Positions 1 to 64,000 of a DNA stretch of 64,000 bases are shown piece after piece. Both the position numbers and the translations under genes were made by a program. Under the pieces are notes generated by a model, which was not told the origin of the DNA, searched no databases, and was given only the letters and a program-made list of their open reading frames with translations. The DNA comes from Magnetospirillum aberrantis SpK. GTDB lineage: Bacteria > Pseudomonadota > Alphaproteobacteria > Rhodospirillales > Magnetospirillaceae. Position 1 is the stretch's first letter. Every line of letters begins with the position of its first letter. Where the stretch lies: the NCBI RefSeq assembly GCF_011022235.1, contig NZ_JAAIYP010000035.1, positions 1 through 64,000 of the forward strand, written 5' to 3'.

Positions 1-283
1 GCGCGAACTGAACACCTTGATGGGCTTCTTCCAGGTGGGCGAGCAATCCCGTGCCGTGGCCTCCACCAAGACGGAGACGCGCAAGCCGACCGCCAAGGCC
101 GACGCGGCGAAGCCAACCGCTTCGACCAAGCCGGCGGCGGTGAAACCGGCGGCCAAGGCGGCACCGGCACAGCGCAGCCATCTGGCCAAGCTGCATTCCA
201 AACAAACCCAAGCCGCGACCCCAGCACCTTCGGCAACCGCCGCAACCAACGGGACGTCGGGAGAGGATTGGGCCGAGTTTTGA
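1..283 (+). CDS. Methyl-accepting chemotaxis protein, C-terminal fragment with tether pentapeptide
   Basis: Only the 3' end of the gene is in the window; the reading frame enters at base 2 and stops with TGA at 281-283. The visible part begins RELNTLMGFFQVGEQ, which resembles the last helix of a chemoreceptor signalling domain. About 65 residues rich in Ala, Pro, Lys and Thr follow, which look like a flexible linker. The protein ends in DWAEF, which fits the x-[aromatic]-x-x-[aromatic] pentapeptide (NWETF in E. coli Tar and Tsr) that docks CheR and CheB. The next gene is cheR, so an adaptation tether is the natural reading. The receptor identity is inferred from the tail and context because the conserved hairpin tip is outside the window. 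Confidence 0.72.
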   Translation, partial: RELNTLMGFFQVGEQSRAVASTKTETRKPTAKADAAKPTASTKPAAVKPAAKAAPAQRSHLAKLHSKQTQAATPAPSATAATNGTSGEDWAEF

Positions 284-312
284 AATCTTAATAATTTCTG
301 CTAAGAATGGTT

Positions 313-341
313 GGGCCCTGCCGGCATCGTCGGCGGGGCCC
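313..341 (+). terminator. Stem-loop after the chemoreceptor gene
   Basis: GGGCCCTGCCG (313-323) pairs with CGGCGGGGCCC (331-341) through 11 positions with one G-T wobble and a 7-nt loop. It lies 30 nt after the chemoreceptor stop and before cheR. No run of T follows, so if it terminates it is a weak or factor-assisted terminator. Its right arm runs into the first copy of an 18-bp tandem repeat. Confidence 0.45.
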
Positions 342-391
342 ATTATTGAGGGGTGCCCAATTATTGGGGGGTGCCCCATTATTGGGGGGTG
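338..391 (+). repeat. Three tandem copies of an 18-bp repeat just upstream of cheR
   Basis: Three imperfect copies lie head to tail at 338-355, 356-373 and 374-391. Each has the pattern CCCATTATTGGGGGGTG with one or two changes. The array ends 5 nt before the GTG chosen as the cheR start, so its last G-rich block also works as the cheR ribosome-binding site. The unit length is a multiple of three, so changes in copy number would not shift frame if the stretch were translated. Confidence 0.85.
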
Positions 392-396
392 AATGC

Positions 397-1263
397 GTGC
401 AGCAACGGGCCGACGCAGTGGCTGAGAACGGCCATCGCCGGGAATTCGAGCTGGGCGACGACGAATTCCGTTTTCTTGCCGGCTTCATGTCGCGCGAGAC
501 CGGAATTGTACTTTCCGATCACAAGCGCCAGATGGTTTGCGGCAGACTGGTGAAACGCCTGCGGGCCCTTCACCTGCGGTCTTTCGCGGAATACGTGGAG
601 TTGTTGCAGGGACCGGGGGCAAACGCCGAGATCGAGAATCTGGTCAACGCCATCACCACCAACATCACCAACTTCTTCCGCGAACCGCATCATTTTCATT
701 TCCTGCATGACCACATCTTGGCATCGCGCGTCGCCGAAAGGCCCCGCCGGCCGCGTGTCCGCATCTGGTCGGCGGGCTGTTCCTCGGGCGAGGAACCCTA
801 TTCCATCGCCATGACCATGGCCGACGTCCTGAAACCAAACGACGGCTGGGACGCGCTGATTCTCGCCACCGACATCGACACCAATGTCCTGCGTCGGGCC
901 GAAGCCGGCCTCTATCCGGCCGAAGCGCTCAAACATATTCCTGAGAGCTATCGCAAACGCTTTGTCCGTCGTGTCCCCGGAGACCACGACAAGATTCAGA
1001 TGGCCGAGGAATTACGCACACTTATTCGTTTCCGGCGATTGAACCTGCACGACGACTGGCCGATGAAAGGCCTGTTCGACGTCATCTTTTGCCGCAACGT
1101 CGCCATTTATTTCGACAAGCCGACGCAGAGGAAACTGTTCAACCGTTACGCGGACTATCTGAACATTGGTGGAATGCTGTATCTTGGCCATGCCGAGTCC
1201 TTGATCGGTGTCACCGACCGGTTCGAGGTGGCGGACAAGACCGTTTACAGGCGGATCAAATGA
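397..1263 (+). CDS. cheR: Chemotaxis protein-glutamate O-methyltransferase CheR
   Basis: CheR methylates glutamates on chemoreceptors with S-adenosylmethionine, the adaptation step opposed by CheB. About 288 residues are predicted. The N-terminal helical domain contains FLAGFMSRETGIVLSDHK. The methyltransferase core follows: NFFREPHHF, the SAM-binding loop WSAGCSSGEEPYSIAM, ATDIDTNVL, and FDVIFCRNVAIYFD near the C terminus. I chose GTG at 397 because the G-rich block at 384-391 is a good ribosome-binding site and the family fold starts soon after. The frame is open back to an ATG at 307, but that stretch only translates a hairpin and an 18-bp repeat. The stop overlaps the cheD start (ATGA), so the two are translationally coupled. 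Confidence 0.95.
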   Translation: MQQRADAVAENGHRREFELGDDEFRFLAGFMSRETGIVLSDHKRQMVCGRLVKRLRALHLRSFAEYVELLQGPGANAEIENLVNAITTNITNFFREPHHFHFLHDHILASRVAERPRRPRVRIWSAGCSSGEEPYSIAMTMADVLKPNDGWDALILATDIDTNVLRRAEAGLYPAEALKHIPESYRKRFVRRVPGDHDKIQMAEELRTLIRFRRLNLHDDWPMKGLFDVIFCRNVAIYFDKPTQRKLFNRYADYLNIGGMLYLGHAESLIGVTDRFEVADKTVYRRIK

Positions 1264-1889
1264 ACGGGAACGGGGTCTGGGGGGCCCAAGCCGACGAGGC
1301 GGAACGCCGACGCTGGTTTGATCCCACTTTCAAGATCATGGCGATCAAGGTGCTGCCGGGCGAGCATTATGTCTCGACCGCCGGACAGGAGATGATCGTC
1401 ACCGTCCTTGGTTCCTGCGTCGCCGCCTGCGTCTGGGACACCCGGCTCAAGATCGGCGGCATGAACCATTTCATGTTGCCCGATTCGGGGTCCGATGTGC
1501 CGGTGGACAAGGCCATGCGCTTCGGCAACTTCGCCATGGAAGAGTTGATCAATGACGTTCTGCGCCGTGGCGGGCGGCGCGATTCCATGGAAATCAAGGT
1601 GTTCGGCGCCGGCAACGTCTTGCCCGGCGTGGGCACCGCCACGGCCTCGGTCGGCGACCGCAACGCCAATTTCGTCCGCCGTTATCTGCGCGAGGAAGGC
1701 TACCGCATCGCCGCCGAGGATTTGGGAGGCCCCCACCCCCGGCGTATCCACTTCTTCCCACGCCTGGGCAAGGTGATCCGGCTGTTCCTCAAGAAGGACG
1801 TGGAACGCGCGGTGGTCAACCGCGAAATCTCGTATCGCACCCGCCTCCAGACCGTCGAGGTCGAGGGCGACGTCGAATTGTTCACCTGA
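1260..1889 (+). CDS. cheD: Chemoreceptor glutamine deamidase CheD
   Basis: CheD deamidates specific glutamines on chemoreceptors to glutamates, creating methylation sites, and in many bacteria also binds CheC-type phosphatases. The 209-residue product has the family landmarks: GEHYVST near residue 35, the catalytic cysteine in VLGSCVAACVWD (Cys53), the catalytic histidine in GGMNHFMLPD (His70), and KVFGAGNV further on. The start ATG at 1260 overlaps the cheR stop by four bases. The frame is open further upstream, but that part lies inside cheR. About 20 residues precede the conserved domain, so a later start cannot be excluded. Confidence 0.93.
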   Translation: MNGNGVWGAQADEAERRRWFDPTFKIMAIKVLPGEHYVSTAGQEMIVTVLGSCVAACVWDTRLKIGGMNHFMLPDSGSDVPVDKAMRFGNFAMEELINDVLRRGGRRDSMEIKVFGAGNVLPGVGTATASVGDRNANFVRRYLREEGYRIAAEDLGGPHPRRIHFFPRLGKVIRLFLKKDVERAVVNREISYRTRLQTVEVEGDVELFT

Positions 1890-1900
1890 GGGGACGCGCC

Positions 1901-2965
1901 ATGACCACGCCGCGCGTCCGCGTCCTTATCATCGACGATTCCGCCCTGATGCGGCAAATGCTGAACGCCATCCTGTCGTCCGATCCGGCCGTCGAGGTGG
2001 TGGGCACCGCCCCCGACCCCATCGTCGCCCGCGAGAAGATCAAGGCGCTCAACCCCGACGTCCTGACGCTGGATGTGGAAATGCCACGCATGGATGGGCT
2101 GGCGTTCCTGGAAAAGCTGATGACGCTTCGCCCCATGCCGGTGGTGATGGTGTCTTCGCTGACCGAAAAGGGCGCCGAAGTCACCATGAAGGCCATGGAA
2201 CTGGGCGCGGTCGACGTATTTTGCAAACCCACCGATTCCGCGACCGGCGGACTTCAGGCCCATGGCCGCGAACTGATCGACAAGGTGCGCGCCGCCGCCC
2301 ATGCCCGCGTGCGGGCGCTCAGCGACCGCCGTCCGGTCGCGACGGCGCCGCGCCTGTCGGTGACCACCATCTACAAGTCCACCGACCGTCTGGTGGCCAT
2401 CGGCTCAAGCACCGGCGGGGTCGAAGCCTTGCGCGACATCGTCCTGGCGCTGCCGCCCGACTCGCCGCCCGTGGTCTGCACCCAGCATATCCCCCCGAAA
2501 TTCTCGGCCAGTTTTGCCGAGCGGCTGAACGGCATGGCGGCGGTGCGGGTCAAGGAAGCCGCCGACGGCGACCGCGTCGTGGCCGGCCACGTCTACATCG
2601 CGCCGGGCGATCAACACATGGAGGTTCGCCGCTCCGGCGCCGCCCTGGTGATCCACCTGCACGATGGCCCGCTGGTCACCGGGCACAAGCCCAGTGTCGA
2701 CGTGCTGTTCCGTTCGGTGGCCGAGGCCTGCGGATCAAAGGCGGTTGGCGTCATCCTGACCGGCATGGGCCGCGATGGCGCTGACGGATTGCTGGCCATG
2801 CGCCGGGCTGGCGCCGCCACCATTGGCCAGGACGAAACAAGTTGTGTGGTTTACGGCATGCCGAAATCGGCGCGCGAGTTGGGGGCGGTGGAACGCGAAC
2901 TTCCCCTCTCGCGCATCGCCGAGGAAATCCTTAGGCTGTGCCACGCCGACGTGACGAGGACATGA
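1901..2965 (+). CDS. cheB: Chemotaxis response regulator protein-glutamate methylesterase CheB
   Basis: CheB removes methyl groups from chemoreceptors when phosphorylated by CheA and can also deamidate glutamines. The 354-residue protein has an N-terminal receiver domain (IIDDSALMR, phospho-acceptor Asp58 in LTLDVEMPRMDG) and a C-terminal esterase domain. The catalytic triad is visible as Ser170 in AIGSSTGGVEA, His196 in CTQHIPP and Asp292 in GMGRDGADG. It lies 11 bp after cheD and 4 bp before the next gene. cheR, cheD and cheB form the adaptation module; cheA, cheW and cheY would be expected upstream of the window. Confidence 0.97.
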   Translation: MTTPRVRVLIIDDSALMRQMLNAILSSDPAVEVVGTAPDPIVAREKIKALNPDVLTLDVEMPRMDGLAFLEKLMTLRPMPVVMVSSLTEKGAEVTMKAMELGAVDVFCKPTDSATGGLQAHGRELIDKVRAAAHARVRALSDRRPVATAPRLSVTTIYKSTDRLVAIGSSTGGVEALRDIVLALPPDSPPVVCTQHIPPKFSASFAERLNGMAAVRVKEAADGDRVVAGHVYIAPGDQHMEVRRSGAALVIHLHDGPLVTGHKPSVDVLFRSVAEACGSKAVGVILTGMGRDGADGLLAMRRAGAATIGQDETSCVVYGMPKSARELGAVERELPLSRIAEEILRLCHADVTRT

Positions 2966-2969
2966 ATAG

Positions 2970-3464
2970 ATGAACGACAGCACCTGTACCCGCCTGTTGG
3001 AATTGCTGGCCCGTTGGCAGGCGTTTTCCGAGTTGCAGCAACGCGCCTTCGAATTCCTGGCGGCCGAGGCCGTGGCGACAGGGCAGGAATTCGAACATTC
3101 CACCGATGGCGCGACCTCGGTCCTGACCCGTATCGGCCAGTTCGCTGGGGAAAGCGCCGCCGGCGACCTGCAAGCGGAAACCTTTCAGGTGGTGCAGAAA
3201 CTTCAGTCGGCCGACCGCTCGCGCCAGGGCCTGGAACAGGTGGCGTCGGTGCTGCACACCTTGCGCAACCAGCACGCCGAATTGGTGAGCGCCACCCGCG
3301 ACACCGCCCATGTGCCGGAAACCGAGCACATGCTGAATGCCTGGATCGACTCCATGGCCAGCAACGTCAATCTGGCGGACTGGCGCCGCCGCCTGGTGGA
3401 CGCCCTGCACGGCAGAGCACCGTCACCCATCGCCCCCGCAGCGGACGAAGACGAGTTATTCTAA
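2970..3464 (+). CDS. Small helical protein ending the che cluster; candidate CheT/CheZ-like CheY phosphatase
   Basis: The 164-residue protein looks almost wholly helical and has no signal peptide or membrane segment. It begins 4 bp after cheB, so it belongs to the che operon. The helix QKLQSADRSRQGLEQVASVL carries Asp82-X3-Gln86, the same D-X3-Q spacing as the catalytic Asp143/Gln147 of CheZ. A D-X3-Q motif is also reported for Sinorhizobium meliloti CheT, likewise encoded at the end of a che operon. The C terminus ADEDELF is acidic with a terminal aromatic residue, reminiscent of the CheY-binding tail of CheZ. CheY-P dephosphorylation is therefore my proposal; overall similarity to either family cannot be judged by eye. 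Confidence 0.6.
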   Translation: MNDSTCTRLLELLARWQAFSELQQRAFEFLAAEAVATGQEFEHSTDGATSVLTRIGQFAGESAAGDLQAETFQVVQKLQSADRSRQGLEQVASVLHTLRNQHAELVSATRDTAHVPETEHMLNAWIDSMASNVNLADWRRRLVDALHGRAPSPIAPAADEDELF

Positions 3465-3606
3465 AATAAACATACCATAACCAACACAGCAATATGCGCG
3501 CATGTGATAAATATGTAACATTACTGTAATTATAGCATTATACCTTCAAACTATAAGCTCCCCTTCCAAAGAGCGATTCTCGCAGCCGCCTTGGGAGGGG
3601 GGACCG
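3465..3606. other. AT-rich intergenic region between the che cluster and a chemoreceptor gene
   Basis: This 142-bp stretch is clearly richer in A and T than its surroundings and separates two transcription units, so a promoter for the downstream chemoreceptor gene is likely here. It contains a 10-bp palindrome ATGCGCGCAT at 3494-3503 and several TATA-like hexamers. I cannot assign a confident -35/-10 pair. Confidence 0.4.
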
Positions 3607-5868
3607 ATGCAGAGGATTTTGGCGCGTTTTCCACTGAAATTTCAAATCGGCGCCATCGTCACCACGGCCATCCTCATTTTCGCCGTGGTCGCGGCAGGAG
3701 TATTCTTCAGTTCCTCGCTCCAGGCCGATCTGGCGGATCAGGCTGGTGCCGCCACCCGCCTCAAGGATGAATCCGGCGCCCTCGCCTTTGCCTTGCTGGA
3801 TGCCCGCCGCCGGGAAAAGGACTTCCTGGCACGGCGCACCGACAAGGAAGTGGCCAACCACGGCCACAGCCTGGATGACGCGCGCTCCCGCCTGGACGCC
3901 ATCGCCGCCGCCGCCCCCGACAGCGTCACCGCCATTCGGCCCTTGCTGGAATCCTACGCTGCCACTTTCGCGACCACGGTAACGGAACAGCGCCGCATCG
4001 GCTTCAGCGAAAACGACGGCTTGATGGGAAGCCTGCGCGGCTCGGTCCACCAAGTGGAAGAAGCGCTGAAAGCCCACAACGAATTATCGCTGGCCGTACT
4101 GATGCTCCAGATGCGCCGGCACGAAAAAGACTTCCTGGCCCGCCGCGATCCCAAATATCAGGCTGAAATGAACAAACGAGCGGCCGAATTCGCCACCGCC
4201 CTGGCCTCTTCGTCCCTGCCGCTCGCCATCCGCGACGACATCACCGCCAAGATGGCTGTCTACCACCAGGATTTCGCCGCTCTAGTCCAAGCGACCCTGA
4301 GGCTGAGCGACCTGATCTCGGACCTGTCCGGGCTGTACAGCCGGATGGAGCCCCTGGTCGAGACCTTGACCATCCAGGCCACCGACACCGCCCGCGCCGC
4401 CGAAAACGAAAAGACACGGATCGACGCCATCGCCCGTCGCGGCCTTGCCGTGGCGCTGGGCCTGGGAACCTTGGCGCTGGCCGTGCTGGGCGCGGCCATC
4501 GCCCACGGCATCTACACTCCCTTAGCGCGCATGGCCAAGGTGATGGAGCGGTTGGCTGAAGGCGAACTGGAAGTCGAGGTGCCGTCGCGCGACCGCGCCG
4601 ACGAAGTGGGGACCATGGCCCACGCCGTCCAGGTCTTCAAGATCAACGCCCAGCAAGCCGAACTGATCCGCGCCGCCCAGGAACAGGAACGCGCGCGCGC
4701 CGAAGCCGAGAAACTGGCGGCGTTGCGCGCCATGGCCGACACGGTCGAACATGAAACCCGCGCGGCGGTGGACCGGGTGGCCGACCACACCGGCGCCATG
4801 CGGAACAACGCCGGCGAGATGGCCCATTCCGCCCAGATGGTCAGCGTCAGCTCGCAAAGCGTCGCCGCCGCCGCCGCCCAAGCCCTGGCCAACGTCCAAA
4901 ACGTCGCTTCGGCGTCGGAAGAACTGTCCTCTTCCATCGCCGAGATCGGCAACCAGGTGGAATCGGCCGGCACCATCACCCGCCGCGCCGTCAATTCGGC
5001 GGAAACCGCCCAGAACACCATCTCCCGCCTGGCCGACGCCGTCGCCCATATCGGCGAAATGGCCCAGATGATCGGCGACATCGCCAACCAGACCAACCTG
5101 TTGGCGCTGAACGCCACCATCGAGGCGGCCCGCGCCGGCGACGCCGGCAAGGGCTTCGCCGTGGTTGCCGGCGAAGTCAAAAGTCTGGCCACCCAGACCA
5201 CCCGCGCGACCGAGGACATCGGCACCCAGATCGTTGCCATCCAGACCACCACGACCGAGGCGGTTCAGGCGGTCTCAAGCATCGTCGCCGCCATCCGCGA
5301 CGTTGACGGCATTTCCCAGGGCATCGCCGCCGCCATCGAGCAGCAAGGCGCGGCAACCCTTGAAATCGCCCGCAACGTCACCCAAACCTCGGACGCCGCC
5401 CAAGAGGTTTCGCTTCGCATCACCAGCGTCTCCGACGAAGCCGCGGCGTCGGGCCAACGCGCCGGTCAGGTCAGATCCGTATCCGAGGAGATGGCGGAAG
5501 CCATCGAACACTTGCGTCACACCCTGGTCCGTACCGTCCGTACCGCCACCCGCGAGGTGGACCGCCGTGCCCTTCCCCGCTACCGGCTGGACATGCCGGC
5601 GGTGCTGACGCTGGAAAGCGGCGCCATCGACATTCATGTCGAGGATTGTTCGGAAGGTGGGGCCACAATCGCCCTGAACGGCGCCGATACGATCACCACC
5701 GGTCAGCGCCTGACCCTGTCCGTCCCCGGCCTGGGCGGCGACTTGCCGGCCGAGGTGGTGGCGGTGGAAGACGGCCACGCCCACTTGCATTTCGCCCTGG
5801 ACCAAGCCGCCGCCCAAACTTTCCACGACCGCGTCGCCAAACTCGCGGCCGAGCAACCGGCGGCATGA
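3607..5868 (+). CDS. Methyl-accepting chemotaxis protein with paired-helix sensor and C-terminal PilZ domain
   Basis: A membrane chemoreceptor of 753 residues. A transmembrane helix near residues 13-35 leads into a long periplasmic helical sensor. The sensor holds two copies of an R-x-EKDFLARR element (about residues 70 and 170), typical of the HBM bimodular sensor. A second transmembrane helix lies near 285-305, then HAMP and the signalling domain with the tip [18 protein letters not shown]. The last 100 residues form a PilZ domain with both c-di-GMP motifs: R654-X3-R658 (RALPR) and DCSEGG at 680-685. Such receptors, for example Azospirillum Tlp1, let c-di-GMP influence chemotaxis. The ligand is unknown. 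The gene ends 4 bp from the convergent mipZ. Confidence 0.95.
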
Positions 5869-5872
5869 GGAC

Positions 5873-6706
5873 CTACAAACGGTCCAGCCGGTCGTTGACC
5901 CGTGGCAGCCACAGATTGGCCAGCAACGAGGTGACCTCGGCCCGCGCCGCCTCGTGCGATTTGGTCAGTTCCAGGTCGATCCCCGACTGGCGCAGATCAA
6001 GCACGGTCAAGCCCCACAGGAACAGATAGCGGTAGATCACACGCTCGCCGAATCCCTCGGCCAGACGGAACCCCAACACCTTCTGCATCTTGGGCAGAAC
6101 CTCGGCCATCTTCTTCTTGTTGCGGTCGGCCAGGGCCGAAAGACGCGAACGGGTCACCAGCCAGTCGATCCCCGCCTTGTGAGTCCGGCGGCGTTCCTGG
6201 CGCAGTTCCCACACCAGCTTGGAATAGACCCCGGCCTGTTTCAGTTCCCAGGTCACCGGGTCCAACTGCCCCAACAGGTCAAGGTCGAGCAGGCTGTCGT
6301 TGATGGGGGTGACCAAGGTGTCGGCCACGGTGTGGGCGTGACGCGCCAACGCCACGTCGGAGCCGGGACAGTCGACCACCACGAAATCACAGCTATCCAT
6401 GAACTCGGCCAGTTGCGAATCGAAGGCGGCCCGTTCCTCGGCCACCGCCTGAGCCTTCAATTCCGCCGCAGACGGCATCACCACCCCGAAGCGCGGCATG
6501 GGCAACCCCACCTTGGTTCGGTCCACCCAGGCTTGACGGTTGGTGACATAGCGCCCCAAGGATTGCTGGCGATGATCCAGGTCCAGGCATCCGACCTTGA
6601 AGCCCATGCGCAACAACCCCACCGCCAGATGCATGGCGACCGTAGTCTTGCCCGAGCCACCCTTTTCGTTGCCGATGACGATGATATGGGCGCCATGCCC
6701 GGCCAT
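5873..6706 (-). CDS. mipZ: MipZ-like division plane positioning ATPase (ParA/MinD superfamily)
   Basis: MipZ dimerises on ATP binding, forms a gradient from the ParB-bound poles and blocks FtsZ assembly, so that division occurs at midcell in alphaproteobacteria lacking MinCDE. The 277-residue product has the deviant Walker A NEKGGSGKTT (residues 13-22), the phrase VVVDCPGSD and the MipZ-specific stretch IDWLVTRSRLSALADRNKKK. The segment after NDSLLDLDLLGQLDP also matches the family, which separates it from ParA. It is divergent from the PAS kinase gene and convergent with the PilZ chemoreceptor gene. It is not next to parAB here. Confidence 0.9.
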   Translation of the reverse strand: MAGHGAHIIVIGNEKGGSGKTTVAMHLAVGLLRMGFKVGCLDLDHRQQSLGRYVTNRQAWVDRTKVGLPMPRFGVVMPSAAELKAQAVAEERAAFDSQLAEFMDSCDFVVVDCPGSDVALARHAHTVADTLVTPINDSLLDLDLLGQLDPVTWELKQAGVYSKLVWELRQERRRTHKAGIDWLVTRSRLSALADRNKKKMAEVLPKMQKVLGFRLAEGFGERVIYRYLFLWGLTVLDLRQSGIDLELTKSHEAARAEVTSLLANLWLPRVNDRLDRL

Positions 6707-6797
6707 GACCGATCCGTCCGCTCTATCCCTTTGCCGTCGGCATGCTACACTATCTTCGGCCCCTTACCATTCCTCCATCGCGCGAGTTCCGGTCCGC

Positions 6798-9176
6798 ATG
6801 CCGTTTTCCTCGTCCGCCGCCTCCGAAGCCAGCCCGCTTTTTTCCGAACGTCTGGCCGAGGTCATGGCGGATCTGTCATGCGTGCTGTTTCGCCGCGAAC
6901 TTTCGCCGGACGGCGTGATCCGTTATCCCTGGATATCGCCCAACGTCCGCGACATCTTCGGCTACGACGCCAGCGAGATGACGGTAACCAGCAAGGGCGC
7001 GCTGAACGCCATCCACTGGGCCGACCGCGACGCCCACGTCGCCGCCGTGCTGCGCTCCGGCTTCGCCATGAGCCGATGCCAGGAAGCCTTTCGCGCCGTC
7101 ACCGCCGCCGGAGAAACCCGCTGGCTTCGCGGCTCGTCCTCGCCGCTGCGGCTGGAAGACGGCACCATCGTCTGGGACGGCGCCTGGATCGACATCAGCC
7201 CGTGGATGCGGGCCGAACACCAGTTCCAGACGGTCATGGACCACGCCGAAGACGTGATCCTGACGCTGGACGCCAGAAACGGCATCGACTGGGCCAATTC
7301 CGCCGCCGAACGGCTGTTCGGGTGGCGACTGGACGAAATGCTGGGGTTGTGCCTCAGCCACCTTCTGGCCACGCCCTGCGGCTCCAGCACCACCCATCTG
7401 GCGGAATGCGCCCAAAGCGACGTGGTTCAATGCTTCCCGCGCGGCACCCAGGAAACCATGGTTCGGCGCAAGGATGGCACCACGTTTCCGTTCGAGATGA
7501 CGGTTTCCGAAGTGCGCTCCGACGGCCGCCTGTCGCTGATCGTCATCGGCCGCGACATCACCCGGCGCAAGGCCACCGAACTGATGCTCGAGGAAACCGA
7601 GCGGCGGCTGCGCTCGATCGCCTCGAACCTGCCGGGCGTGGTGTTCCAGCGCGTCCTCGATCCCGACGGAACCTTCGCCTACCCCTATGTTTCCGAGGGC
7701 ATCGAGGAAATCCTGGGCTGCGAGGCGGCCGACATCGTGTTCGATTCGTCGATCCTGTTCGACGCCATGCTGGATGCCGACCGCGAGCGGCTGCTGCATG
7801 ACCTCCTGGTGTCGGCCGACACCTTGGAACCGGTGGACGAGGACGTCCGGGTGGTCGGCGCCGACGCCCGCACCCACTGGCTGTCGGGCCAGTCGCGACC
7901 ACGACGGCGCGGCGAGTCCATTGTGTGGGATGGGCTGATCCTCGACGTCACCGACGAGGTCGAGGAACGGCTGCGGGCCGAACTGGCTGTCCGCGAAAGC
8001 GAGGAACGCTTCCGCATGGCGTTCGACGCCTCGTTGCAAGGGGTCGCGGTGGTCGCCGCGGATGGAACCATCCGTCAGGTCAACCCCGCCTTTTCCCGCA
8101 TCGTCGGCAGCGAAGGCGTGTCGCTGGCCGGTTTCAACATCCGTTTTTTCCTGGACAGCGAGCACCTGCCCGACGCCGGCCACCCCCAATCGCCGGGCCA
8201 GTCGTTCCAGTTCGAACATGACCAGATGTTGCCTGACGGCAGTTTGCGCCATTGGCGGGTCAGCGGCACCTCGTTCTCGGCCGCCTCGACCGATCAGGCG
8301 CCGTCGCTGCTGGTCAGCATCGATGACGTCACCGAACGCATCCAAGCCGCCGAGGAACGCCGGCAAATGGAAATGGCGCTGACCGAAGGCCAGAAACTCG
8401 AAGCCTTGGGCCGGCTGGCCGGCGGCGTCGCCCATGAACTCAACAACATGCTGGGACCGATCCTGATGGCGGCGGAAATGGTCACCCGCACCGCCGAACT
8501 TGACGCCAAGAACACCGAACGCTGTGGTCGCATCATCGAGGCGGCCAAACACGGCCGCGACATCGTGCGCAACGTTCTGGCCTATTGCCGCAAGGAACAA
8601 AAGGTCCTGTCGCACCTGGACATCGTCGCGGTGTTCCAGCAATTCTCGGGCTTGGTGGCGTCGATCCTGCCGCCTTCGGTCAAGGTTTCGAACCAGATCG
8701 GCCCGGAACGGGCCATGGTGGTGGGCGACGGCGGCCAGATCACTCAGGTCCTGCTCAACCTCGCGAACAACGCCCGCGACGCCATGGATGGCGAAGGCAC
8801 CCTGACCCTGTCGCTCAACTTGGTGGCTGGCTGCGCACTGACCTCGGGTTCCACACCCGGTGGCCGGAACGGTGGGAAAAGATCCCCCTTCGCCAATTTG
8901 GACCACACCCTCACGTTTGTAGACATCCGCATCCGCGACACCGGCTGCGGCATGCTGCCGGAAGTGGCCGCCAAGATTTTCGACCCGTTCTTCACCACCA
9001 AGCCGGTTGGCCAGGGAACGGGTCTGGGACTTTCGGTGGTGCAAGGCATCATCAAGGGCATGGGCGGCGCCATCGGTGTCACTTCGACCCCCGGCCAGGG
9101 CAGCGAATTCCGCATCGTCTTGCCCCTGGTCGAAACAGAGATAGACGCAAGCCATCTTGCCCGCCCCGAGCTTTAG
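6798..9176 (+). CDS. Soluble multi-PAS sensor histidine kinase
   Basis: A cytoplasmic sensor kinase of 792 residues with no signal peptide or hydrophobic segment. Roughly the first 520 residues form about four PAS-type modules, recognisable by repeated endings such as IVWDGAWIDIS, SLIVIGRDITRRK, IVWDGLILDVTDE and LLVSIDDVTER. The phospho-acceptor His546 lies in LAGGVAHELNNMLGP. The ATP-binding domain follows, with NLANNARDAM, DTGCGM and GQGTGLGLS. The start ATG at 6798 is a choice: the frame is open to 6597, but that part overlaps mipZ. It is 40 bp upstream of a single-domain response regulator gene, its likely partner. The signal is unknown. Confidence 0.92.
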   Translation: MPFSSSAASEASPLFSERLAEVMADLSCVLFRRELSPDGVIRYPWISPNVRDIFGYDASEMTVTSKGALNAIHWADRDAHVAAVLRSGFAMSRCQEAFRAVTAAGETRWLRGSSSPLRLEDGTIVWDGAWIDISPWMRAEHQFQTVMDHAEDVILTLDARNGIDWANSAAERLFGWRLDEMLGLCLSHLLATPCGSSTTHLAECAQSDVVQCFPRGTQETMVRRKDGTTFPFEMTVSEVRSDGRLSLIVIGRDITRRKATELMLEETERRLRSIASNLPGVVFQRVLDPDGTFAYPYVSEGIEEILGCEAADIVFDSSILFDAMLDADRERLLHDLLVSADTLEPVDEDVRVVGADARTHWLSGQSRPRRRGESIVWDGLILDVTDEVEERLRAELAVRESEERFRMAFDASLQGVAVVAADGTIRQVNPAFSRIVGSEGVSLAGFNIRFFLDSEHLPDAGHPQSPGQSFQFEHDQMLPDGSLRHWRVSGTSFSAASTDQAPSLLVSIDDVTERIQAAEERRQMEMALTEGQKLEALGRLAGGVAHELNNMLGPILMAAEMVTRTAELDAKNTERCGRIIEAAKHGRDIVRNVLAYCRKEQKVLSHLDIVAVFQQFSGLVASILPPSVKVSNQIGPERAMVVGDGGQITQVLLNLANNARDAMDGEGTLTLSLNLVAGCALTSGSTPGGRNGGKRSPFANLDHTLTFVDIRIRDTGCGMLPEVAAKIFDPFFTTKPVGQGTGLGLSVVQGIIKGMGGAIGVTSTPGQGSEFRIVLPLVETEIDASHLARPEL

Positions 9177-9216
9177 GGGTATCACCGCTAGGACCAGGAC
9201 CGCAACAGAGGCCCCC

Positions 9217-9588
9217 ATGAGTCGGATCTTGATCGTCGAAGACACCCCCCTGATGCGCGATTCCCTGGTGGACGTGCTGACCGCCAGCGGGCACGAGGTG
9301 ACCACCGCCGACAACGGCCTGAACGCGGTCGAAATGATCGCCGACGGCGCCGAATTCGACGCCATCATCACCGACATCATCATGCCCGAGATGGATGGCA
9401 TTCAAGCCATCATGGAAATCCAGAGCATGCAGCCCCACGCCCGCATCATCGCCATTTCCGGCGGCAGCGCCCGCATGGAAAAGGCCCAGGGGCTCGAGAC
9501 GGCCCGCCGTCTGGGCGCCGTCGCCGTGCTGGAAAAGCCGTTCGAGGTGGACACCTTGCTGACCGCCGTGGATGCGGCCCTGGCCTGA
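9217..9588 (+). CDS. Single-domain response regulator (CheY-like)
   Basis: A 123-residue receiver domain without an output domain. The acidic pair is in LIVEDTPLM, the phospho-acceptor is Asp53 in IITDIIMPEMDG, the switch Ser follows in IIAISGG, and the conserved lysine is in VLEKPFEVD. It lies directly after the multi-PAS kinase gene, so phosphotransfer between the two products is likely. Its stop codon lies inside the first copy of a perfect 14-bp tandem duplication. Confidence 0.93.
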   Translation: MSRILIVEDTPLMRDSLVDVLTASGHEVTTADNGLNAVEMIADGAEFDAIITDIIMPEMDGIQAIMEIQSMQPHARIIAISGGSARMEKAQGLETARRLGAVAVLEKPFEVDTLLTAVDAALA

Positions 9589-9608
9589 CGCCAATGGCCT
9601 GACGCCAA
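9581..9608 (+). repeat. Perfect 14-bp tandem duplication over a stop codon
   Basis: TGGCCTGACGCCAA occurs at 9581-9594 and again, unchanged, at 9595-9608. The first copy contains the last codons and TGA stop of the response regulator gene; the second lies just after it. It probably arose by replication slippage and leaves the protein intact. Confidence 0.9.
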
Positions 9609-9626
9609 TCGGGCCGCAGACGGGAA

Positions 9627-10694
9627 TCAGACCTTGATCTGACGGCGGGCCTGGGCTTCCGCGGTCTTGCGTGCCATGAACTCGGCACTGTCAATGGTCT
9701 GGATACAATAGGTCCAGTATTCCCGCGCCATCGCCAGAGAACTGGACATGGCCTGCTCGTCGGCAGCCGCCTCGGATTCCACGAAATGCTTGGCGGTGGC
9801 GGCGCTGGTGCCGCCAAAGGCCCGCCACGGCCGCCCCCCCTGCGACTTGGCCGGCGGCAACAGCTTGACCGCCTGGATTTCCCCCTTGGGGGCCGGCGCC
9901 ACCTCGGCCGGACGCAGAATTTCCGAGAACCCCAGTTCTTCCCAACTGCACCAACGGGCATAGATCCATTCGCACAAGGTGTGGGTCCAATCGACGAAAT
10001 CGTTACGGTCGGCGGCCGAAGCGAACTCGATCACATGCGGCGCGTAATTGTAGCTCAACTGAGCCCAGGCGCGGCCATCGGGGCTTTCCGAACGGGCGGC
10101 ATAGCGATCCAACACCCGCTGGCGTGACAGATGGCGGTTGGCCTCAAGCACACTTGCCACCACCGCGCCATCCAGGCGTGCGCGTCGCGTGGCGTCGCCA
10201 TTGGCCAGGTCGACGCCATGCACATGCGCCCCCATGCCGCCATGGGCGTCCCGATAGACACCGACCACAGGTTTCCCCAGATGTTGCGCAAGCGCGTCGA
10301 GGAAACGGCCGATGGTCATGGACGGGCGAGGTTCGGCCAACAACAGGTACAAATAGACTGGAGCCATGTCGGCGACGTCGGACGCCACCAGGGAATCCAC
10401 CTCGGCTTCCGGCACCTCGTCGGCGACGGCATAGATGGAACCGTCGGGAAAGCCAAGATAGGCCCCGTCGATGGTGCCAACGGCGTCATCGACATAGGAA
10501 TATTCCACCAGACGGAACGGCGCCAATTCGCGGAACACCGCGCGGTTGGCGGGATTGGCGGGCGCGCACGTCTCTCCCTCGGCCGCCTGGGCGGCAAGAA
10601 GATCATTGAAGTCCTGCACCGCCATGGCGGCGTCGATCCGAATTCGGATCACGTCGTCGCAGGCAGAAGTGTCGCAGTTCGTTTCCGCCGACAT
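9627..10694 (-). CDS. Conserved-looking protein of unknown function
   Basis: I do not recognise the 355-residue product. It has no signal peptide or membrane segment. Visible stretches are AYLGFPDGSIYAVADEVPEA, VVGVYRDAHGGMGAHVHGVD with several histidines, and an aromatic-rich part WTHTLCEWIYARWCSWEELG. The last 70 residues are helical and charged and end in EAQARRQIKV; they recall a coiled coil or phasin-like tail, but this is only an impression. Codon use matches the neighbours. It is transcribed away from livH, with about 180 bp between the start codons, and towards the response regulator. Real coding status is well supported; function is open. Confidence 0.75.
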   Translation of the reverse strand: MSAETNCDTSACDDVIRIRIDAAMAVQDFNDLLAAQAAEGETCAPANPANRAVFRELAPFRLVEYSYVDDAVGTIDGAYLGFPDGSIYAVADEVPEAEVDSLVASDVADMAPVYLYLLLAEPRPSMTIGRFLDALAQHLGKPVVGVYRDAHGGMGAHVHGVDLANGDATRRARLDGAVVASVLEANRHLSRQRVLDRYAARSESPDGRAWAQLSYNYAPHVIEFASAADRNDFVDWTHTLCEWIYARWCSWEELGFSEILRPAEVAPAPKGEIQAVKLLPPAKSQGGRPWRAFGGTSAATAKHFVESEAAADEQAMSSSLAMAREYWTYCIQTIDSAEFMARKTAEAQARRQIKV

Positions 10695-10875
10695 TATCCC
10701 CGCGCCTTGAAGCGCCCCGTTGCGTTTACACCCGATACGATCACTTTAGCAGACAACCCCACCCCAGACATCGTCTTTCGCACACATTTAGGCGATGTTT
10801 TGTTGACATGTCCGCCTTGTCGAGTAGCTTTTTCCAGCCCGCCCCCAAACAAACGGGCACAGCAGGGATGGACGA
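10695..10875. other. Divergent promoter region upstream of livH
   Basis: This 181-bp region separates two divergent genes and should hold both promoters. A perfect TTGACA is at 10803-10808 on the plus strand, 68 bp before the livH start, but the hexamer 17 bp further on (AGCTTT) is a poor -10. The stretch around 10790-10835 is AT-rich compared with its flanks. I see no clear operator. Confidence 0.35.
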
Positions 10876-11790
10876 ATGGAGTACTTCCTCCAGCAATTGA
10901 TCAACGGGATCACCCTTGGCGCGATCTACGGCTTGATCGCCATTGGCTATACGATGGTTTACGGAATTATTGGCATGATCAATTTCGCCCATGGCGAAAT
11001 CTACATGCTGGGGGCATTCATATCCCTGATTGCGTATCTGATCACCACCACCATCGGCGGCGGTTCGGTGGCCATCGGCCTGTTGGTGGCGTTGGCGGTG
11101 ACCATGGTCTTCACCGCGTTGTGGGGATGGGCGGTCGAGCGCATCGCCTATCGGCCGTTGCGTGGCGCTCCCAAGTTGGCGCCCCTGATTTCCGCCATCG
11201 GCATGTCCATCGTGTTGCAGAATTTCACCCAGATCAGCCAGGGCGCGCGAGTCAAGCCGCTGCCGCCGGTGATCAAGGGCGGCGTCACCTTGATGCAATC
11301 CGAGCATTTCACCGTCAGCCTGTCCTACCTTCAGATCGCCATCGTGTTGTTGACGGTGGCTCTGATGGCGGCGTTCACCTGGGTCATCACCCGCACGCCG
11401 CTGGGCCGCGCCCAGCGCGCCACCGAACAGGACATGAAGATGGCTGCGCTGCTTGGAGTGAACGTCGACCGGGTGGTGTCGACCACCTTCGTCATCGGCG
11501 CGGCGCTGGCGGCGGTGGCGGGATTGATGGTGACGCTCTATTACGGCGTCATCGATTTCTACATCGGCTTCCTGGCTGGCATCAAAGCCTTCACCGCCGC
11601 CGTTCTGGGCGGCATCGGCAGCTTGCCCGGCGCCATGCTGGGGGGCTTGCTGATCGGCCTGATCGAGGCCTTGTGGTCCGGCTACTTCTCCATCGAATAC
11701 AAGGACGTCGCGGCCTTCTCCATCCTCGTGCTGGTGCTTTTGTTCCGCCCCACCGGATTGCTGGGCCGGCCGGAAGTGGAGAAGATCTGA
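10876..11790 (+). CDS. livH: Branched-chain amino-acid ABC transporter permease LivH
   Basis: Inner-membrane permease of the high-affinity transporter for leucine, isoleucine and valine. The 304-residue protein starts with LLQQLINGITLGAIYGLIA-type family sequence and has NFAHGEIYMLGAF, characteristic of LivH, with about eight hydrophobic segments. The cytoplasmic loop containing RATEQDMKMAALLGVN is the coupling site for the ATPases. It is the first gene of livH-M-G-F and is separated from livM by one base. Related systems import amides or urea, so the substrate is inferred from the whole operon. Confidence 0.93.
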   Translation: MEYFLQQLINGITLGAIYGLIAIGYTMVYGIIGMINFAHGEIYMLGAFISLIAYLITTTIGGGSVAIGLLVALAVTMVFTALWGWAVERIAYRPLRGAPKLAPLISAIGMSIVLQNFTQISQGARVKPLPPVIKGGVTLMQSEHFTVSLSYLQIAIVLLTVALMAAFTWVITRTPLGRAQRATEQDMKMAALLGVNVDRVVSTTFVIGAALAAVAGLMVTLYYGVIDFYIGFLAGIKAFTAAVLGGIGSLPGAMLGGLLIGLIEALWSGYFSIEYKDVAAFSILVLVLLFRPTGLLGRPEVEKI

Positions 11791-11791
11791 G

Positions 11792-13056
11792 ATGGCGGCG
11801 ACACGTTCCATCACTTGGCGCGGCGCCCTGACCGACGCTTTCGTCGGTGGTCTGGTGGCCGCCGCCCTGGCGCTGCCCATGCTGGGATTCCGGCTGGTCG
11901 ATTCGGCCCTGGCCCTAAGCGTGGGGTTTCGCCTGGATTGGGTGTTGTGGGCGGCGCTGGTGGTCTTCGCCGGACGTCTGGCGCTCAACCTGCTGCGCAT
12001 GACCGGCGGCTTGCCCGACCTGCGCCTGGGGGAACGGCTGAGTGCCCGCATGGGCAATACCCGGCACTGGGCCAGTTGGGCCATGATCGGCTTTGCCACC
12101 GTGCTGCCGTTCCTGCCGTTTTCCGACCGCAGCCTGGTGGACAAGGCGACCATGGTGCTGATCTACGTCATGCTGGGCTGGGGGCTCAACATCGTGGTCG
12201 GGCTGGCCGGCCTGCTGGATCTTGGTTTCGTCGCCTTCTACGCCGTCGGCGCCTATTCCTACGCTCTGCTTTCGACCACCTTCGGGTGGTCTTTTTGGGT
12301 GTGCCTGCCACTGGCCGGGCTGTTCGCCGCCGGTTTCGGCGTGGCGCTGGGCTTTCCGGTGTTGCGGCTGCGCGGCGACTATCTGGCCATCGTCACCTTG
12401 GGCTTCGGCGAAATCATCCGCGTCATCCTTCAGAACTGGCAGGACCTCACCGGCGGTCCGGCCGGCATCAGCGGCATCCCCCGCCCCACCCTGTTCGGCC
12501 TGCCGTTCCTGGCCCGCGCCCCCGAGGGGGGACAGACCTTCGCCGAATTCTTCGGCCTCAAGTTCTCGGGCGACCATCGCGTCATCTTCCTGTATTTCGT
12601 CATCCTGATGCTGGCGCTGTTGACCAACCTGTTCACGCTGCGCATCCGCCGGCTGCCGGTCGGCCGCGCCTGGGAAGCGCTGCGCGAGGACGAGATCGCC
12701 TGCCGCTCGCTGGGGCTGAACCCCACCACCATCAAGCTGTCGGCTTTCGCCACCGGCGCCATGTTCGCCGGCTTCGCCGGTTCGTTCTTCGCCACCCGCC
12801 AGGGCTTCATCAGCCCGGAAAGCTTTACCTTCATCGAATCGGCGGTGATCCTGGCCATCGTCGTGCTGGGCGGCATGGGCAGCCAGGTGGGGGTGGTGCT
12901 GGCGGCACTGTTGCTGGTCGGCCTGCCGGAATGGTTCCGTGAGCTTCAGCAATACCGCATGCTGGCCTTTGGCGGCGCCATGGTGCTGATCATGCTGTGG
13001 CGGCCATCGGGATTGTTGTCCAGCCGCAGCCCGACCATCAGCCTGGGAGGCGGCAA

Positions 13057-13060
<4 letters not shown>
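11792..13060 (+). CDS. livM: Branched-chain amino-acid ABC transporter permease LivM
   Basis: Second inner-membrane permease of the transporter, 422 residues. The conserved core GWGLNIVVGLAGLLDLGFV and the coupling loop WEALREDEIACRSLGLN are typical of LivM. The N-terminal 100 residues before the core carry two extra hydrophobic segments, as in longer LivM proteins. The stop overlaps the livG start (ATGA). Confidence 0.93.
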
Positions 13061-13907
<847 letters not shown>

Positions 13908-13908
<1 letters not shown>

Positions 13909-14627
13909 TGCTGGCGGTCGAGAACCTGCATTCCGGCTATGGCCGTATCCAGGCGTTGCACGGCGTCGACGTCCATGTGGGCCAAGGTGAGATCGTCACC
14001 CTGATCGGCGCCAACGGCGCCGGCAAGACCACGCTGTTGATGACCATCTGCGGCAAGCCGCGCGCCAGCGCCGGCCGCGTGTTGCTGGACGGCCAGGACA
14101 TCACCCAGCGCCCCATGCACGAAATCGCCCGTCTGGGCTTGGCCCACAGCCCCGAGGGGCGGCGTATCTTCGCCCGCATGAGCGTGCTCGAAAACCTGCA
14201 AATGGGCGCGGTGGTGGCCGATCCCCGCCATTTCGCCGACGACCTGGACCGCGTCCTGACGCTGTTCCCGCGTCTCAAAGAACGCTTGACCCAGCGCGGC
14301 GGAACGCTTTCCGGCGGCGAACAGCAGATGCTGGCCATCGGCCGCGCCCTGATGAGCCGGCCGCGCGTGCTGTTGCTGGACGAACCCAGCCTGGGGCTGG
14401 CGCCCCTGGTGGTCCGCCATATCTTCCAGTTGATCGAACAGATCAACCGCGACCAGGGCGTCACCGTCTTCCTGGTGGAACAAAACGCCTATCACGCGCT
14501 GAAACTGGCCCATCGCGGCTATGTCATGGTCAACGGCCGGGTAACCTTGTCGGGAAGCGGCGCCGAGTTGCTGGAGAACAAGGAAATCCGGGCCCATTAC
14601 CTGGAAGGCGGGGTGATCGAGCAATGA
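13908..14627 (+). CDS. livF: Branched-chain amino-acid ABC transporter ATP-binding protein LivF
   Basis: Second ATPase of the transporter, 239 residues, close to the usual family length. Walker A is GANGAGKTT, the signature motif is TLSGGEQQMLAIGRA, Walker B is VLLLDEPSLGLAP, and the H-loop lies in VFLVEQNAYHAL. The phrase LAHSPEGRRIFARMSVLEN is typical of LivF. The start overlaps the livG stop by one base, and its stop overlaps the next start (ATGATG). Confidence 0.95.
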
Positions 14628-14965
14628 TGGAATCCCTTCCCGTCTTCATCGGCGTCACCGTCATCTTCATGGGGGGCTGCGCGTTCATGGCCGGTCAGGC
14701 GCTGGCCAACACATGGCGCCCCATGTGGCAGGTCTTCCCCTACGCCATCGGCCTGGCCCTGGCCGACCGTTTCCTGTGCTTCGCCCTGTTCGAGGCGCCG
14801 CTTTTGTCGCTGCCCGGTTTCCTGGCCGACGCCGCCGAACTGACGGCGGTGACCTTGGGGACCTATCGCATGACCCAGGCGCGGCGCATGGTGACGCAAT
14901 ATCCGTGGCTGTACCGTCGGGCCGGGCTGTTCGGCTGGCGTCCGGTGGGCGGGGCCGAGGAATAG
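14624..14965 (+). CDS. Small membrane protein of the liv operon (DUF6867-type)
   Basis: A 113-residue protein with about three hydrophobic segments: near residues 7-27, 34-55 and 65-85. The C-terminal tail RYPWLYRRAGLFGW-like region is basic and aromatic. It is translationally coupled to livF through ATGATG. Small membrane proteins of this kind follow livF in several alphaproteobacterial liv operons, and I believe the family is DUF6867. A role as accessory factor of the transporter is suggested only by position. Confidence 0.75.
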   Translation: MMESLPVFIGVTVIFMGGCAFMAGQALANTWRPMWQVFPYAIGLALADRFLCFALFEAPLLSLPGFLADAAELTAVTLGTYRMTQARRMVTQYPWLYRRAGLFGWRPVGGAEE

Positions 14966-15089
14966 TCTGCCCATTCGAAAGGCAAGATCAAAAAACAGGC
15001 GTGGACCCGCCCCCCCCCGCTGGTACACTCTTGCGACGGGACAAGGGGCATCCCGCCCCACAGGCTGGCTATCCGTAAAGGAGAACGGG

Positions 15090-16202
15090 ATGAAAGTGGT
15101 GAGCACCCTGGCGAAAGCAACCTTCGGCGTGACCTTGGGACTGGCCCTGGCGACCGGTGCCGCCCGCGCCGAAATCCCGGTCGGCCTTGCCGGCCCGATG
15201 ACCGGCCCCGAGGCTCAGTTCGGCGAACAGTTCAAGCGCGGCGCCATGAAGGCGGTCGAGGACATCAACGCCAAGGGCGGCGTGCTGGGCCAGAAGATCG
15301 AGCTGGTCATCGGCGACGACGCCTGCGACCCCAAACAGGCCCGTTCGGTGGCCGAGGACCTGTCGGCCAAGAAGGTCGCGGTGGTGATCGGCCACTTCTG
15401 TTCCGGCTCGTCGATCCCGGCGTCCGAGGTCTACCAGGAAAACGGCATTCCGCAGATCTCACCCGGTTCCACCAGCCCGAAATACACCGAACGCGGCATG
15501 GACAACGTGTTCCGCGTCTGTGGCCGCGACGACCAGCAAGGCGGTGTCGCCGCCGACTACCTGAGCAAGTTCAAGGGTAAGACGGTCGCCATCATCCACG
15601 ACAAATCCGCCTACGGCAAAGGTCTGGCCGACGAGTTCAAGAAGGCGCTGAACGCCAAGGGCGTCGAGGAAGTCTTCTACGAAGCCATCACCGCCGGCGA
15701 GAAGGATTATTCCGCCCTGGTCACCAAGATCAAGGCGGCCAGGGTCGATTACCTGTTCCTCGGCGGTTACAAGACCGAGGGCGGCCTGATCGTGCGCCAG
15801 ATGCGCGACCAGGGCGTGGCCACCACCCTGGTTGGCGGTGACGCCCTTCTGGTCGAGGAATACTGGGCCATCACCGGTCCGGCCGGCCAGGGCACCTTGG
15901 TCACCTTCAGCCCCGATCCGCGCCTGCTGCCGCAGAACGCCCAATTGGTGAAGTACTTCCGCGACCACAAGTACGAGCCCGAGACCTACACCCTTTACAG
16001 CTATGCCGCGCTGCAATCCTGGGCGCTGGCGGCGGAAAAGGCCAAGAGCGTCGATCCCGTCAAGGTCATGGCGACGCTGAAGTCCGGTGCCAAGTTCGAC
16101 ACGGTCATCGGCACCGTCGGTTTCGACGCCAAGGGCGACGTGGTCGGCCCGACCTATGTCGTCTACGTCTGGAAGGACGGCAAGTACACTTACGCGGAAT
16201 AA
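15090..16202 (+). CDS. livJ: Branched-chain amino-acid ABC transporter substrate-binding protein
   Basis: Periplasmic binding protein of 370 residues. A signal peptide of about 27 residues ends at GAARA. The mature part begins EIPVGLAGPMTGPEAQFGEQ, the usual opening of type I periplasmic binding proteins for branched-chain amino acids. VVIGHFCSGSSIPAS, with the ligand-binding serine region, and GKTVAIIHDKSAYGKGLADE follow, and then FLGGYKTEGGLIVRQ. It lies 124 bp after the small membrane gene and may also have its own promoter, which fits the usual need for more binding protein than permease. The AAGGAGAACGG before ATG is a strong ribosome-binding site. Confidence 0.95.
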   Translation: MKVVSTLAKATFGVTLGLALATGAARAEIPVGLAGPMTGPEAQFGEQFKRGAMKAVEDINAKGGVLGQKIELVIGDDACDPKQARSVAEDLSAKKVAVVIGHFCSGSSIPASEVYQENGIPQISPGSTSPKYTERGMDNVFRVCGRDDQQGGVAADYLSKFKGKTVAIIHDKSAYGKGLADEFKKALNAKGVEEVFYEAITAGEKDYSALVTKIKAARVDYLFLGGYKTEGGLIVRQMRDQGVATTLVGGDALLVEEYWAITGPAGQGTLVTFSPDPRLLPQNAQLVKYFRDHKYEPETYTLYSYAALQSWALAAEKAKSVDPVKVMATLKSGAKFDTVIGTVGFDAKGDVVGPTYVVYVWKDGKYTYAE

Positions 16203-16237
16203 GGGTCACACCCCTTTCGCTTTCATGACGGCTCGGG

Positions 16238-16281
16238 CCATGGCATCCTTTCGCGATCGCAAAACGCGGAGGATGCCATGG
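16238..16281 (+). promoter_or_regulatory. Perfect 12-bp inverted repeat sequestering the RBS and start codon of the next gene
   Basis: CCATGGCATCCT (16238-16249) is the exact reverse complement of AGGATGCCATGG (16270-16281). The right arm covers most of the ribosome-binding site GGAGG (16268-16272) and the whole ATG at 16278. The 20-nt loop contains the palindrome GCGATCGC (16253-16260). In RNA this would hide the initiation region in a 12-bp stem, so translation should need melting, an activator or a trans-acting factor. A DNA operator is the alternative. Confidence 0.7.
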
Positions 16282-16592
16282 ACGAGACCAAGCTGACCGC
16301 CGACCTTCCCACCATGAGTGTGGAAATCGTCCACCGCGCCACTCCCGACGGGCGCGGCGAAGCGGTAACCATCCAACTTAACGCCACCCCCGATTTTCGC
16401 TCGGCTCTGCCGCTGGTCGCCGGCATGGCCCAGTTGCCGCTGATGCTGGCGCAATCCTCGCCCAACGTCTCGCCGCTGGCGTGGTGGAACCAGGCCGCAC
16501 AATCCATGATGGCTCCATGGATGGCACTGGCCCGCACCAATCCCTTCCTGGCCCTGCTGACCGATCCCGGTCAACCCGCCACGAAGGATTGA
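16278..16592 (+). CDS. Small protein of unknown function
   Basis: A 104-residue soluble-looking protein, first half hydrophilic (VEIVHRATPDGRGEAVTIQL), second half rich in Met, Trp, Pro and Ala (PLAWWNQAAQSMMAPWM and NPFLALL). It could be an amphipathic helix that binds a membrane, a hydrophobic partner or granule surface. I do not recognise a family. GGAGG 6 nt upstream of the ATG is a strong ribosome-binding site, but it is buried in a perfect inverted repeat. Codon use fits the neighbouring genes. Confidence 0.7.
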   Translation: MDETKLTADLPTMSVEIVHRATPDGRGEAVTIQLNATPDFRSALPLVAGMAQLPLMLAQSSPNVSPLAWWNQAAQSMMAPWMALARTNPFLALLTDPGQPATKD

Positions 16593-16766
16593 GCCCTCCC
16601 CCCACCCTCCTCCTTTCGGATAAGTTTTCTTTCGGGATACGGCCAAAACACGCTATCTTGCAGGTAGTTTCGGCCAACGAAGCAACGCGCGCCACGGTAT
16701 AGGACGGGGTGGTCCCCGAGGCGCGGCGCGGCCGAGGCAGTGGACGGTACGAAGGGGGAAAGACGG

Positions 16767-17327
16767 ATGATCGTTTTCCGTGATACGACGCACAGCAAAC
16801 GCGCCCTGACACTGGCGGCGGCGATGAGCATGGCCTTGACCGCGGGAACCGCCCTGGCGGACGACCAGGGCGCCAACGTCTGCCGTGGCGACGGCTGCCT
16901 TCCGGGCATGTCGGCCAAGGAATGCCCTGGTGCCAAGTCGATTTCTCCGGCCGAGGCGAAGGCGCTGTTCCAGGCCAATCTGCCAGCCCTCAAGGCCGGC
17001 GGCAAATCGACCGAGATGGTCAACCTGTTCATCGACACCCGGACCCCGGCGCTTTACGCCAAGGGACACATTCCCGGCGCGGTGAACATGTCGGTCCCCG
17101 ACAAGGCCTTCACCAAGGAGGCGCTGACCGCCGCCACCGGCGGCGCGGCCAAGCCGATCGTCATCTACTGCAATGGCGAGTACTGCCCCAACAGCTTCGT
17201 CGCCTGCCAGATGGCGCAGGGCTGGGGCTATGGCGGTCCGATCCATTATTTCTGGACCGGCATGGGCGCCAATGGCTGGGGATCGGTCAACGGTCCGGTG
17301 GTCCAGGGCGACAAGCCGGTCCCGTGA
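16767..17327 (+). CDS. Exported rhodanese-like protein
   Basis: A 186-residue protein with a signal peptide ending near GTALADD, so probably periplasmic. The rhodanese fold is visible in NLFIDTRTPALYAKGHIPGA and the active-site loop IVIYCNGEYCPNS, where the first cysteine (CNGEYC) is the likely catalytic residue. Four more cysteines in NVCRGDGCLPGMSAKEC near the mature N terminus could form disulfides or bind metal. Its substrate is unknown; sulfur transfer or detoxification in the periplasm is possible. The start ATG at 16767 follows GAAGGGGGAAAG, a good ribosome-binding site. Confidence 0.85.
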   Translation: MIVFRDTTHSKRALTLAAAMSMALTAGTALADDQGANVCRGDGCLPGMSAKECPGAKSISPAEAKALFQANLPALKAGGKSTEMVNLFIDTRTPALYAKGHIPGAVNMSVPDKAFTKEALTAATGGAAKPIVIYCNGEYCPNSFVACQMAQGWGYGGPIHYFWTGMGANGWGSVNGPVVQGDKPVP

Positions 17328-17392
17328 CCTGATCGGCGGAAACGCCGTCCTCTTCGGGGGAGCGACGGCGTGAACGGGGGACGCCCTGACTG

Positions 17393-19339
17393 ATGAGCAA
17401 ACGACATAGCATCCTCGGGAAGGTGGTGGCCGGTGTGGTCGCCACCGGCCTGTTGGTGTCCGGTGCGGTGGTCGCCCTGCAATTGCATTTGCGCGACAAG
17501 GCCCGGACGGCGGAACTGCAACGCCTGACCGAAATCAGCGAAATGGCCGTGTCCGACCTGGTCGAGCGGTCGCTGGCGGTGCTGAACCTCAGTTGGCGCG
17601 GCCCGCTTGGCCCCGACAGCCCGGCGGTGACCGCCGTGTTGGATCGCGGCCTTTCCGGCGAGGCGTTGAACACCGTCTTACGCGCCACCTTCACCGAATG
17701 GAACAAGACCACCGGCAATTTGTTGGCCGGGTTGACATTGTGCGACCGCGAGATGAAGCCGGTGACCGCCTTGCGCGGTGCCGGCAGCGACACCCCAGAC
17801 CCGCGCGCCTGCGACGCGGCCGGGGTCCGGGCATCCCTGGCCCGCAACGCCGCCGACGCCACCACACAACCGGCCTTTGGATTCGTCGCCACGCCGACCG
17901 GCGGAGTTTTCCGCAGCTACCTTCACGTTCAACGGTTGGATATGTCCACCTTCGAGAACGTGGTCGCGCTGACGGTGGCGGTGGATTTCAACGTCGAACC
18001 GTTCCTGGCGCGGCTGTCCAGCATGCATCACGGCGACGACGTCACGATCACGGCGGGGAAACTGGACGACGCCCAGGTGGGATTGGTCGGCGGCGACCTG
18101 CATCTTGGCCTGCCGCTGGCCACGATCGACGGACAGCCGCCGGCCCACATGGCGATCGTCGCCGACCATTCCGCCGCCCTGGCCGAGGAACGGCGCGACG
18201 TCATGACCCAAGCCGCGCTGATGCTGGGATTGATGGCGGCGTTCGGCGTTGGCGGCATGCTGTTGCTGCACCGCTTCGTGCTGGAGCCGATTCGTCAGAC
18301 CGCCACCGTCGCCGCCCACCTGCGCGAGGCGGCCCAGGATGGCCGCAAGGTTCCCTTCACCACCCGCGAGGACGAAATCGGCGATTTGGCACGCTCGCTG
18401 GCCCGCGCCATCGAGGACGAGCGGACCATCGCCCAGTTGGCGGAACGTCAGGAACAGGAAAACGCCGCCCGCGTCGCCAAACGCGCCGAGCGCCAGCGCC
18501 AATTCAATGCCGAGTTCCATTCCTCGCTGGGAACGGCCATAGAAGAGTTGTTGCGCCTGGGCGACGCCCTGCAAAAGGCGTCGGAAGTATGCGAAAGCGA
18601 GGCCCGGTCCTCGGACGAACGCATCCGCACGGCCGTCGCCGAGGTCCAGGACATCGTCGATGGCATCACCGCCGTAGCCGGCACCGTCGCCAACATGGCC
18701 GAAAGCGCCCGCGGCATCGAGACCGAGGCGGCCCGCTCGGTCAAACTGGCCGAAGAGGCGGTCGAACGCGCCGGCCACTCCGCCGGCCGCATCACTGAAC
18801 TGAGCGACGCCGCCACCCGCATCGACGACATCGCCCGCATGATCGCCGCCATCGCCGCCAAGACCAACCTGCTGGCGCTCAACGCCACCATCGAAGCGGC
18901 CCGCGCCGGCGAGGCCGGCAAGGGTTTCGCCGTGGTCGCCAACGAGGTCAAGGGACTGGCCGCCCAGACCGCCGACGCCACCGCCGAAGTCGAAGAGAAC
19001 GTGGCACATATCCGGTCCCTGGTGGGAACCACGGAAACAGCCATCCACGACGTGGCCGCAACCGTCGGCGAATTGCGCTCGGCCGTCAGCGCGGTCAACG
19101 AGACCGCCCGCACCCAGGGACAAACCGCCGCCTCGATGGAAACCATGGTCGGCCAAGTCGCCGCCCATGCCGAGGAAGTGGGAAGCCATGTGCGTTCCAC
19201 CGGCAATTCAGCGGCCATCATCATCGGCCGCGCCGACGACGTGGTCGCGGCCAGCGAACAGATCAACACCCTTGGCCGCGAGTTGGACAGCCGTTCGAGC
19301 GCTTTCGTCAAGGAAATGGAACACGCCCTGTCGCAATAG
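17393..19339 (+). CDS. Methyl-accepting chemotaxis protein
   Basis: Membrane chemoreceptor of 648 residues. Transmembrane helix 1 is near residues 10-32 and helix 2 near 267-288 ([18 protein letters not shown]). Between them is a periplasmic sensor of about 230 residues that I cannot assign to a named family. HAMP follows ([13 protein letters not shown] to about 345). The signalling domain has the tip [18 protein letters not shown] and [20 protein letters not shown]. There is no C-terminal pentapeptide. The gene is alone, 65 bp after the rhodanese, and 197 bp before nifA. Confidence 0.94.
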
Positions 19340-19536
19340 CGACGATTATTCATCCCAGGGGCGTTTTTCACACCCGACAATAGCTCAAAAATAAGGCAAG
19401 TCGAAAAAATAGGCAAACCCACCCACCAAGGCAGTAGCGCCCCCTGGGTCTGTGCTCTATGTATAGAGCATAAGAACCGACGGCTGAGGGGGAGGATGGC
19501 CGGGAACCGGGGCACAGGGCCACGGAGGGTACTGAC
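19340..19536. other. Regulatory region upstream of nifA
   Basis: A 197-bp intergenic region that should carry the nifA promoter. It is AT-rich at 19375-19420 and contains the inverted repeat GCTCTAT-GT-ATAGAGC at 19454-19469. I looked for TGT-N10-ACA (NifA site), TTGAT-N4-ATCAA (FNR/FixK box) and a -24/-12 sigma-54 promoter and did not find a convincing example. Confidence 0.4.
19454..19469. promoter_or_regulatory. Perfect 7-bp inverted repeat upstream of nifA
   Basis: GCTCTAT (19454-19460) and ATAGAGC (19463-19469) are perfect reverse complements separated by GT. The element lies 67 bp before the nifA start, in an otherwise unstructured region, and could be a dimeric repressor or activator site. 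It matches no operator I know. Confidence 0.5.
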
Positions 19537-21270
19537 ATGAGGCGGGACGAAACACGCATGCTTCGCGACGCGGGACCGGATAGCGCGCTGCCGTTGATCG
19601 GCATTTATGAAATCAGCAAGGTGCTGGGCTCGACCCTGGATCTGGAACAGGCCCTGCACGACGTTCTCAACATTCTTTCCTCCTATCTGCACATGCGCCA
19701 TGGCGCGGTGGTTCTGGTTCAGCCGGAAACCGAGCGGCTGGAAATCGCCGCCGTCGCCGGCATGTCACTGAAACTGGCGCGCTCGGGCGACCTGCATTAC
19801 CCCATGGAAGCGGTGTCCAAGGTGGTCCAGACCGGCATTCCCATGCTGGTCCCCGACACCAACGACGAACCGTTGCTGGCCCGTTACCTGGAGCAAAGCG
19901 ACGGTCTCGACGACGAGACGGTGTCGTTCTTCTGCGTTCCCATCAAGACCACTGGCAAGCCGTTGGGCGCCTTGTCCGTCGAACGCAGTTGGGAAGACGG
20001 GGCGCGCCACGTCTTCGAACACGACCTGCGCTTCCTGACCATGGTCGCCACCCTGGTCGGGCAGACCGTCAGCCTTCACCACAAGGTGGCCGCCGACCGG
20101 TCGCGGCTGATGGAACACAACGCCCGCCTGCAAAAGCAGATGGAAGAGATCAAGCCGGCGGTGCCGGTCCAGGGGCTCGAGGACATCGTCGGCAATTCCG
20201 AAGCCATGTCGCGGGTGTTCAGCCATGTGCAACAGGCGGCGCCGACCAAGGCGACCATCCTGTTGCGCGGCGAAAGCGGCACCGGCAAGGAAATGATCGC
20301 CCGCGCCGTCCACGTTCTCAGCCCCCGCGCCCGCAAGGCCTTCATCAAGGTCAACTGCGCAGCCTTGGCCGAAAGCGTTCTCGAATCCGAATTGTTCGGC
20401 CACGAAAAGGGCGCGTTCACCGGCGCGGTGAGCGAACGCAAGGGCCGTTTCGAATTGGCCAACGGCGGCACCTTGTTCCTGGACGAGATTGGTGAAATTT
20501 CCTCTTCCTTCCAGGCCAAGCTGTTGCGCGTGCTGCAAGAGGGCGAGTTCGAACGGGTTGGCGGTGGCCGCACCATCAAGGTTGACGTGCGCCTGGTGGC
20601 CGCCACCAACCGCAACCTGGAAGAAGCGGTGGCAAAGGGCGAGTTCCGCGCCGACCTTTATTACCGGCTGAACGTGGTGCCGATTTTCCTGCCGCCGCTC
20701 CGCGAACGCTCCGGCGACATTCCGCTGTTGTCCATGTATTTCCTCAAGCGTTTCAACGACGAGAACGGCCGTCAGATGACCTTCTCGGAACCGGCTTTGC
20801 TGGCGCTGCAACGGTGCTACTTCCCCGGCAACGTGCGCGAACTGGAAAACTGCGTCACCCGTTCCGCCACCATGTGCAAGAACGCGGTGATCACCGAGAT
20901 GGATTTGTCGTGCAAGCGCGACACCTGTCTGTCGTCGGTGCTGTGGAACACCAACCGGCCGGCCGTTCCCGCCGGCCACCCCGCCGCCGTGCCGCCGGCA
21001 GCGACACCGTTCACGCCGCCGCCCGTGGCCTCGGTCGCACCGCAGCCCGCACCGGCGGCCGTTCCCCCAATCCCCCCCGCCACTGTCGCCGAAGACGACA
21101 ATGCCGAGCTTGAACCGTTGTCCGGCGACCTGTCCGAACGCGACCGGCTGATCCAGGCCATGGAACGGTGCGGCTGGGTTCAGGCCAAGGCGGCCCGGCT
21201 GTTGGGGCTGACGCCGCGACAGATCGGCTACGCCCTCAAAAAACACGGTATCGAATTGCAGCACCTGTAG
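19537..21270 (+). CDS. nifA: Nitrogen fixation transcriptional activator NifA (oxygen-sensitive type)
   Basis: NifA activates sigma-54 promoters of nitrogenase genes. The 577-residue protein has an N-terminal GAF domain (about 30-185), a central AAA+ domain with Walker A GESGTGKE (245-252), the sigma-54 contact loop GAFTGA (292-297) and Walker B TLFLDEIGE. A C-terminal Fis-type helix-turn-helix ends the protein (WVQAKAARLLGLTPRQIGYA). Between AAA+ and HTH are cysteines 427, 439, 459 and 464 with spacing C-X11-C-X19-C-X4-C. This is the metal-binding motif known from rhizobial NifA proteins that are inactivated by oxygen. A Pro/Ala-rich linker follows. No nif structural genes are in the window. 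Confidence 0.95.
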   Translation: MRRDETRMLRDAGPDSALPLIGIYEISKVLGSTLDLEQALHDVLNILSSYLHMRHGAVVLVQPETERLEIAAVAGMSLKLARSGDLHYPMEAVSKVVQTGIPMLVPDTNDEPLLARYLEQSDGLDDETVSFFCVPIKTTGKPLGALSVERSWEDGARHVFEHDLRFLTMVATLVGQTVSLHHKVAADRSRLMEHNARLQKQMEEIKPAVPVQGLEDIVGNSEAMSRVFSHVQQAAPTKATILLRGESGTGKEMIARAVHVLSPRARKAFIKVNCAALAESVLESELFGHEKGAFTGAVSERKGRFELANGGTLFLDEIGEISSSFQAKLLRVLQEGEFERVGGGRTIKVDVRLVAATNRNLEEAVAKGEFRADLYYRLNVVPIFLPPLRERSGDIPLLSMYFLKRFNDENGRQMTFSEPALLALQRCYFPGNVRELENCVTRSATMCKNAVITEMDLSCKRDTCLSSVLWNTNRPAVPAGHPAAVPPAATPFTPPPVASVAPQPAPAAVPPIPPATVAEDDNAELEPLSGDLSERDRLIQAMERCGWVQAKAARLLGLTPRQIGYALKKHGIELQHL

Positions 21271-21272
21271 CC

Positions 21273-21327
21273 GGTATGCCTGGGTTGCGCGGGTTTTCCA
21301 GAAGGAAAACTTGCAAACAGGCATGCC
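21273..21327 (+). terminator. Nested stem-loop between nifA and the hemerythrin gene
   Basis: GGTATGCCTG (21273-21282) pairs with CAGGCATGCC (21318-21327) with one wobble, enclosing a perfect inner hairpin GTTTTCC (21293-21299) and GGAAAAC (21304-21310) with loop AGAA. No T run follows, so a factor-independent terminator is not certain. It may instead stabilise or process the nifA transcript or separate it from the hemerythrin message. Confidence 0.5.
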
Positions 21328-21371
21328 CGGCGCCTAATACCCTAAGAAACCTGTGACAATAGAGTGCACCA

Positions 21372-21779
21372 ATGCCCTTCATCCAATGGAGTCCCTCCTT
21401 CAGCGTCGGGAACGCCGTATTGGATGCCGACCATCGCAAGCTGATCGACATTCTGAACCAGATTTACGACGCCTGGACCGAACACAATACGTCGGTTGAG
21501 TTGCTGGAGAAGTTGTTCGACCAGTTGATGGACTATACCGACGGCCATTTCGCCCGCGAGGAATCCAAGCTGGCCGACCGTGAATATTCTGACCTTGGCC
21601 GCCATCACGCCGCCCACGAGCGGCTGCGCGAGTTGGTCCACGCCTTTCGCGGCCGCCACATCGCCGGACAAAAGGCCGACGCCCTGACCGAGGACATGGC
21701 CAAGTTCCTGAAATCCTGGCTGATCGAGCATATCCTGGAAGAGGACATGCAATACCGGTCCTTGTTCACCGGAAAATGA
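21372..21779 (+). CDS. Bacteriohemerythrin
   Basis: Single-domain hemerythrin of 135 residues that binds O2 at a non-haem di-iron site. All expected ligands are present: His21 in DADHRKL, His59 and Glu63 in GHFAREE, His78 and His82 in HHAAHERL, and His120 with Asp125 in HILEEDMQY. Length and spacing are those of stand-alone bacteriohemerythrins. In microaerobic bacteria these act as oxygen stores, carriers or scavengers. It is directly downstream of nifA, 101 bp away, so protection of an oxygen-sensitive process is a plausible role. A clear terminator follows. Confidence 0.95.
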   Translation: MPFIQWSPSFSVGNAVLDADHRKLIDILNQIYDAWTEHNTSVELLEKLFDQLMDYTDGHFAREESKLADREYSDLGRHHAAHERLRELVHAFRGRHIAGQKADALTEDMAKFLKSWLIEHILEEDMQYRSLFTGK

Positions 21780-21780
21780 C

Positions 21781-21805
21781 GAAGGGGGCTTTCGCCCCCT
21801 TTTTC
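21781..21805 (+). terminator. Intrinsic terminator after the hemerythrin gene
   Basis: AAGGGGGC (21782-21789) and GCCCCCTT pair around a TTTC loop, followed by TTTT. This is a standard factor-independent terminator for the plus-strand hemerythrin transcript. It also lies against the 3' end of the minus-strand rnj gene and may stop transcription from both sides. Confidence 0.85.
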
Positions 21806-23474
21806 ACACCCGAACCAGATGCACCGTGGTCACCGGCTTGTGGCCCAACATGTCCTTGAGCGTTCGCCGCACCGCCCGCCGCACTGCTTCTTGTGCCACA
21901 TCGTCGTCCTGACGGGCCGCCAGCGGCAAATCCTCGAAGGCGTCGCGCGCCGCCTCGACCACCGCGTCGTGTTCGTCGGAGAAATGCTCGGCGTCCAGCA
22001 AGCCCAGCGCCGTCACCAGCGGGTCTGTCACCAGCTTGCCCTTGCGATCCGCTACCACCGTACACACCGCCGAGCCGTTGAACACCATGCGGCGGCGATC
22101 GCGCAGGATTTCCGAATCAAGCCGGATCAGACGCGGCCCGTCCTGGGCCAACCGTCCGGTCGGCACATGGTCGACCACCTCGGGTCCCTCTGGGGACAGG
22201 CGCACCATGGCGCCGTCCTCGATGGTCACCGTGCGGTCGATCCCCAGCGACTGGGCCAGGGCCGCGTGCTCGCGCACATGGCGGGCCTCTCCGTGCACCG
22301 GCACCACCATCTTGGGCCGCACCAGCTTCAGAAAGGTTTCCAGTTCCTCGCGCCCCGGATGGCCCGAGACATGGATGAACTCGTCACGGTCGGTGATCAC
22401 CTCGCACCCCAGCCGCACCAAGGCGTTCTGGACCTTGAAGATGGCCTTTTCGTTGCCGGGAATGACGCGGGACGAAAACAGCACGGTGTCGCCCTTGCCC
22501 AACTTGACGAAGGGGTGATCGTTGGCGGCGATGCGGGACAGGGCGGCACGCGGCTCGCCCTGGCTGCCGGTGCAGACATAGACGATCTTGTCGGCCGGCA
22601 CATGTTGGGCGTCGTGTTCGGTCAGGAACGGCGCGATGTCCTTGAGATAGCCGGTTTCCCGCGCCGCACGCTCAAGCCGCCACAGGCTGCGTCCAACCAA
22701 CGCCACCGAACGGCCGTTGGCTTCGGCGGCCAGGGCGATGCTTTCGACACGAGCGACGTTGGTGGCGAAACAGCCGATGGCGATCCGCCCCGGATAACGG
22801 CCCAGCAACTCGATCAGATTGGCCCGCACCTCGGCTTCCGAACCGGAATGGCCTTTGGTGAAAACGTTGGTGGAATCGCCCACCACCGCCAGGACACCTT
22901 CGTTGCCGACGCAGCGCAATGTTTCAAGGTCGGCGGGACCGGACAGCAAGGGATCGGGGTCCAGCTTCCAGTCGCCGGTATGCACCACCGTCCCGGCCGG
23001 GGTGCGGATGACCAAAGAAGTTGGTTCGGGAATGGAATGGGTCATGTGCACCGATTCGACGTTGAACGGTCCAACGTCGAATCGCGACCCGGCCGGCATC
23101 ACATGCACCGGCACCACGCTTTGCAACCCCACCTCGCGCAACTTGTCGCGAAGCAGAGCGGCGGCGAACGGCGTCGCATAGACCGGACAGCGCAGCCGCG
23201 GCCACAGGTACTGCACGGCGCCCAGATGGTCTTCGTGGGCATGGGTCAGCACCAACCCCACCAGATTGTCGGCGCGTTCCTCGATCCAGGCGGGATCGGG
23301 CATCACCACGTCGATCATGGGCATGGAATCGTCGCCGAAGGTGACACCCAGATCCACCATCAGCCACTTTCCCCCGAACCCGTAAAGGTTCAGGTTCATG
23401 CCGATTTCACCGCTGCCGCCCAGCGGCACGAAATACAACTCACCCGCACCAGACGGGTTGATTTTCTTACTCAC
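21804..23474 (-). CDS. rnj: Ribonuclease J
   Basis: RNase J is a metallo-beta-lactamase-fold ribonuclease with 5' exonuclease and endonuclease activity in RNA maturation and decay. The 556-residue product has the metal-binding motif THAHEDHLGA near residue 75, the beta-CASP domain with GCFATNVARVESI, and HVSGHPGREEL and PVHGEARH motifs towards the C-terminal half. N-terminal YFVPLGGSGEIGMN is family-typical. It is the last gene of the nuo-birA-coaX-rnj run, 2 bp after coaX. Confidence 0.95.
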   Translation of the reverse strand: MSKKINPSGAGELYFVPLGGSGEIGMNLNLYGFGGKWLMVDLGVTFGDDSMPMIDVVMPDPAWIEERADNLVGLVLTHAHEDHLGAVQYLWPRLRCPVYATPFAAALLRDKLREVGLQSVVPVHVMPAGSRFDVGPFNVESVHMTHSIPEPTSLVIRTPAGTVVHTGDWKLDPDPLLSGPADLETLRCVGNEGVLAVVGDSTNVFTKGHSGSEAEVRANLIELLGRYPGRIAIGCFATNVARVESIALAAEANGRSVALVGRSLWRLERAARETGYLKDIAPFLTEHDAQHVPADKIVYVCTGSQGEPRAALSRIAANDHPFVKLGKGDTVLFSSRVIPGNEKAIFKVQNALVRLGCEVITDRDEFIHVSGHPGREELETFLKLVRPKMVVPVHGEARHVREHAALAQSLGIDRTVTIEDGAMVRLSPEGPEVVDHVPTGRLAQDGPRLIRLDSEILRDRRRMVFNGSAVCTVVADRKGKLVTDPLVTALGLLDAEHFSDEHDAVVEAARDAFEDLPLAARQDDDVAQEAVRRAVRRTLKDMLGHKPVTTVHLVRV

Positions 23475-23476
23475 GC

Positions 23477-24253
23477 TCAGTCCTTCCGCGCGTTGCGCCG
23501 GTGAATCTCGAGCAAGCCCCGAAGGGTCAGGTCGGGATCAAGTTTGTCGATCACCTTGGTCGCCTCGGCGAACAACGGGGCAAGCCCACCGGTGGCGACC
23601 ACCAGCATGGGCGAGCCATATTCTTCCTGGATGCGCTTCACCAGCCCTTCGATCAGGCCGACATAGCCCCAAAAGATGCCCGATTGCATGGCCGGCACCG
23701 TGGCCTTGCCGATCACCGTACGCGGCCGGCCGATGGCGACGCGCGGCAATTTGGCGGCGGCCATGTGCAATGCCTCGAGCGACAGGTTGATGCCAGGGGA
23801 AATGGCGCCGCCACAATAATTGCCCTCGGCGTCGATTACGTCGAAAGTGGTGGCGGTGCCAAAATCGATGACGATCATCGGCCCCGGATAGCACCCATGG
23901 GCGGCCACCGCGTTGACCAGACGATCGGCGCCCACTTCCTCGGGACGGTCCAGCAAAACGTTGATGCCAAGATTCACGCCCTCGCTGCCCACCACCACCG
24001 GATCGCAGCCGAAATACCGCCGGCACAGGGTCTTCAGGCTGAACACCATGGCCGGCACCACGGAAGCGATGATGGCCGATTGGATGTCCTCGCGCCGCAT
24101 CCCCTCGATGGTCAGCAATTGCATCAGCCATACGCCCAATTCGTCGGCGGTACGGTCGGTATCGGTGGACGCACGCCATTCACCACGCACCCGGTCACCG
24201 TCGAACACGGCGAAGACGATGTTGGTGTTGCCAGCGTCAATGGCAAGAAGCAT
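23477..24253 (-). CDS. coaX: Type III pantothenate kinase
   Basis: CoaX phosphorylates pantothenate with ATP, the first step of coenzyme A synthesis. The 258-residue protein has the acetate/sugar-kinase fold: the phosphate-binding [14 protein letters not shown] at the N terminus, [12 protein letters not shown] for pantothenate binding, and [15 protein letters not shown]. Type III enzymes are not inhibited by CoA and need a monovalent cation. It sits between birA and rnj with gaps of a few bases, an order common in alphaproteobacteria. Confidence 0.95.
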
Positions 24254-24258
24254 GGCTG

Positions 24259-25050
24259 TCAGTCTCCTTGTCCGAGAGGGGCGGATGGAAGGGGGCGGCC
24301 CGAACCCTCGGGGAAATACACGTCTCCGGCCAGGATACGGCGAAGACCCTGGGTCGGCTGATCCAAAAGCAGAGCGCCCTCGGCGTCAAGTCCGGCGAAC
24401 AGTCCAGTCAGGGTTTCGTCTTGCAAGCGCACCACCACCGGTTCCCCCAGGCCGCGTGCGCGATGCAGCCAGGCTTCGCGGATGGGAACGAAACCGTCAC
24501 GCCGCCATTCGCCGACCAAAGGGCCGAAGCCATGGGTGAACGCCGCCAGGACATCAAGGTCGGAGCCATCGAAGCCGAACTCCGCCAGGGACGCCACCGG
24601 ATACAGCAATTCGCCGGGCGGCGGCGCCGCGACCACGTCGACGCCGATGCCGACGATCAGCCAGTCGCATCCCACGGGTTCAAGCAGCATGCCGCAGCAC
24701 TTGCGCCCGTTGGCCAACACGTCGTTGGGCCATTTGCAGGTGAAATGCGCCCCCGGTGCCAGCGCATGGAAGGCATCGACCAACGCCACCGACGCGGCAA
24801 AGCCAAGCTGGGCGGCGCGGCCCAAATCACCGTCGATGCGAACCAGAACCGAACAATGCAGATTGCCGGACGGGCTGAGCCATGGACGGGCGCGGCGCCC
24901 CCTGCCCTGGCTTTGTTCGATGGCCGACACCACAAGAAGATCGGCGGCCGCCCCGGAAAGGGCCAGCCGCCGCGCTTCGTCGTTGGTGCTGTCGACGCGG
25001 TCCAGACGGATCAGACTGAACGGCGCCGACAGTCCGTTTTCGGTCCTCAC
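24259..25050 (-). CDS. birA: Biotin--[acetyl-CoA-carboxylase] ligase
   Basis: BirA activates biotin to biotinyl-AMP and attaches it to carboxylase carrier domains. The 263-residue product has the substrate motif [14 protein letters not shown] and the catalytic [19 protein letters not shown]. There is no N-terminal helix-turn-helix, so it is a ligase only and not a bio operon repressor. I placed the start at GTG 25050, which overlaps the nuoN stop (GTGA). The frame runs further upstream but only inside nuoN. Coupling to the nuo transcript is strongly suggested. Confidence 0.92.
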
Positions 25051-26504
25051 CCGGCCGCCGCCGGGAACAACACCAGGGCCGCCGCCTTGGCGCTGTTGAT
25101 CAGCGGAGCGGGAACGAAGGTGAAGACCAGCACCACCAGGGTCGAGACCACCATGACCAGCGACAGCGCCGAGCTGCCGGCGCGGTCGAAGGCCTCTCCC
25201 GCTTCGTCGAAGTACATCACCTTGACGATGCGGATATAGTAGAACGCGCTCACCACGCTGGTCAGCATGCCGACGATGGCCAGGGTATAGAGGCCGGCGT
25301 TGACCGCCGCCATGAACACGTAGAACTTGCCCCAGAAGCCGGCCATGGGCGGAATGCCCGCCATGGAGAACATCAGGGCGGCCATCACCGCCGCCATGGC
25401 CGGGTTGGTCTTGGAAAGACCGGCCAGATCGTCGATGCCTTCCACCAAGCGGCCCTTGGAGCGCATGCACAGGATCACCGCGAAGGTGCCGACGTTCATG
25501 AACAGATAGATCGCCAGATAGATCAGCATGCCCTGGACGCCATCGGCGGAACCCGCCGCCAGACCGACCAGGATGAAGCCCACATGGCCGATGGACGAAT
25601 AGGCCATCAGACGCTTGATGTTGGTCTGGACGATGGCGGCGAAGGCGCCGACGAACATGGACAACAGCGACACCGCGACGATCACCTGACGCCACTGGTC
25701 GATGAGGTCGGCGAAGGGACCCATCAGCACGCGGATCAACAGGATCAGCGCTGCGATCTTGGGCGCCACCGCGAAGAACGAGGTCACCGGGGTCGGCGCG
25801 CCTTCGTACACGTCCGGCGTCCACATGTGGAACGGCACCGCCGAAATCTTGAAGCACAGGCCCGCCATGATGAACACCAGACCGGCGATGAAGCCCAGAT
25901 GGGGATGCGCGCCGTGCTCGCCGAAGATCTTGACCAGGCTGTCGAACGAGGTGGTGCCCGAGAAACCGTAGACCAGCGAGGCGCCATAGAGCAGCAGACC
26001 CGAGGCCATGGAGCCGAGCACGAAGTACTTGAGGCCGGCTTCGGTGGCGCGCGCGCTGTCGCGGTGATAGGCAGCCAGCACGTAAAGCGCCAGCGACTGC
26101 AACTCAAGACCCAGATAGAGCGCGATGAAGTCGTTGGCCGACACCATCATCATCATGCCGATGGTGGCGAACAGGATCAGCACCGGGTACTCGAAACGGC
26201 CCAGCTTCTCGCGGTCCAGGTACTGAAGGCTCATGGCCGCGGTCAGCGCCGAGGCCGCCAGGATCAGCACCTTGGCGAAGGCGGTGAAGCCGTCGGACAG
26301 GAACATGCCGCCGAAGGCGGTGTGGGGCTCTCCGCCGGTGGCCACCACCAGCAGTGCCGCCACCGCCATCACGGCGATGGCCAGGCCCGAGATGCCGCGT
26401 GTGGCATCCTCCTTCTTGAAGACGCCCAACATCAACAGGGCGACGGTCGCCACGACGGCGAAGATTTCCGGAAGGACCGGGAAAAGGTCCAAGGTCTCGG
26501 TCAT
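25047..26504 (-). CDS. nuoN: NADH-quinone oxidoreductase subunit N
   Basis: Antiporter-like membrane subunit of complex I, 485 residues and about 14 transmembrane helices. It forms part of the proton channel array next to NuoK and NuoM. Conserved stretches seen are DFIALYLGLELQSLALYVLA, KYFVLGSMASGLLLYGASL and KRLMAYSSIGHVGFILVG, which include the charged residues of the proton path. It is the last nuo gene and ends in overlap with birA. Confidence 0.95.
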   Translation of the reverse strand: MTETLDLFPVLPEIFAVVATVALLMLGVFKKEDATRGISGLAIAVMAVAALLVVATGGEPHTAFGGMFLSDGFTAFAKVLILAASALTAAMSLQYLDREKLGRFEYPVLILFATIGMMMMVSANDFIALYLGLELQSLALYVLAAYHRDSARATEAGLKYFVLGSMASGLLLYGASLVYGFSGTTSFDSLVKIFGEHGAHPHLGFIAGLVFIMAGLCFKISAVPFHMWTPDVYEGAPTPVTSFFAVAPKIAALILLIRVLMGPFADLIDQWRQVIVAVSLLSMFVGAFAAIVQTNIKRLMAYSSIGHVGFILVGLAAGSADGVQGMLIYLAIYLFMNVGTFAVILCMRSKGRLVEGIDDLAGLSKTNPAMAAVMAALMFSMAGIPPMAGFWGKFYVFMAAVNAGLYTLAIVGMLTSVVSAFYYIRIVKVMYFDEAGEAFDRAGSSALSLVMVVSTLVVLVFTFVPAPLINSAKAAALVLFPAAAG

Positions 26505-26516
26505 GTCCAGTCCCCC

Positions 26517-28031
26517 TTATCGAGCAGCGACGGAGACGCCGTGGGCGGCAGCCTTCGCCAGCTCGAAATTGTCGATCAGCTTGGCCACCGAGGCGTGCAT
26601 CGGCTCAAGGAAGGTGTTGGGATAAACACCCATCCAGATCACGACGACGATCAGCGGCACGAACATCGCCACCTCGCGCGGGCTCATATCCAAGATGTCC
26701 TTGAGATCCTCGCGGGTCAGCTTGCCGAACATGACGCGGCGATAGAGATAGAGCGCGTAGCACGCCCCCAGGACCATACCGCTGGCGGCGAACAGCGCCA
26801 CCCAGGTGTTCATCTGGAACACCCCCAGCAGCACCAGGAACTCGCCGACGAAGCCGCCGGTTCCGGGCAGGCCGACCGAGGCCATGGTCATGAACATGAA
26901 CACCAGCGCGTATTTCGGCATGCGGGTGGCAAGGCCGCCGTAACGGGCGATCTCACGCGTATGCATGCGGTCGTAGACCACGCCGACGCAAAGGAACAGC
27001 GCGCCCGACACCACGCCGTGCGACAGCATCTGGTAGATGGCGCCCTCGACGCCCTGGGTGGTCATGGCGAAGGTGCCGATGGTGACGTAACCCATGTGCG
27101 CGACAGAGGAATAGGCGATCAGCTTCTTCATGTCCTCCTGAACCAGCGCCACCAGCGAGGTGTAAACCACGGCGACGATGGACAGGGTGAACACCAGCGG
27201 AGTGAAGAACTCGCTGGCCAGCGGGAACATCGGCACCGAGAAGCGCAGCAGGCCGTAACCGCCCATCTTCAGCAGCACGCCAGCCAGGATCACCGAGCCC
27301 GCCGTCGGCGCCTCGACGTGGGCGTCGGGCAACCAGGTGTGCACCGGCCACATGGGCACCTTGACCGCGAAGGAGGCGAAGAACGCCAGCCACAGCCACA
27401 GTTGCATGCTCTGCGGGAAGGTGTGGGCCATCAGCGTCGGGATGTCGGTGGTGTGCGCCTGATAGTACATCGCCAGCATGGCGACCAGCATCAGCACCGA
27501 ACCCGCCAGGGTGTAGAGGAAGAACTTGAAGGCGGCGTAGACGCGGCGCTGGCCGCCCCACACGCCGATGATGATGAACATGGGGATCAGCACGCCTTCG
27601 AAGAAGACGTAGAACAACACCATGTCGGTGGCGCAGAACATGCCGACCATCAAGGTCTCGAGGACCAGGAAGGCGACCATGTACTCCTTCACCCGCTTCT
27701 CCACCGCGCCGATGGTCGACAGGATGCAGATGGGGGTCAGGAAGGTCGACAGCAGCACGAACCACAGCGAGATGCCGTCCACGCCCATCGAATACGAGAT
27801 GGCCGTGCCGGGCAGCCACACCGCCGTTTCCTTCAGCTGGAACTCAGCCGAAGCGCCGTCGAAATTAGCCAGGATGAACAGCGACACCACGAAGGTCGCC
27901 AGCGAGGTGAGCAACGCCACGTTGCGGGCGTTGCGCGCCACCACCTGGGCTTCGCCGCGGATCGCCAGGATGAACAACGCGCCTACCAGCGGCAGGAACG
28001 TCGTCAGCGAGAGCAGAGGCCAGTCGGTCAT
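26517..28031 (-). CDS. nuoM: NADH-quinone oxidoreductase subunit M
   Basis: Antiporter-like proton-pumping subunit of complex I, 504 residues with about 14 transmembrane helices. The family signatures [20 protein letters not shown] and [19 protein letters not shown] are present, as are [20 protein letters not shown] and the following helix. Key glutamate and lysine residues of the channel are in these segments. Spacing to nuoL and nuoN is 15 and 12 bp. Confidence 0.96.
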
Positions 28032-28046
28032 TTCTATCCCCAGGCT

Positions 28047-29972
28047 TTAGCGCGCGTTGAACATGTACCAGGTCACGAACACCGCCACGCCGATCAACAT
28101 CGCGAACGCGTAGTGGTAGAGGTAACCGGACTGGAACTTGCCGACCTTCCTGGCGATCACGCCGGTCGCGGCGGCCACGCCGTCGGGACCGACGCCGTCG
28201 ATCAGCGCCCCGTCACCGCCCTGCCACAGGCCACGGCCGATACGGAAGGCCGGACGGACGAACAGGAAGTCGTAGAGCTCATCGAAGTACCACTTGTTCA
28301 ACAAGAAGCGGTACAGGCCGTTGAAGGTGTTGGCCAGCGCGCCCGGAATGGACGGCACGAACATGTAGAGCACGTAGGCCAGGAAGATACCCGCCACGCC
28401 GACCACGGTCGGAGCCAGCGCCACCCACTCTTCCACATGGTGGGCGTGCTCGATGGTCTGATGCAGGTCCTTGATGGCGTCGCGCCAGAAATGTTCCTGG
28501 GCGTGGCCGACGAACATGTCGTAACCCAGCCAACCGCCGAACACCGCGCCGGCGGCCAGCACGAACAACGGCAGGATCATCACCGCCGGGCTTTCGTGCA
28601 CATGCGCCATCACATGTTCGTCGGCGCGCGGCTTGCCGTGGAAGGTCAGGATCAGCAGACGCCAGGAATAGAAGGCGGTCAGGAAGGCGGCGCCGATACC
28701 CATCCAGTAGGCCAGTTGGCCGACCAGGGAGTGCGAGGCGAAGGCGGCCTCCAGGATCATGTCCTTGGAGTAGTAGCCGGCGAAGAACGGGATGCCGGCC
28801 AGGGCCAGCGAGCCGATCCACATCAGCACCCAGGTCACCTTCACGTGCTTCCAGATGCCGCCCATGCGGCGGATATCCTGTTCGTCGCTCATGGCGTGGA
28901 TCACCGAGCCGGCACCGAGGAACAGCAACGCCTTGAAGAAGGCGTGGGTCATCAGGTGGAACACGGCGGCCTGATAGGCCGACACGCCGATGGCGAAGAA
29001 CATGTAGCCCAACTGCGAACAGGTGGAATACGCGATCACCCGCTTGATGTCGTTCTGGACGCAGCCGACGGTGGCGGCGAAGAACGCGGTGGCGGCACCG
29101 ACCAGGGTCACCACGGTCAGCGCGGTGTCCGAATACTCGAACAGCGGGCTCATGCGGGCGACCATGAAGACGCCGGCGGTCACCATGGTGGCTGCGTGGA
29201 TCAGCGCCGACACCGGGGTCGGTCCTTCCATGGCGTCGGGCAGCCAGGTGTGCAGGCCGAGCTGGGCCGACTTGCCCATGGCGCCGACGAACAGCAGCAG
29301 GCAGCAGATGGTGATGGCGTTGGCTTCCAGGCCGAAGAAGGTCACCGTGGCGGCGGCCTTGTCCGGGGCGGCGGCGAAGATGGCGTCGAACGACACGCTG
29401 TCGAACAGGAAGAACACGCCGAAGATGCCGAGCGCGAAACCGAAGTCGCCGACGCGGTTGACCACGAAGGCCTTGATGGCGGCGGCCGAGGCCGACGGCT
29501 TCTCGAACCAGAAGCCGATCAGCAGGTAGGACGCCAGACCCACGCCTTCCCAACCGAAGAACAACTGGATCAGATTGTCGGCGGTCACCAGCATCAGCAT
29601 GGCGAAGGTGAACAGCGACAGGTACGACATGAAGCGCGGAATGGCCGGGTCGTGGCTCATGTAGCCCACGGAATAGACGTGGACCATGAACGAAACCCAG
29701 GTCACCACGATCAGCATGACCGCGGTCAGCGTGTCGAACTTCAACGCCCACGACACGTCCAGGCTGCCCGACTGAATCCAGTGCAGCAGCGTGATGGTCA
29801 CGGCGTTGCCGTCGATGGCGACGTCCTTGAAGATCAGGGCCGAACAGGCGGCCGAGATGCCCAACAACGTGCAGGTGACAAGCTGCGCCCCGCGGTCACC
29901 GATGAAGCGGCCGAAAAAGCCGGCAACGATCGAGCCCAGCAGCGGCAGGAAAACGGCGGCGACAAATTGCAT
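28047..29972 (-). CDS. nuoL: NADH-quinone oxidoreductase subunit L
   Basis: The distal antiporter-like subunit of complex I, 641 residues. The conserved HTWLPDAMEGPTPVSALIHA and FFGWEGVGLASYLLIGFWFE signatures are clear, and the long C-terminal part includes the lateral helix HL that spans the membrane arm. A very long open frame on the opposite strand over this gene and nuoM is only a codon-bias shadow. Confidence 0.97.
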   Translation of the reverse strand: MQFVAAVFLPLLGSIVAGFFGRFIGDRGAQLVTCTLLGISAACSALIFKDVAIDGNAVTITLLHWIQSGSLDVSWALKFDTLTAVMLIVVTWVSFMVHVYSVGYMSHDPAIPRFMSYLSLFTFAMLMLVTADNLIQLFFGWEGVGLASYLLIGFWFEKPSASAAAIKAFVVNRVGDFGFALGIFGVFFLFDSVSFDAIFAAAPDKAAATVTFFGLEANAITICCLLLFVGAMGKSAQLGLHTWLPDAMEGPTPVSALIHAATMVTAGVFMVARMSPLFEYSDTALTVVTLVGAATAFFAATVGCVQNDIKRVIAYSTCSQLGYMFFAIGVSAYQAAVFHLMTHAFFKALLFLGAGSVIHAMSDEQDIRRMGGIWKHVKVTWVLMWIGSLALAGIPFFAGYYSKDMILEAAFASHSLVGQLAYWMGIGAAFLTAFYSWRLLILTFHGKPRADEHVMAHVHESPAVMILPLFVLAAGAVFGGWLGYDMFVGHAQEHFWRDAIKDLHQTIEHAHHVEEWVALAPTVVGVAGIFLAYVLYMFVPSIPGALANTFNGLYRFLLNKWYFDELYDFLFVRPAFRIGRGLWQGGDGALIDGVGPDGVAAATGVIARKVGKFQSGYLYHYAFAMLIGVAVFVTWYMFNAR

Positions 29973-29978
29973 CGCTGA

Positions 29979-30290
29979 TTACCCCTTGAGCTGGCTGATT
30001 TCCTCGACCGCGATGGTGCCGCGGTTGCGGAAGAAGACGACGACGATGGCCAGACCGATGGCCGCCTCAGCGGCGGCGACGGTCAGGATGAACATGGCGA
30101 ACACCTGTCCCACCAGATCGTTCAGGTAGGAGGAGAACGCCACCATGTTGAGGTTCACCGCCAACAGCATCAGCTCGACGCTCATCATGATGATGATGAC
30201 GTTCTTGCGGTTCAGGAAGATGCCGAACACGCCCAGCGTGAACAGCATGGCGGCGACGGTCAGATAATGGGCGAGACCGATCTCGAACAT
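29979..30290 (-). CDS. nuoK: NADH-quinone oxidoreductase subunit K
   Basis: Small membrane subunit of complex I, 103 residues with three transmembrane helices. The conserved buried glutamates of the proton path are in [14 protein letters not shown] and [11 protein letters not shown]. Length is typical (about 100 residues). The start ATG at 30288-30290 shares one base with the nuoJ stop. The frame continues upstream only through nuoJ. Confidence 0.96.
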
Positions 30291-30901
30291 CAGATGCCTC
30301 CCCCAGTGGGAACCTTGACGATTTCGACGCTGTTCTTGGCGGTGCGCGCGACCTGATCGGCGATCACCTGCTTGCGGACACCTTCGCGGCGGCGCAGCGT
30401 CAGCAGGATGGTGCCCACCATGGCCACCAGCAGCACCAGACCCGAGGCCTGGAACAGATAGGCGTAGGTGGTGTAGAGCAGCCGGCCCAGGGCCTCGGTA
30501 TTGGAGACCTCGGCCACCGGCGGCATGGGCGAACGCACCAGCGCCTCGACGTCGGGGGCGAAGGCCCAGCCGCCGAACAAGGTGGCCAGTTCGACCAGCA
30601 GCACCAGACCGACCACCGCGCCGGTGGGCAGGTACTGCAAGAAGCCCTCGCGCAGCTTGAGGAAGTTGATGTCGAGCATCATCACCACGAACAGGAACAG
30701 CACCGCCACCGCGCCGACGTAAACCACCACCAGAACCATGGCGAGGAATTCGGCGCCGAGCAGCAGGAACAGCCCGGCCGCGTTGAAGAAGCACAAGATG
30801 AGGAACAGCACGGAATTGACCGGGTTGCGGGCGGAGATCACCATCACCGCGCTACCCACGGTCAAAGCCGCGAACATGTAGAAAATAAGAGCCGCGATCA
30901 T
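30290..30901 (-). CDS. nuoJ: NADH-quinone oxidoreductase subunit J
   Basis: Membrane subunit of complex I, 203 residues with five transmembrane helices. The opening [21 protein letters not shown] and the segment [23 protein letters not shown], with the pi-bulge helix involved in coupling, are family hallmarks. It follows nuoI by 13 bp. Confidence 0.95.
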
Positions 30902-30914
30902 GCCGTCCCCCTGA

Positions 30915-31403
30915 TCACCGGTAAGGCGCGTCGGTGGCGGCGCGGAGGGCCAGTTCGGCCTCCCAGCGGTCGCCGTTAGCGAGCAGTTTGGCCTTGTTGT
31001 ACATCAACTCGGCGCGGGTCTCGGTGGCGAACTCGAAGTTCGGCCCCTCGACGATGGCGTCGACCGGGCATGCCTCCTGGCACAGGCCGCAATAGATGCA
31101 CTTGGTCATGTCGATGTCGTAGCGCCGGGCCCGGCGGGAACCATCGTCGCGGGGTTCCGCCTCGATGGTGATGGCCTGGGCCGGACACACCGCCTCGCAC
31201 AGCTTGCAGGCGATGCAGCGTTCCTCGCCGTTGGCATAACGGCGCAACGCGTGCTCGCCGCGGAAGCGGGTCGACAGCGGCCCCTTTTCATAGGGGTAGT
31301 TGATGGTCACCGGAGACTTGAACATGTAGCGCAGCGTCATGGCCAAGCCCTGCACGAGCTCTACCAGCAGGAACGCCCGCGCGGTGCGGTCGATGAAAGC
31401 CAT
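30915..31403 (-). CDS. nuoI: NADH-quinone oxidoreductase subunit I
   Basis: Peripheral-arm iron-sulfur subunit of complex I, 162 residues. It carries two [4Fe-4S] clusters (N6a and N6b), seen as [16 protein letters not shown] and [16 protein letters not shown]. They pass electrons from NuoG towards cluster N2 in NuoB. The N-terminal helix is amphipathic and lies on the membrane. Gap to nuoH is 10 bp. Confidence 0.97.
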
Positions 31404-31413
31404 CTCTTACTCC

Positions 31414-32442
31414 TTAACCCTGACCCGGCAGCCAACCGAACGCGACCAGCACGCCCGAGGTCAGCACCAGCCACAGCAGCGAGAACGGCAGGAATATCTT
31501 CCAGCCCAAGCGCATCAGTTGGTCATAGCGATAGCGCGGGAAGGTGGCGCGCACCCACAGGAAGATGAACAGGATGGCGCAGATCTTGAGCGCGAACCAG
31601 ATCACCCCCGGAATGGGCAGCCATTCCAGCCCCGGCACCGCCAGCCAGCCGCCCAGGAACAGCACCACGCAGATGCCGCTCATCAGGATCATGTTGGCGT
31701 ACTCACCGAGGAAGAACAGGGCGAAGGTCATCGCCGAGTATTCCACGTTGTAGCCGGCCACCAGTTCCGATTCCGACTCGGGCAAGTCGAACGGCGCGCG
31801 GTTGGTTTCCGCCAGGATCGACACCACGTAGATGATGAACATCGGGAAGTGCGGAATGACGTACCAGATGGTTTCCTTCTGCCTGAGCACGATGTCCGAC
31901 AGGTTCAGCGAGCCGGCGCTGATCAGCACCGAGATCATCACCAGACCCATGGAAACTTCGTACGACACCATCTGCGCCGCCGAACGCAGGCCGCCCAGGA
32001 AGGCGTATTTCGAGTTGGAGGCCCAGCCCGACATGATGATGCCGTAGACGCCCAACGACGAGATGGCGAACAGATACAGCACGCCGACATTGATGTCGGC
32101 CAGCACCCAACCTTCATCGAACGGAATGACCGCCCAGGCGATCAACGCCAGGATGAAGGTCAGCATCGGCGCGACCAGGAACACCACCTTGTTGGCGCCG
32201 GTCGGCAGGATGGTTTCCTTGAGGAACAGCTTGGCGCCGTCGGCCAGCGGTTGCAGCAGGCCCAGGGGGCCGACCACGTTCGGGCCCTTGCGCAGTTGGA
32301 TGGCGCCGATGACCTTGCGCTCGGCATAGGTCAGATAGGCGACCGCCACCAAGAGCGGCAGGACGATGGCGAGAATCTGGAGGACGATGACGACCAGACG
32401 CCAGATCTCGGCGGGCAGCAGCCCAGAGAGCAGATCAACCAT
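31414..32442 (-). CDS. nuoH: NADH-quinone oxidoreductase subunit H
   Basis: Membrane subunit of complex I that joins the two arms and forms part of the quinone chamber, 342 residues and eight transmembrane helices. Family sequences [40 protein letters not shown] (the quinone-site loop) and [18 protein letters not shown] are present. I chose the ATG at 32442 ([10 protein letters not shown]), which overlaps the nuoG end by 8 bp; an in-frame ATG 30 bp further upstream would lie within nuoG. Confidence 0.95.
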
Positions 32443-34510
32443 GGGTCCCCGTCTTCTTTTGGTTGCAGCCACAGCCTTCGCCGAACGCGGCCGTGCATTC
32501 CGCCATGGTCTTGGAGGCGCGGCTGATCGGGTCGGTCATGTAGTAGTTGTCGATGGCGGAAGCCAGCGGCTTGTCCGAGAGCGGACCTTCGGAACCGAAA
32601 GCCGAACCCCAGGCGGCCGAGGCCAGAACGTTCTGGGTGGCGAACACGGCGTTCACCGCCGCCATGCGCGCCCGCACCTGGGCGGGCGTGTCATAGGGCA
32701 ACGCCTGACCCAGCACGTCGGACAGGGCACGCACCACGCGCCAGTCTTCCTTGGCCTCGCCCGGCGGGAAGATCGCCAGTTGGGTCCGCTGGACGCGACC
32801 TTCGGTGTTGACGAAGGTCGCCGACTTCTCGGTATAGGCGGCACCCGGCAACACCACGTCGGCACGCTGGGCACCGGAATCGCCATGAGACCCGAGATAG
32901 ACCACGAAGGCGTTGCCCAAGCCCTGGGTGTCGATCTCGTCGGCACCCAACAGGAACACGGCCGAGATGTCACCCGAGGCGGCGCCGGCAACGATGCCGG
33001 CGACGTCGCGACCGCCCTGCCCCGGCACGAAACCAAGGTCAAGGCCGCCGACACGGGCGGCGGCGGTGTGCAGCACGTTGAAACCGTTCCAGCCTTCCGC
33101 CACCACGCCGGCGGCGTCGGCGATCTTCTTGGCCAGGGCCAGGATCGCGGCGCCGTCATCGCGGGAAAGCGCCCCCTGACCAAGGATGATGGCCGGCTTC
33201 TTGGCCGCCTTCAGTACTTCGAGGAAGGGATGCTTGCCGCTGGCGATGTCGGCCAGAACGGCGGCGCTGTCGCCCAGCCATTCGTGCTTGAAGGTCAGGT
33301 CGGCCTTGGGGCCGACAACCGCCGCCTTGAATCCGCCCTCAAGGTAACGCTTGCGGATGCGGGCGTTGAGGACCGGAGCTTCCTTGCGCGGGTTCGAACC
33401 GATCACCAGCAGCGCGTCGGCATCCTCGATGCCGGCGATGGTGCTGTTGAACAGGTACGAGGCGCGGACGGAAGCATCCAGCTTGGCGCCGTCCTGGCGG
33501 CAGTCGATATTGGCCGAGCCGAGAGCGGCCAGCAGATCCTTGACCGCCACCATGGTCTCGCAATCGGTCTGGTCACCGGCGATGGCGGCGATCTTGGAAC
33601 CGGGCAGGCCCTTCAGCCTGTCGGCGATGGCGGCGAATGCCTCGCCCCAGCTGGCGGGAACCAGCTTGCCATCCTTGCGGACATAGGGACGGTCCAGGCG
33701 CTGACGCTTGAGGCCGTCCACGGCGAAGCGCGAACGGTCACCCAGCCATTCCTCGTTGATGTCGTCGTTGACGCGCGGAAGGATGCGCACCACCTCGTTG
33801 CCGCGCGTATCGACGCGGATGGCGGCGCCAAGCGCGTCCATGGCGTCAACGCTTTCGGTCTTCTTCAGTTCCCACGCACGGTAGGTGTAGGCCGCCGGCT
33901 TGTTGGTCAGCGCCCCCACCGGGCACAGGTCGATCAGGTTGCCCGACAGCTCCGAGGACAGCGCGGCGTCCACGTATTTGGAGATTTCCATGTGCTCGCC
34001 GCGATGCAGACCGCCGAGGACCGGGGTGCCGGCGATCTCGGTGATGAAGCGGACGCAGCGGGTGCACTGGATGCAGCGGGTCATCCAGGTCTGGACCAGC
34101 GGGCCATAGGTCTTGTCCTCGACCGCCCGCTTTTCCTCCTGGTAGCGACCGCGGTCGCCGCCATAGGTCATGGCCTGATCCTGAAGATCACACTCGCCGC
34201 CCTGGTCGCAGATCGGGCAATCCAGGGGATGGTTGATCAGCAGGAATTCCATGACACCCTGGCGCGCCTTGCGCACCTTGGCGTTGTTGGTGTGGACCAC
34301 CATGCCCTCGCCCACCGGCTGAGAGCAGGACGACACCATTTTCGGCATCTTTTCCACTTCGACCAGGCACATGCGGCAATTGCCGGCGACGGCCAAGCGT
34401 TCGTGATAGCAAAAACGCGGAATCTCGATCCCGAGTTCCTCGGCGGCCTGGAGGATGGTTACCCCGGCCTCGACTTCGATCTCGCGTCCGTCGATGGTCA
34501 GTTTGGGCAT
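32435..34510 (-). CDS. nuoG: NADH-quinone oxidoreductase subunit G
   Basis: Largest peripheral-arm subunit of complex I, 691 residues. The N-terminal ferredoxin-type domain holds a [2Fe-2S] cluster ([19 protein letters not shown]). His/Cys-ligated and Cys-ligated [4Fe-4S] sites follow ([19 protein letters not shown] and [10 protein letters not shown]). The rest is a molybdopterin-oxidoreductase-like domain without molybdenum function. The C-terminal end contains CGCNQKK with extra cysteines that I cannot assign. Length matches alphaproteobacterial and mitochondrial 75-kDa-type subunits. Confidence 0.96.
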
Positions 34511-34526
34511 TTGGCGTCTTCTCTCC

Positions 34527-35804
34527 TCAGGCCGCGCTCTGGGACCGTCCCGCGATCTTCTTCTCGACCTCGGAGCGGAAGTTGCGGATCAGACCCTGGA
34601 TCGGCCACGCCGCGGCGTCGCCAAGGGCGCAAATGGTATGGCCTTCCACCTGACGGGTGACCTGTTCCAGAAGCTCGACCTCTTCCATCGAGGATTCGCC
34701 CCGGACCAGCTTTTCCATCAGGCGCCACATCCAGCCGGTGCCTTCGCGGCAAGGCGTGCATTGACCACAGGATTCGTGCTTGTAGAAGCGCGACAGCCGG
34801 GCGATGGCGCGGACGATGTCGGTGGACTTGTCCATCACGATCACCGCCGCCGTACCCAGACCCGAGCGCACGTCACGCAGGCTGTCGAAATCCATCAGCA
34901 CTTCGTCGCAGATCGACTTGGGCAGCGCCGGCACCGACGAACCGCCGGGAATGACGGCCAACAGGTTGTCCCAGCCGCCACGCACGCCGCCGGCATGCTT
35001 TTCCAAGAGTTCCTTGAGCGGAATGCCCATTTCCTCTTCGACGTTGCACGGCTTGTTCACATGGCCCGAGATGCAGAACAGCTTGGTGCCCGAGTTCTTC
35101 GGCCGGCCCAGACCGGTAAACCACGACGCCGAACGGCGCATGATGGTCGGCACCACGGCGATGGATTCGACGTTGTTCACCGTTGTCGGGCAACCGTACA
35201 GACCGACACCGGCCGGGAACGGCGGCTTCAGGCGCGGCTGGCCCTTCTTGCCTTCAAGGCTTTCGATCAGCGCCGATTCCTCGCCGCAGACGTAGGCGCC
35301 GGCGCCGCGATGGACATAGAGATCGAAATCCCATCCCGAACCACAGGCGTTCTTGCCGATCAGCCCGGCGTCATAGGCTTGGTCGATGGCGGCCTGAAGG
35401 TGCTCGGCCTCGCGCACGAACTCGCCGCGGATGTAGATGTAGGAGGCGTGCGCGCCGATGGCGAAAGAGGCGATCAGCGCGCCCTCGACCAGCTTGTGCG
35501 GGTCGAAACGCATGATCTCGCGGTCCTTGCAGGTACCGGGCTCGCCTTCGTCGGCGTTGATCACCAGATAATGCGGGCGCACGCCCTCGGTCTTGGGCAT
35601 GAAGGACCACTTCATGCCGGTGCCGAAACCGGCGCCGCCACGGCCGCGCAGGCCGGAATTCTTGACTTCCTCGATGATGGCGTCGCGGCCACGTTCAAGG
35701 ATGGCCTTGGTGTTGTCCCAGTCGCCGCGTGCCTGGGCGCCCTTGAGGCCCCAGTCGTGCAGACCGTACAGGTTGGTGAAGATACGATCCTGGTCGCGCA
35801 GCAT
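34527..35804 (-). CDS. nuoF: NADH-quinone oxidoreductase subunit F
   Basis: NADH- and FMN-binding subunit of complex I, 425 residues, where NADH is oxidised. The FMN/NADH glycine loop [19 protein letters not shown] is near residue 60, [13 protein letters not shown] binds FMN, and the N3 [4Fe-4S] cluster is in [15 protein letters not shown]. The start ATG (MLRDQDRIF) shares a base with the nuoE stop. The frame continues upstream only as a shadow inside nuoE. Confidence 0.97.
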
Positions 35805-36436
35805 CAGGCCTTCTCCCCCTTGGAGTTCGAAGCGCCTAACGGCGCGGGCACGAAGGTGAGCTCGGTGAGCGTGGTCGGGCCACCCTCGGGGGCCGAGAAC
35901 TGACGGCCGTTCTGAGGACCGGTCTTGGGCGTCTCGCCGCGCTTGAGCGCTTCGAGCACCGCCTGGGTGGTCTCGGGGGTCAGATCCTCGTAATAGTCGT
36001 CGTTGACCTGCATCATGGGGGCGTTGGTGCACGCCCCCAGGCATTCCACCTCGGACAAGGTGAACAGGCCGTCGGCCGAGGTCTCGCCCCATTCGACGCC
36101 CAGCACCTGCTTGGCGGTTTCGGCGACACCGTCGCAGCCGCGCAGCAGACAGCAGATGTTGGTGCACACCTGGACGTGGAACTTACCCACGGGCTTCTGG
36201 TTGTACATGGTGTAGAAGGTCACCACCTCCTGCACCCGGATGGGGGCCATGTCCAACATCTCGGCGACATATTCCATCACCGCCTGGCTGGTCCAGCCGA
36301 CCTGGCGCTGAGCCAGGTCCAACAGCGGCATCACCGCCGATTGCTGCTTTCCCGCCGGGTACTTGGCGATGATCTTCTTCGCCTTTTCCAGGTTTTCGGG
36401 GGTGAAGGCGAAGCTTTGCATTTCGTCGTTGCTCAT
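35804..36436 (-). CDS. nuoE: NADH-quinone oxidoreductase subunit E
   Basis: Thioredoxin-fold [2Fe-2S] subunit (cluster N1a) of complex I, 210 residues. Ligands lie in [13 protein letters not shown] and [11 protein letters not shown]. About 45 residues beyond the core are present at the C terminus (from [13 protein letters not shown] on), rich in Pro and Gly, as seen in alphaproteobacterial NuoE. The start overlaps the nuoD stop by four bases. Confidence 0.96.
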
Positions 36437-37611
36437 CGGTCGATCTCGCCGAAAACGATGTCGATGGAGCCGATATTGGCCACCACGTCGGCCAGCATGT
36501 GTCCCTTGGACATCATGTCCAGCGCCTGAAGATGGACGTAACCCGGCGGACGGATCTTACAGCGGTACGGCTTGTTGGTGCCGTCCGAGACCAGATAGAC
36601 CGCGAACTCGCCCTTGGGCGCCTCGACCGCGGCGTAAACCTCGCCGGCCGGCACGTGGAAGCCCTCGGAGAACAGCTTGAAGTGATGAATCAGCGCTTCC
36701 ATCGAGCGCTTCATCTCGGCGCGCGGCGGCGGCGTGACCTTGCGGTTCTCGGCGCGCACCGGACCTTCCGGCATCTCCTTGACGCACTGCTTCATGATCT
36801 TGATGGATTCGCGCATCTCGACCACACGGATCAGGTAGCGATCATAGCAATCGCCATGCTTGCCGATGGGGATGTCGAAATCCATGCGGTCGTAGACGTC
36901 GTAGGGCTGGCTCTTGCGCAGGTCCCAGGCGATGCCCGAGGCGCGCAGGTTGGGACCGGTGAAGCCCCAGTCCAGCGCCTGTTCGGCGTTGACCGTGCCG
37001 ATGTCGACCGTCCGCTGCTTGAAGATACGGTTCTCGGTCACCAAGGTCTCGATGTCGTCGAGCACTTTGGGGAAAGTCTCGCACCACGCGGCGATGTCTT
37101 CCAGCAGGCCCGGAGGCAGGTCCATGGCGACGCCGCCGACGCGGAAGTAATTGGCATGCAGACGAGCGCCGCAAGCGCGCTCGTAGAACTCCATCAATTT
37201 CTCGCGTTCCTCGAAGCCCCACAGCATGGGCGTCATGCCGCCGACGTCGAAGACGAAGGCGCAGACGTTGAGCAGGTGGTTGAGGATGCGGCTGATCTCG
37301 GCATAAAGCGTGCGGACGTACTGACCGCGTAGCGGCACCTCGACGCCCAGCAGCCGTTCCGCCGCCAGCACGTAGGGGTGTTCCTGGGCCATGGTGCCGA
37401 CATAGTCGAGACGGTCGAAATAGGGAATCGACTGCTGATAGGCCTTATGCTCGATCAACTTCTCGGTGCCGCGGTGCAACAGGCCGATATGCGGATCGGC
37501 GCGTTCGACCACCTCGCCCGACATCTCGAGGATCAGACGCAACACGCCGTGCGCGGCCGGGTGCTGCGGACCAAAGTTGATGTTGTAGCTCTTGATCTGG
37601 GATTCGGCCAT
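36433..37611 (-). CDS. nuoD: NADH-quinone oxidoreductase subunit D
   Basis: 49-kDa-type subunit of complex I that forms the quinone-binding pocket with NuoB, 392 residues. [15 protein letters not shown] near the N terminus holds the catalytic quinone-contacting histidine, and the C terminus DIVFGEIDR is universally conserved. NuoC and NuoD are separate proteins here, unlike the E. coli NuoCD fusion. I chose ATG at 37611 ([13 protein letters not shown]) over an in-frame ATG 30 bp earlier, because the earlier one lies in nuoC. Confidence 0.97.
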
Positions 37612-37612
37612 G

Positions 37613-38221
37613 TCAGCGGCTCCCTTCCGCCTTCTCGTCACCCGGCAGCGGCCCTTGGCCCTCCCACGGCGACAGGAAGTCGAAGTTGCGGAAATCCTGG
37701 GTCAGCTTGACCGGTTCGTAGACGCAGCGCTTCTGCTCTTCGTCGTAACGCACTTCCACGTACCCGGTGAGCGGGAAGTCCTTGCGCAGCGGATGCCCCT
37801 CGAAACCATAATCGGTCAGGATGCGGCGCAGGTCGGGATGGTCCGAGAACATCACCCCGTACATGTCCCAGGTCTCGCGCTCGAACCAGCCGGCGGCGCT
37901 GAACACCCCGGTAATGGACGGCACGGCGGTATCCTCGTCGGTGTGCACTTTGACGCGGACGCGCTGGTTGTGCTTCATCGACAGCAAATGATAGACGACG
38001 TCGAACCGCAGTTCGCGGGCGGGATAATCCACGCCGCAGACGTCAACCACCTGCTTGAACAGGCACGTGGTGTCGTCGCGGAGGAAACTCATCACCTTCA
38101 CGATCGAGGCGGTTCGCACGAGAATGGTCAACTCGCCCACGCGGTTGACCTCGGTCTCGAGAACGTCGTTCGGCAGGGCGGCGGCGATGTAGTCGCCCAA
38201 ATCCTTCAGCGCTTGCGTCAT
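37613..38221 (-). CDS. nuoC: NADH-quinone oxidoreductase subunit C
   Basis: 30-kDa-type structural subunit of the complex I connecting module, 202 residues. The signatures [20 protein letters not shown] and [20 protein letters not shown] are clear, with [19 protein letters not shown] towards the end. It has no cofactors. It starts 24 bp after nuoB ends and stops one base before nuoD. Confidence 0.96.
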
Positions 38222-38245
38222 GGTGGTCGGCCGTCCCTGATGTCA

Positions 38246-38806
38246 CTAACGAAGGATGGTGCCGGTACGGCGAATCTTCTTCTGCAACTGCAAGATGCCG
38301 TACAGAAGAGCCTCGGCGGTCGGCGGGCAACCGGGAACGTAGACGTCCACCGGAACGATGCGATCACAACCACGCACCACGGAATAGGAATAGTGGTAGT
38401 AGCCACCGCCGTTGGCGCACGACCCCATGGACAGCACGTAGCGCGGCTCGGCCATTTGGTCGTACACGCGGCGCAGCGCCGGGGCCATCTTGTTGGTCAG
38501 CGTGCCAGCGACGATCATCAGGTCCGACTGGCGCGGGCTGGGACGGAAGACGACGCCGAAGCGGTCCATATCGTAGCGCGAACAGCCGGCATGCATCATT
38601 TCCACGGCACAGCAGGCCAGACCGAAGGTCATCGGCCACATGGAGCCGGTGCGGGCCCAGTTGACCAGCTTGTCGACGCTGGCCAGCACGAACCCTTTGT
38701 CCTGAAGCTGGTCGGTGACCATCTGCATCACGCCGTCTTGCGCCGCGCCAGAAGGCAGCGGCGCCGCATGCGTGGGCGTCACCAGTCCGGAATTGGTCAC
38801 TCCCAT
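38246..38806 (-). CDS. nuoB: NADH-quinone oxidoreductase subunit B
   Basis: PSST-type subunit of complex I with the terminal [4Fe-4S] cluster N2, 186 residues. The ligands include the tandem cysteines in [14 protein letters not shown] plus cysteines in MGSCANGGG and [10 protein letters not shown]2 donates electrons to quinone at the NuoD interface. I placed the start at 38806 (MGVTNSGLV). The frame is open upstream but overlaps nuoA more than needed; the overlap at this start is 10 bp. Confidence 0.96.
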
Positions 38807-39162
38807 TCCAAGGCTCCCTTTCGCCATTCGTAGATGAAGCCGATGGTCAGCACGCCCAAGAACACCATCATCGACCAGAAGCCGAACAGGCCGATCTTGC
38901 CAAGCGCCACCGCCCACGGAAACAGGAAGGCGACCTCGAGGTCGAAGATGATGAACAGAATGGCGACCAGATAGAACCGCACGTCGAACTTCGAGCGCGC
39001 GTCACCGAACGCCTCGAAACCGCACTCGTAAGCCGAGTTCTTCTCGGGGTCCGGCTTCTGGTGGCCGACCAGCCACGACGCGCCGACGCACACGGCGGCG
39101 ACGGCGATGGCGATACCGAGGAAAATCAGGATCGGCAGATATTCGAGCAGCCAAGCTTCCAT
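38797..39162 (-). CDS. nuoA: NADH-quinone oxidoreductase subunit A
   Basis: First gene of the complex I operon. The 121-residue membrane protein has three transmembrane helices, with the conserved loop [20 protein letters not shown] and the helix [16 protein letters not shown]. The start ATG at 39160-39162 follows AGGGCAGG at a suitable distance. The 232 bp between this gene and the tRNA-Asp should contain the operon promoter, but I cannot single it out. The whole 14-gene order A to N is canonical and without inserted genes. Confidence 0.96.
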
Positions 39163-39394
39163 CGTTCCTGCCCTAAGTGTTTCAGGTCCGACACGGGAAA
39201 CTTTCCTCCGGCACTTGCTTCCGCCTTGCCCTGACCTACATGACCCGCACGCCGAGCGACGGACCGAACGAAGGATTTCAGGGGATGACGAAGGGCGAAA
39301 CCGGCGGAAATCCTCCCTGTAAGACACAAGCCTCAAACCACGGCGAACCGACACCCCGACCACCCCAACCAAGGGACGGACGGAAGTGGCGGCA
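39163..39394. other. Intergenic region between nuoA and tRNA-Asp
   Basis: This 232-bp region carries no plausible gene on either strand. It must hold the nuo operon promoter (minus strand) and the 3' end of the tRNA transcript. I find no strong -35/-10 pair, no FNR box and no clear terminator. Confidence 0.4.
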
Positions 39395-39471
39395 TGGCGG
39401 GAGTGACGGGGCTCGAACCCGCGACCTCCGGCGTGACAGGCCGGCGCTCTAACCGACTGAGCTACACCCCC
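39395..39471 (-). tRNA. tRNA-Asp (anticodon GTC)
   Basis: A complete cloverleaf can be folded on the minus strand. Acceptor GGGGGTG pairs with CACTCCC with one G-T pair, and the D arm is GCTC...GAGC. The anticodon arm CCGGC-CTGTCAC-GCCGG has GTC in the loop. The T arm is GCGGG-TTCGAGC-CCCGT, the discriminator is G, and CCA is encoded at 39395-39397. Length is 77 nt with CCA. GTC reads Asp codons. Confidence 0.97.
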
Positions 39472-39498
39472 TCCGCGGCCACCCGCGTGGGTAGGCGT

Positions 39499-39527
39499 GG
39501 TGTAATCCAGGGGGGCTAGGCTGTCAA
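39499..39527 (-). promoter_or_regulatory. Sigma-70-type promoter of tRNA-Asp
   Basis: On the minus strand a perfect -35 TTGACA (39522-39527) is followed after exactly 17 bp by TACACC (39499-39504). The -10 ends 27 bp before the mature tRNA 5' end, leaving a short leader. Spacing and position make this the likely promoter of the tRNA. Confidence 0.65.
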
Positions 39528-39652
39528 GCGGACAAGCCCGTGCCAGCCGTATTTTTGCCACAACCCGCCGGAATTCCGCCTTCGTCGAACAGGGATATTA
39601 CAGCCATACAGAGCGTCGGCATGCCCACCCGCCCTATCGGAACGGGTAGGTC

Positions 39653-39811
39653 ATGAAAATATCGGAAACCATTTGTCTTGCCGAATCCGGCATCCTTACT
39701 GGCGCTAAGGTACAGGAAACCTTCAAAATAGCCCCGGCAAAAACACTAGATCATTCGAATATTCCGTATCACGTCCCATCAAGTGGTGTAGCCGCGTTCG
39801 CCTGGGGATGA
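39653..39811 (+). CDS. Doubtful small ORF, 52 codons, atypical codon use
   Basis: ATG at 39653 follows GGGTAGG, a possible but closely spaced ribosome-binding site, and the frame runs to TGA at 39809-39811. It begins MKISETICLAESG and contains ATA, CTA, GTA and AAA codons that are rare in the neighbouring genes. The stop lies inside the left arm of a long inverted repeat. It could be a leader peptide, a small foreign gene or chance. I keep it only as a candidate. Confidence 0.15.
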   Translation: MKISETICLAESGILTGAKVQETFKIAPAKTLDHSNIPYHVPSSGVAAFAWG

Positions 39812-39853
39812 GGACGCAGGGCGTGGTGCGCCCGGAGGCATGTCATCCCCAGG
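39801..39853. repeat. Nested inverted repeat, possible structured RNA or palindromic element
   Basis: CCTGGGGATGA (39801-39811) is the exact reverse complement of TCATCCCCAGG (39843-39853). Inside, GGGCG (39819-39823) pairs with CGCCC (39829-39833) around TGGTG. The internal loop has GGACGCA on one side and GGAGGCA on the other, so each strand exposes a GGA-N-GCA motif. No T run follows, which argues against a plain terminator. A small RNA, a GGA-binding protein target or a REP-like element are possible. Confidence 0.6.
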
Positions 39854-39900
39854 CAGGCCCGCGCGTGTCGCGGGTGGTCATCATCGATATTCGGTAGGGT

Positions 39901-40083
39901 TTGGTTGCGAACTTGATACGCCTGTTGCGCATCGGCCAGATGGCGGAAGTGGATTCCGGCCTGTTGCTGGATCGCTGGGAAGAATATTCACCGCAGCAGA
40001 TGATCCAGGTGCAGCTTATCCTGAGCAAGTTGTGGCGCAAGGCGGTCGACGACGTGGTCGCGCAGACCCCGCTTTCAGGATAG
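39901..40083 (+). CDS. Small protein of unknown function upstream of an Rrf2 regulator
   Basis: A 60-residue ORF with codon use like the strong genes around it (G or C in most third positions) and a protein-like sequence: LIRLLRIGQMAEVDSGLLLD, then ILSKLWRKAVDDVVAQ. The most upstream start is TTG at 39901, just after an in-frame TAG at 39895, with GGTAGGG close upstream; starts further in are also possible. It may be a remnant of a longer gene whose 5' part is lost. It ends 36 bp before the Rrf2 gene on the same strand. Confidence 0.5.
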   Translation: MVANLIRLLRIGQMAEVDSGLLLDRWEEYSPQQMIQVQLILSKLWRKAVDDVVAQTPLSG

Positions 40084-40119
40084 AATCGGGTCCGCCCCCG
40101 ACATGAAGGAGAAGCCCGG

Positions 40120-40506
40120 ATGCAGCTGCACAAGGCGACACGGTGCGCGGTGTTCGCCCTGGCGGAGCTGGCGGCCGAACCGCGCCGGGCGGTTTCCGCC
40201 GGCCAGATCGCCGGCAAATACGGATTGTCCCTCAACCATCTGGCCAAGGTGCTGACCGAACTGGCACGGTCGGGTCTGGTCGAGGCGGCACGCGGCGCCG
40301 GCGGCGGCTACCGTTTCGTCGGCGACGCCCATCGCACCACGCTTTTGGAAGTGGCGGCGCTGTTCGAACCGGTGGACACCCCGCCTTCGACACTGGGCAA
40401 GGAGGCCCAGGCGGTCAACCGGTTGTTGGACAGTCTGGAGGAACGGGCCCGCGCGCCGTTTCTGGCCATGACCCTGGAAGAGATGTTGCGGCTGGCCGGA
40501 CGCTGA
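40120..40506 (+). CDS. Rrf2 family transcriptional regulator without cluster cysteines
   Basis: A 128-residue winged-helix regulator. The N terminus MQLHKATRCAVFALAELA and the recognition region IAGKYGLSLNHLAKVLTEL with the wing GAGGGYRFVG are typical of Rrf2 proteins such as NsrR, IscR and RirA. The three C-terminal cysteines that bind the Fe-S cluster in those members are absent; the only cysteine is near residue 9. It may sense a small molecule or nothing, as in CymR-like members. Targets are unknown; the nearest candidates are its own promoter and the sulfur genes at 47-53 kb. Confidence 0.88.
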   Translation: MQLHKATRCAVFALAELAAEPRRAVSAGQIAGKYGLSLNHLAKVLTELARSGLVEAARGAGGGYRFVGDAHRTTLLEVAALFEPVDTPPSTLGKEAQAVNRLLDSLEERARAPFLAMTLEEMLRLAGR

Positions 40507-40548
40507 GCGTCCCAACCGGCCAACGGTTTCGTCAAAAGTTGGCCGCCA

Positions 40549-41424
40549 TCACAGCCCCCGCAGCCATTCCGGCCGCAGGCCGCGCCCGCCGTTGCGCGCC
40601 AGTTCGATCTGGGCCAGCACCTTGTCGCGATCCTTGGGCAGCGTCCCGGCCAGCGGCAAGGCGTTGCTGGCGTGGTTCGAGCGAAAGATCACCGGACGCG
40701 GCGGATCAAGACGCTCCACCAGCCGGGCCAGTTCCTCAAGCACGCCGGCATCGTCCTGCCAGACGAAAGGTTCGCCGAAACGCTCGAAAAAGCGCGGCGC
40801 CACCTCTTCCTCGAGCCCCAGTTGCAAGGTCGAGAGATAGGTCACCGGCACCCGGTTCAACAGGTCGGCGGTGGCATCGACATGCTCCTGCCAATGGGTC
40901 TTGCCGCCCAGGCCGGTGATCACCGTGGCCGACACCTTGAGCCCGGCCTCGGCGGCATGGGCCAATCCTTGCGCCATCACCTTCGACGTGCCCTTGGCGA
41001 TCTTCTTCAAGATCAGGTCGGACCCGCTTTCGATGCCCACATAGACCAAGGACAGCCTGGCAGCCTTGAGGGATTGGATCTCGTCCACGCTTTTCTTCAA
41101 CAGGTTGAATGGCGTGGCATAGGCCGACACCCGGGTCAGGGCGGGGAAGCATTGCTGAAGCTTGCCGCAGATAGCCAGCAACGCTTCGGTCGGCAGACCA
41201 TAGGCGTCGCCATCGGCCAGGAAAACGCGGCTGGCCTGGGGCCAGACACGGGCCGCCTGTTCGATGTCGGCGAACACCGCCGCCAGCGGCCGTTCCTGGT
41301 ATTCCTTGACCTTGTACATGGAACAGAAGGTGCAGCCGTTGAAGCCACAGCCCAACGTCGCCTGGATGATCAAATTGTCGCCTTCCGACGGCGGGCGCCA
41401 CAGCGGGAAATCGTAAGCCAGCAT
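40549..41424 (-). CDS. Radical SAM protein of unknown substrate
   Basis: A 291-residue radical SAM enzyme. The cluster motif is IIQATLGCGFNGCTFCSMYK, that is C-X4-C-X2-C rather than the canonical C-X3-C-X2-C. The rest of the TIM-barrel is recognisable: VFLADGDAYGL, VSAYATPFNLL, LSLVYVGIESGSDLILKKI (SAM ribose contacts) and VSATVITGLGG. There is no B12 domain. It belongs with the broad COG1032-like group whose substrates are mostly undefined. It is convergent with the Rrf2 gene and divergent from the MscS gene. Confidence 0.85.
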   Translation of the reverse strand: MLAYDFPLWRPPSEGDNLIIQATLGCGFNGCTFCSMYKVKEYQERPLAAVFADIEQAARVWPQASRVFLADGDAYGLPTEALLAICGKLQQCFPALTRVSAYATPFNLLKKSVDEIQSLKAARLSLVYVGIESGSDLILKKIAKGTSKVMAQGLAHAAEAGLKVSATVITGLGGKTHWQEHVDATADLLNRVPVTYLSTLQLGLEEEVAPRFFERFGEPFVWQDDAGVLEELARLVERLDPPRPVIFRSNHASNALPLAGTLPKDRDKVLAQIELARNGGRGLRPEWLRGL

Positions 41425-41502
41425 GACGAACAGGCATTCCGTTGATGAAGCGGGGCCCAGCCTAGCCCGAGACGACCATGCAACACCACAGGCTGCGGTG
41501 CT

Positions 41503-43860
41503 ATGATCGGAGCCTTTCTGTCGGAAAACGGTGATTTCGTGGAAAAAATCCTGTCATGCCGGCTGCGTCTGGCGGCGTACGCGGTGGCCGTAATCCTGTC
41601 GGCCGTACCGGCGGCAACCGCACAGTCCGTTTTCTCCCTTGCCCCGTCACATCAAACGACGACCGCCGCACCCGCCGCCGCCGACAACGATCTGGAACCC
41701 CTGCGCCAATCGCTGGACGCCGCCCGCGACGCCTATCGCCAGACCATGGCCGACAGCACCCTGCCGCCGGGCGCCACCCAGGAAGAATTGCTGGCCCGCA
41801 ATCACCTGCAAAGAGAACTGGTCACCAATCTGGAGCAAAGTCTGGACATGGCCCTGCGCCTGCCGGACAGCCAGCGCCGTGTCGAGGAACAGCGAACCGC
41901 CGCCCGCGAATGGACCGGCTTCGCCACGCCGCCCCCCTATTCCGTACTGCTGTTGGACAAATTGCGCAAGACCCAGGATGACGCGCGCTTCGCCGCCCAG
42001 TCGGCCACCGCCCGCGTCACCTTGCTGGACCAGGAAGCCACCGTCCACGAACAGGAACTGCGCGCGTCCGAGATCGACCGCCGCCAAAGCGAAGAACATC
42101 TGGCCGCCGCCACCACCCAAGAGCAACGCAACCGTCAGGCATGGCTGCGCGATCTGGCCGCCCTGGAAGCGCGGGCTGCGGCGGCGGGACTGGAACAGAC
42201 CCGCCGCTCCCGCAAGCTGGCGGAACTTCAGGCCGCCGAGAAACGCGAGTTGCTGGCGTTGAGCGAACGGCAAGTGGCGGTGGCGCGCCGCGATTCCCGA
42301 TTGACCCAGGAGGACCTGAATGCCGTCCTGGCCGATCTCGACCGCCGACGCGCCACCCTGGAAAAGCGTCAAGCCTCCGCCCAAGCCGCCGGGCAGAAAT
42401 CGCAGGGAGCCCTGATCCAGGCCCAGCAAGCCCTGGCCCGGTTTCGCGCCGAGCAGAACAATCCGGCCGACCCCGAAACGGCGAAACGGCGCGACATCCT
42501 GGAACGGACGGTCGAATTACGGCGCATGCAGGCCGACAACGACGTCCTGGCGGCCGATTTGAGCAAGCGGATGCTGGATCTGCAAGCATGGGAGAGAACC
42601 GGCTGGCAATATCGCGGCCTGTTGGTCAATTCCCATGAAACAGACAAGCTGCGCGAGGGGTTGGACAATCTGGAGCAGTTGCTGCAACAGCTGCGGACCT
42701 GGAACACCTATCTGGAAAGCGAGCTTGCCCGCCCGTCAGGGGGTGAGAATTCCACCCAGGAGCGGCTGGCCGGACTGAGCCGTGAACAGGCGGCCCTGGC
42801 GCAACAGATCGATGCCGCCCAAAGAACCCGCCTGGATCTGCTGCGCGACGTCCAACAGGCGGTGGCCGGTTTGCAACGCACCCTTGGCATCTGGCGCGAG
42901 GATTTCCTGGCGCGCGGTGCCGACCGCTCGGCCAGCAGCATCGCCAACGACACGTTGGACATGGTGTGGCAGGGATTGCGGGCGGTCTGGCAGTTCGAGA
43001 TCCTGTCGGTCGAGGACACCCTGAACATCGACGGCCGAACGGTGGTCGCGGCGCGCAGCGTCACCCTGGGCAAGGCGTTGAATGCCTTGCTGTTCCTGGG
43101 CATCGGCTATGTCATCAGCCGGTGGCTGTCATACCGGGCGGGACAGTTCGCGGTGCAGCGCCTGGGCGCGGTGTCCGGCCATGCCAGGACAATTTCACGT
43201 TGGCTGCATGTGGTGTTGCTGTGCACCTTGCTGCTGATCGCCTTGTACATGGTCAACATTCCGCTGACCATGTTCGCCTTCCTGGGGGGCGCGCTGGCCA
43301 TCGGCCTGGGCTTCGGCACCCAGGTCCTGCTCAAGAATCTGGTGGCGGGCATCATGCTGCTGGTGGAACGGCCGCTGAAAGTGGGCGACCTGATCGAAGT
43401 GGGCAGCATCGTCGGCACCGTCACCAACATCGACATCCGCTCGTCCACGGTGCGCACCGGCGACGGTATCGAGATTTTGGTGCCCAACTCGACCTTTATC
43501 GAGAACAACGTCACCAACTGGACCTATTCCAACGCCAAGGTCCGCCGGTCGGTGAAGATCGGGGTGGATTACAGCGCGGAACCGACCAAGGTCCGCGATC
43601 TGCTGCTGAAGGTGGCGTCGCAGCATGGCCATGTGCTGACCGACCCGCCGCCCCGCGTGCTGTTCGAGGATTTCGGCGCCGACGCCCTGATGTTCAACCT
43701 GCAATACTGGATCGATTACGGGCGTGGCACCGATGCCATGCAGGTGGCCAGCGATCTGCGTTTCATGATCGAGGGCGCCCTGGGCGAGGCCGGCATCGGC
43801 ATCCCCTACCCCCAGCGGGTGGTGCACCTGCGTACCCTTCCGCCGGAAACGCCCCAGTAG
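41503..43860 (+). CDS. Large MscS-family mechanosensitive channel with periplasmic coiled coil
   Basis: A 785-residue membrane protein. A signal peptide (RLAAYAVAVILSAVPAATAQ) is followed by about 450 residues of Gln/Arg/Glu/Ala-rich coiled coil, presumably periplasmic, as in MscK/KefA-type channels. Several transmembrane helices follow from about residue 530. The MscS core is TMFAFLGGALAIGLGFGTQ, VERPLKVGDLIEVGSIVGTV and the C-terminal cage. It should release solutes on osmotic downshock. The start is uncertain: GTG at 41539 would remove 12 residues and place the signal peptide closer to the N terminus. Confidence 0.92.
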   Translation: MIGAFLSENGDFVEKILSCRLRLAAYAVAVILSAVPAATAQSVFSLAPSHQTTTAAPAAADNDLEPLRQSLDAARDAYRQTMADSTLPPGATQEELLARNHLQRELVTNLEQSLDMALRLPDSQRRVEEQRTAAREWTGFATPPPYSVLLLDKLRKTQDDARFAAQSATARVTLLDQEATVHEQELRASEIDRRQSEEHLAAATTQEQRNRQAWLRDLAALEARAAAAGLEQTRRSRKLAELQAAEKRELLALSERQVAVARRDSRLTQEDLNAVLADLDRRRATLEKRQASAQAAGQKSQGALIQAQQALARFRAEQNNPADPETAKRRDILERTVELRRMQADNDVLAADLSKRMLDLQAWERTGWQYRGLLVNSHETDKLREGLDNLEQLLQQLRTWNTYLESELARPSGGENSTQERLAGLSREQAALAQQIDAAQRTRLDLLRDVQQAVAGLQRTLGIWREDFLARGADRSASSIANDTLDMVWQGLRAVWQFEILSVEDTLNIDGRTVVAARSVTLGKALNALLFLGIGYVISRWLSYRAGQFAVQRLGAVSGHARTISRWLHVVLLCTLLLIALYMVNIPLTMFAFLGGALAIGLGFGTQVLLKNLVAGIMLLVERPLKVGDLIEVGSIVGTVTNIDIRSSTVRTGDGIEILVPNSTFIENNVTNWTYSNAKVRRSVKIGVDYSAEPTKVRDLLLKVASQHGHVLTDPPPRVLFEDFGADALMFNLQYWIDYGRGTDAMQVASDLRFMIEGALGEAGIGIPYPQRVVHLRTLPPETPQ

Positions 43861-43866
43861 CCCCCT

Positions 43867-45249
43867 TTACTCCTGGCATTCGGGGCTGGGATCGGGACGC
43901 TTTTCACGCAGGGTCACCAATTCCTCGGCCGCCGTGGGATGAATGCCGATGGTCGAATCCAGCACAGCCTTGGTCACCCCGCATTTCAACGCCACGGCAA
44001 AGCCCTGGACCATCTCGGGGGCGTCGGGACCGACCACATGCAAGCCCAGGACCCGGTCGCTGCCCCGTTCGACGATCACCTTCATCATGGTGCGTTCGTC
44101 ACGCCCAGACAGGGTGTTGCGCATGGGCTTGAACCGCGACAGGTAGACGTCGATCCCGCAGCCGCATCGCTGGCGGGCCTGGGCCTCGGTCAACCCGACG
44201 GTCCCCACCGGCGGGTTGGAGAACACCGCCGTCGGCACGTTGTCGTAATCGGGCCGGGTCGGCCGCTCCAGATACAGGGTGTCGACCAGGGCGCGGGCCT
44301 CGGCGATGGCGACCGGGGTCAGGTTCATGCGGTCGGTGACGTCGCCGACCGCGAAGATCGAGGCGATTGCTGTCGCCGAATATTCGTCCACCTTGATGGC
44401 GCCGCTGCGGTCCAGTTCCACCCCCGCGGCCTCGAGTCCCAGCCCGTCGGTGTTGGGGCGCCGCCCGGTGGCATACATCACCAGATCGGTCTCCAGCGTC
44501 TCGTCGTCGCCAAGCCGCAGGCAATAGCCGCCACCGGGAGCACGTTCGATGGATTCCACCACGGTTTCGCACCGCAGATCGATGCCGCGCTTGGACATCT
44601 CTTCCGCCAAGGCGGCGCGGATGTCTTCGTCAAAGCCGCGCAGCACGGTGTCGCCGCGCAGCACCTGCGTCACCTTGACGCCCAGCGCGTTGAAGATGCC
44701 GGCGAACTCGACCGCGATGTAACCGCCGCCGACGATGGCCATGCGCGTCGGCAACTGCATCAGGTCCAACGCCTCGTTCGAGGTGATGGCATATTGGATT
44801 CCGGGAATGTCGGGCAAGGACGGCCGACCGCCGGTCGCCACCAGGATGCGTTCACAGGTGAAGCGCTTGCCCTCCACCTCGACGGTGTGGGGATCGACCA
44901 CCACCCCGCGCCCCGACAACAGCGTGACGCCGTTGTCGCGCAAGATGCGCTGGTAGACGCCTTCCAGGCGGTTGAGCTCGGTATTCTTGGCGACGATCAG
45001 ACGGGGCCAGTCGAAGGACACGCCCTCGACGTTCCAGCCGAACCCCTCGGCGTCAGCGAAATCCTCGGCGAAATGGGCGGCCTGAACCAACAGCTTCTTG
45101 GGCACGCAGCCGCGCATGACACAGGTGCCGCCGACCCGGCTTTCTTCGACCACCGCCACACGCCGGCCCAATTGCGCCGTAAGACGCGAGGCGCGCACGC
45201 CCCCCGAACCGGCGCCCAGGGTGATCAGGTCGAAATCGTATTGGCTCAT
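43867..45249 (-). CDS. gor: Glutathione-disulfide reductase
   Basis: FAD enzyme that reduces oxidised glutathione with NADPH. The 460-residue product has the FAD-binding ITLGAGSGGVRASRL, the redox-active pair Cys43/Cys48 in GGTCVMRGCVPKK, the NADPH-binding region AIVGGGYIAVEFAGIFNALG and the C-terminal dimer histidine region GIHPTAAEELVTLREK. The GTCVMRGCVPKK form resembles the plant and alphaproteobacterial enzyme type. I chose ATG at 45249 (MSQYDFDL). The gene is convergent with the MscS gene, only 6 bp away. Confidence 0.95.
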   Translation of the reverse strand: MSQYDFDLITLGAGSGGVRASRLTAQLGRRVAVVEESRVGGTCVMRGCVPKKLLVQAAHFAEDFADAEGFGWNVEGVSFDWPRLIVAKNTELNRLEGVYQRILRDNGVTLLSGRGVVVDPHTVEVEGKRFTCERILVATGGRPSLPDIPGIQYAITSNEALDLMQLPTRMAIVGGGYIAVEFAGIFNALGVKVTQVLRGDTVLRGFDEDIRAALAEEMSKRGIDLRCETVVESIERAPGGGYCLRLGDDETLETDLVMYATGRRPNTDGLGLEAAGVELDRSGAIKVDEYSATAIASIFAVGDVTDRMNLTPVAIAEARALVDTLYLERPTRPDYDNVPTAVFSNPPVGTVGLTEAQARQRCGCGIDVYLSRFKPMRNTLSGRDERTMMKVIVERGSDRVLGLHVVGPDAPEMVQGFAVALKCGVTKAVLDSTIGIHPTAAEELVTLREKRPDPSPECQE

Positions 45250-45303
45250 CTGGCTTCCTCCGCGTTGCCTCCAAGGTAGCAACGCGGAGCCGCCGGTTAA
45301 AGG

Positions 45304-46998
45304 TCAGGCGCTACGCACGCCCGACAAGAAAGTGTCCACCGCCTGCGACAACCCATCGGATTCCGACCCCAATGCCTGGGCGGCCGACAGCACTTGACCG
45401 GCAACCGCACCGGTTTCCGCCGCCGCCTGGGTGACGGCACCGATATTTTGCGCCACCTGCTGCGTCCCGGCCGAGGCCTGCTGGACGTTGCGGGCGATCT
45501 CGCCGGTGGCGGCGGTCTGTTCCTCGACGGCACTGGCGATGCCGGCGGCGATCTGGTTTACCTCGCGAATACGGGTGACGATGGCGGAAATGGCCGTGAC
45601 CGCGCTCTGGGTCTGGGTCTGTACCGAGGAAATCTGCTGCGAAATCTCCTCGGTCGCGCGCGCGGTCTGGTTGGCCAGGCTCTTGACCTCGTTGGCGACG
45701 ACGGCGAAGCCCTTGCCGGCCTCTCCGGCACGGGCCGCCTCGATGGTGGCGTTCAGCGCCAACAGGTTGGTCTGGGACGCGATGTCGTTGATCAGCCCGA
45801 CCACTTCGCCGATCCGGCCCGAACTCTGCGCCAGATCGGACACGATGCCGTTGGTGCGTTCAGCCTCGTCCGCCGCCGCCTGGGTGGCGGTGGCCGATTG
45901 CGCGACCTGACGGCCGATTTCCTGAATCGACGCAGCCAGTTCCTCGGCGGCCGAGGCCACCGTCTGAACACTCGCCGACGCCTGTTCGGTGGCGGCTGCC
46001 ACCGCGGTGACCTGGGATTCGGTCTGGGTAGCGTTGGCGTTCATGACCTGGGCGGTGTTTTCCATCTGGTCCACGGCCCCGTGGATACTGCCCAAGACGC
46101 GGGTGACAACGCCTTCGAACTCGGCGGTCAAGCTTTCGATGCGGGCGCTGCGTTGATCGCGGGCGGCACGTTCCGCCGCTTGGGCGGCGGCCAGTCGCTC
46201 ACCCTCGGCCAGGCTGTCCTTGAACACCTGCACCGCACCGGCCATGGCGCCCACTTCGTCCCGACGGCCGACCGCCGGAATCTCGACCGTCAAATCCTTG
46301 TCGGCCAGCCGGCGCATGGCCTGGGTCATGCCGATGATCGGCACGGCGATGCCGCCCCGCAGCAACAGCCCCAGCCACAAGGTCACCGCCACCACCACCG
46401 CCACCACGGCCGCCATGATGCGCAAGGCGGAAGTGAACTCGGCGTCAGCCTGATCGCTGGTGATTCGCGTGCGTTGGGTGTTGGTCTCGACCAGTTTGGT
46501 CAGCGCCGTGGTGGTCGCCCGATAGAACTTGCGGACGTCGTCCATCATCAGAGCATAGGCTTCGTCGTCACGATCCTGCCGCGACAACGCCACCGCCTTG
46601 TCCACCTCGCGCAAATAGGCGGTGCGGGCCGCGACGAACTCATCGAACAGGGAACGCTCGTCGCTGCTCGGGGAATACGTCAGGTATTCCTGTTGCAGTT
46701 CGACCATGCGCTGGTCGTCGGTGGCAATCAGCTTTTCGAAAAAGTCGCGTCCGGCGGAATCGGACGACAGGATATGGCCGAATTCCAGCGACAGACGTCG
46801 AGCCACCAACGAATCCATCTTACCGACCACCCGCGTCGAGGGCAGCCGATGTTCGGCGATCTCGTCGGACAGGCCGCCGATCACGGACAACTCACGCCAT
46901 GCGATTCCACCAAGAACAACGACGAAGATCAAAAGGGCGGTGAAACTGACCAAGAGTTTCCGACCAATCGACAGCGATGCGAGCGGATCAAAGCGCAT
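45304..46998 (-). CDS. Methyl-accepting chemotaxis protein with four-helix-bundle sensor
   Basis: Membrane chemoreceptor of 564 residues. The N terminus ([20 protein letters not shown]) is a transmembrane helix followed by a periplasmic region of the 4HB_MCP type, with the second helix near residues 190-210. HAMP follows ([20 protein letters not shown]) and then the signalling domain with [20 protein letters not shown]. It ends [11 protein letters not shown] without a pentapeptide. I placed the start at 46998 because GGAGA lies a few bases upstream; in-frame ATG codons at 47010 and 47043 are alternatives. Confidence 0.94.
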
Positions 46999-47300
46999 GA
47001 CGGTCTCCATCCCCGGCATCTTGCACGCCGGCTTTATAGGCATTTATCATATGCCATATGTTCTAATACTTTTCAGGAGAAGCCACCACACAAGAAAAAA
47101 GGCCAAATCAACTTTCAGATGTTGATGTTAATAAAGTGACACCCATAAATTTAGAAAGACTCTCGAAGAAGGGAAAATCCCTAATTCCAGAAGATCACCA
47201 AAGATTGCAGCGCATGGATTATCTTCCGATAACGCATGGTCCTACCATGTCGGCTGAACGGGCACCCTCCAGGGGCGCCCGTCGCGGTTCAGACACAGAC
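46999..47300. other. AT-rich intergenic region with small inverted repeats
   Basis: About 300 bp between the chemoreceptor start and the sulfate operon end. Bases 47040-47220 are AT-rich and likely include the chemoreceptor promoter. CATGGT-CCT-ACCATG (47235-47249) is a perfect inverted repeat. CTGAACGGGC (47254-47263) pairs with GCCCGT...GTTCAG (47277-47292) around further G/C pairs and may end the cysNC transcript, although no T run follows. I see no convincing gene. Confidence 0.4.
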
Positions 47301-47334
47301 AAAACGTGTCAGCCGGCAAAACGTGTCAGCCGGC
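47301..47334. repeat. Perfect 17-bp tandem duplication at the cysNC stop codon
   Basis: AAAACGTGTCAGCCGGC occurs at 47301-47317 and, unchanged, at 47318-47334. On the minus strand the second copy contains the last codons and TGA of cysNC, and the first lies just after the stop. It is a recent-looking slippage event that left the coding sequence in frame. Confidence 0.9.
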
Positions 47335-49197
47335 CGCCCGCTCACGCGAAGACAGGCCGAGTTCCCGTTCCACATAGGCCTGAAGTTCGGCGACCGCCTC
47401 GTCCACCGTGCGGCCGGCGGTGCGCAGGCGCAAATCCGGCTCGGCCGGTTCCTCATAGGGCGCCGAGATGCCGGTGAAGTCGGGAATGGCCCCGGCCCGC
47501 GCCTTCTTGTACAGCCCCTTGGGATCGCGGCGTTCGCATTCCGCCAGATCGGTGGCGATGTGGATTTCGTGGAAAGCGTCGGGATCGATGGCCCGTACCC
47601 GCTCGCGGTCGGCGGCATAGGGGCTGATGAAGGACGCGATCACCAGCATGCCGGCCTTGGCGAACAGATGCGCCACCTCGCCGACACGACGGATGTTCTC
47701 GGCCCGGTCGGCCTCGGCGAAACCCAGATCGGCGTTGAGCCCGGTGCGCACGTTGTCGCCGTCCAGCACCGTGACCTGCCAGCCGCGCAGGAACAGGCGG
47801 CGTTCCAGTTCCATGGCTATGGTGGACTTTCCCGCACCCGACAGGCCGGTCAGCCACAGCACGCCGCCCTGGTGGCCGTTGGCCCGCGCCCGCGCCTCAA
47901 GCGTCACCTTGTGCTCGACCTCGGTCAGGTTGGCGCTTTCGCCCACCGCGTCGGCGACGATGCCGCCGCCGACGATGTCGTAACCCTGAACCAGCACGAA
48001 ACGCCCCAGGCGGGCATTGTCGGCGAAGGGATCGATGGCCATGGGAGCGCGCGAACGCAGCACGATCTCGGCCACCGCGTTGCGGCCGACCTCGGTGCCG
48101 GCGTGGTTCTTGAGGTCCTCGACGTCCACCACCCGCTCGATGGCCGACACTTCCACCGGATATTCGGCGGTAGCCAGCTTGAGCTTGAGCCGCGCCCCCA
48201 CTGTCAGCGCCTCACGCCCCAGCCAGAACACGCGGGCACGAAGGGCATAGGCAATGATCGGCGCCGCGTCGCCAAGATGGGCGATCTGGCCGCGTTCGAC
48301 GAAGATCGGTTCATCCAGCGTCACCCCCACCGCCTGGCCGGCACCGGCGGCCAGCGTGCTGACATGGTCGCCGGCCCAGCCCTCGACACTGGCGACACGC
48401 GCTGCCTTGCCGCTGGGTGAAAACACCAGCCGGTCGCCGACCTTGAGACGCCCCGATTCGATGCGTCCGGCGATGATGCGGCGGGTGTCGAACTTGTAGA
48501 CGTCCTGAACCGGCAGGCGCAGATCCAGATCGGTGGCCGAAGCGGCGCTCTGGAAACCGTCGAGGGCGTCGACGATGGTCGGTCCCTGATACCATTGGGC
48601 GGCGGCGGAGCGGTCGCGCACATTGTCGCCGCCGCGCGCCGATACCGGGATGATCTGGGTGGGGGTAACGCCGATCTCACCCAGATAGGCGCGGATCTCG
48701 GCCTCGACCTCGTGGAAGCGGGACTCGCTCCACGCCACCAGATCCATCTTGTTGACGGCGACGGCGATCTGGGTCAGGCCCAGCAGGTGCAGCAGATAAC
48801 CGTGGCGGCGGGTCTGCTCCTGCACACCCTCGGCGGCATCGACGATCAGCAGCGCGGCCTCGGCCGAGGCGGCGCCGGTGATCATGTTCTTCAGGAATTC
48901 CTTGTGGCCGGGGGCGTCGATGATCAGCACCGGACGCTTGCCGGAATGGAAGCGCAATTGCGAGGTGTCGATGGTGATGCCCTGGTCGCGCTCGGCCTGA
49001 AGGGCATCCATGACGAAGGCCCATTCGAACGGCATGCCGCGCTTGTCGCACACCTCTTTCAGGTATTCGACCTTGCCGTCGGGAAGCGCGCCGGTTTCAT
49101 GCAGAAGGCGGCCGACCAGGGTGGACTTGCCATGATCGACATGGCCGACGACGACGATGCGCAACGGCGCGGTATCGGTTTTCTGGATCACGCTCAT
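47326..49197 (-). CDS. cysNC: Bifunctional sulfate adenylyltransferase subunit 1 / adenylylsulfate kinase
   Basis: The 623-residue fusion couples GTP hydrolysis to sulfate activation and then phosphorylates APS to PAPS. The CysN part (about 1-440) is an EF-Tu-like GTPase with [31 protein letters not shown] and NKMDLV. The CysC part has the P-loop [28 protein letters not shown] and the loop [20 protein letters not shown]. Both active sites look intact. NodQ has the same layout. It follows cysD by 12 bp; its stop lies in a tandem duplication. Confidence 0.95.
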
Positions 49198-49209
49198 GCC
49201 CCCTTCCCC

Positions 49210-50010
49210 TTACATGTAGCCGGCGGCGCGCAGCCGCTCGAAGGCATCCTCGGATTCCTTGTCCTGGGCGCGGCCGGCGCGCTCGGACGTCTTGGTGGTC
49301 TCCAGTTCCTCGATGATCTCCTCGACCGTCGAGGCGGTGGAGGAGATGGAGCCGGTGCACGGGGCGCAGCCCAGCGAACGGTAACGCCGCCCGTTCTTGG
49401 CGAAATAAAGGTCCACCACCGGAATGCCCTCGCGGGCGATGTAGCGCCACACGTCCAATTCGGTCCACGCCAGCAACGGATGGATGCGCAGATGGGTGCC
49501 CGGCGCGAAATCGGTCTTGAACTGGCCCCAGAACTCGGGCGGCTGGTCCTTGAAATCCCATTCGTTGGTTTCGTTGCGCGGGCTGAACACGCGCTCCTTG
49601 GCCCGCGTCCCCTCCTCGTCGCGGCGGATGCCGGCGATGACGCCGGTAAAGCCGTGTTCGGCCAACAACGCCTTCAGCCCCTCGGTCTTCAGCGCCGAGC
49701 AGCAGTTGACGCGGCCCTGGGCCGGGCTCATGCCGGCGGCCAGCGCTTCCGTGTTCTGGCCGACGATCAGCGGCAGGCTCCATTCCTTGGCGACCCGGTC
49801 GCGGAACTCGATCATCTCGGGGATCTTGTAATTGGTATCGACGTGCAGCACCGGAAACGGCACATGGCCGAAGAAGGCCTTGCGCGCCAGCCACAGCATC
49901 ACGTTGGAATCCTTGCCGATCGACCACAGCATGGCGATCTTGTCGAGACGGTTGAATGCCTCGCGGAAGATGTAGATCGACTCGCTTTCCAGAACATCAA
50001 GGTCGTTCAT
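49210..50010 (-). CDS. cysD: Sulfate adenylyltransferase subunit 2
   Basis: Catalytic subunit of ATP sulfurylase, which makes APS from sulfate and ATP together with CysN. The 266-residue protein has the PP-loop [20 protein letters not shown] and the family stretches [20 protein letters not shown] and [19 protein letters not shown]. The C terminus ends [16 protein letters not shown], the usual CysD ending. Gaps to cysH and cysNC are 1 and 12 bp. Confidence 0.96.
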
Positions 50011-50011
50011 C

Positions 50012-50686
50012 TCACTGGTCCTTGGCAGTCCCCAAGGGGACGGTATGAATGCCGCATTCGGTCTTGGCGCTGCCGGCCCAGCGGCCGGCGCGGGCGGGTT
50101 CGCCGGGCTTGGTCGGCCGCGTGCACGGCCAACAGCCGACAGAGCGGTAACCCTGTCCCACCAGCGGATGGCGCGGCAGGGAACGGGCGGCGAAGGCGGC
50201 CTCGACCTGTTGCTCGCTCCAGGTGGCGAGCGGGCTGACCTTGATCACGGCGCCCGACACCTGGACGGTGGGCAAGGCGTCGCGGCCGAAGCCGTGGGCC
50301 CGCTTGCGGCCATCGATCAGGACGTCGTAACCGGCGACCGCGCGGGCCAGCGGCAGCACCTTGCGCAGATGGCAGCAGCGGTCGGGGTCGGTACGCCACA
50401 AATCCCCGGCCTCTGTCCGCTCGCTTTCGGTCGGGCGCACCACCACCACATGCGACAGCCCCAGACGCCGTTCCAGGGCGTAGCGATAATCCAGGGTCTC
50501 GTCGAACAACTCGCCGGTGTCGAGGAAGATCACCGGCAAGGCCGGATCGACCTGAGCCACCAGATCCAGCAACACCGCCGATTCCGCCCCGAACGACGAG
50601 GTCACGGCGACACGGCCGGGAAAGGCGTGGACGGTCGCGGCGATCAACGCCTTGCCATCCAGTCGCGCCAAGGTGTCGAGGATCAT
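50012..50686 (-). CDS. cysH: Assimilatory adenylyl-sulfate reductase (CysH, Fe-S type)
   Basis: CysH reduces activated sulfate to sulfite with thioredoxin or glutaredoxin. The 224-residue protein has the PP-loop [15 protein letters not shown] and the catalytic cysteine Cys211 in TECGIHTV. It also carries Cys104-Cys105 and Cys185-X2-Cys188 (RCCHLRK and GCWPC). These four cysteines bind a [4Fe-4S] cluster and mark the APS reductase subclass, in contrast to PAPS reductases of the E. coli kind. Its start overlaps the sulfite reductase stop by four bases. Confidence 0.93.
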
Positions 50687-52752
50687 TCGCCCATCCCCAG
50701 AATGGCCGACAGGTCGCCCACCGCCGCCGCCTCGGCCACGACTGGCGGAGCCTCGACCACCTCGCGGACGGTGTCGATCAGGACGGCCAGCGCCTCGCGG
50801 AACGTCGCCAGAATGCCGCCCCAGGACGCCTCGGCGGCGGCGAAGGCGGCCAACAAATCGGCATTGCCGCCGAAGGTGCCGCGCACCGAAGCCAAGGCGG
50901 CGTCCAGCGTGATGTCGTCATCGGTGGGAACGGCCTGGGCATGCAAGACGCGACGGGCGGCATAAAGCACGCCCACCCGGCCGGCGGCACGGGCCGCGTC
51001 CTCCTGTCCCACCGCCTGATAACGATCCAGGCTGATCAACGCGTCGTCGGCCAGGTCGGCGAACAAATCGTCCATGGCGAAGGGTGCCGCGCATTCGCCG
51101 CGGGTGGTCGGCGCACCGGCGAAGTCGGCGGCGTCGCCCCAATCGACGAACACCGCGTCCGCCTGATCGGGATCCAACGGCGCCAGCACCGCGCCCAGAC
51201 CGGCCTTGCCCTGGCGTTCGGCCCAGGCCCGCACGCTTTCGCCCTCGGCGCGGGCGGAAGCGTAGGCGGAGCGCAACAGCGAAAGCGCCCGGTCGGCCAG
51301 CTTGGCCGGAACGATCGGGCCGGAAAGGGCGATTTCGCCGGTCCGGGCGTCACCGCCGAAATGCAGTTGGTAATGGGGCGCCGAGCGGCCGTCGATCTTT
51401 TTCGCCATGCCGTGCAGGCCGAAATCGGCCACATGGTGCAGACCGCACGAGTTCTGGCAGCCCGAGACGTGCAGCGACAAACCCTTGGCCGCCGGATCGG
51501 AATTGGCCTGGGCCAACGCCTCGCGGGCGAAGTTCTGGGAATTGGTGATGCCGATGCGGCAGGTGGTGGTGCCGGGGCACGACACCACGTCGGGCACCGC
51601 CTCGGCCGAAGCCGGCACGTCGAAACCGATGGCGCGCACGGCGGCGGCGACCAACGCCACCTTGTCGCCGGCCACCCCCAACAGCGCCACGTTCTGATCA
51701 CGGGTGATGCGCAGCTCACGCGCCCCGGCCTGATCGGCGATGTCGGCCAGCCGCTCAAGCTGATCCGAGGAAACGATGCCCAGCGGCACCGACACCACCA
51801 CCGCCTTGGTGCCGTCATGGGCGTCGACCACGCCGACCGGCGAACGCGCCACCGCCGCCTCGCTGGCCCGACGCCAGGACAAGGGCGCCCACGGGCGCTG
51901 GGGCAGTCCTTTGACACGCTCGAACTCTTCCTGGAACAGGGCGACGAACTTCTCTTCGCCGAAGCGCTTGACCACGAACTTGATGCGGGCCAGCGACCGG
52001 TCGCGGCGGTTGGAATATTTCTGGTGCAGGCGGGCGAAGGCTTCGACCACCGTCGGCAATTCGGCTTCGGTCACGAAGGGCAAGACCTCGACGGCGGCGC
52101 GCGGCTGGCCGCCCAGACCGCCACCGGCCAGAACCCGGAAGCCGGGTTGGCCGTCCCGTTCCACCGCGATGAAACCCAGGTCATGGATGGAACTGGCGCC
52201 GCAATCGGTGGCACAGCCCGACACGGTGAACTTGGCCTTGCGCGGCATATGCTGAACCAGCGGATGGCGAATCCAGGCCCGCGCCAGCTGTTCGGCGACA
52301 CGGCCCGCGTCCACCAGTTCGCGCGGGCAGGCGCCGGCCAGGGCACAGGCGTTCATGTTGCGCAGGGTGTTGCCGCACGCTTCGCGGGTGGTGACGCCGT
52401 TGGAGTAAAGGAACTCCAACAGGTCGGCCGAACGCGCCAGCGGCACGTGATAGATCTGAACGTCCTGGCGGGTGGTGAAATGGGCGTCGCCGACGGCGAA
52501 ACGCCGGTTGGCCTGGGCGATGGTGCGAGCCCAGGCGATAGGCAGGATGCCGCCGGGAATCTTGATGCGCACCATCTGCACGCCCGGCTGTTTCTGACCG
52601 TACACGCCGAAACGGACGCGATAGGCGGTCCAGCGTTCATCGTCCCACTGGCCATCCAGATGCTTTTCCAACCCCTGGCGGTACTCGTCCAGGTCGCTCA
52701 AACGCACCAACGGCTCGGAATGGCTTGGCTGCACCGGGCTGGCATCAAGCAT
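50683..52752 (-). CDS. Sulfite reductase hemoprotein (nitrite/sulfite reductase family) with C-terminal helical extension
   Basis: Siroheme and [4Fe-4S] enzyme that reduces sulfite to sulfide. The 689-residue product has two ferredoxin-like halves and the cluster ligands Cys392-X5-Cys398 (CPGTTTC) and Cys432-X3-Cys436 (CQNSC). It also has conserved substrate-site stretches, including FTTRQDVQIYHVP and VSGCATDCGASSIHD. The context with cysH and cysDNC points to sulfite, not nitrite. The catalytic part ends near residue 550; the remaining 130 residues are helical and acidic (SLDRYQAVGQEDAARAAGRV) and do not belong to the usual enzyme. It is the first gene of the operon. Confidence 0.9.
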   Translation of the reverse strand: MLDASPVQPSHSEPLVRLSDLDEYRQGLEKHLDGQWDDERWTAYRVRFGVYGQKQPGVQMVRIKIPGGILPIAWARTIAQANRRFAVGDAHFTTRQDVQIYHVPLARSADLLEFLYSNGVTTREACGNTLRNMNACALAGACPRELVDAGRVAEQLARAWIRHPLVQHMPRKAKFTVSGCATDCGASSIHDLGFIAVERDGQPGFRVLAGGGLGGQPRAAVEVLPFVTEAELPTVVEAFARLHQKYSNRRDRSLARIKFVVKRFGEEKFVALFQEEFERVKGLPQRPWAPLSWRRASEAAVARSPVGVVDAHDGTKAVVVSVPLGIVSSDQLERLADIADQAGARELRITRDQNVALLGVAGDKVALVAAAVRAIGFDVPASAEAVPDVVSCPGTTTCRIGITNSQNFAREALAQANSDPAAKGLSLHVSGCQNSCGLHHVADFGLHGMAKKIDGRSAPHYQLHFGGDARTGEIALSGPIVPAKLADRALSLLRSAYASARAEGESVRAWAERQGKAGLGAVLAPLDPDQADAVFVDWGDAADFAGAPTTRGECAAPFAMDDLFADLADDALISLDRYQAVGQEDAARAAGRVGVLYAARRVLHAQAVPTDDDITLDAALASVRGTFGGNADLLAAFAAAEASWGGILATFREALAVLIDTVREVVEAPPVVAEAAAVGDLSAILGMGE

Positions 52753-52773
52753 GACGGCTACCTTCCTCTATTT

Positions 52774-52873
52774 CACACATATTATTGTGTGCGTTAAATT
52801 CTTAATACACATACACACAAAACAGGCTGCGCGGTCAACGCATTTTGTGTAGAATGTTTTTATTGAACACACA
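52774..52873. promoter_or_regulatory. Cluster of ACACA/TGTGT half-sites in the divergent sulfur promoter region
   Basis: The 144 bp between the sulfite reductase and rhodanese genes contain a striking set of repeats. CACACA (52774-52779) and TGTGTG (52786-52791) form an inverted pair with 6-bp spacing. ACACAAAA (52815-52822) and TTTTGTGT (52843-52850) form another with 20-bp spacing. Single ACACA blocks lie at 52807-52811, 52813-52819 and 52867-52873. This looks like a multi-site operator controlling both directions. The regulator is unknown. Confidence 0.6.
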
Positions 52874-52896
52874 TTGACGGTACATAAGGAACATCC

Positions 52897-53316
52897 ATGA
52901 CCACCTACGCTGGCGACATCACTCCGCTTGAAGCCTGGGAAAAGCTGCGGTCCACCCCCAACGCCAAACTGGTGGACGTCCGCACCCAGGCAGAATGGGT
53001 CTATGTGGGCGTGCCCGACCTGGCGCTGCTCGACAAACAGCCGATCCTGGTGCAGTGGCAGACTTTCCCCGCCATGGCCCGTAACGAGGCATTCGCCGAA
53101 CAACTGCGCGGCCAGGGCGTAACCGAAGGCGACGTCGTATTGTTGCTGTGCCGCTCGGGCGTGCGCTCGCGGGCGGCGGCGGAATTGCTGACCGGCCTGG
53201 GCTTCGCCGCCGCCTACAACGTCTCCGACGGGTTCGAGGGGCCGCTTGACGGCGACCGCCACCGTGGAACCGCCAATGGCTGGAAGGCATCGGGACTGCC
53301 CTGGGTCCAAGGCTGA
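52897..53316 (+). CDS. Rhodanese-like sulfurtransferase
   Basis: A 139-residue cytoplasmic single-domain rhodanese. KLVDVRTQAEWVYVGVPDL is the N-terminal part of the fold, and the active-site loop is LLCRSGVRSRAAAELL with Cys85 as catalytic residue. It ends with GWKASGLPWVQG, a common ending of this subgroup. It is divergent from the sulfate assimilation operon and shares its repeat-rich promoter region, so a role in handling reduced sulfur in the same pathway is likely. AAGGAACATCC before ATG is a good ribosome-binding site. Confidence 0.92.
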   Translation: MTTYAGDITPLEAWEKLRSTPNAKLVDVRTQAEWVYVGVPDLALLDKQPILVQWQTFPAMARNEAFAEQLRGQGVTEGDVVLLLCRSGVRSRAAAELLTGLGFAAAYNVSDGFEGPLDGDRHRGTANGWKASGLPWVQG

Positions 53317-53372
53317 CGGCCGCCCATCACGCCCCCGTCACAACGCGCGGCGCGGCAAAATGTCGATTGCCG

Positions 53373-53401
53373 TTGACTCTGGCGTGCCGGGACCCGATAC
53401 C
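53373..53401 (+). promoter_or_regulatory. Candidate promoter for the L,D-transpeptidase gene
   Basis: TTGACT (53373-53378) is followed after 17 bp by GATACC (53396-53401). The distance to the gene start and the spacing fit a housekeeping-type promoter, although the -10 is imperfect. Confidence 0.4.
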
Positions 53402-53487
53402 CATAAGGGGGCCAATCAGGGCAGGAGCATATGCGGCTGGTCATGATGGTTTCTTGGCCCCCGTGCGTCAGCGTTAGGGTTCTTGCT

Positions 53488-55107
53488 GTGTCGTTCACCC
53501 GTCCTTTGCTGTTTTCCCTGGCCCTGGCCATCGCCGGTGGCGGGATGTCCGCCCCCAGTTGGGCCGCCACACCGGCCGAGGTGCAAAAGCACCTGGAAGA
53601 CAGCGCCGGTACGGCGACCATCGGCAACCACACGGCGACCCTGACGCCGCTGCGCGCGTTCTATCGCGAACGCGGCTGGAAATTGGCGTGGAACGGCGAC
53701 GCCCGCGCCACGGCGGAACGATTGTTGGCCGACATCCAGGTCATCGCCCCCGCCGAGGGACTGAACCCCGACTTTTACGGCGTCCCCGCCGGCCTGGGCG
53801 ACGAGATCGAGCACGACATCCTGGTTTCGGACGCGCTGTGGCGTTTCGCCCGCGATCTGGCTATCGGCCGCGTCTCCCCCACCCGCACGGTCGGCGGCAT
53901 GGGACCGGAAAGCCGGCCGGTCTTCGACGGCACCCGCGCCTTGCGCGATCTGGCCGCCGGCAAGGACTTGGGCACCGCGCTCGGCAACCTGCAACCCAGC
54001 TATGCCGGCTACCACCGCCTCAAGCGGGCTTTGGCCCGCTATCGCGACTTGGTGCAGGCCGGCGGCTGGAGCGTGATCCCCGAAGGGCCGTCGATCCGCC
54101 TGGGCATGGAGGACGAGCGCGTTCCCGCCATCCGCAAGCGGTTGATCGTCACCGGCGAGTTGCCCGCCGATCAGGACCAGGGCACGCAACTGGACCAGAC
54201 CGTGGTTGCCGCCATCCGCAGCTTTCAGCACCGCCACGGTATCGAGGCCGACGGCACCGTCGGCAAGGCGACGTTGGCCGCGCTGAACGTCAGCGCCGAG
54301 AGCCGGCTGCGCCAGATCATGGTCAACATGGAACGCTGGCGCTGGATGCCCCGCCGCCTCGACCCCACGCATATCGCCGTCAACCTGCCGGCGGCGCATC
54401 TGGAGCTGGTGCGCAACGGCGAGATCACCCTGGCCATGCGCGTGGTGGTGGGCGACGTCCGCCACCAGACCCCGACCATGCAGACCACCATGACCTCGGT
54501 GGTGCTGAACCCCACCTGGACGGTGCCGCCGTCCATCGCGACCAGGGAAATCCTGCCCAAGCTGCGCAAGGAACCCAATTACCTGGTCAACAACAACATG
54601 CAAATCCTGGACGCGTTCCCCGAAGACCCGGTCAAGTCCCAGGGACTGGGCATCGACTGGGGCAAGTATTCCAAGTTCCCCTGGCGCATCCGTCAGGCGC
54701 CGGGTGCCGACAACGCATTGGGACAGGTCAAGTTCAACCTGTCCAACAACGACGACATCTACCTGCACGACACCCCGAAACGGCAATATTTCGGCCGCAT
54801 CTTCCGGGCGCTGTCGCATGGCTGCGTGCGCCTCGAACGCCCGGTGGCCCTGGCCCAGGCCCTGGTGCCGGCCGATTACGTCAGCAAGGTCGAAGGTTTG
54901 ATCGCCGACAGCGACACCAAGACCTTGCGCCTGGAACGCCCCCTTACGGTCTATCTCATGTACATGACCGCCTGGGCCGAGGAAGACGGAACCATCCAGT
55001 TCCGCGACGACCTGTACGGTCATGACGGTCGGCTTGAGGCGGCGCTGAAGCGCGAACGCCCCAGTACCGCCCAGATGGCCCAGGACCACCCGCGCGGCAC
55101 CTTGTGA
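53488..55107 (+). CDS. Murein L,D-transpeptidase, YcbB/LdtD-like
   Basis: Periplasmic enzyme of about 539 residues that makes 3-3 cross-links in peptidoglycan. A signal peptide (TRPLLFSLALAIAGGG to SWAA) leads to a scaffold domain with LRAFYRERGWKLAW and ILVSDALWRFARDL. A peptidoglycan-binding domain (QTVVAAIRSFQHRHGIEADG) follows, and then the YkuD catalytic domain with the active-site stretch IFRALSHGCVRLERP. I placed the start at GTG 53488 because it puts the signal peptide at the N terminus. An ATG at 53431 would add 19 residues. Confidence 0.92.
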   Translation: MSFTRPLLFSLALAIAGGGMSAPSWAATPAEVQKHLEDSAGTATIGNHTATLTPLRAFYRERGWKLAWNGDARATAERLLADIQVIAPAEGLNPDFYGVPAGLGDEIEHDILVSDALWRFARDLAIGRVSPTRTVGGMGPESRPVFDGTRALRDLAAGKDLGTALGNLQPSYAGYHRLKRALARYRDLVQAGGWSVIPEGPSIRLGMEDERVPAIRKRLIVTGELPADQDQGTQLDQTVVAAIRSFQHRHGIEADGTVGKATLAALNVSAESRLRQIMVNMERWRWMPRRLDPTHIAVNLPAAHLELVRNGEITLAMRVVVGDVRHQTPTMQTTMTSVVLNPTWTVPPSIATREILPKLRKEPNYLVNNNMQILDAFPEDPVKSQGLGIDWGKYSKFPWRIRQAPGADNALGQVKFNLSNNDDIYLHDTPKRQYFGRIFRALSHGCVRLERPVALAQALVPADYVSKVEGLIADSDTKTLRLERPLTVYLMYMTAWAEEDGTIQFRDDLYGHDGRLEAALKRERPSTAQMAQDHPRGTL

Positions 55108-55257
55108 CCGACCGGCGGCGCCCAAAACGCGCATAGGGTGTTCACCCTATCCACCCCTCGGGTTCTTACCGTAACAAAATGACACAATCGCGATTCCGGT
55201 GGTTGACTCCGGCCCCTTGCCCGGTGGTATGAGTCTGGGTCTCCAGAGGGGGAGCGC
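55108..55257. other. Intergenic region with a perfect 8-bp inverted repeat
   Basis: ATAGGGTG (55133-55140) and CACCCTAT (55143-55150) are perfect reverse complements separated by TT, 26 bp after the transpeptidase stop. No T run follows. A TTGACT (55203-55208) and TATGAG (55228-55233) are a possible promoter with a long 19-bp spacer for the next gene. Confidence 0.4.
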
Positions 55258-55836
55258 ATGCATCGTAGTGACGACGCAAAACCGCGCGAAACGCTGTCGC
55301 GCCGGTCGTTTCTGACTTTCGGCCTTGGGGCCGCCGCCGCTACCGCCACGACCTTGGCCACGTCGCCGGTCGAGGCCGCCGTGCGCGCCTTGCCCGAACG
55401 CGGACTGCACCTTTACAACGTCCACACCGGCGAGACCCTCAAGACCGTCTATTGGTCCCAGGGCCGCTATCTCACCAAGTCGCTGGTTCAGATCAACCGC
55501 TTCCTGCGCGACCACCGCTCGGGCGACGTGGCGCAGATGGACCCCCGGTTGCTGGACCTGATGCTGGCCGTGCACAAGAAGTTCAGCGGCAAGGGCGCCA
55601 TCCATATCATCTCCGGCTATCGCTCGCCGGCGTCCAACGCGCTGCTGGTGTCCCAGACCGACGGCGTCGCCCACAACAGCCTGCACATGGCGGGAAAGGC
55701 GGTGGACATCCGCATCCCCGGCCAAAGCTGCAATATCGTCGGCCGCGCCGCCAAGTCGTTGCGCGCCGGCGGCGTCGGCACCTATCCGTCGTCCAACTTC
55801 GTCCACATCGACACCGGCCGCGTCCGTTCCTGGTAG
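55258..55836 (+). CDS. Tat-exported DUF882/YcbK-like M15 family peptidase
   Basis: A 192-residue protein with a twin-arginine signal (LSRRSFLTFGLGAAAA), so it is exported folded. The catalytic domain resembles zinc D-Ala-D-Ala peptidases of the M15 type: IHIISGYRSPASN, HNSLHMAGKAVDIRIPG and NFVHIDTGRVRSW hold the expected His, Asp and His ligands. E. coli YcbK (MepK) cleaves the 3-3 cross-links made by L,D-transpeptidases. It follows such a transpeptidase gene here, as ycbB and ycbK do in E. coli, so the pair probably makes and cuts the same bond. Confidence 0.9.
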   Translation: MHRSDDAKPRETLSRRSFLTFGLGAAAATATTLATSPVEAAVRALPERGLHLYNVHTGETLKTVYWSQGRYLTKSLVQINRFLRDHRSGDVAQMDPRLLDLMLAVHKKFSGKGAIHIISGYRSPASNALLVSQTDGVAHNSLHMAGKAVDIRIPGQSCNIVGRAAKSLRAGGVGTYPSSNFVHIDTGRVRSW

Positions 55837-55842
55837 GCGGGC

Positions 55843-56523
55843 TTAAGGCCGACCGCGCTCCAACAGCGGCTTGAGCCCCTCGACCGCCTGGGCGATTTTT
55901 TCCGCCGGCACCGAACGCAGGTCCATGCCCAGCCATCCGGCCGGCAACTCGAACATCCGTTCCTCGACGGGACCGACCTTGAGGTCGGACAAGGTCATCT
56001 CGACCTCAGAGGCCTTGCCGTTGCCTTCGGTCAACACACCCAACGCCCGCACCAGGATGTCCTCGCGCGTGAACCAGGCGTCACCGTCGAAACGCGCACC
56101 TTTGGGACCAGTGGCCGCCACCTTGTAGCGGGTGGCGCGGATGCTCCCGACGCTCTCTTCACGCAGGCGGCGACGGTCCACCGTCAGGGTGTCGATCCCG
56201 CCGGCCAAGGCTCCCACCGCCTGAAAGCCCAAGCCCACGTACCATCGTCCTGACGGCTTCATCAGATAGGCCGAATTGGTGTCGCGGCGCAAAAGGACGC
56301 TTTGTCCCCCGCCCGAAGTCCCGAAATCGCGCCGTTCCCGCCCTGGCGCATGCCACACCGACCCGCGATAGGTGCCTTTGTCTCCACGCACCACGAAATC
56401 GGCGGCATAAGACACCGGAACATCCAACAGGTCGATCGCACGCTCGGCCGCCGGTGCCGGCAAAGGCGCGAACATCATGGTCAATCCCACGGCCACCACC
56501 GCCATCAGACCCTTGCGCAGCAT
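55843..56523 (-). CDS. Exported protein of unknown function
   Basis: A 226-residue protein with a clear signal peptide ending near APLPAPAAE. The mature part is beta-rich (VSYAADFVVRGDKGTYRGSV, then QSVLLRRDTNSAYLMKPSGR) and resembles small periplasmic DUF4412-like or lipoprotein-carrier-like folds, but I cannot assign a family. The start ATG at 56523 has GGAGGAAACGG directly upstream. It is convergent with the YcbK-like gene, 6 bp apart. Confidence 0.8.
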   Translation of the reverse strand: MLRKGLMAVVAVGLTMMFAPLPAPAAERAIDLLDVPVSYAADFVVRGDKGTYRGSVWHAPGRERRDFGTSGGGQSVLLRRDTNSAYLMKPSGRWYVGLGFQAVGALAGGIDTLTVDRRRLREESVGSIRATRYKVAATGPKGARFDGDAWFTREDILVRALGVLTEGNGKASEVEMTLSDLKVGPVEERMFELPAGWLGMDLRSVPAEKIAQAVEGLKPLLERGRP

Positions 56524-56641
56524 CCGTTTCCTCCCTGTCGCGCGGTTGTCGCCACCGCCCATTCAACCTCGGCATCATGGCGGGGATAAGGCCGGTATTA
56601 ACCCCTAAAATCGCTATCGGCAAAGAAACACAGACGCTAGC

Positions 56642-58768
56642 ATGAAAAACAGGACCACAGCCAAGAAGGACGAGCGGACGGACATGATCGCCCACAGCGT
56701 CGCCGATCAATTGCGGTTGATCGACCGTGCCGTCATCACCCTCACCCGCTCGACCGAGGCTTTGTTGCGGGCGACCGACGAGAACTCGCTGCTCGAGGAC
56801 ATCTGCCGCGTCGCCGTCGACGTCGCCGGCTACCGTCTGGCCTGGGTCGGCTATGCCCGCCACGACGCGCCGCTCAGCGTCACCCCAGTCGCCGTGGCCG
56901 GCCGCGGCCGTGCCTATCTGGACGAAATCTCGGTGTCCTGGGCCGACCACAATTTGGGCCACGGCCCCACCGGCAGCGCCATCCGTACCGGGATGGCCCA
57001 GGTGGTGCACGACATGGAGACCGACCCCCGTTTCGCCCCATGGCGGGACAACGCCCGCGCCTACGCCTTGCGTTCGGCCTTGGCCCTGCCGCTGGGCCAG
57101 GAGAACGAGCGCCTCGGCGCGCTGACCATCTACGCCGCCGAACCCGACGCCTTCGACCCCGACGTCATCCGCCTGATGGAAGACGTGGCCCGCAACCTCA
57201 CCTACGGCATCGGCGCATTGCGGATGAAGGCCGAACACGAACGGGCCGTGCGCGATCTCGCGGAATCCGAGGAACGCTACCGTTCGCTGGTGGAACTGAC
57301 CCCGGACCCTATCCTGGTCCATAGCCAAGGGACCATCGTGTTCGCCAACCATGCCGCGGCCAAGGTGTTCGCGGCGCCGGGAAAACGGCTGCTCGGCCTG
57401 CCGTTGCTGGAATTGCTGCACGAGGAAGCCCGCGAGGAAGTCGGGCGCCTGATCAAACGGCCGCCGACCCAGCGTCGCGTCAGCGAATACCGCATGAAGC
57501 GGCTGGACGGCAGCGAGTTCGAGGCCGAGATCGCCGCCACCACCATCACCTTCCACGGCCTTCCCGCCCGTATCCTGGTGATCCGCGACGTCACCGACCG
57601 CAAACAGGTGCACCAGCAACTGGTCCAGACCGCCAAACTGGCGACCCTGGGCGAGATGGCGGCCGGATTGGTGCACGAATTGTCGCAGCCTTTGAATATC
57701 ATGCGCCTCACCGCCGAAGGCGCCCTGCTGTTCATCGAGCGCGGCAAGGCGACGCCGGAATGGCAGGCCGAACAGTTCCAGCAGATCGCCGACCAGGCCC
57801 AACGCACCGCCGAGATCATCGATGACATCCGCATTTTCTCGCGTCGCGACACCAGCCCGGTCCTGGTATTCGACGCGCTGGCGGCGGTGTCCTCGGCGCT
57901 CGGCGTGCTCGCGGGGCAATTACGGCCCGACGAGATCACCCTGGTCACCGACCTTCCCCCGCATCCGGTGCTGGTCCGGGGCCGTCCGGTGCAGTTGGAA
58001 CAGGTGGTCATGAACCTGTTGTCCAATGCCCACCACGCGCTCAAGGAAAAACGCGAACGCGAGACCCCGGACAGCAACTGGTGCGCCAGCATCACCATCT
58101 CGGCCCGCCTGTCGGGACACAATCTGGTGGTTACCGTCTCCGACACCGGCCCCGGCATCCCACCGACCGTGCGGGCCCGTGTCTTCGAACCGTTCTTCAC
58201 CACCAAGGAGGCCGGGCGCGGCACCGGGCTGGGCCTGTCGGTCAGCTTCGGCATCATCGCCGCCATGGGCGGCCGCCTCGAGGTGCTCGACCAGGGACCG
58301 GGCGCGTGTTTCGCCATCACCTTGCCCATCGACGAAGAAGGAACCCTGGTGTCCGAAGAGCTGAAAGACCGCTCCCTGACGGCAACAGCGGAAATCGACG
58401 GCCACATCATGGTGGTCGAGGACGAACTGACGGCCGGGGAAACCCTGGCCCGCTATCTTCAGGAACTGGGATACCGCGTCACCGTCTGCACCAGCGGCAA
58501 CCAAGCCTATGAAAGCTTCATGGCCGACCCCGCGGACGTGGTCATCACCGATTTGCGCATGCCGGCCGGAGGCGGCGAGCAATTGGTGGAAAAATTGCGG
58601 GACTTCGACCCGCTGATGCCCATCGTCATCGTCACCGGCCACCTGGGCGCCACCGAACGGCTGGCGGAGAACCTGCAAGACGACCGCTGCGCCGTCCTGA
58701 AGAAGCCGGTGCCGCTTGGCCGGCTGGCGGACATCATCGCCACTTTCCTCAAGCCCCCAGCCGATTAG
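56642..58768 (+). CDS. Hybrid histidine kinase with GAF, PAS and receiver domains
   Basis: Cytoplasmic sensor of 708 residues without membrane segments. The order is GAF (about 40-195, AGYRLAWVGYARHDAPL), PAS (about 210-320), HisKA with phospho-acceptor His345 in GLVHELSQPLNIM, and the ATP-binding domain (NLLSNAHHAL, DTGPGIPP, GRGTGLGLS). A C-terminal receiver has Asp637 in VVITDLRMPAGGG and conserved lysines in AVLKKPVPLG. The layout suggests phosphotransfer within the protein or tuning by the receiver. The NarL-type regulator 95 bp downstream is the likely partner. Confidence 0.93.
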   Translation: MKNRTTAKKDERTDMIAHSVADQLRLIDRAVITLTRSTEALLRATDENSLLEDICRVAVDVAGYRLAWVGYARHDAPLSVTPVAVAGRGRAYLDEISVSWADHNLGHGPTGSAIRTGMAQVVHDMETDPRFAPWRDNARAYALRSALALPLGQENERLGALTIYAAEPDAFDPDVIRLMEDVARNLTYGIGALRMKAEHERAVRDLAESEERYRSLVELTPDPILVHSQGTIVFANHAAAKVFAAPGKRLLGLPLLELLHEEAREEVGRLIKRPPTQRRVSEYRMKRLDGSEFEAEIAATTITFHGLPARILVIRDVTDRKQVHQQLVQTAKLATLGEMAAGLVHELSQPLNIMRLTAEGALLFIERGKATPEWQAEQFQQIADQAQRTAEIIDDIRIFSRRDTSPVLVFDALAAVSSALGVLAGQLRPDEITLVTDLPPHPVLVRGRPVQLEQVVMNLLSNAHHALKEKRERETPDSNWCASITISARLSGHNLVVTVSDTGPGIPPTVRARVFEPFFTTKEAGRGTGLGLSVSFGIIAAMGGRLEVLDQGPGACFAITLPIDEEGTLVSEELKDRSLTATAEIDGHIMVVEDELTAGETLARYLQELGYRVTVCTSGNQAYESFMADPADVVITDLRMPAGGGEQLVEKLRDFDPLMPIVIVTGHLGATERLAENLQDDRCAVLKKPVPLGRLADIIATFLKPPAD

Positions 58769-58863
58769 GGGCAATTCAGAACGGTTTTCGGTGGACCACA
58801 CTCCCGGTCTGGCTATACTTTCCACGCACGGCAGACCGAAGGTCCACGCAGGGGAGAAGACCG

Positions 58864-59535
58864 ATGAAAATCCTGGTCGCCGACGACCACAAGCTGGTTC
58901 GGGACGGATTGAAGCCCTTTCTTCAGGAACTCGCCCCCGACGTTGAAGTGCTTGACGCCGCCAACATGGACGAAGCGCTGGCCGCCGTCGCCGGTGCCGA
59001 AGGTCTTGGTCTGGTGCTGCTGGACCTGATGATGCCCGGCATGGACGGGCTCAAGGGGCTTGAGCTTCTGCGCGCCAAATGCCCCGACGTCCCGGTGGTG
59101 ATCGTTTCCGGCTTCTCCAGCCGCGACCACGTGGTAGCCGCCGTCCAGGCCGGTGCCGCCGGCTTCATTCCCAAGACCGTCAGCGGCACCGCCATGGTCA
59201 ACGCCCTGCGGCTGGTGCTGTCGGGCGAGAAGTATCTTCCCTCCTCGACCTTCTTCGAGGAACCGGGCAGCCAAATGAGCATGCCTTCGTCGATGACGAT
59301 TCGACCGACAGGCGTGCCCGCGCCGTTCGACAAGCTGTCGCGCCGCGAGGCCGAGATACTGGCCCTGTTGGTGGAAGGACGCACCAACAAGGAAATCGCC
59401 TTGTGCCTGGATCTTCAGGAAATCACCATCAAGGTCCACCTGCGCAACGTGTACCGCAAGATCGGTGCCGCCAACCGCGCCCAAGCGGTGCGGATCGCCA
59501 TGTCCTCTGGCTGGGTGCCGGCCGGCGCCGCCTGA
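58864..59535 (+). CDS. NarL/LuxR family response regulator
   Basis: A 223-residue DNA-binding regulator. The receiver has VADDHKLVRDG, phospho-acceptor Asp54 in LVLLDLMMPGMDG and the lysine in GFIPKTVSG. After a linker of about 30 residues the LuxR-type helix-turn-helix reads LSRREAEILALLVEGRTNKE and KVHLRNVYRKIGAANR. GGGGAGAAGACCG precedes the ATG. It is adjacent to the hybrid kinase gene, so the two probably form one pathway. Confidence 0.94.
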   Translation: MKILVADDHKLVRDGLKPFLQELAPDVEVLDAANMDEALAAVAGAEGLGLVLLDLMMPGMDGLKGLELLRAKCPDVPVVIVSGFSSRDHVVAAVQAGAAGFIPKTVSGTAMVNALRLVLSGEKYLPSSTFFEEPGSQMSMPSSMTIRPTGVPAPFDKLSRREAEILALLVEGRTNKEIALCLDLQEITIKVHLRNVYRKIGAANRAQAVRIAMSSGWVPAGAA

Positions 59536-59651
59536 CATGGCCCCGGCACCGGGCCATGTTTCCGGCGCAGACTTCCCCTGTGGCAAGCTCCCCTTGCCTT
59601 GACGGTCATTTCGGAGGATTGTTGCGCCCTTCCACGTTTCGGACAGGGGCG

Positions 59652-60143
59652 ATGGCCACCGTTTTTCTTGGTTTGGGGACCAATCTGGGCGACCGTGCCG
59701 CCAACCTGCGCACGGCGCTGACCGCGCTCAGCGACTTGGCCCGGATCGACGCGGTTTCCGCGATCTATGAAACCGCGCCGCTTTACGTGCTTGACCAGCC
59801 AGCCTTCCTCAACATGGCGGTCCGCGTCACCACCCCCCTCTCTCCGCGCGACTTGCTGATCGAGCTCAAGGCGCTGGAGAACGAGTTGGGCCGTGTCGCG
59901 TCGGTGCGTTACGGGCCGCGTCTGATCGACCTCGACATCCTGCTTTATGATGGCGTGGTGATGGACGATTCCGACCTGACCATTCCCCATCCCCGCCTGC
60001 ATGAACGCCGTTTCGCCCTGGTGCCGCTGGCCGACATCGCCGCGGACCACGCCCATCCGGTGCTGGGACGCAATGTCGCCGATCTGCTGGCGGCACTGCC
60101 TTCCACCGACGACGTGTTGCCGTCGGCCGTCACCCTGGACTGA
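59652..60143 (+). CDS. folK: 2-amino-4-hydroxy-6-hydroxymethyldihydropteridine diphosphokinase
   Basis: FolK transfers pyrophosphate from ATP to the pterin in folate synthesis. The 163-residue protein has the family hallmarks FLGLGTNLGDR at the N terminus, ENELGRVASVRYGPRLIDLD with the metal-binding Asp pair, and PHPRLHERRFALVPLADIA. The ATG at 59652 (MATVFLGLG) fits the family start; the frame runs further upstream only as a shadow of the previous gene. It is followed by folB, 23 bp away. Confidence 0.96.
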   Translation: MATVFLGLGTNLGDRAANLRTALTALSDLARIDAVSAIYETAPLYVLDQPAFLNMAVRVTTPLSPRDLLIELKALENELGRVASVRYGPRLIDLDILLYDGVVMDDSDLTIPHPRLHERRFALVPLADIAADHAHPVLGRNVADLLAALPSTDDVLPSAVTLD

Positions 60144-60166
60144 CCTTTTCCAATCGAGGACCCGCC

Positions 60167-60547
60167 ATGTTCGCCACCGATCCCGACGCCAAGCTGTACC
60201 GCATCCTGGTCCGCGATCTGGTGCTGAAATGCCTGATCGGCATCCACGCCCATGAATTGCTGGCCCCGCAAAGGGTCCGCATCAACGTCGACATGGGGGT
60301 GTTGGAACAGGCCGGCCCGCTGTCGGACGACATCGCCAACGTGGTTTCCTACGAGGACGTCATCGAGGGCATCAAGCGCATGCTGGCGCATGGCCACATC
60401 AACCTGGTGGAAACACTGGCGGAAAAGGTCGCCGAATTGTGCATGGCCGATCCCCGCGTCGCCTCGGTCCGGGTCAGGGTGGAAAAGCTGGACGTCTACG
60501 CCGAAGCGGCCTCGGTCGGTATCGAGATCGAACGCCGCCGCGACTGA
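60167..60547 (+). CDS. folB: Dihydroneopterin aldolase
   Basis: FolB converts dihydroneopterin to the hydroxymethyl pterin used by FolK. The 126-residue product has CLIGIHAHELLAPQRVRINV near the N terminus, VVSYEDVIEGIKRMLAHGHI in the middle and the catalytic lysine region VRVRVEKLDVYAEAASVGIE. Length is typical. The folK-folB order means that two consecutive steps are encoded together. Confidence 0.95.
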   Translation: MFATDPDAKLYRILVRDLVLKCLIGIHAHELLAPQRVRINVDMGVLEQAGPLSDDIANVVSYEDVIEGIKRMLAHGHINLVETLAEKVAELCMADPRVASVRVRVEKLDVYAEAASVGIEIERRRD

Positions 60548-60627
60548 CCCGGCAAGGAAACCCGCAACCCCCTCTTGCCGCCATAAATACTTGCTGCCAC
60601 TCTGATCCGTCGGCACGAACGGAACGG

Positions 60628-62781
60628 ATGATGGTGGTACAGCGCGCGGAATTCAGGATTTGGGCGGCGGCGGTCTTGCTGGCCCTGGCATGCAGCACGG
60701 CATCCATATGGCAACTCCATGCCAGCCGTGAAGCTCATCTCCACGCAGCCGAACAACTGGCCCTGTCGCTGTCGAACGCGGCGGCCCAGCGCATCGCCGT
60801 TTCCTTGCGCAGCATGGACATGCTGCTGACCGAGGTGACGGAAAAGGTCAAGGACCCCGCCACCCTCCCCTCCGACCTGTCCACCACCTTGCGGACCAAG
60901 CTGGACGTGTTCCCTGAACTGGACAGCATCGGCCTGGTGGACGAGCAAGGTTGGCTGCGCCAGATCATTTATCGCGACGGCCCCAAGCGGATGGTGCCGG
61001 TGCACATCGCCGACACGCCGCATATCCGTGCCATGCAAGAAACCTGGCGCGAAGGCCGGCTGTTTTTGTCGCCGCCGGTGCCCGAGCTTTTCACCCTGAC
61101 CCCGGTCATTCTGTTGACCCGTCCCTTGGTCGATTCCCAAGGGATTTTCCACGGCAGCGCCGGCCTTGCCGTCAAGACCGACTTCATCGATGCCGCCCTG
61201 GCCTCGGTCGTGCCCAAGGCGGGCGACGCGGCAGGGGCCTTTTCCCCGGACGGCGTCCTGTTCTCCCGCTTTCCCGTGGACAAACGCTTTACCGGCCGCA
61301 GCATCCGCGACAGCGGTCTTTTCCGTGCTTATACCGCGTCGTCGGGAACCGCCGGCACCGAACGCCGTGCCGTCAGCTTCTCTGACGGCATCGAACGCAT
61401 CGTCGCCTTCACTCCGGTCCCCGGCTACGACGTCGTCGCCGCCGTCGGCATCGCACGCGCCAAGGTGCTTGACCGTTGGCAGCGGGAATTGTGGGTCCAT
61501 GGCGGCATCCAATCCCTGTTCGCCGGCATCATTTTCGCGTTGGCTTTCCGTCTGTCGCGCTCGGAACGGCGGCGGCGCAAGGTCTCCAGCCAATTGCTGG
61601 CCAACGAGCGCGCCCATGTGGAGTTGCTCGAACGCGCGGTCAAGGAACGCACCGCCGAACTCAACACCTCGTTGGCGGCCTTGGCCGAGAACGAGGAACG
61701 GTTTCGCCGCATCGTCGACATTTCGCCGTTTCCTCTGGTGCTGACCCGGCGCGCGGACAACGGCGTGGTCTACATCAACGAACGCGCCTCGGAAACCTTC
61801 GGCGTCCCCCAGAACCAGGCTGCGGACAAGGTGGCCCCGAACTTCTGGGTTCACGCCGCCGACCGCGCCCACATGATCGACACGCTGACCGCCCAGGGCC
61901 TGATCCGCAACCAGGAAGCTCTCCTGAAGCGCGGAAACGGCGAAGCCTTCACCGCGTTGTTGTCGGCGGCAACCGTCACCCTTGGCGGGGAAGCGCTGGT
62001 GCTGACCGCCGTGTTGGACATCACCGAACGCAAGCGGCTGGAAGAGGATTTCGCCCGTTCGAACCGCGATCTGGAACAGTTCTCCTATGCGGTGTCGCAC
62101 GACCTTCAGGAACCGTTGCGCATGGTTTCCAGCTATCTGGCGCTGCTTGAACGGCGTTACCGGGACCAACTGGATTCCGACGCCCACGAATTCATCGGCT
62201 TCGCTGTCGACGGCGCCCAACGCATGAGCCGGATGATCTCTGACCTGTTGGAATATTCCCGTGTGCATCGGCGCGGCAACCCGCTTGGCTCTGTTGATCT
62301 GAACGACGCCTTGAGCGACGCCCTGGCCAACCTGTCCACCGCCATCGCCGAAAGCGGCGCCCATGTCGAACACCAGCCGCTTCCCACCGTACAGGGCGAC
62401 GCCAGCCAGTTGATGCGGGTATTCCAGAATCTGGTCGGCAACGCCATCAAATACCGCCGCCCGAACACGTCACCCACCGTCACCATCACCGCTGCCCAGG
62501 ACGATGGCCAATGGGTGGTTTCCGTGGCCGATGACGGCATCGGCATCGACCCGGCGGCGACCGGCCGCCTGTTCCAGGTTTTTCAGCGTCTCAACCCCCG
62601 CGACGCCTATGAAGGCTCCGGCGTCGGCCTTGCCGTATGCCGCCGCATCCTGGAACGCCATGGCGGCCGCATCTGGGTGGATTCCGCCGGCGAAGGACAA
62701 GGCTGCACCTTCCGCTTCAGTATTCCGGCCATTCCGCCGACGACCGAAAACGAAGAAGGGGCCGCTGTCGCGACCCCTTGA
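60628..62781 (+). CDS. Membrane sensor histidine kinase with extracytoplasmic Cache-like sensor
   Basis: A 717-residue kinase. Transmembrane helix 1 (WAAAVLLALACSTASIW) is near the N terminus and helix 2 near 300-315. Between them lies a periplasmic double-Cache-like domain with VFPELDSIGLVDEQGWLRQI and VLFSRFPVDKRFTGRSIRDS. A coiled coil, one PAS domain (about 360-475) and the kinase core follow. His491 lies in YAVSHDLQEPLRMV, the bacteriophytochrome-like HisKA version, and the ATPase motifs are NLVGNAIKYR, DDGIGIDP and GSGVGLAVC. No regulator is adjacent on this strand; the CheY-like proteins at 63.4 and 63.9 kb are possible partners. Confidence 0.92.
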   Translation: MMVVQRAEFRIWAAAVLLALACSTASIWQLHASREAHLHAAEQLALSLSNAAAQRIAVSLRSMDMLLTEVTEKVKDPATLPSDLSTTLRTKLDVFPELDSIGLVDEQGWLRQIIYRDGPKRMVPVHIADTPHIRAMQETWREGRLFLSPPVPELFTLTPVILLTRPLVDSQGIFHGSAGLAVKTDFIDAALASVVPKAGDAAGAFSPDGVLFSRFPVDKRFTGRSIRDSGLFRAYTASSGTAGTERRAVSFSDGIERIVAFTPVPGYDVVAAVGIARAKVLDRWQRELWVHGGIQSLFAGIIFALAFRLSRSERRRRKVSSQLLANERAHVELLERAVKERTAELNTSLAALAENEERFRRIVDISPFPLVLTRRADNGVVYINERASETFGVPQNQAADKVAPNFWVHAADRAHMIDTLTAQGLIRNQEALLKRGNGEAFTALLSAATVTLGGEALVLTAVLDITERKRLEEDFARSNRDLEQFSYAVSHDLQEPLRMVSSYLALLERRYRDQLDSDAHEFIGFAVDGAQRMSRMISDLLEYSRVHRRGNPLGSVDLNDALSDALANLSTAIAESGAHVEHQPLPTVQGDASQLMRVFQNLVGNAIKYRRPNTSPTVTITAAQDDGQWVVSVADDGIGIDPAATGRLFQVFQRLNPRDAYEGSGVGLAVCRRILERHGGRIWVDSAGEGQGCTFRFSIPAIPPTTENEEGAAVATP

Positions 62782-62808
62782 TCCCACGCGGCGCGGCGAT
62801 CCTGGCGC

Positions 62809-63072
62809 TTACACCATGCCCAGCGCGGCCTTGTAAAGATCGAGCAACTGCTCGGTCTCCTCGCGTTCCTGCTCTTCCATGCGGCGCAGGGACACGATCT
62901 TGCGCATGATCTTGGTGTCGAAGCCCTGGGACTTGGCCTGGGAATAGACATCCTTGATGTCCGCAGCCAGCGCCTTCTTCTCTTCCTCAAGGCGCTCGAT
63001 GCGCTCGATGAACTGGCGCAGCGCCTCGGCGGCGATCCCACCGATCTGGCTGTTGTTCTGGTCGTCGCTCAT
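62809..63072 (-). CDS. gapR: GapR-like nucleoid-associated protein (DUF2312)
   Basis: An 87-residue coiled-coil protein matching the DUF2312 family. In Caulobacter the family member GapR binds overtwisted AT-rich DNA ahead of replication and transcription forks and stimulates topoisomerases. Family sequence is clear in [39 protein letters not shown] and [21 protein letters not shown] placed the start at 63072 (MSDDQNNSQ); an in-frame ATG at 63141 would add 23 residues unlike the family. The leader before ATG folds into a hairpin covering the GAGGGG ribosome-binding site. Confidence 0.93.
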
Positions 63073-63073
63073 A

Positions 63074-63104
63074 AGGGAACCCCTCGGGTGGACATGAGGG
63101 TCCC
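63074..63104 (-). promoter_or_regulatory. Hairpin covering the gapR ribosome-binding site
   Basis: On the minus strand GGGACCCTC (63104-63096) pairs with GAGGGGTTCCC (63085-63075) with two single-base bulges and a 10-nt loop. The GAGGGG in the second arm is the only good ribosome-binding site before the gapR ATG. Folding would reduce initiation. Confidence 0.45.
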
Positions 63105-63351
63105 GACCATAATTCCCCCCGCTTCTTGGATCAAGACGCATCTATCACACCGTTTCCGGCAACGTTTCCGCAAGAACACGGCACAAATATAAGGCCGACA
63201 CCCCACATTCGATGAAATGAAAACAGGCTCTATAGGGCGCACACCCGACCTCATACAAAGAACACCCGAATGCTTAAGCCATATTCAATACAACAAAGAT
63301 TCATCATAAATTTAGTTACGCACACAGTCAGCACCATAAAATGCAACCGTT
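63105..63351. other. AT-rich intergenic region between gapR and a response regulator gene
   Basis: About 250 bp, with strongly AT-rich sequence at 63180-63345, presumably holding the divergent promoters of gapR and the CheY-like gene. I see no gene on either strand and no clear operator. Confidence 0.4.
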
Positions 63352-63744
63352 ATGAGAGAAAAAATACAGATCCCGCGCATTCTTTTGGTAGAGGACATCG
63401 CAGCCATGCGTCTCCTCATTCGCCAGATGCTGCGCAAACTGGGCATCGAACAGGTCTTCGAAGCATCAGACGGTTCATCCGCCCTCCACATCCTTCGTGA
63501 GCAACCGGTGGACGCCATCCTGTCCGACTGGAACATGATTCCCATGACCGGCCTGCAATTGCTGATGGCGGTGCGCGAGGAGCCGGAACACCGCCACCTG
63601 CCGTTCATCATGATCACCGGCCAGCACAGCACCGAGCATTTCGCCCGCGCCCGCGCCGCCGGGGTTTCGGGATATCTGGTCAAGCCGTTCGGGGCGGACA
63701 GGCTGGAACGGCAACTGACCCGCGTGCTGAACCTACGCCCTTAG
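63352..63744 (+). CDS. Single-domain response regulator (CheY-like)
   Basis: A 130-residue receiver domain. LLVEDIAAMRLLIRQMLRKL has the acidic pocket, the phospho-acceptor is Asp59 in ILSDWNMIPMTG, the switch residue follows in IMITGQH, and the conserved lysine is in YLVKPFG. The DWNMP-like motif resembles chemotaxis CheY proteins. The ATG has no strong ribosome-binding site directly upstream, so the start is somewhat uncertain. Another receiver gene follows 178 bp later. Confidence 0.92.
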   Translation: MREKIQIPRILLVEDIAAMRLLIRQMLRKLGIEQVFEASDGSSALHILREQPVDAILSDWNMIPMTGLQLLMAVREEPEHRHLPFIMITGQHSTEHFARARAAGVSGYLVKPFGADRLERQLTRVLNLRP

Positions 63745-63922
63745 CGCCCGGCTTACAGTTTCGACGTACGCCCGGCGAAACTGGATTTTGGCCTTTGGTA
63801 TAAGCGGTGCGCCGAGCGACCTTTCCAATGCCCAGCCCCCCCCTCTCTCTGGATGGCTGACGGCGCGGGGTGAAACATGGGATCACAATAAGGCACATTC
63901 CGCCTGCGTTGGGGGCCGCGCC

Positions 63923-64000
63923 ATGACCGAAACGTTCACCATCTTGCTGGTCGAGGACAGCACGCTGATGCGTTCCCTCATCCGTGACATGTTGCGCCCG
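63923..64000 (+). CDS. Response regulator, N-terminal fragment cut by the window end
   Basis: Only 26 codons are visible: MTETFTILLVEDSTLMRSLI and a few more. LLVEDSTLMR is the acidic pocket and first helix of a receiver domain, close in sequence to the start of the preceding regulator. Whether it is a stand-alone receiver or has an output domain cannot be seen. Confidence 0.8.
   Translation, partial: MTETFTILLVEDSTLMRSLIRDMLRP

Follow-up and report, generated by a model that had tools for sequence, protein, structure and literature searches.

Directly behind cheB in a chemotaxis (che) gene cluster of Magnetospirillum aberrantis SpK lies a small gene, and the question that this locus raises is what its protein does there. 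The first-pass annotation had described a small protein directly after cheB and proposed that it is a phosphatase of the CheT/CheZ type. The open reading frame is real: it extends from 2970 to 3464 on the forward strand of the window (the whole stretch of 64,000 nucleotides that was analysed), starts with ATG, encodes 164 aa and is separated from the cheB stop by 4 bases. The features of the locus are as follows.

1..283, + strand: probably the C terminus of an MCP truncated at the contig edge, ending in EDWAEF (WxxF type)
307..1263, + strand: cheR, true start probably later (PF01739, E 2e-63)
1260..1889, + strand: cheD, start estimated by eye, product ending in VEGDVELFT (PF03975, E 6e-28)
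1901..2965, + strand: cheB (PF01339, E 2e-66)
2970..3464, + strand: CheT-like putative response-regulator phosphatase, 164 aa (conservation, CheT profile match)
3000..3107, + strand: N-arm, residues 11-46, matching the N-arm of long receptor-like relatives (HMM of 17 long N-arms, window E 7e-7)
3159..3425, + strand: C-arm, residues 64-152, matching the C-arm of the long relatives (hhalign of A2 versus A5, Prob 97.9, E 3e-13)
3201..3227, + strand: LQSADRSRQ, residues 78-86, with the putative catalytic pair (D82 codon 3213-3215, Q86 codon 3225-3227)
3441..3461, + strand: C-terminal tail ADEDELF, a proposed docking peptide (LF ending in all 22 rows)
3607..5868, + strand: MCP with a C-terminal PilZ domain (PF00015 and PF07238)

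Position 1 of the window is also the edge of a contig (C35; genome size 4.15 Mb), and the cluster has to be completed from elsewhere. The WxxF ending is a tether at the C-terminal end of receptors, and many MCPs at the same place in related clusters have one; the stretch before cheR is probably the end of an MCP, as in these clusters. Another contig of the same genome (C43) has cheY-cheA-cheW and the first part of an MCP at its end, with the CheA assignment backed by PF02895, and in a complete relative (G007) cheY and cheA are followed by cheD-cheB-gene-MCP on a single strand. Based on this contig end and this gene order, the full cluster is most likely cheY-cheA-cheW-mcp-cheR-cheD-cheB-gene-mcp, an inferred order and not a join of contigs. 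Outside the window, gene names come from phmmer comparisons with our own reference set. On the same strand, the small gene is followed by the MCP-PilZ gene at 3607-5868, a possible c-di-GMP input.

The 164 aa protein on its own says little in database searches. A Pfam scan gave two sub-threshold matches only, both to unrelated families, an NCBIfam scan gave nothing and a sequence search of the PDB gave no match. The proposed catalytic residues are where they had been placed: residue 82 is D and residue 86 is Q, and together they form the sole DxxxQ of the protein. Since a D-x3-Q arises in 53% of shuffles of the protein, the presence of the motif alone is uninformative and the weight rests on its conservation. 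In an alignment of 22 short proteins, including the one of the window and excluding a copy that is frame-disrupted (G010, L024), every row has D82, Q86 and the final LF, at a pairwise identity of at least 34% (mean 56%). The alignment has 34 invariant columns, among them L78, Q79, D82, R83, R85, Q86, L163 and F164, and in three rows one additional F follows the terminal LF. Thus, both the Asp82-X3-Gln86 pair and the acidic-aromatic C terminus (ADEDELF) of the first-pass annotation hold, and the orthologues on which it had made the idea depend all conserve D82 and Q86. D and Q are also among just five invariant columns each in alignments of the long relatives (20 rows) and of CheT (15 rows), the rows of which were partly chosen through the DxxxQ motif.

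The short gene is present in 18 of the 61 genomes searched, which corresponds to 18 of the 37 genomes of the family, and in all 18 a CheD is encoded on the same contig about 1.2 kb away. Seven of the 61 genomes have CheD and no match to the short gene, and 36 have neither.

The closest known protein for comparison is CheT. According to the accessible part of PMC12654446, CheT of S. meliloti forms a complex with CheR and speeds the dephosphorylation of one of two CheYs; the same part reports no significant homology to known chemotaxis proteins and gives CheY2, CheD and CheT as atu0520, atu0521 and atu0522. The accessible part of PMC8429497 describes rhizobial che clusters that include CheT. As a source of CheT sequences we used a family whose gene order suggests Rhizobiaceae; of 41 genomes from this family, 20 have CheD. 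All 20 CheD loci contain a frame with QxxDxxxQ after cheB-cheY-cheD, and these frames were taken as CheT because their order matches that of atu0520-atu0522. The alignment comprises 15 of the 20 loci (L175, L183, L185, L186 and L190, which were left out, all hold QxxDxxxQ as well); its rows are CheT by gene order, and the S. meliloti CheT sequence itself is not among the compared sequences. An acidic tail with final F or L is found in 11 of the 15 rows and is lacking in four; of the five further loci four have a tail of this kind and the fifth is cut by a contig end.

The profile of the window family matches the 15 CheT with a Prob of 84.6 and an E-value of 6.8e-6 (hhalign E-values here refer to a single pair only), over 79 columns running from DxxxQ through the tail. 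The score of 39.8 was reached in none of 60 heptad-block shuffles, which had a maximum of 21.3. The long family matches the same CheT rows at a Prob of 89.4, and again 0 of 60 heptad-block shuffles reach the score. Both the window protein and CheT have QxxDxxxQ, an acidic tail and a place in a che cluster with cheD. However, the CheT rows are 100-146 aa long compared to 164 aa for the window protein, and cheT follows cheD (cheB-cheY-cheD-cheT), whereas the window gene follows cheB (cheR-cheD-cheB-gene). Since the gene is not directly after cheD, we file its product as CheT-like and not as a CheT orthologue. Motif and position had both been described as comparable to those of S. meliloti CheT; motif and profile bear this out and the position does not.

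The other half of the proposed type is CheZ. It had been assumed that CheZ is generally missing from alphaproteobacteria, but PF04344 is above its cut-off in 51 of the 61 genomes searched, and the own genome has three matches, each with FQDITGQ. With three CheZ genes present, the idea that the gene is a stand-in for a missing CheZ fails. Both proteins have a D-x3-Q pair and an acidic aromatic C terminus, and long helices are weakly predicted for the window protein; the latter, however, has no Pfam match to CheZ (PF04344) at E <= 10 and lacks the FQDxTGQ consensus, its LQSADRSRQ having only the D and the Q in common with it. A direct profile match is absent as well: the short family against 12 CheZ gave a Prob of 1.0 and an E-value of 0.053 in the wrong register, and against seven CheZ a Prob of 0.2, not above shuffle background. 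The CheT profile likewise failed to match CheZ directly. The CheT half of the original proposal is therefore supported by the conservation of D82 and Q86 and by the CheT profile, and membership in CheZ is not.

Searches with the family profile led to another group of proteins. At E <= 0.01 and with up to nine candidates scored per genome, the short-family profile matched at least 11 of the 385 genomes of the class, two of them in the own family; the other matches are mostly receptor-like proteins, and one match (G103) was left out. L048, a match without the motif and without an MCP part, was dropped by hand. With a profile built from nine C-arms, matches were obtained in 52 of 289 genomes. One of the 24 places listed at E <= 5e-11 is the window protein, and the rest of those read are long forms. 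L075 and L076 are long forms which keep D, Q and the tail, with FQVQDRAKQ replacing QFQD. The seven weaker places that were read (L081-L087) comprise six CheZ and a single long form. The resulting set of long forms comprises 20 proteins of 353-535 aa from 18 genomes. All 20 have Q[FY]QDx3Q in the last 40% of the sequence and a final [IV][ED][LM]F, a count that is not independent since the profiles that found the rows include the motif. MCPsignal (PF00015) was found in all seven long proteins scanned with Pfam, and no name for a family combining PF00015 with a C-terminal Q[FY]QDx3Q turned up in the family searches. Three of the 20 (L096, L098, L106) exceed 1.6 on the Kyte-Doolittle scale over 19 residues, the usual threshold for a membrane stretch, and these may reside in the membrane. 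In the protein of G070 the arm occurs twice, the second time without DxxxQ.

Thirteen of the 20 long forms are encoded next after cheB, one before cheR and three directly before cheY (L096, L098, L106), and three of the 20 are located away from cheA, cheR, cheB and cheD within the stretch read. Outside the class more long forms were found, with tails such as DITFF, and cheA heads the cluster in four of the five stretches that reach cheA. Short forms occur there as well. One is encoded before cheY in G707 (L143), and for three others no che cluster lies within the 13 kb that were read. The former (L143:6172-6720, + strand) encodes 182 aa with MQFQDMTSQ and the tail GDVELF and directly precedes cheY-cheA-cheW-cheR-cheD-cheB; its occurrence outside the class suggests that short forms arose more than once. 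The three others (L134, L135, L136) are 189-201 aa long, with FQFYDxxxQRLxH and the tail DDIELF. In the own genome, contig C34 encodes beside a second cheR-cheB pair a 599 aa protein (L091:7123-8922, - strand) with LQIGDITRQ, two receptor-tip-like stretches and the tail EIDDLLF, which may be another receptor-like relative. In L050, L097, L100, L101, L103, L107 and L113 the long form is followed, directly or nearly so, by genes for a STAS protein, a receiver protein with an RssB-like match (labelled RR_PP2C) and a third, unnamed product of about 300 aa, a set that resembles a second output branch.

CheZ is linked to the window protein via this long family only, since the short family and CheT have no direct match to CheZ. 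The long C-arms match 12 CheZ with a Prob of 86.7 and an E-value of 4.4e-6 with FQDxxxQ in register, although five of these 12 had been found via the profile of nine of the same long C-arms; against seven independently chosen CheZ (E. coli and six Pfam matches) the values are 51.3 and 1.5e-4 in the same register. In neither comparison was the score reached in 60 shuffles (41.0 versus a maximum of 30.2 for the 12 CheZ, 33.1 versus 31.0 for the seven, the latter being close). Ten ordinary MCP arms from the same clusters did not match CheZ. When the 20 long C-arms were scanned singly, CheZ alone recurred (Pfam 3/20, NCBIfam 5/20), with weak matches below the cut-off (best E 0.003-0.004). Profile searches of the PDB with A2, A5 and A8 had no CheZ among the matches at E <= 10; a Thermotoga-type MCP (2ch7) was found at E 2. 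The best PDB match of A5, the chaperone CesA (E 9e-4), does not cover the motif and was taken for a coiled-coil match. The accessible part of PMC7750401 gives the same DXXXQ beside FQ for the CheZ of Azorhizobium. Taken as a comparison of sequences, these data point with moderate strength to the long family as a bridge to CheZ.

How the short form relates to the long one can be seen from its two arms, both of which match the 353-535 aa chemoreceptor-like proteins, a relation that is new. The C-arms of the two families align at the Prob of 97.9 (E 3e-13) listed above. An HMM built from the 17 long N-arms alone matches 22 of 22 short proteins at residues of about 9-50, with E-values of 3e-8 to 1e-4 among 2813 sequences; outside the short and long proteins it has one match at E <= 1, an MCP at E 0.02. 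The distance from W16 to D82 is 66 residues in the window protein versus 246 in the L112 protein, and the missing piece of about 180 residues is the MCP hairpin with its conserved tip. Accordingly, the two families have in common both arms, the tail and, for 13 of the 20 long forms, the same gene place, whereas the MCP signalling hairpin belongs to the long form and PF00015 was absent from the window protein in the Pfam scan. In a tree of 39 rows, built on the neighbouring CheB and not on the short or long protein, a single clade (100/99) unites the seven short-form clusters, next to it stand two long-form clusters (99/91), and all of these are nested in a wider set of long-form clusters. Because both arms match the long family and because of this nesting, loss of the hairpin is the simplest history.

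The tail, too, is found in another protein of the cluster. In a classwide sample CheD is present in 19 of 142 genomes, 16 of which have a short or a long form (in G169 on another contig). In the other three (G099, G150, G082) the che cluster encodes a small QxxDxxxQ protein picked by pattern; as the pattern also matched two spurious-looking frames, these proteins are suggestions only, and a search of the order of G099 found no second copy of its protein. Among the alphaproteobacterial loci read, 40 of 44 distinct CheD tails have [ILVFM][DE][LF]F within eight residues of the end, and none of the tails counted for other Che proteins has the same pattern (CheR 0/24, CheB 0/41, CheA 0/13, CheW 0/21, CheY 0/28). 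Outside the class the CheD of G444 and G707 have the tail and that of G607 does not. The short-family tails often have D or E in front of the E, in place of the hydrophobic residue of the CheD tail. Judged by its residues, the tail is common to CheD and the phosphatase-like proteins, and this offers a direct and testable docking hypothesis.

AlphaFold with 11 sequences predicted helices at residues 3-58, 64-110, 118-132 and 135-146 with a mean pLDDT of 57.9, and a single-sequence model had shorter helices and a pLDDT of 44.5. D82 and Q86 fall within the predicted helix 64-110, at low confidence (pLDDT 58), and the predicted helices would fit a hairpin. A Foldseek search with this poor model (pLDDT 58) found nothing at E <= 0.001, and CheZ is absent from the 50 listed of its 177 matches.

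Taken together, we consider it likely that the 164 aa protein is a response-regulator phosphatase of the CheT/CheZ type that arose from a receptor-like one when the CheA/CheW-binding tip was lost. In CheZ, an Asp contacts the lysine of the receiver and a Gln positions the water. By analogy, the helix with D82 and Q86 would dock on a phosphorylated receiver domain, most likely that of the CheY encoded by the first gene of the same cluster (as seen in G007 and on contig C43). D82 would contact the active-site lysine of the receiver, Q86 would place the water that hydrolyses the aspartyl phosphate, and the acidic LF tail would serve as a docking peptide. By descent, the protein would be a shortened member of a receptor-like rod family with the same site, which has lost the hairpin with the CheA/CheW-binding tip. 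Since this hairpin is lost, the phosphatase would no longer be held in the receptor array by that route.

The same conserved helix might instead bind a receiver domain or CheR without any dephosphorylation, making the protein a non-catalytic adaptor that tunes signalling and adaptation traffic. Such a role would fit the complex of S. meliloti CheT with CheR described in the accessible part of PMC12654446, the tail of the short protein, which is as close to that of CheD as to that of CheZ, and a genome that already has three CheZ genes. Against this stands the presence of both catalytic-type residues in every row of three diverged alignments, although binding alone could conserve them too, and we regard an adaptor as unlikely. 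Slightly less likely still is a phosphatase acting on a different receiver, either the receiver domain of CheB or the RR_PP2C protein often encoded behind the long form. The gene adjoins cheB in the window and in 13 of the 20 long-form loci, several of which continue with STAS and RR_PP2C genes; however, the long form lies directly before cheY in three loci (L096, L098, L106), and the CheT substrate reported in the accessible part of PMC12654446 is a CheY.

A decaying, functionless fragment of a chemoreceptor-like gene would explain why the short form lacks the receptor hairpin of the long one and why one copy (G010, L024) looks frame-disrupted, but 22 open-frame rows with at least 34% and on average 56% pairwise identity and 34 invariant columns make this very improbable. 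A classical CheZ diverged beyond the reach of Pfam, for which DxxxQ and the acidic aromatic tail might be quoted, is barely credible given a Prob of 1 against 12 CheZ, a Prob of 0.2 against seven CheZ and true CheZ genes in the same genome.

Beyond a phosphatase shortened from a receptor-like protein, a wider reading is possible, which we put forward only tentatively. CheT, the window protein and the long forms may constitute one family of CheZ-type phosphatases. The long form would be a rod of the array that has its site on the descending helix and dephosphorylates where the phosphate is made, and the relatives of Magnetospirillum, perhaps also the rhizobia, would have freed the enzyme by loss of the tip. 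Since CheD has the same C-terminal tail, a single partner, perhaps phosphorylated CheY, would bring in the off switch as well as the receptor deamidase. The titles and abstract openings of the open-licence literature searched contained no link of CheZ or CheT to a receptor-like protein. The comparisons presented here tie CheT to a family which Pfam sees as receptor-like only, and this family in turn resembles CheZ. For CheT-like proteins they open a possible route of origin via the receptor-like family. If the long forms are active, proteins that are recognised only as MCPs would be signal-terminating enzymes, and models of the che clusters in which they are found would change.
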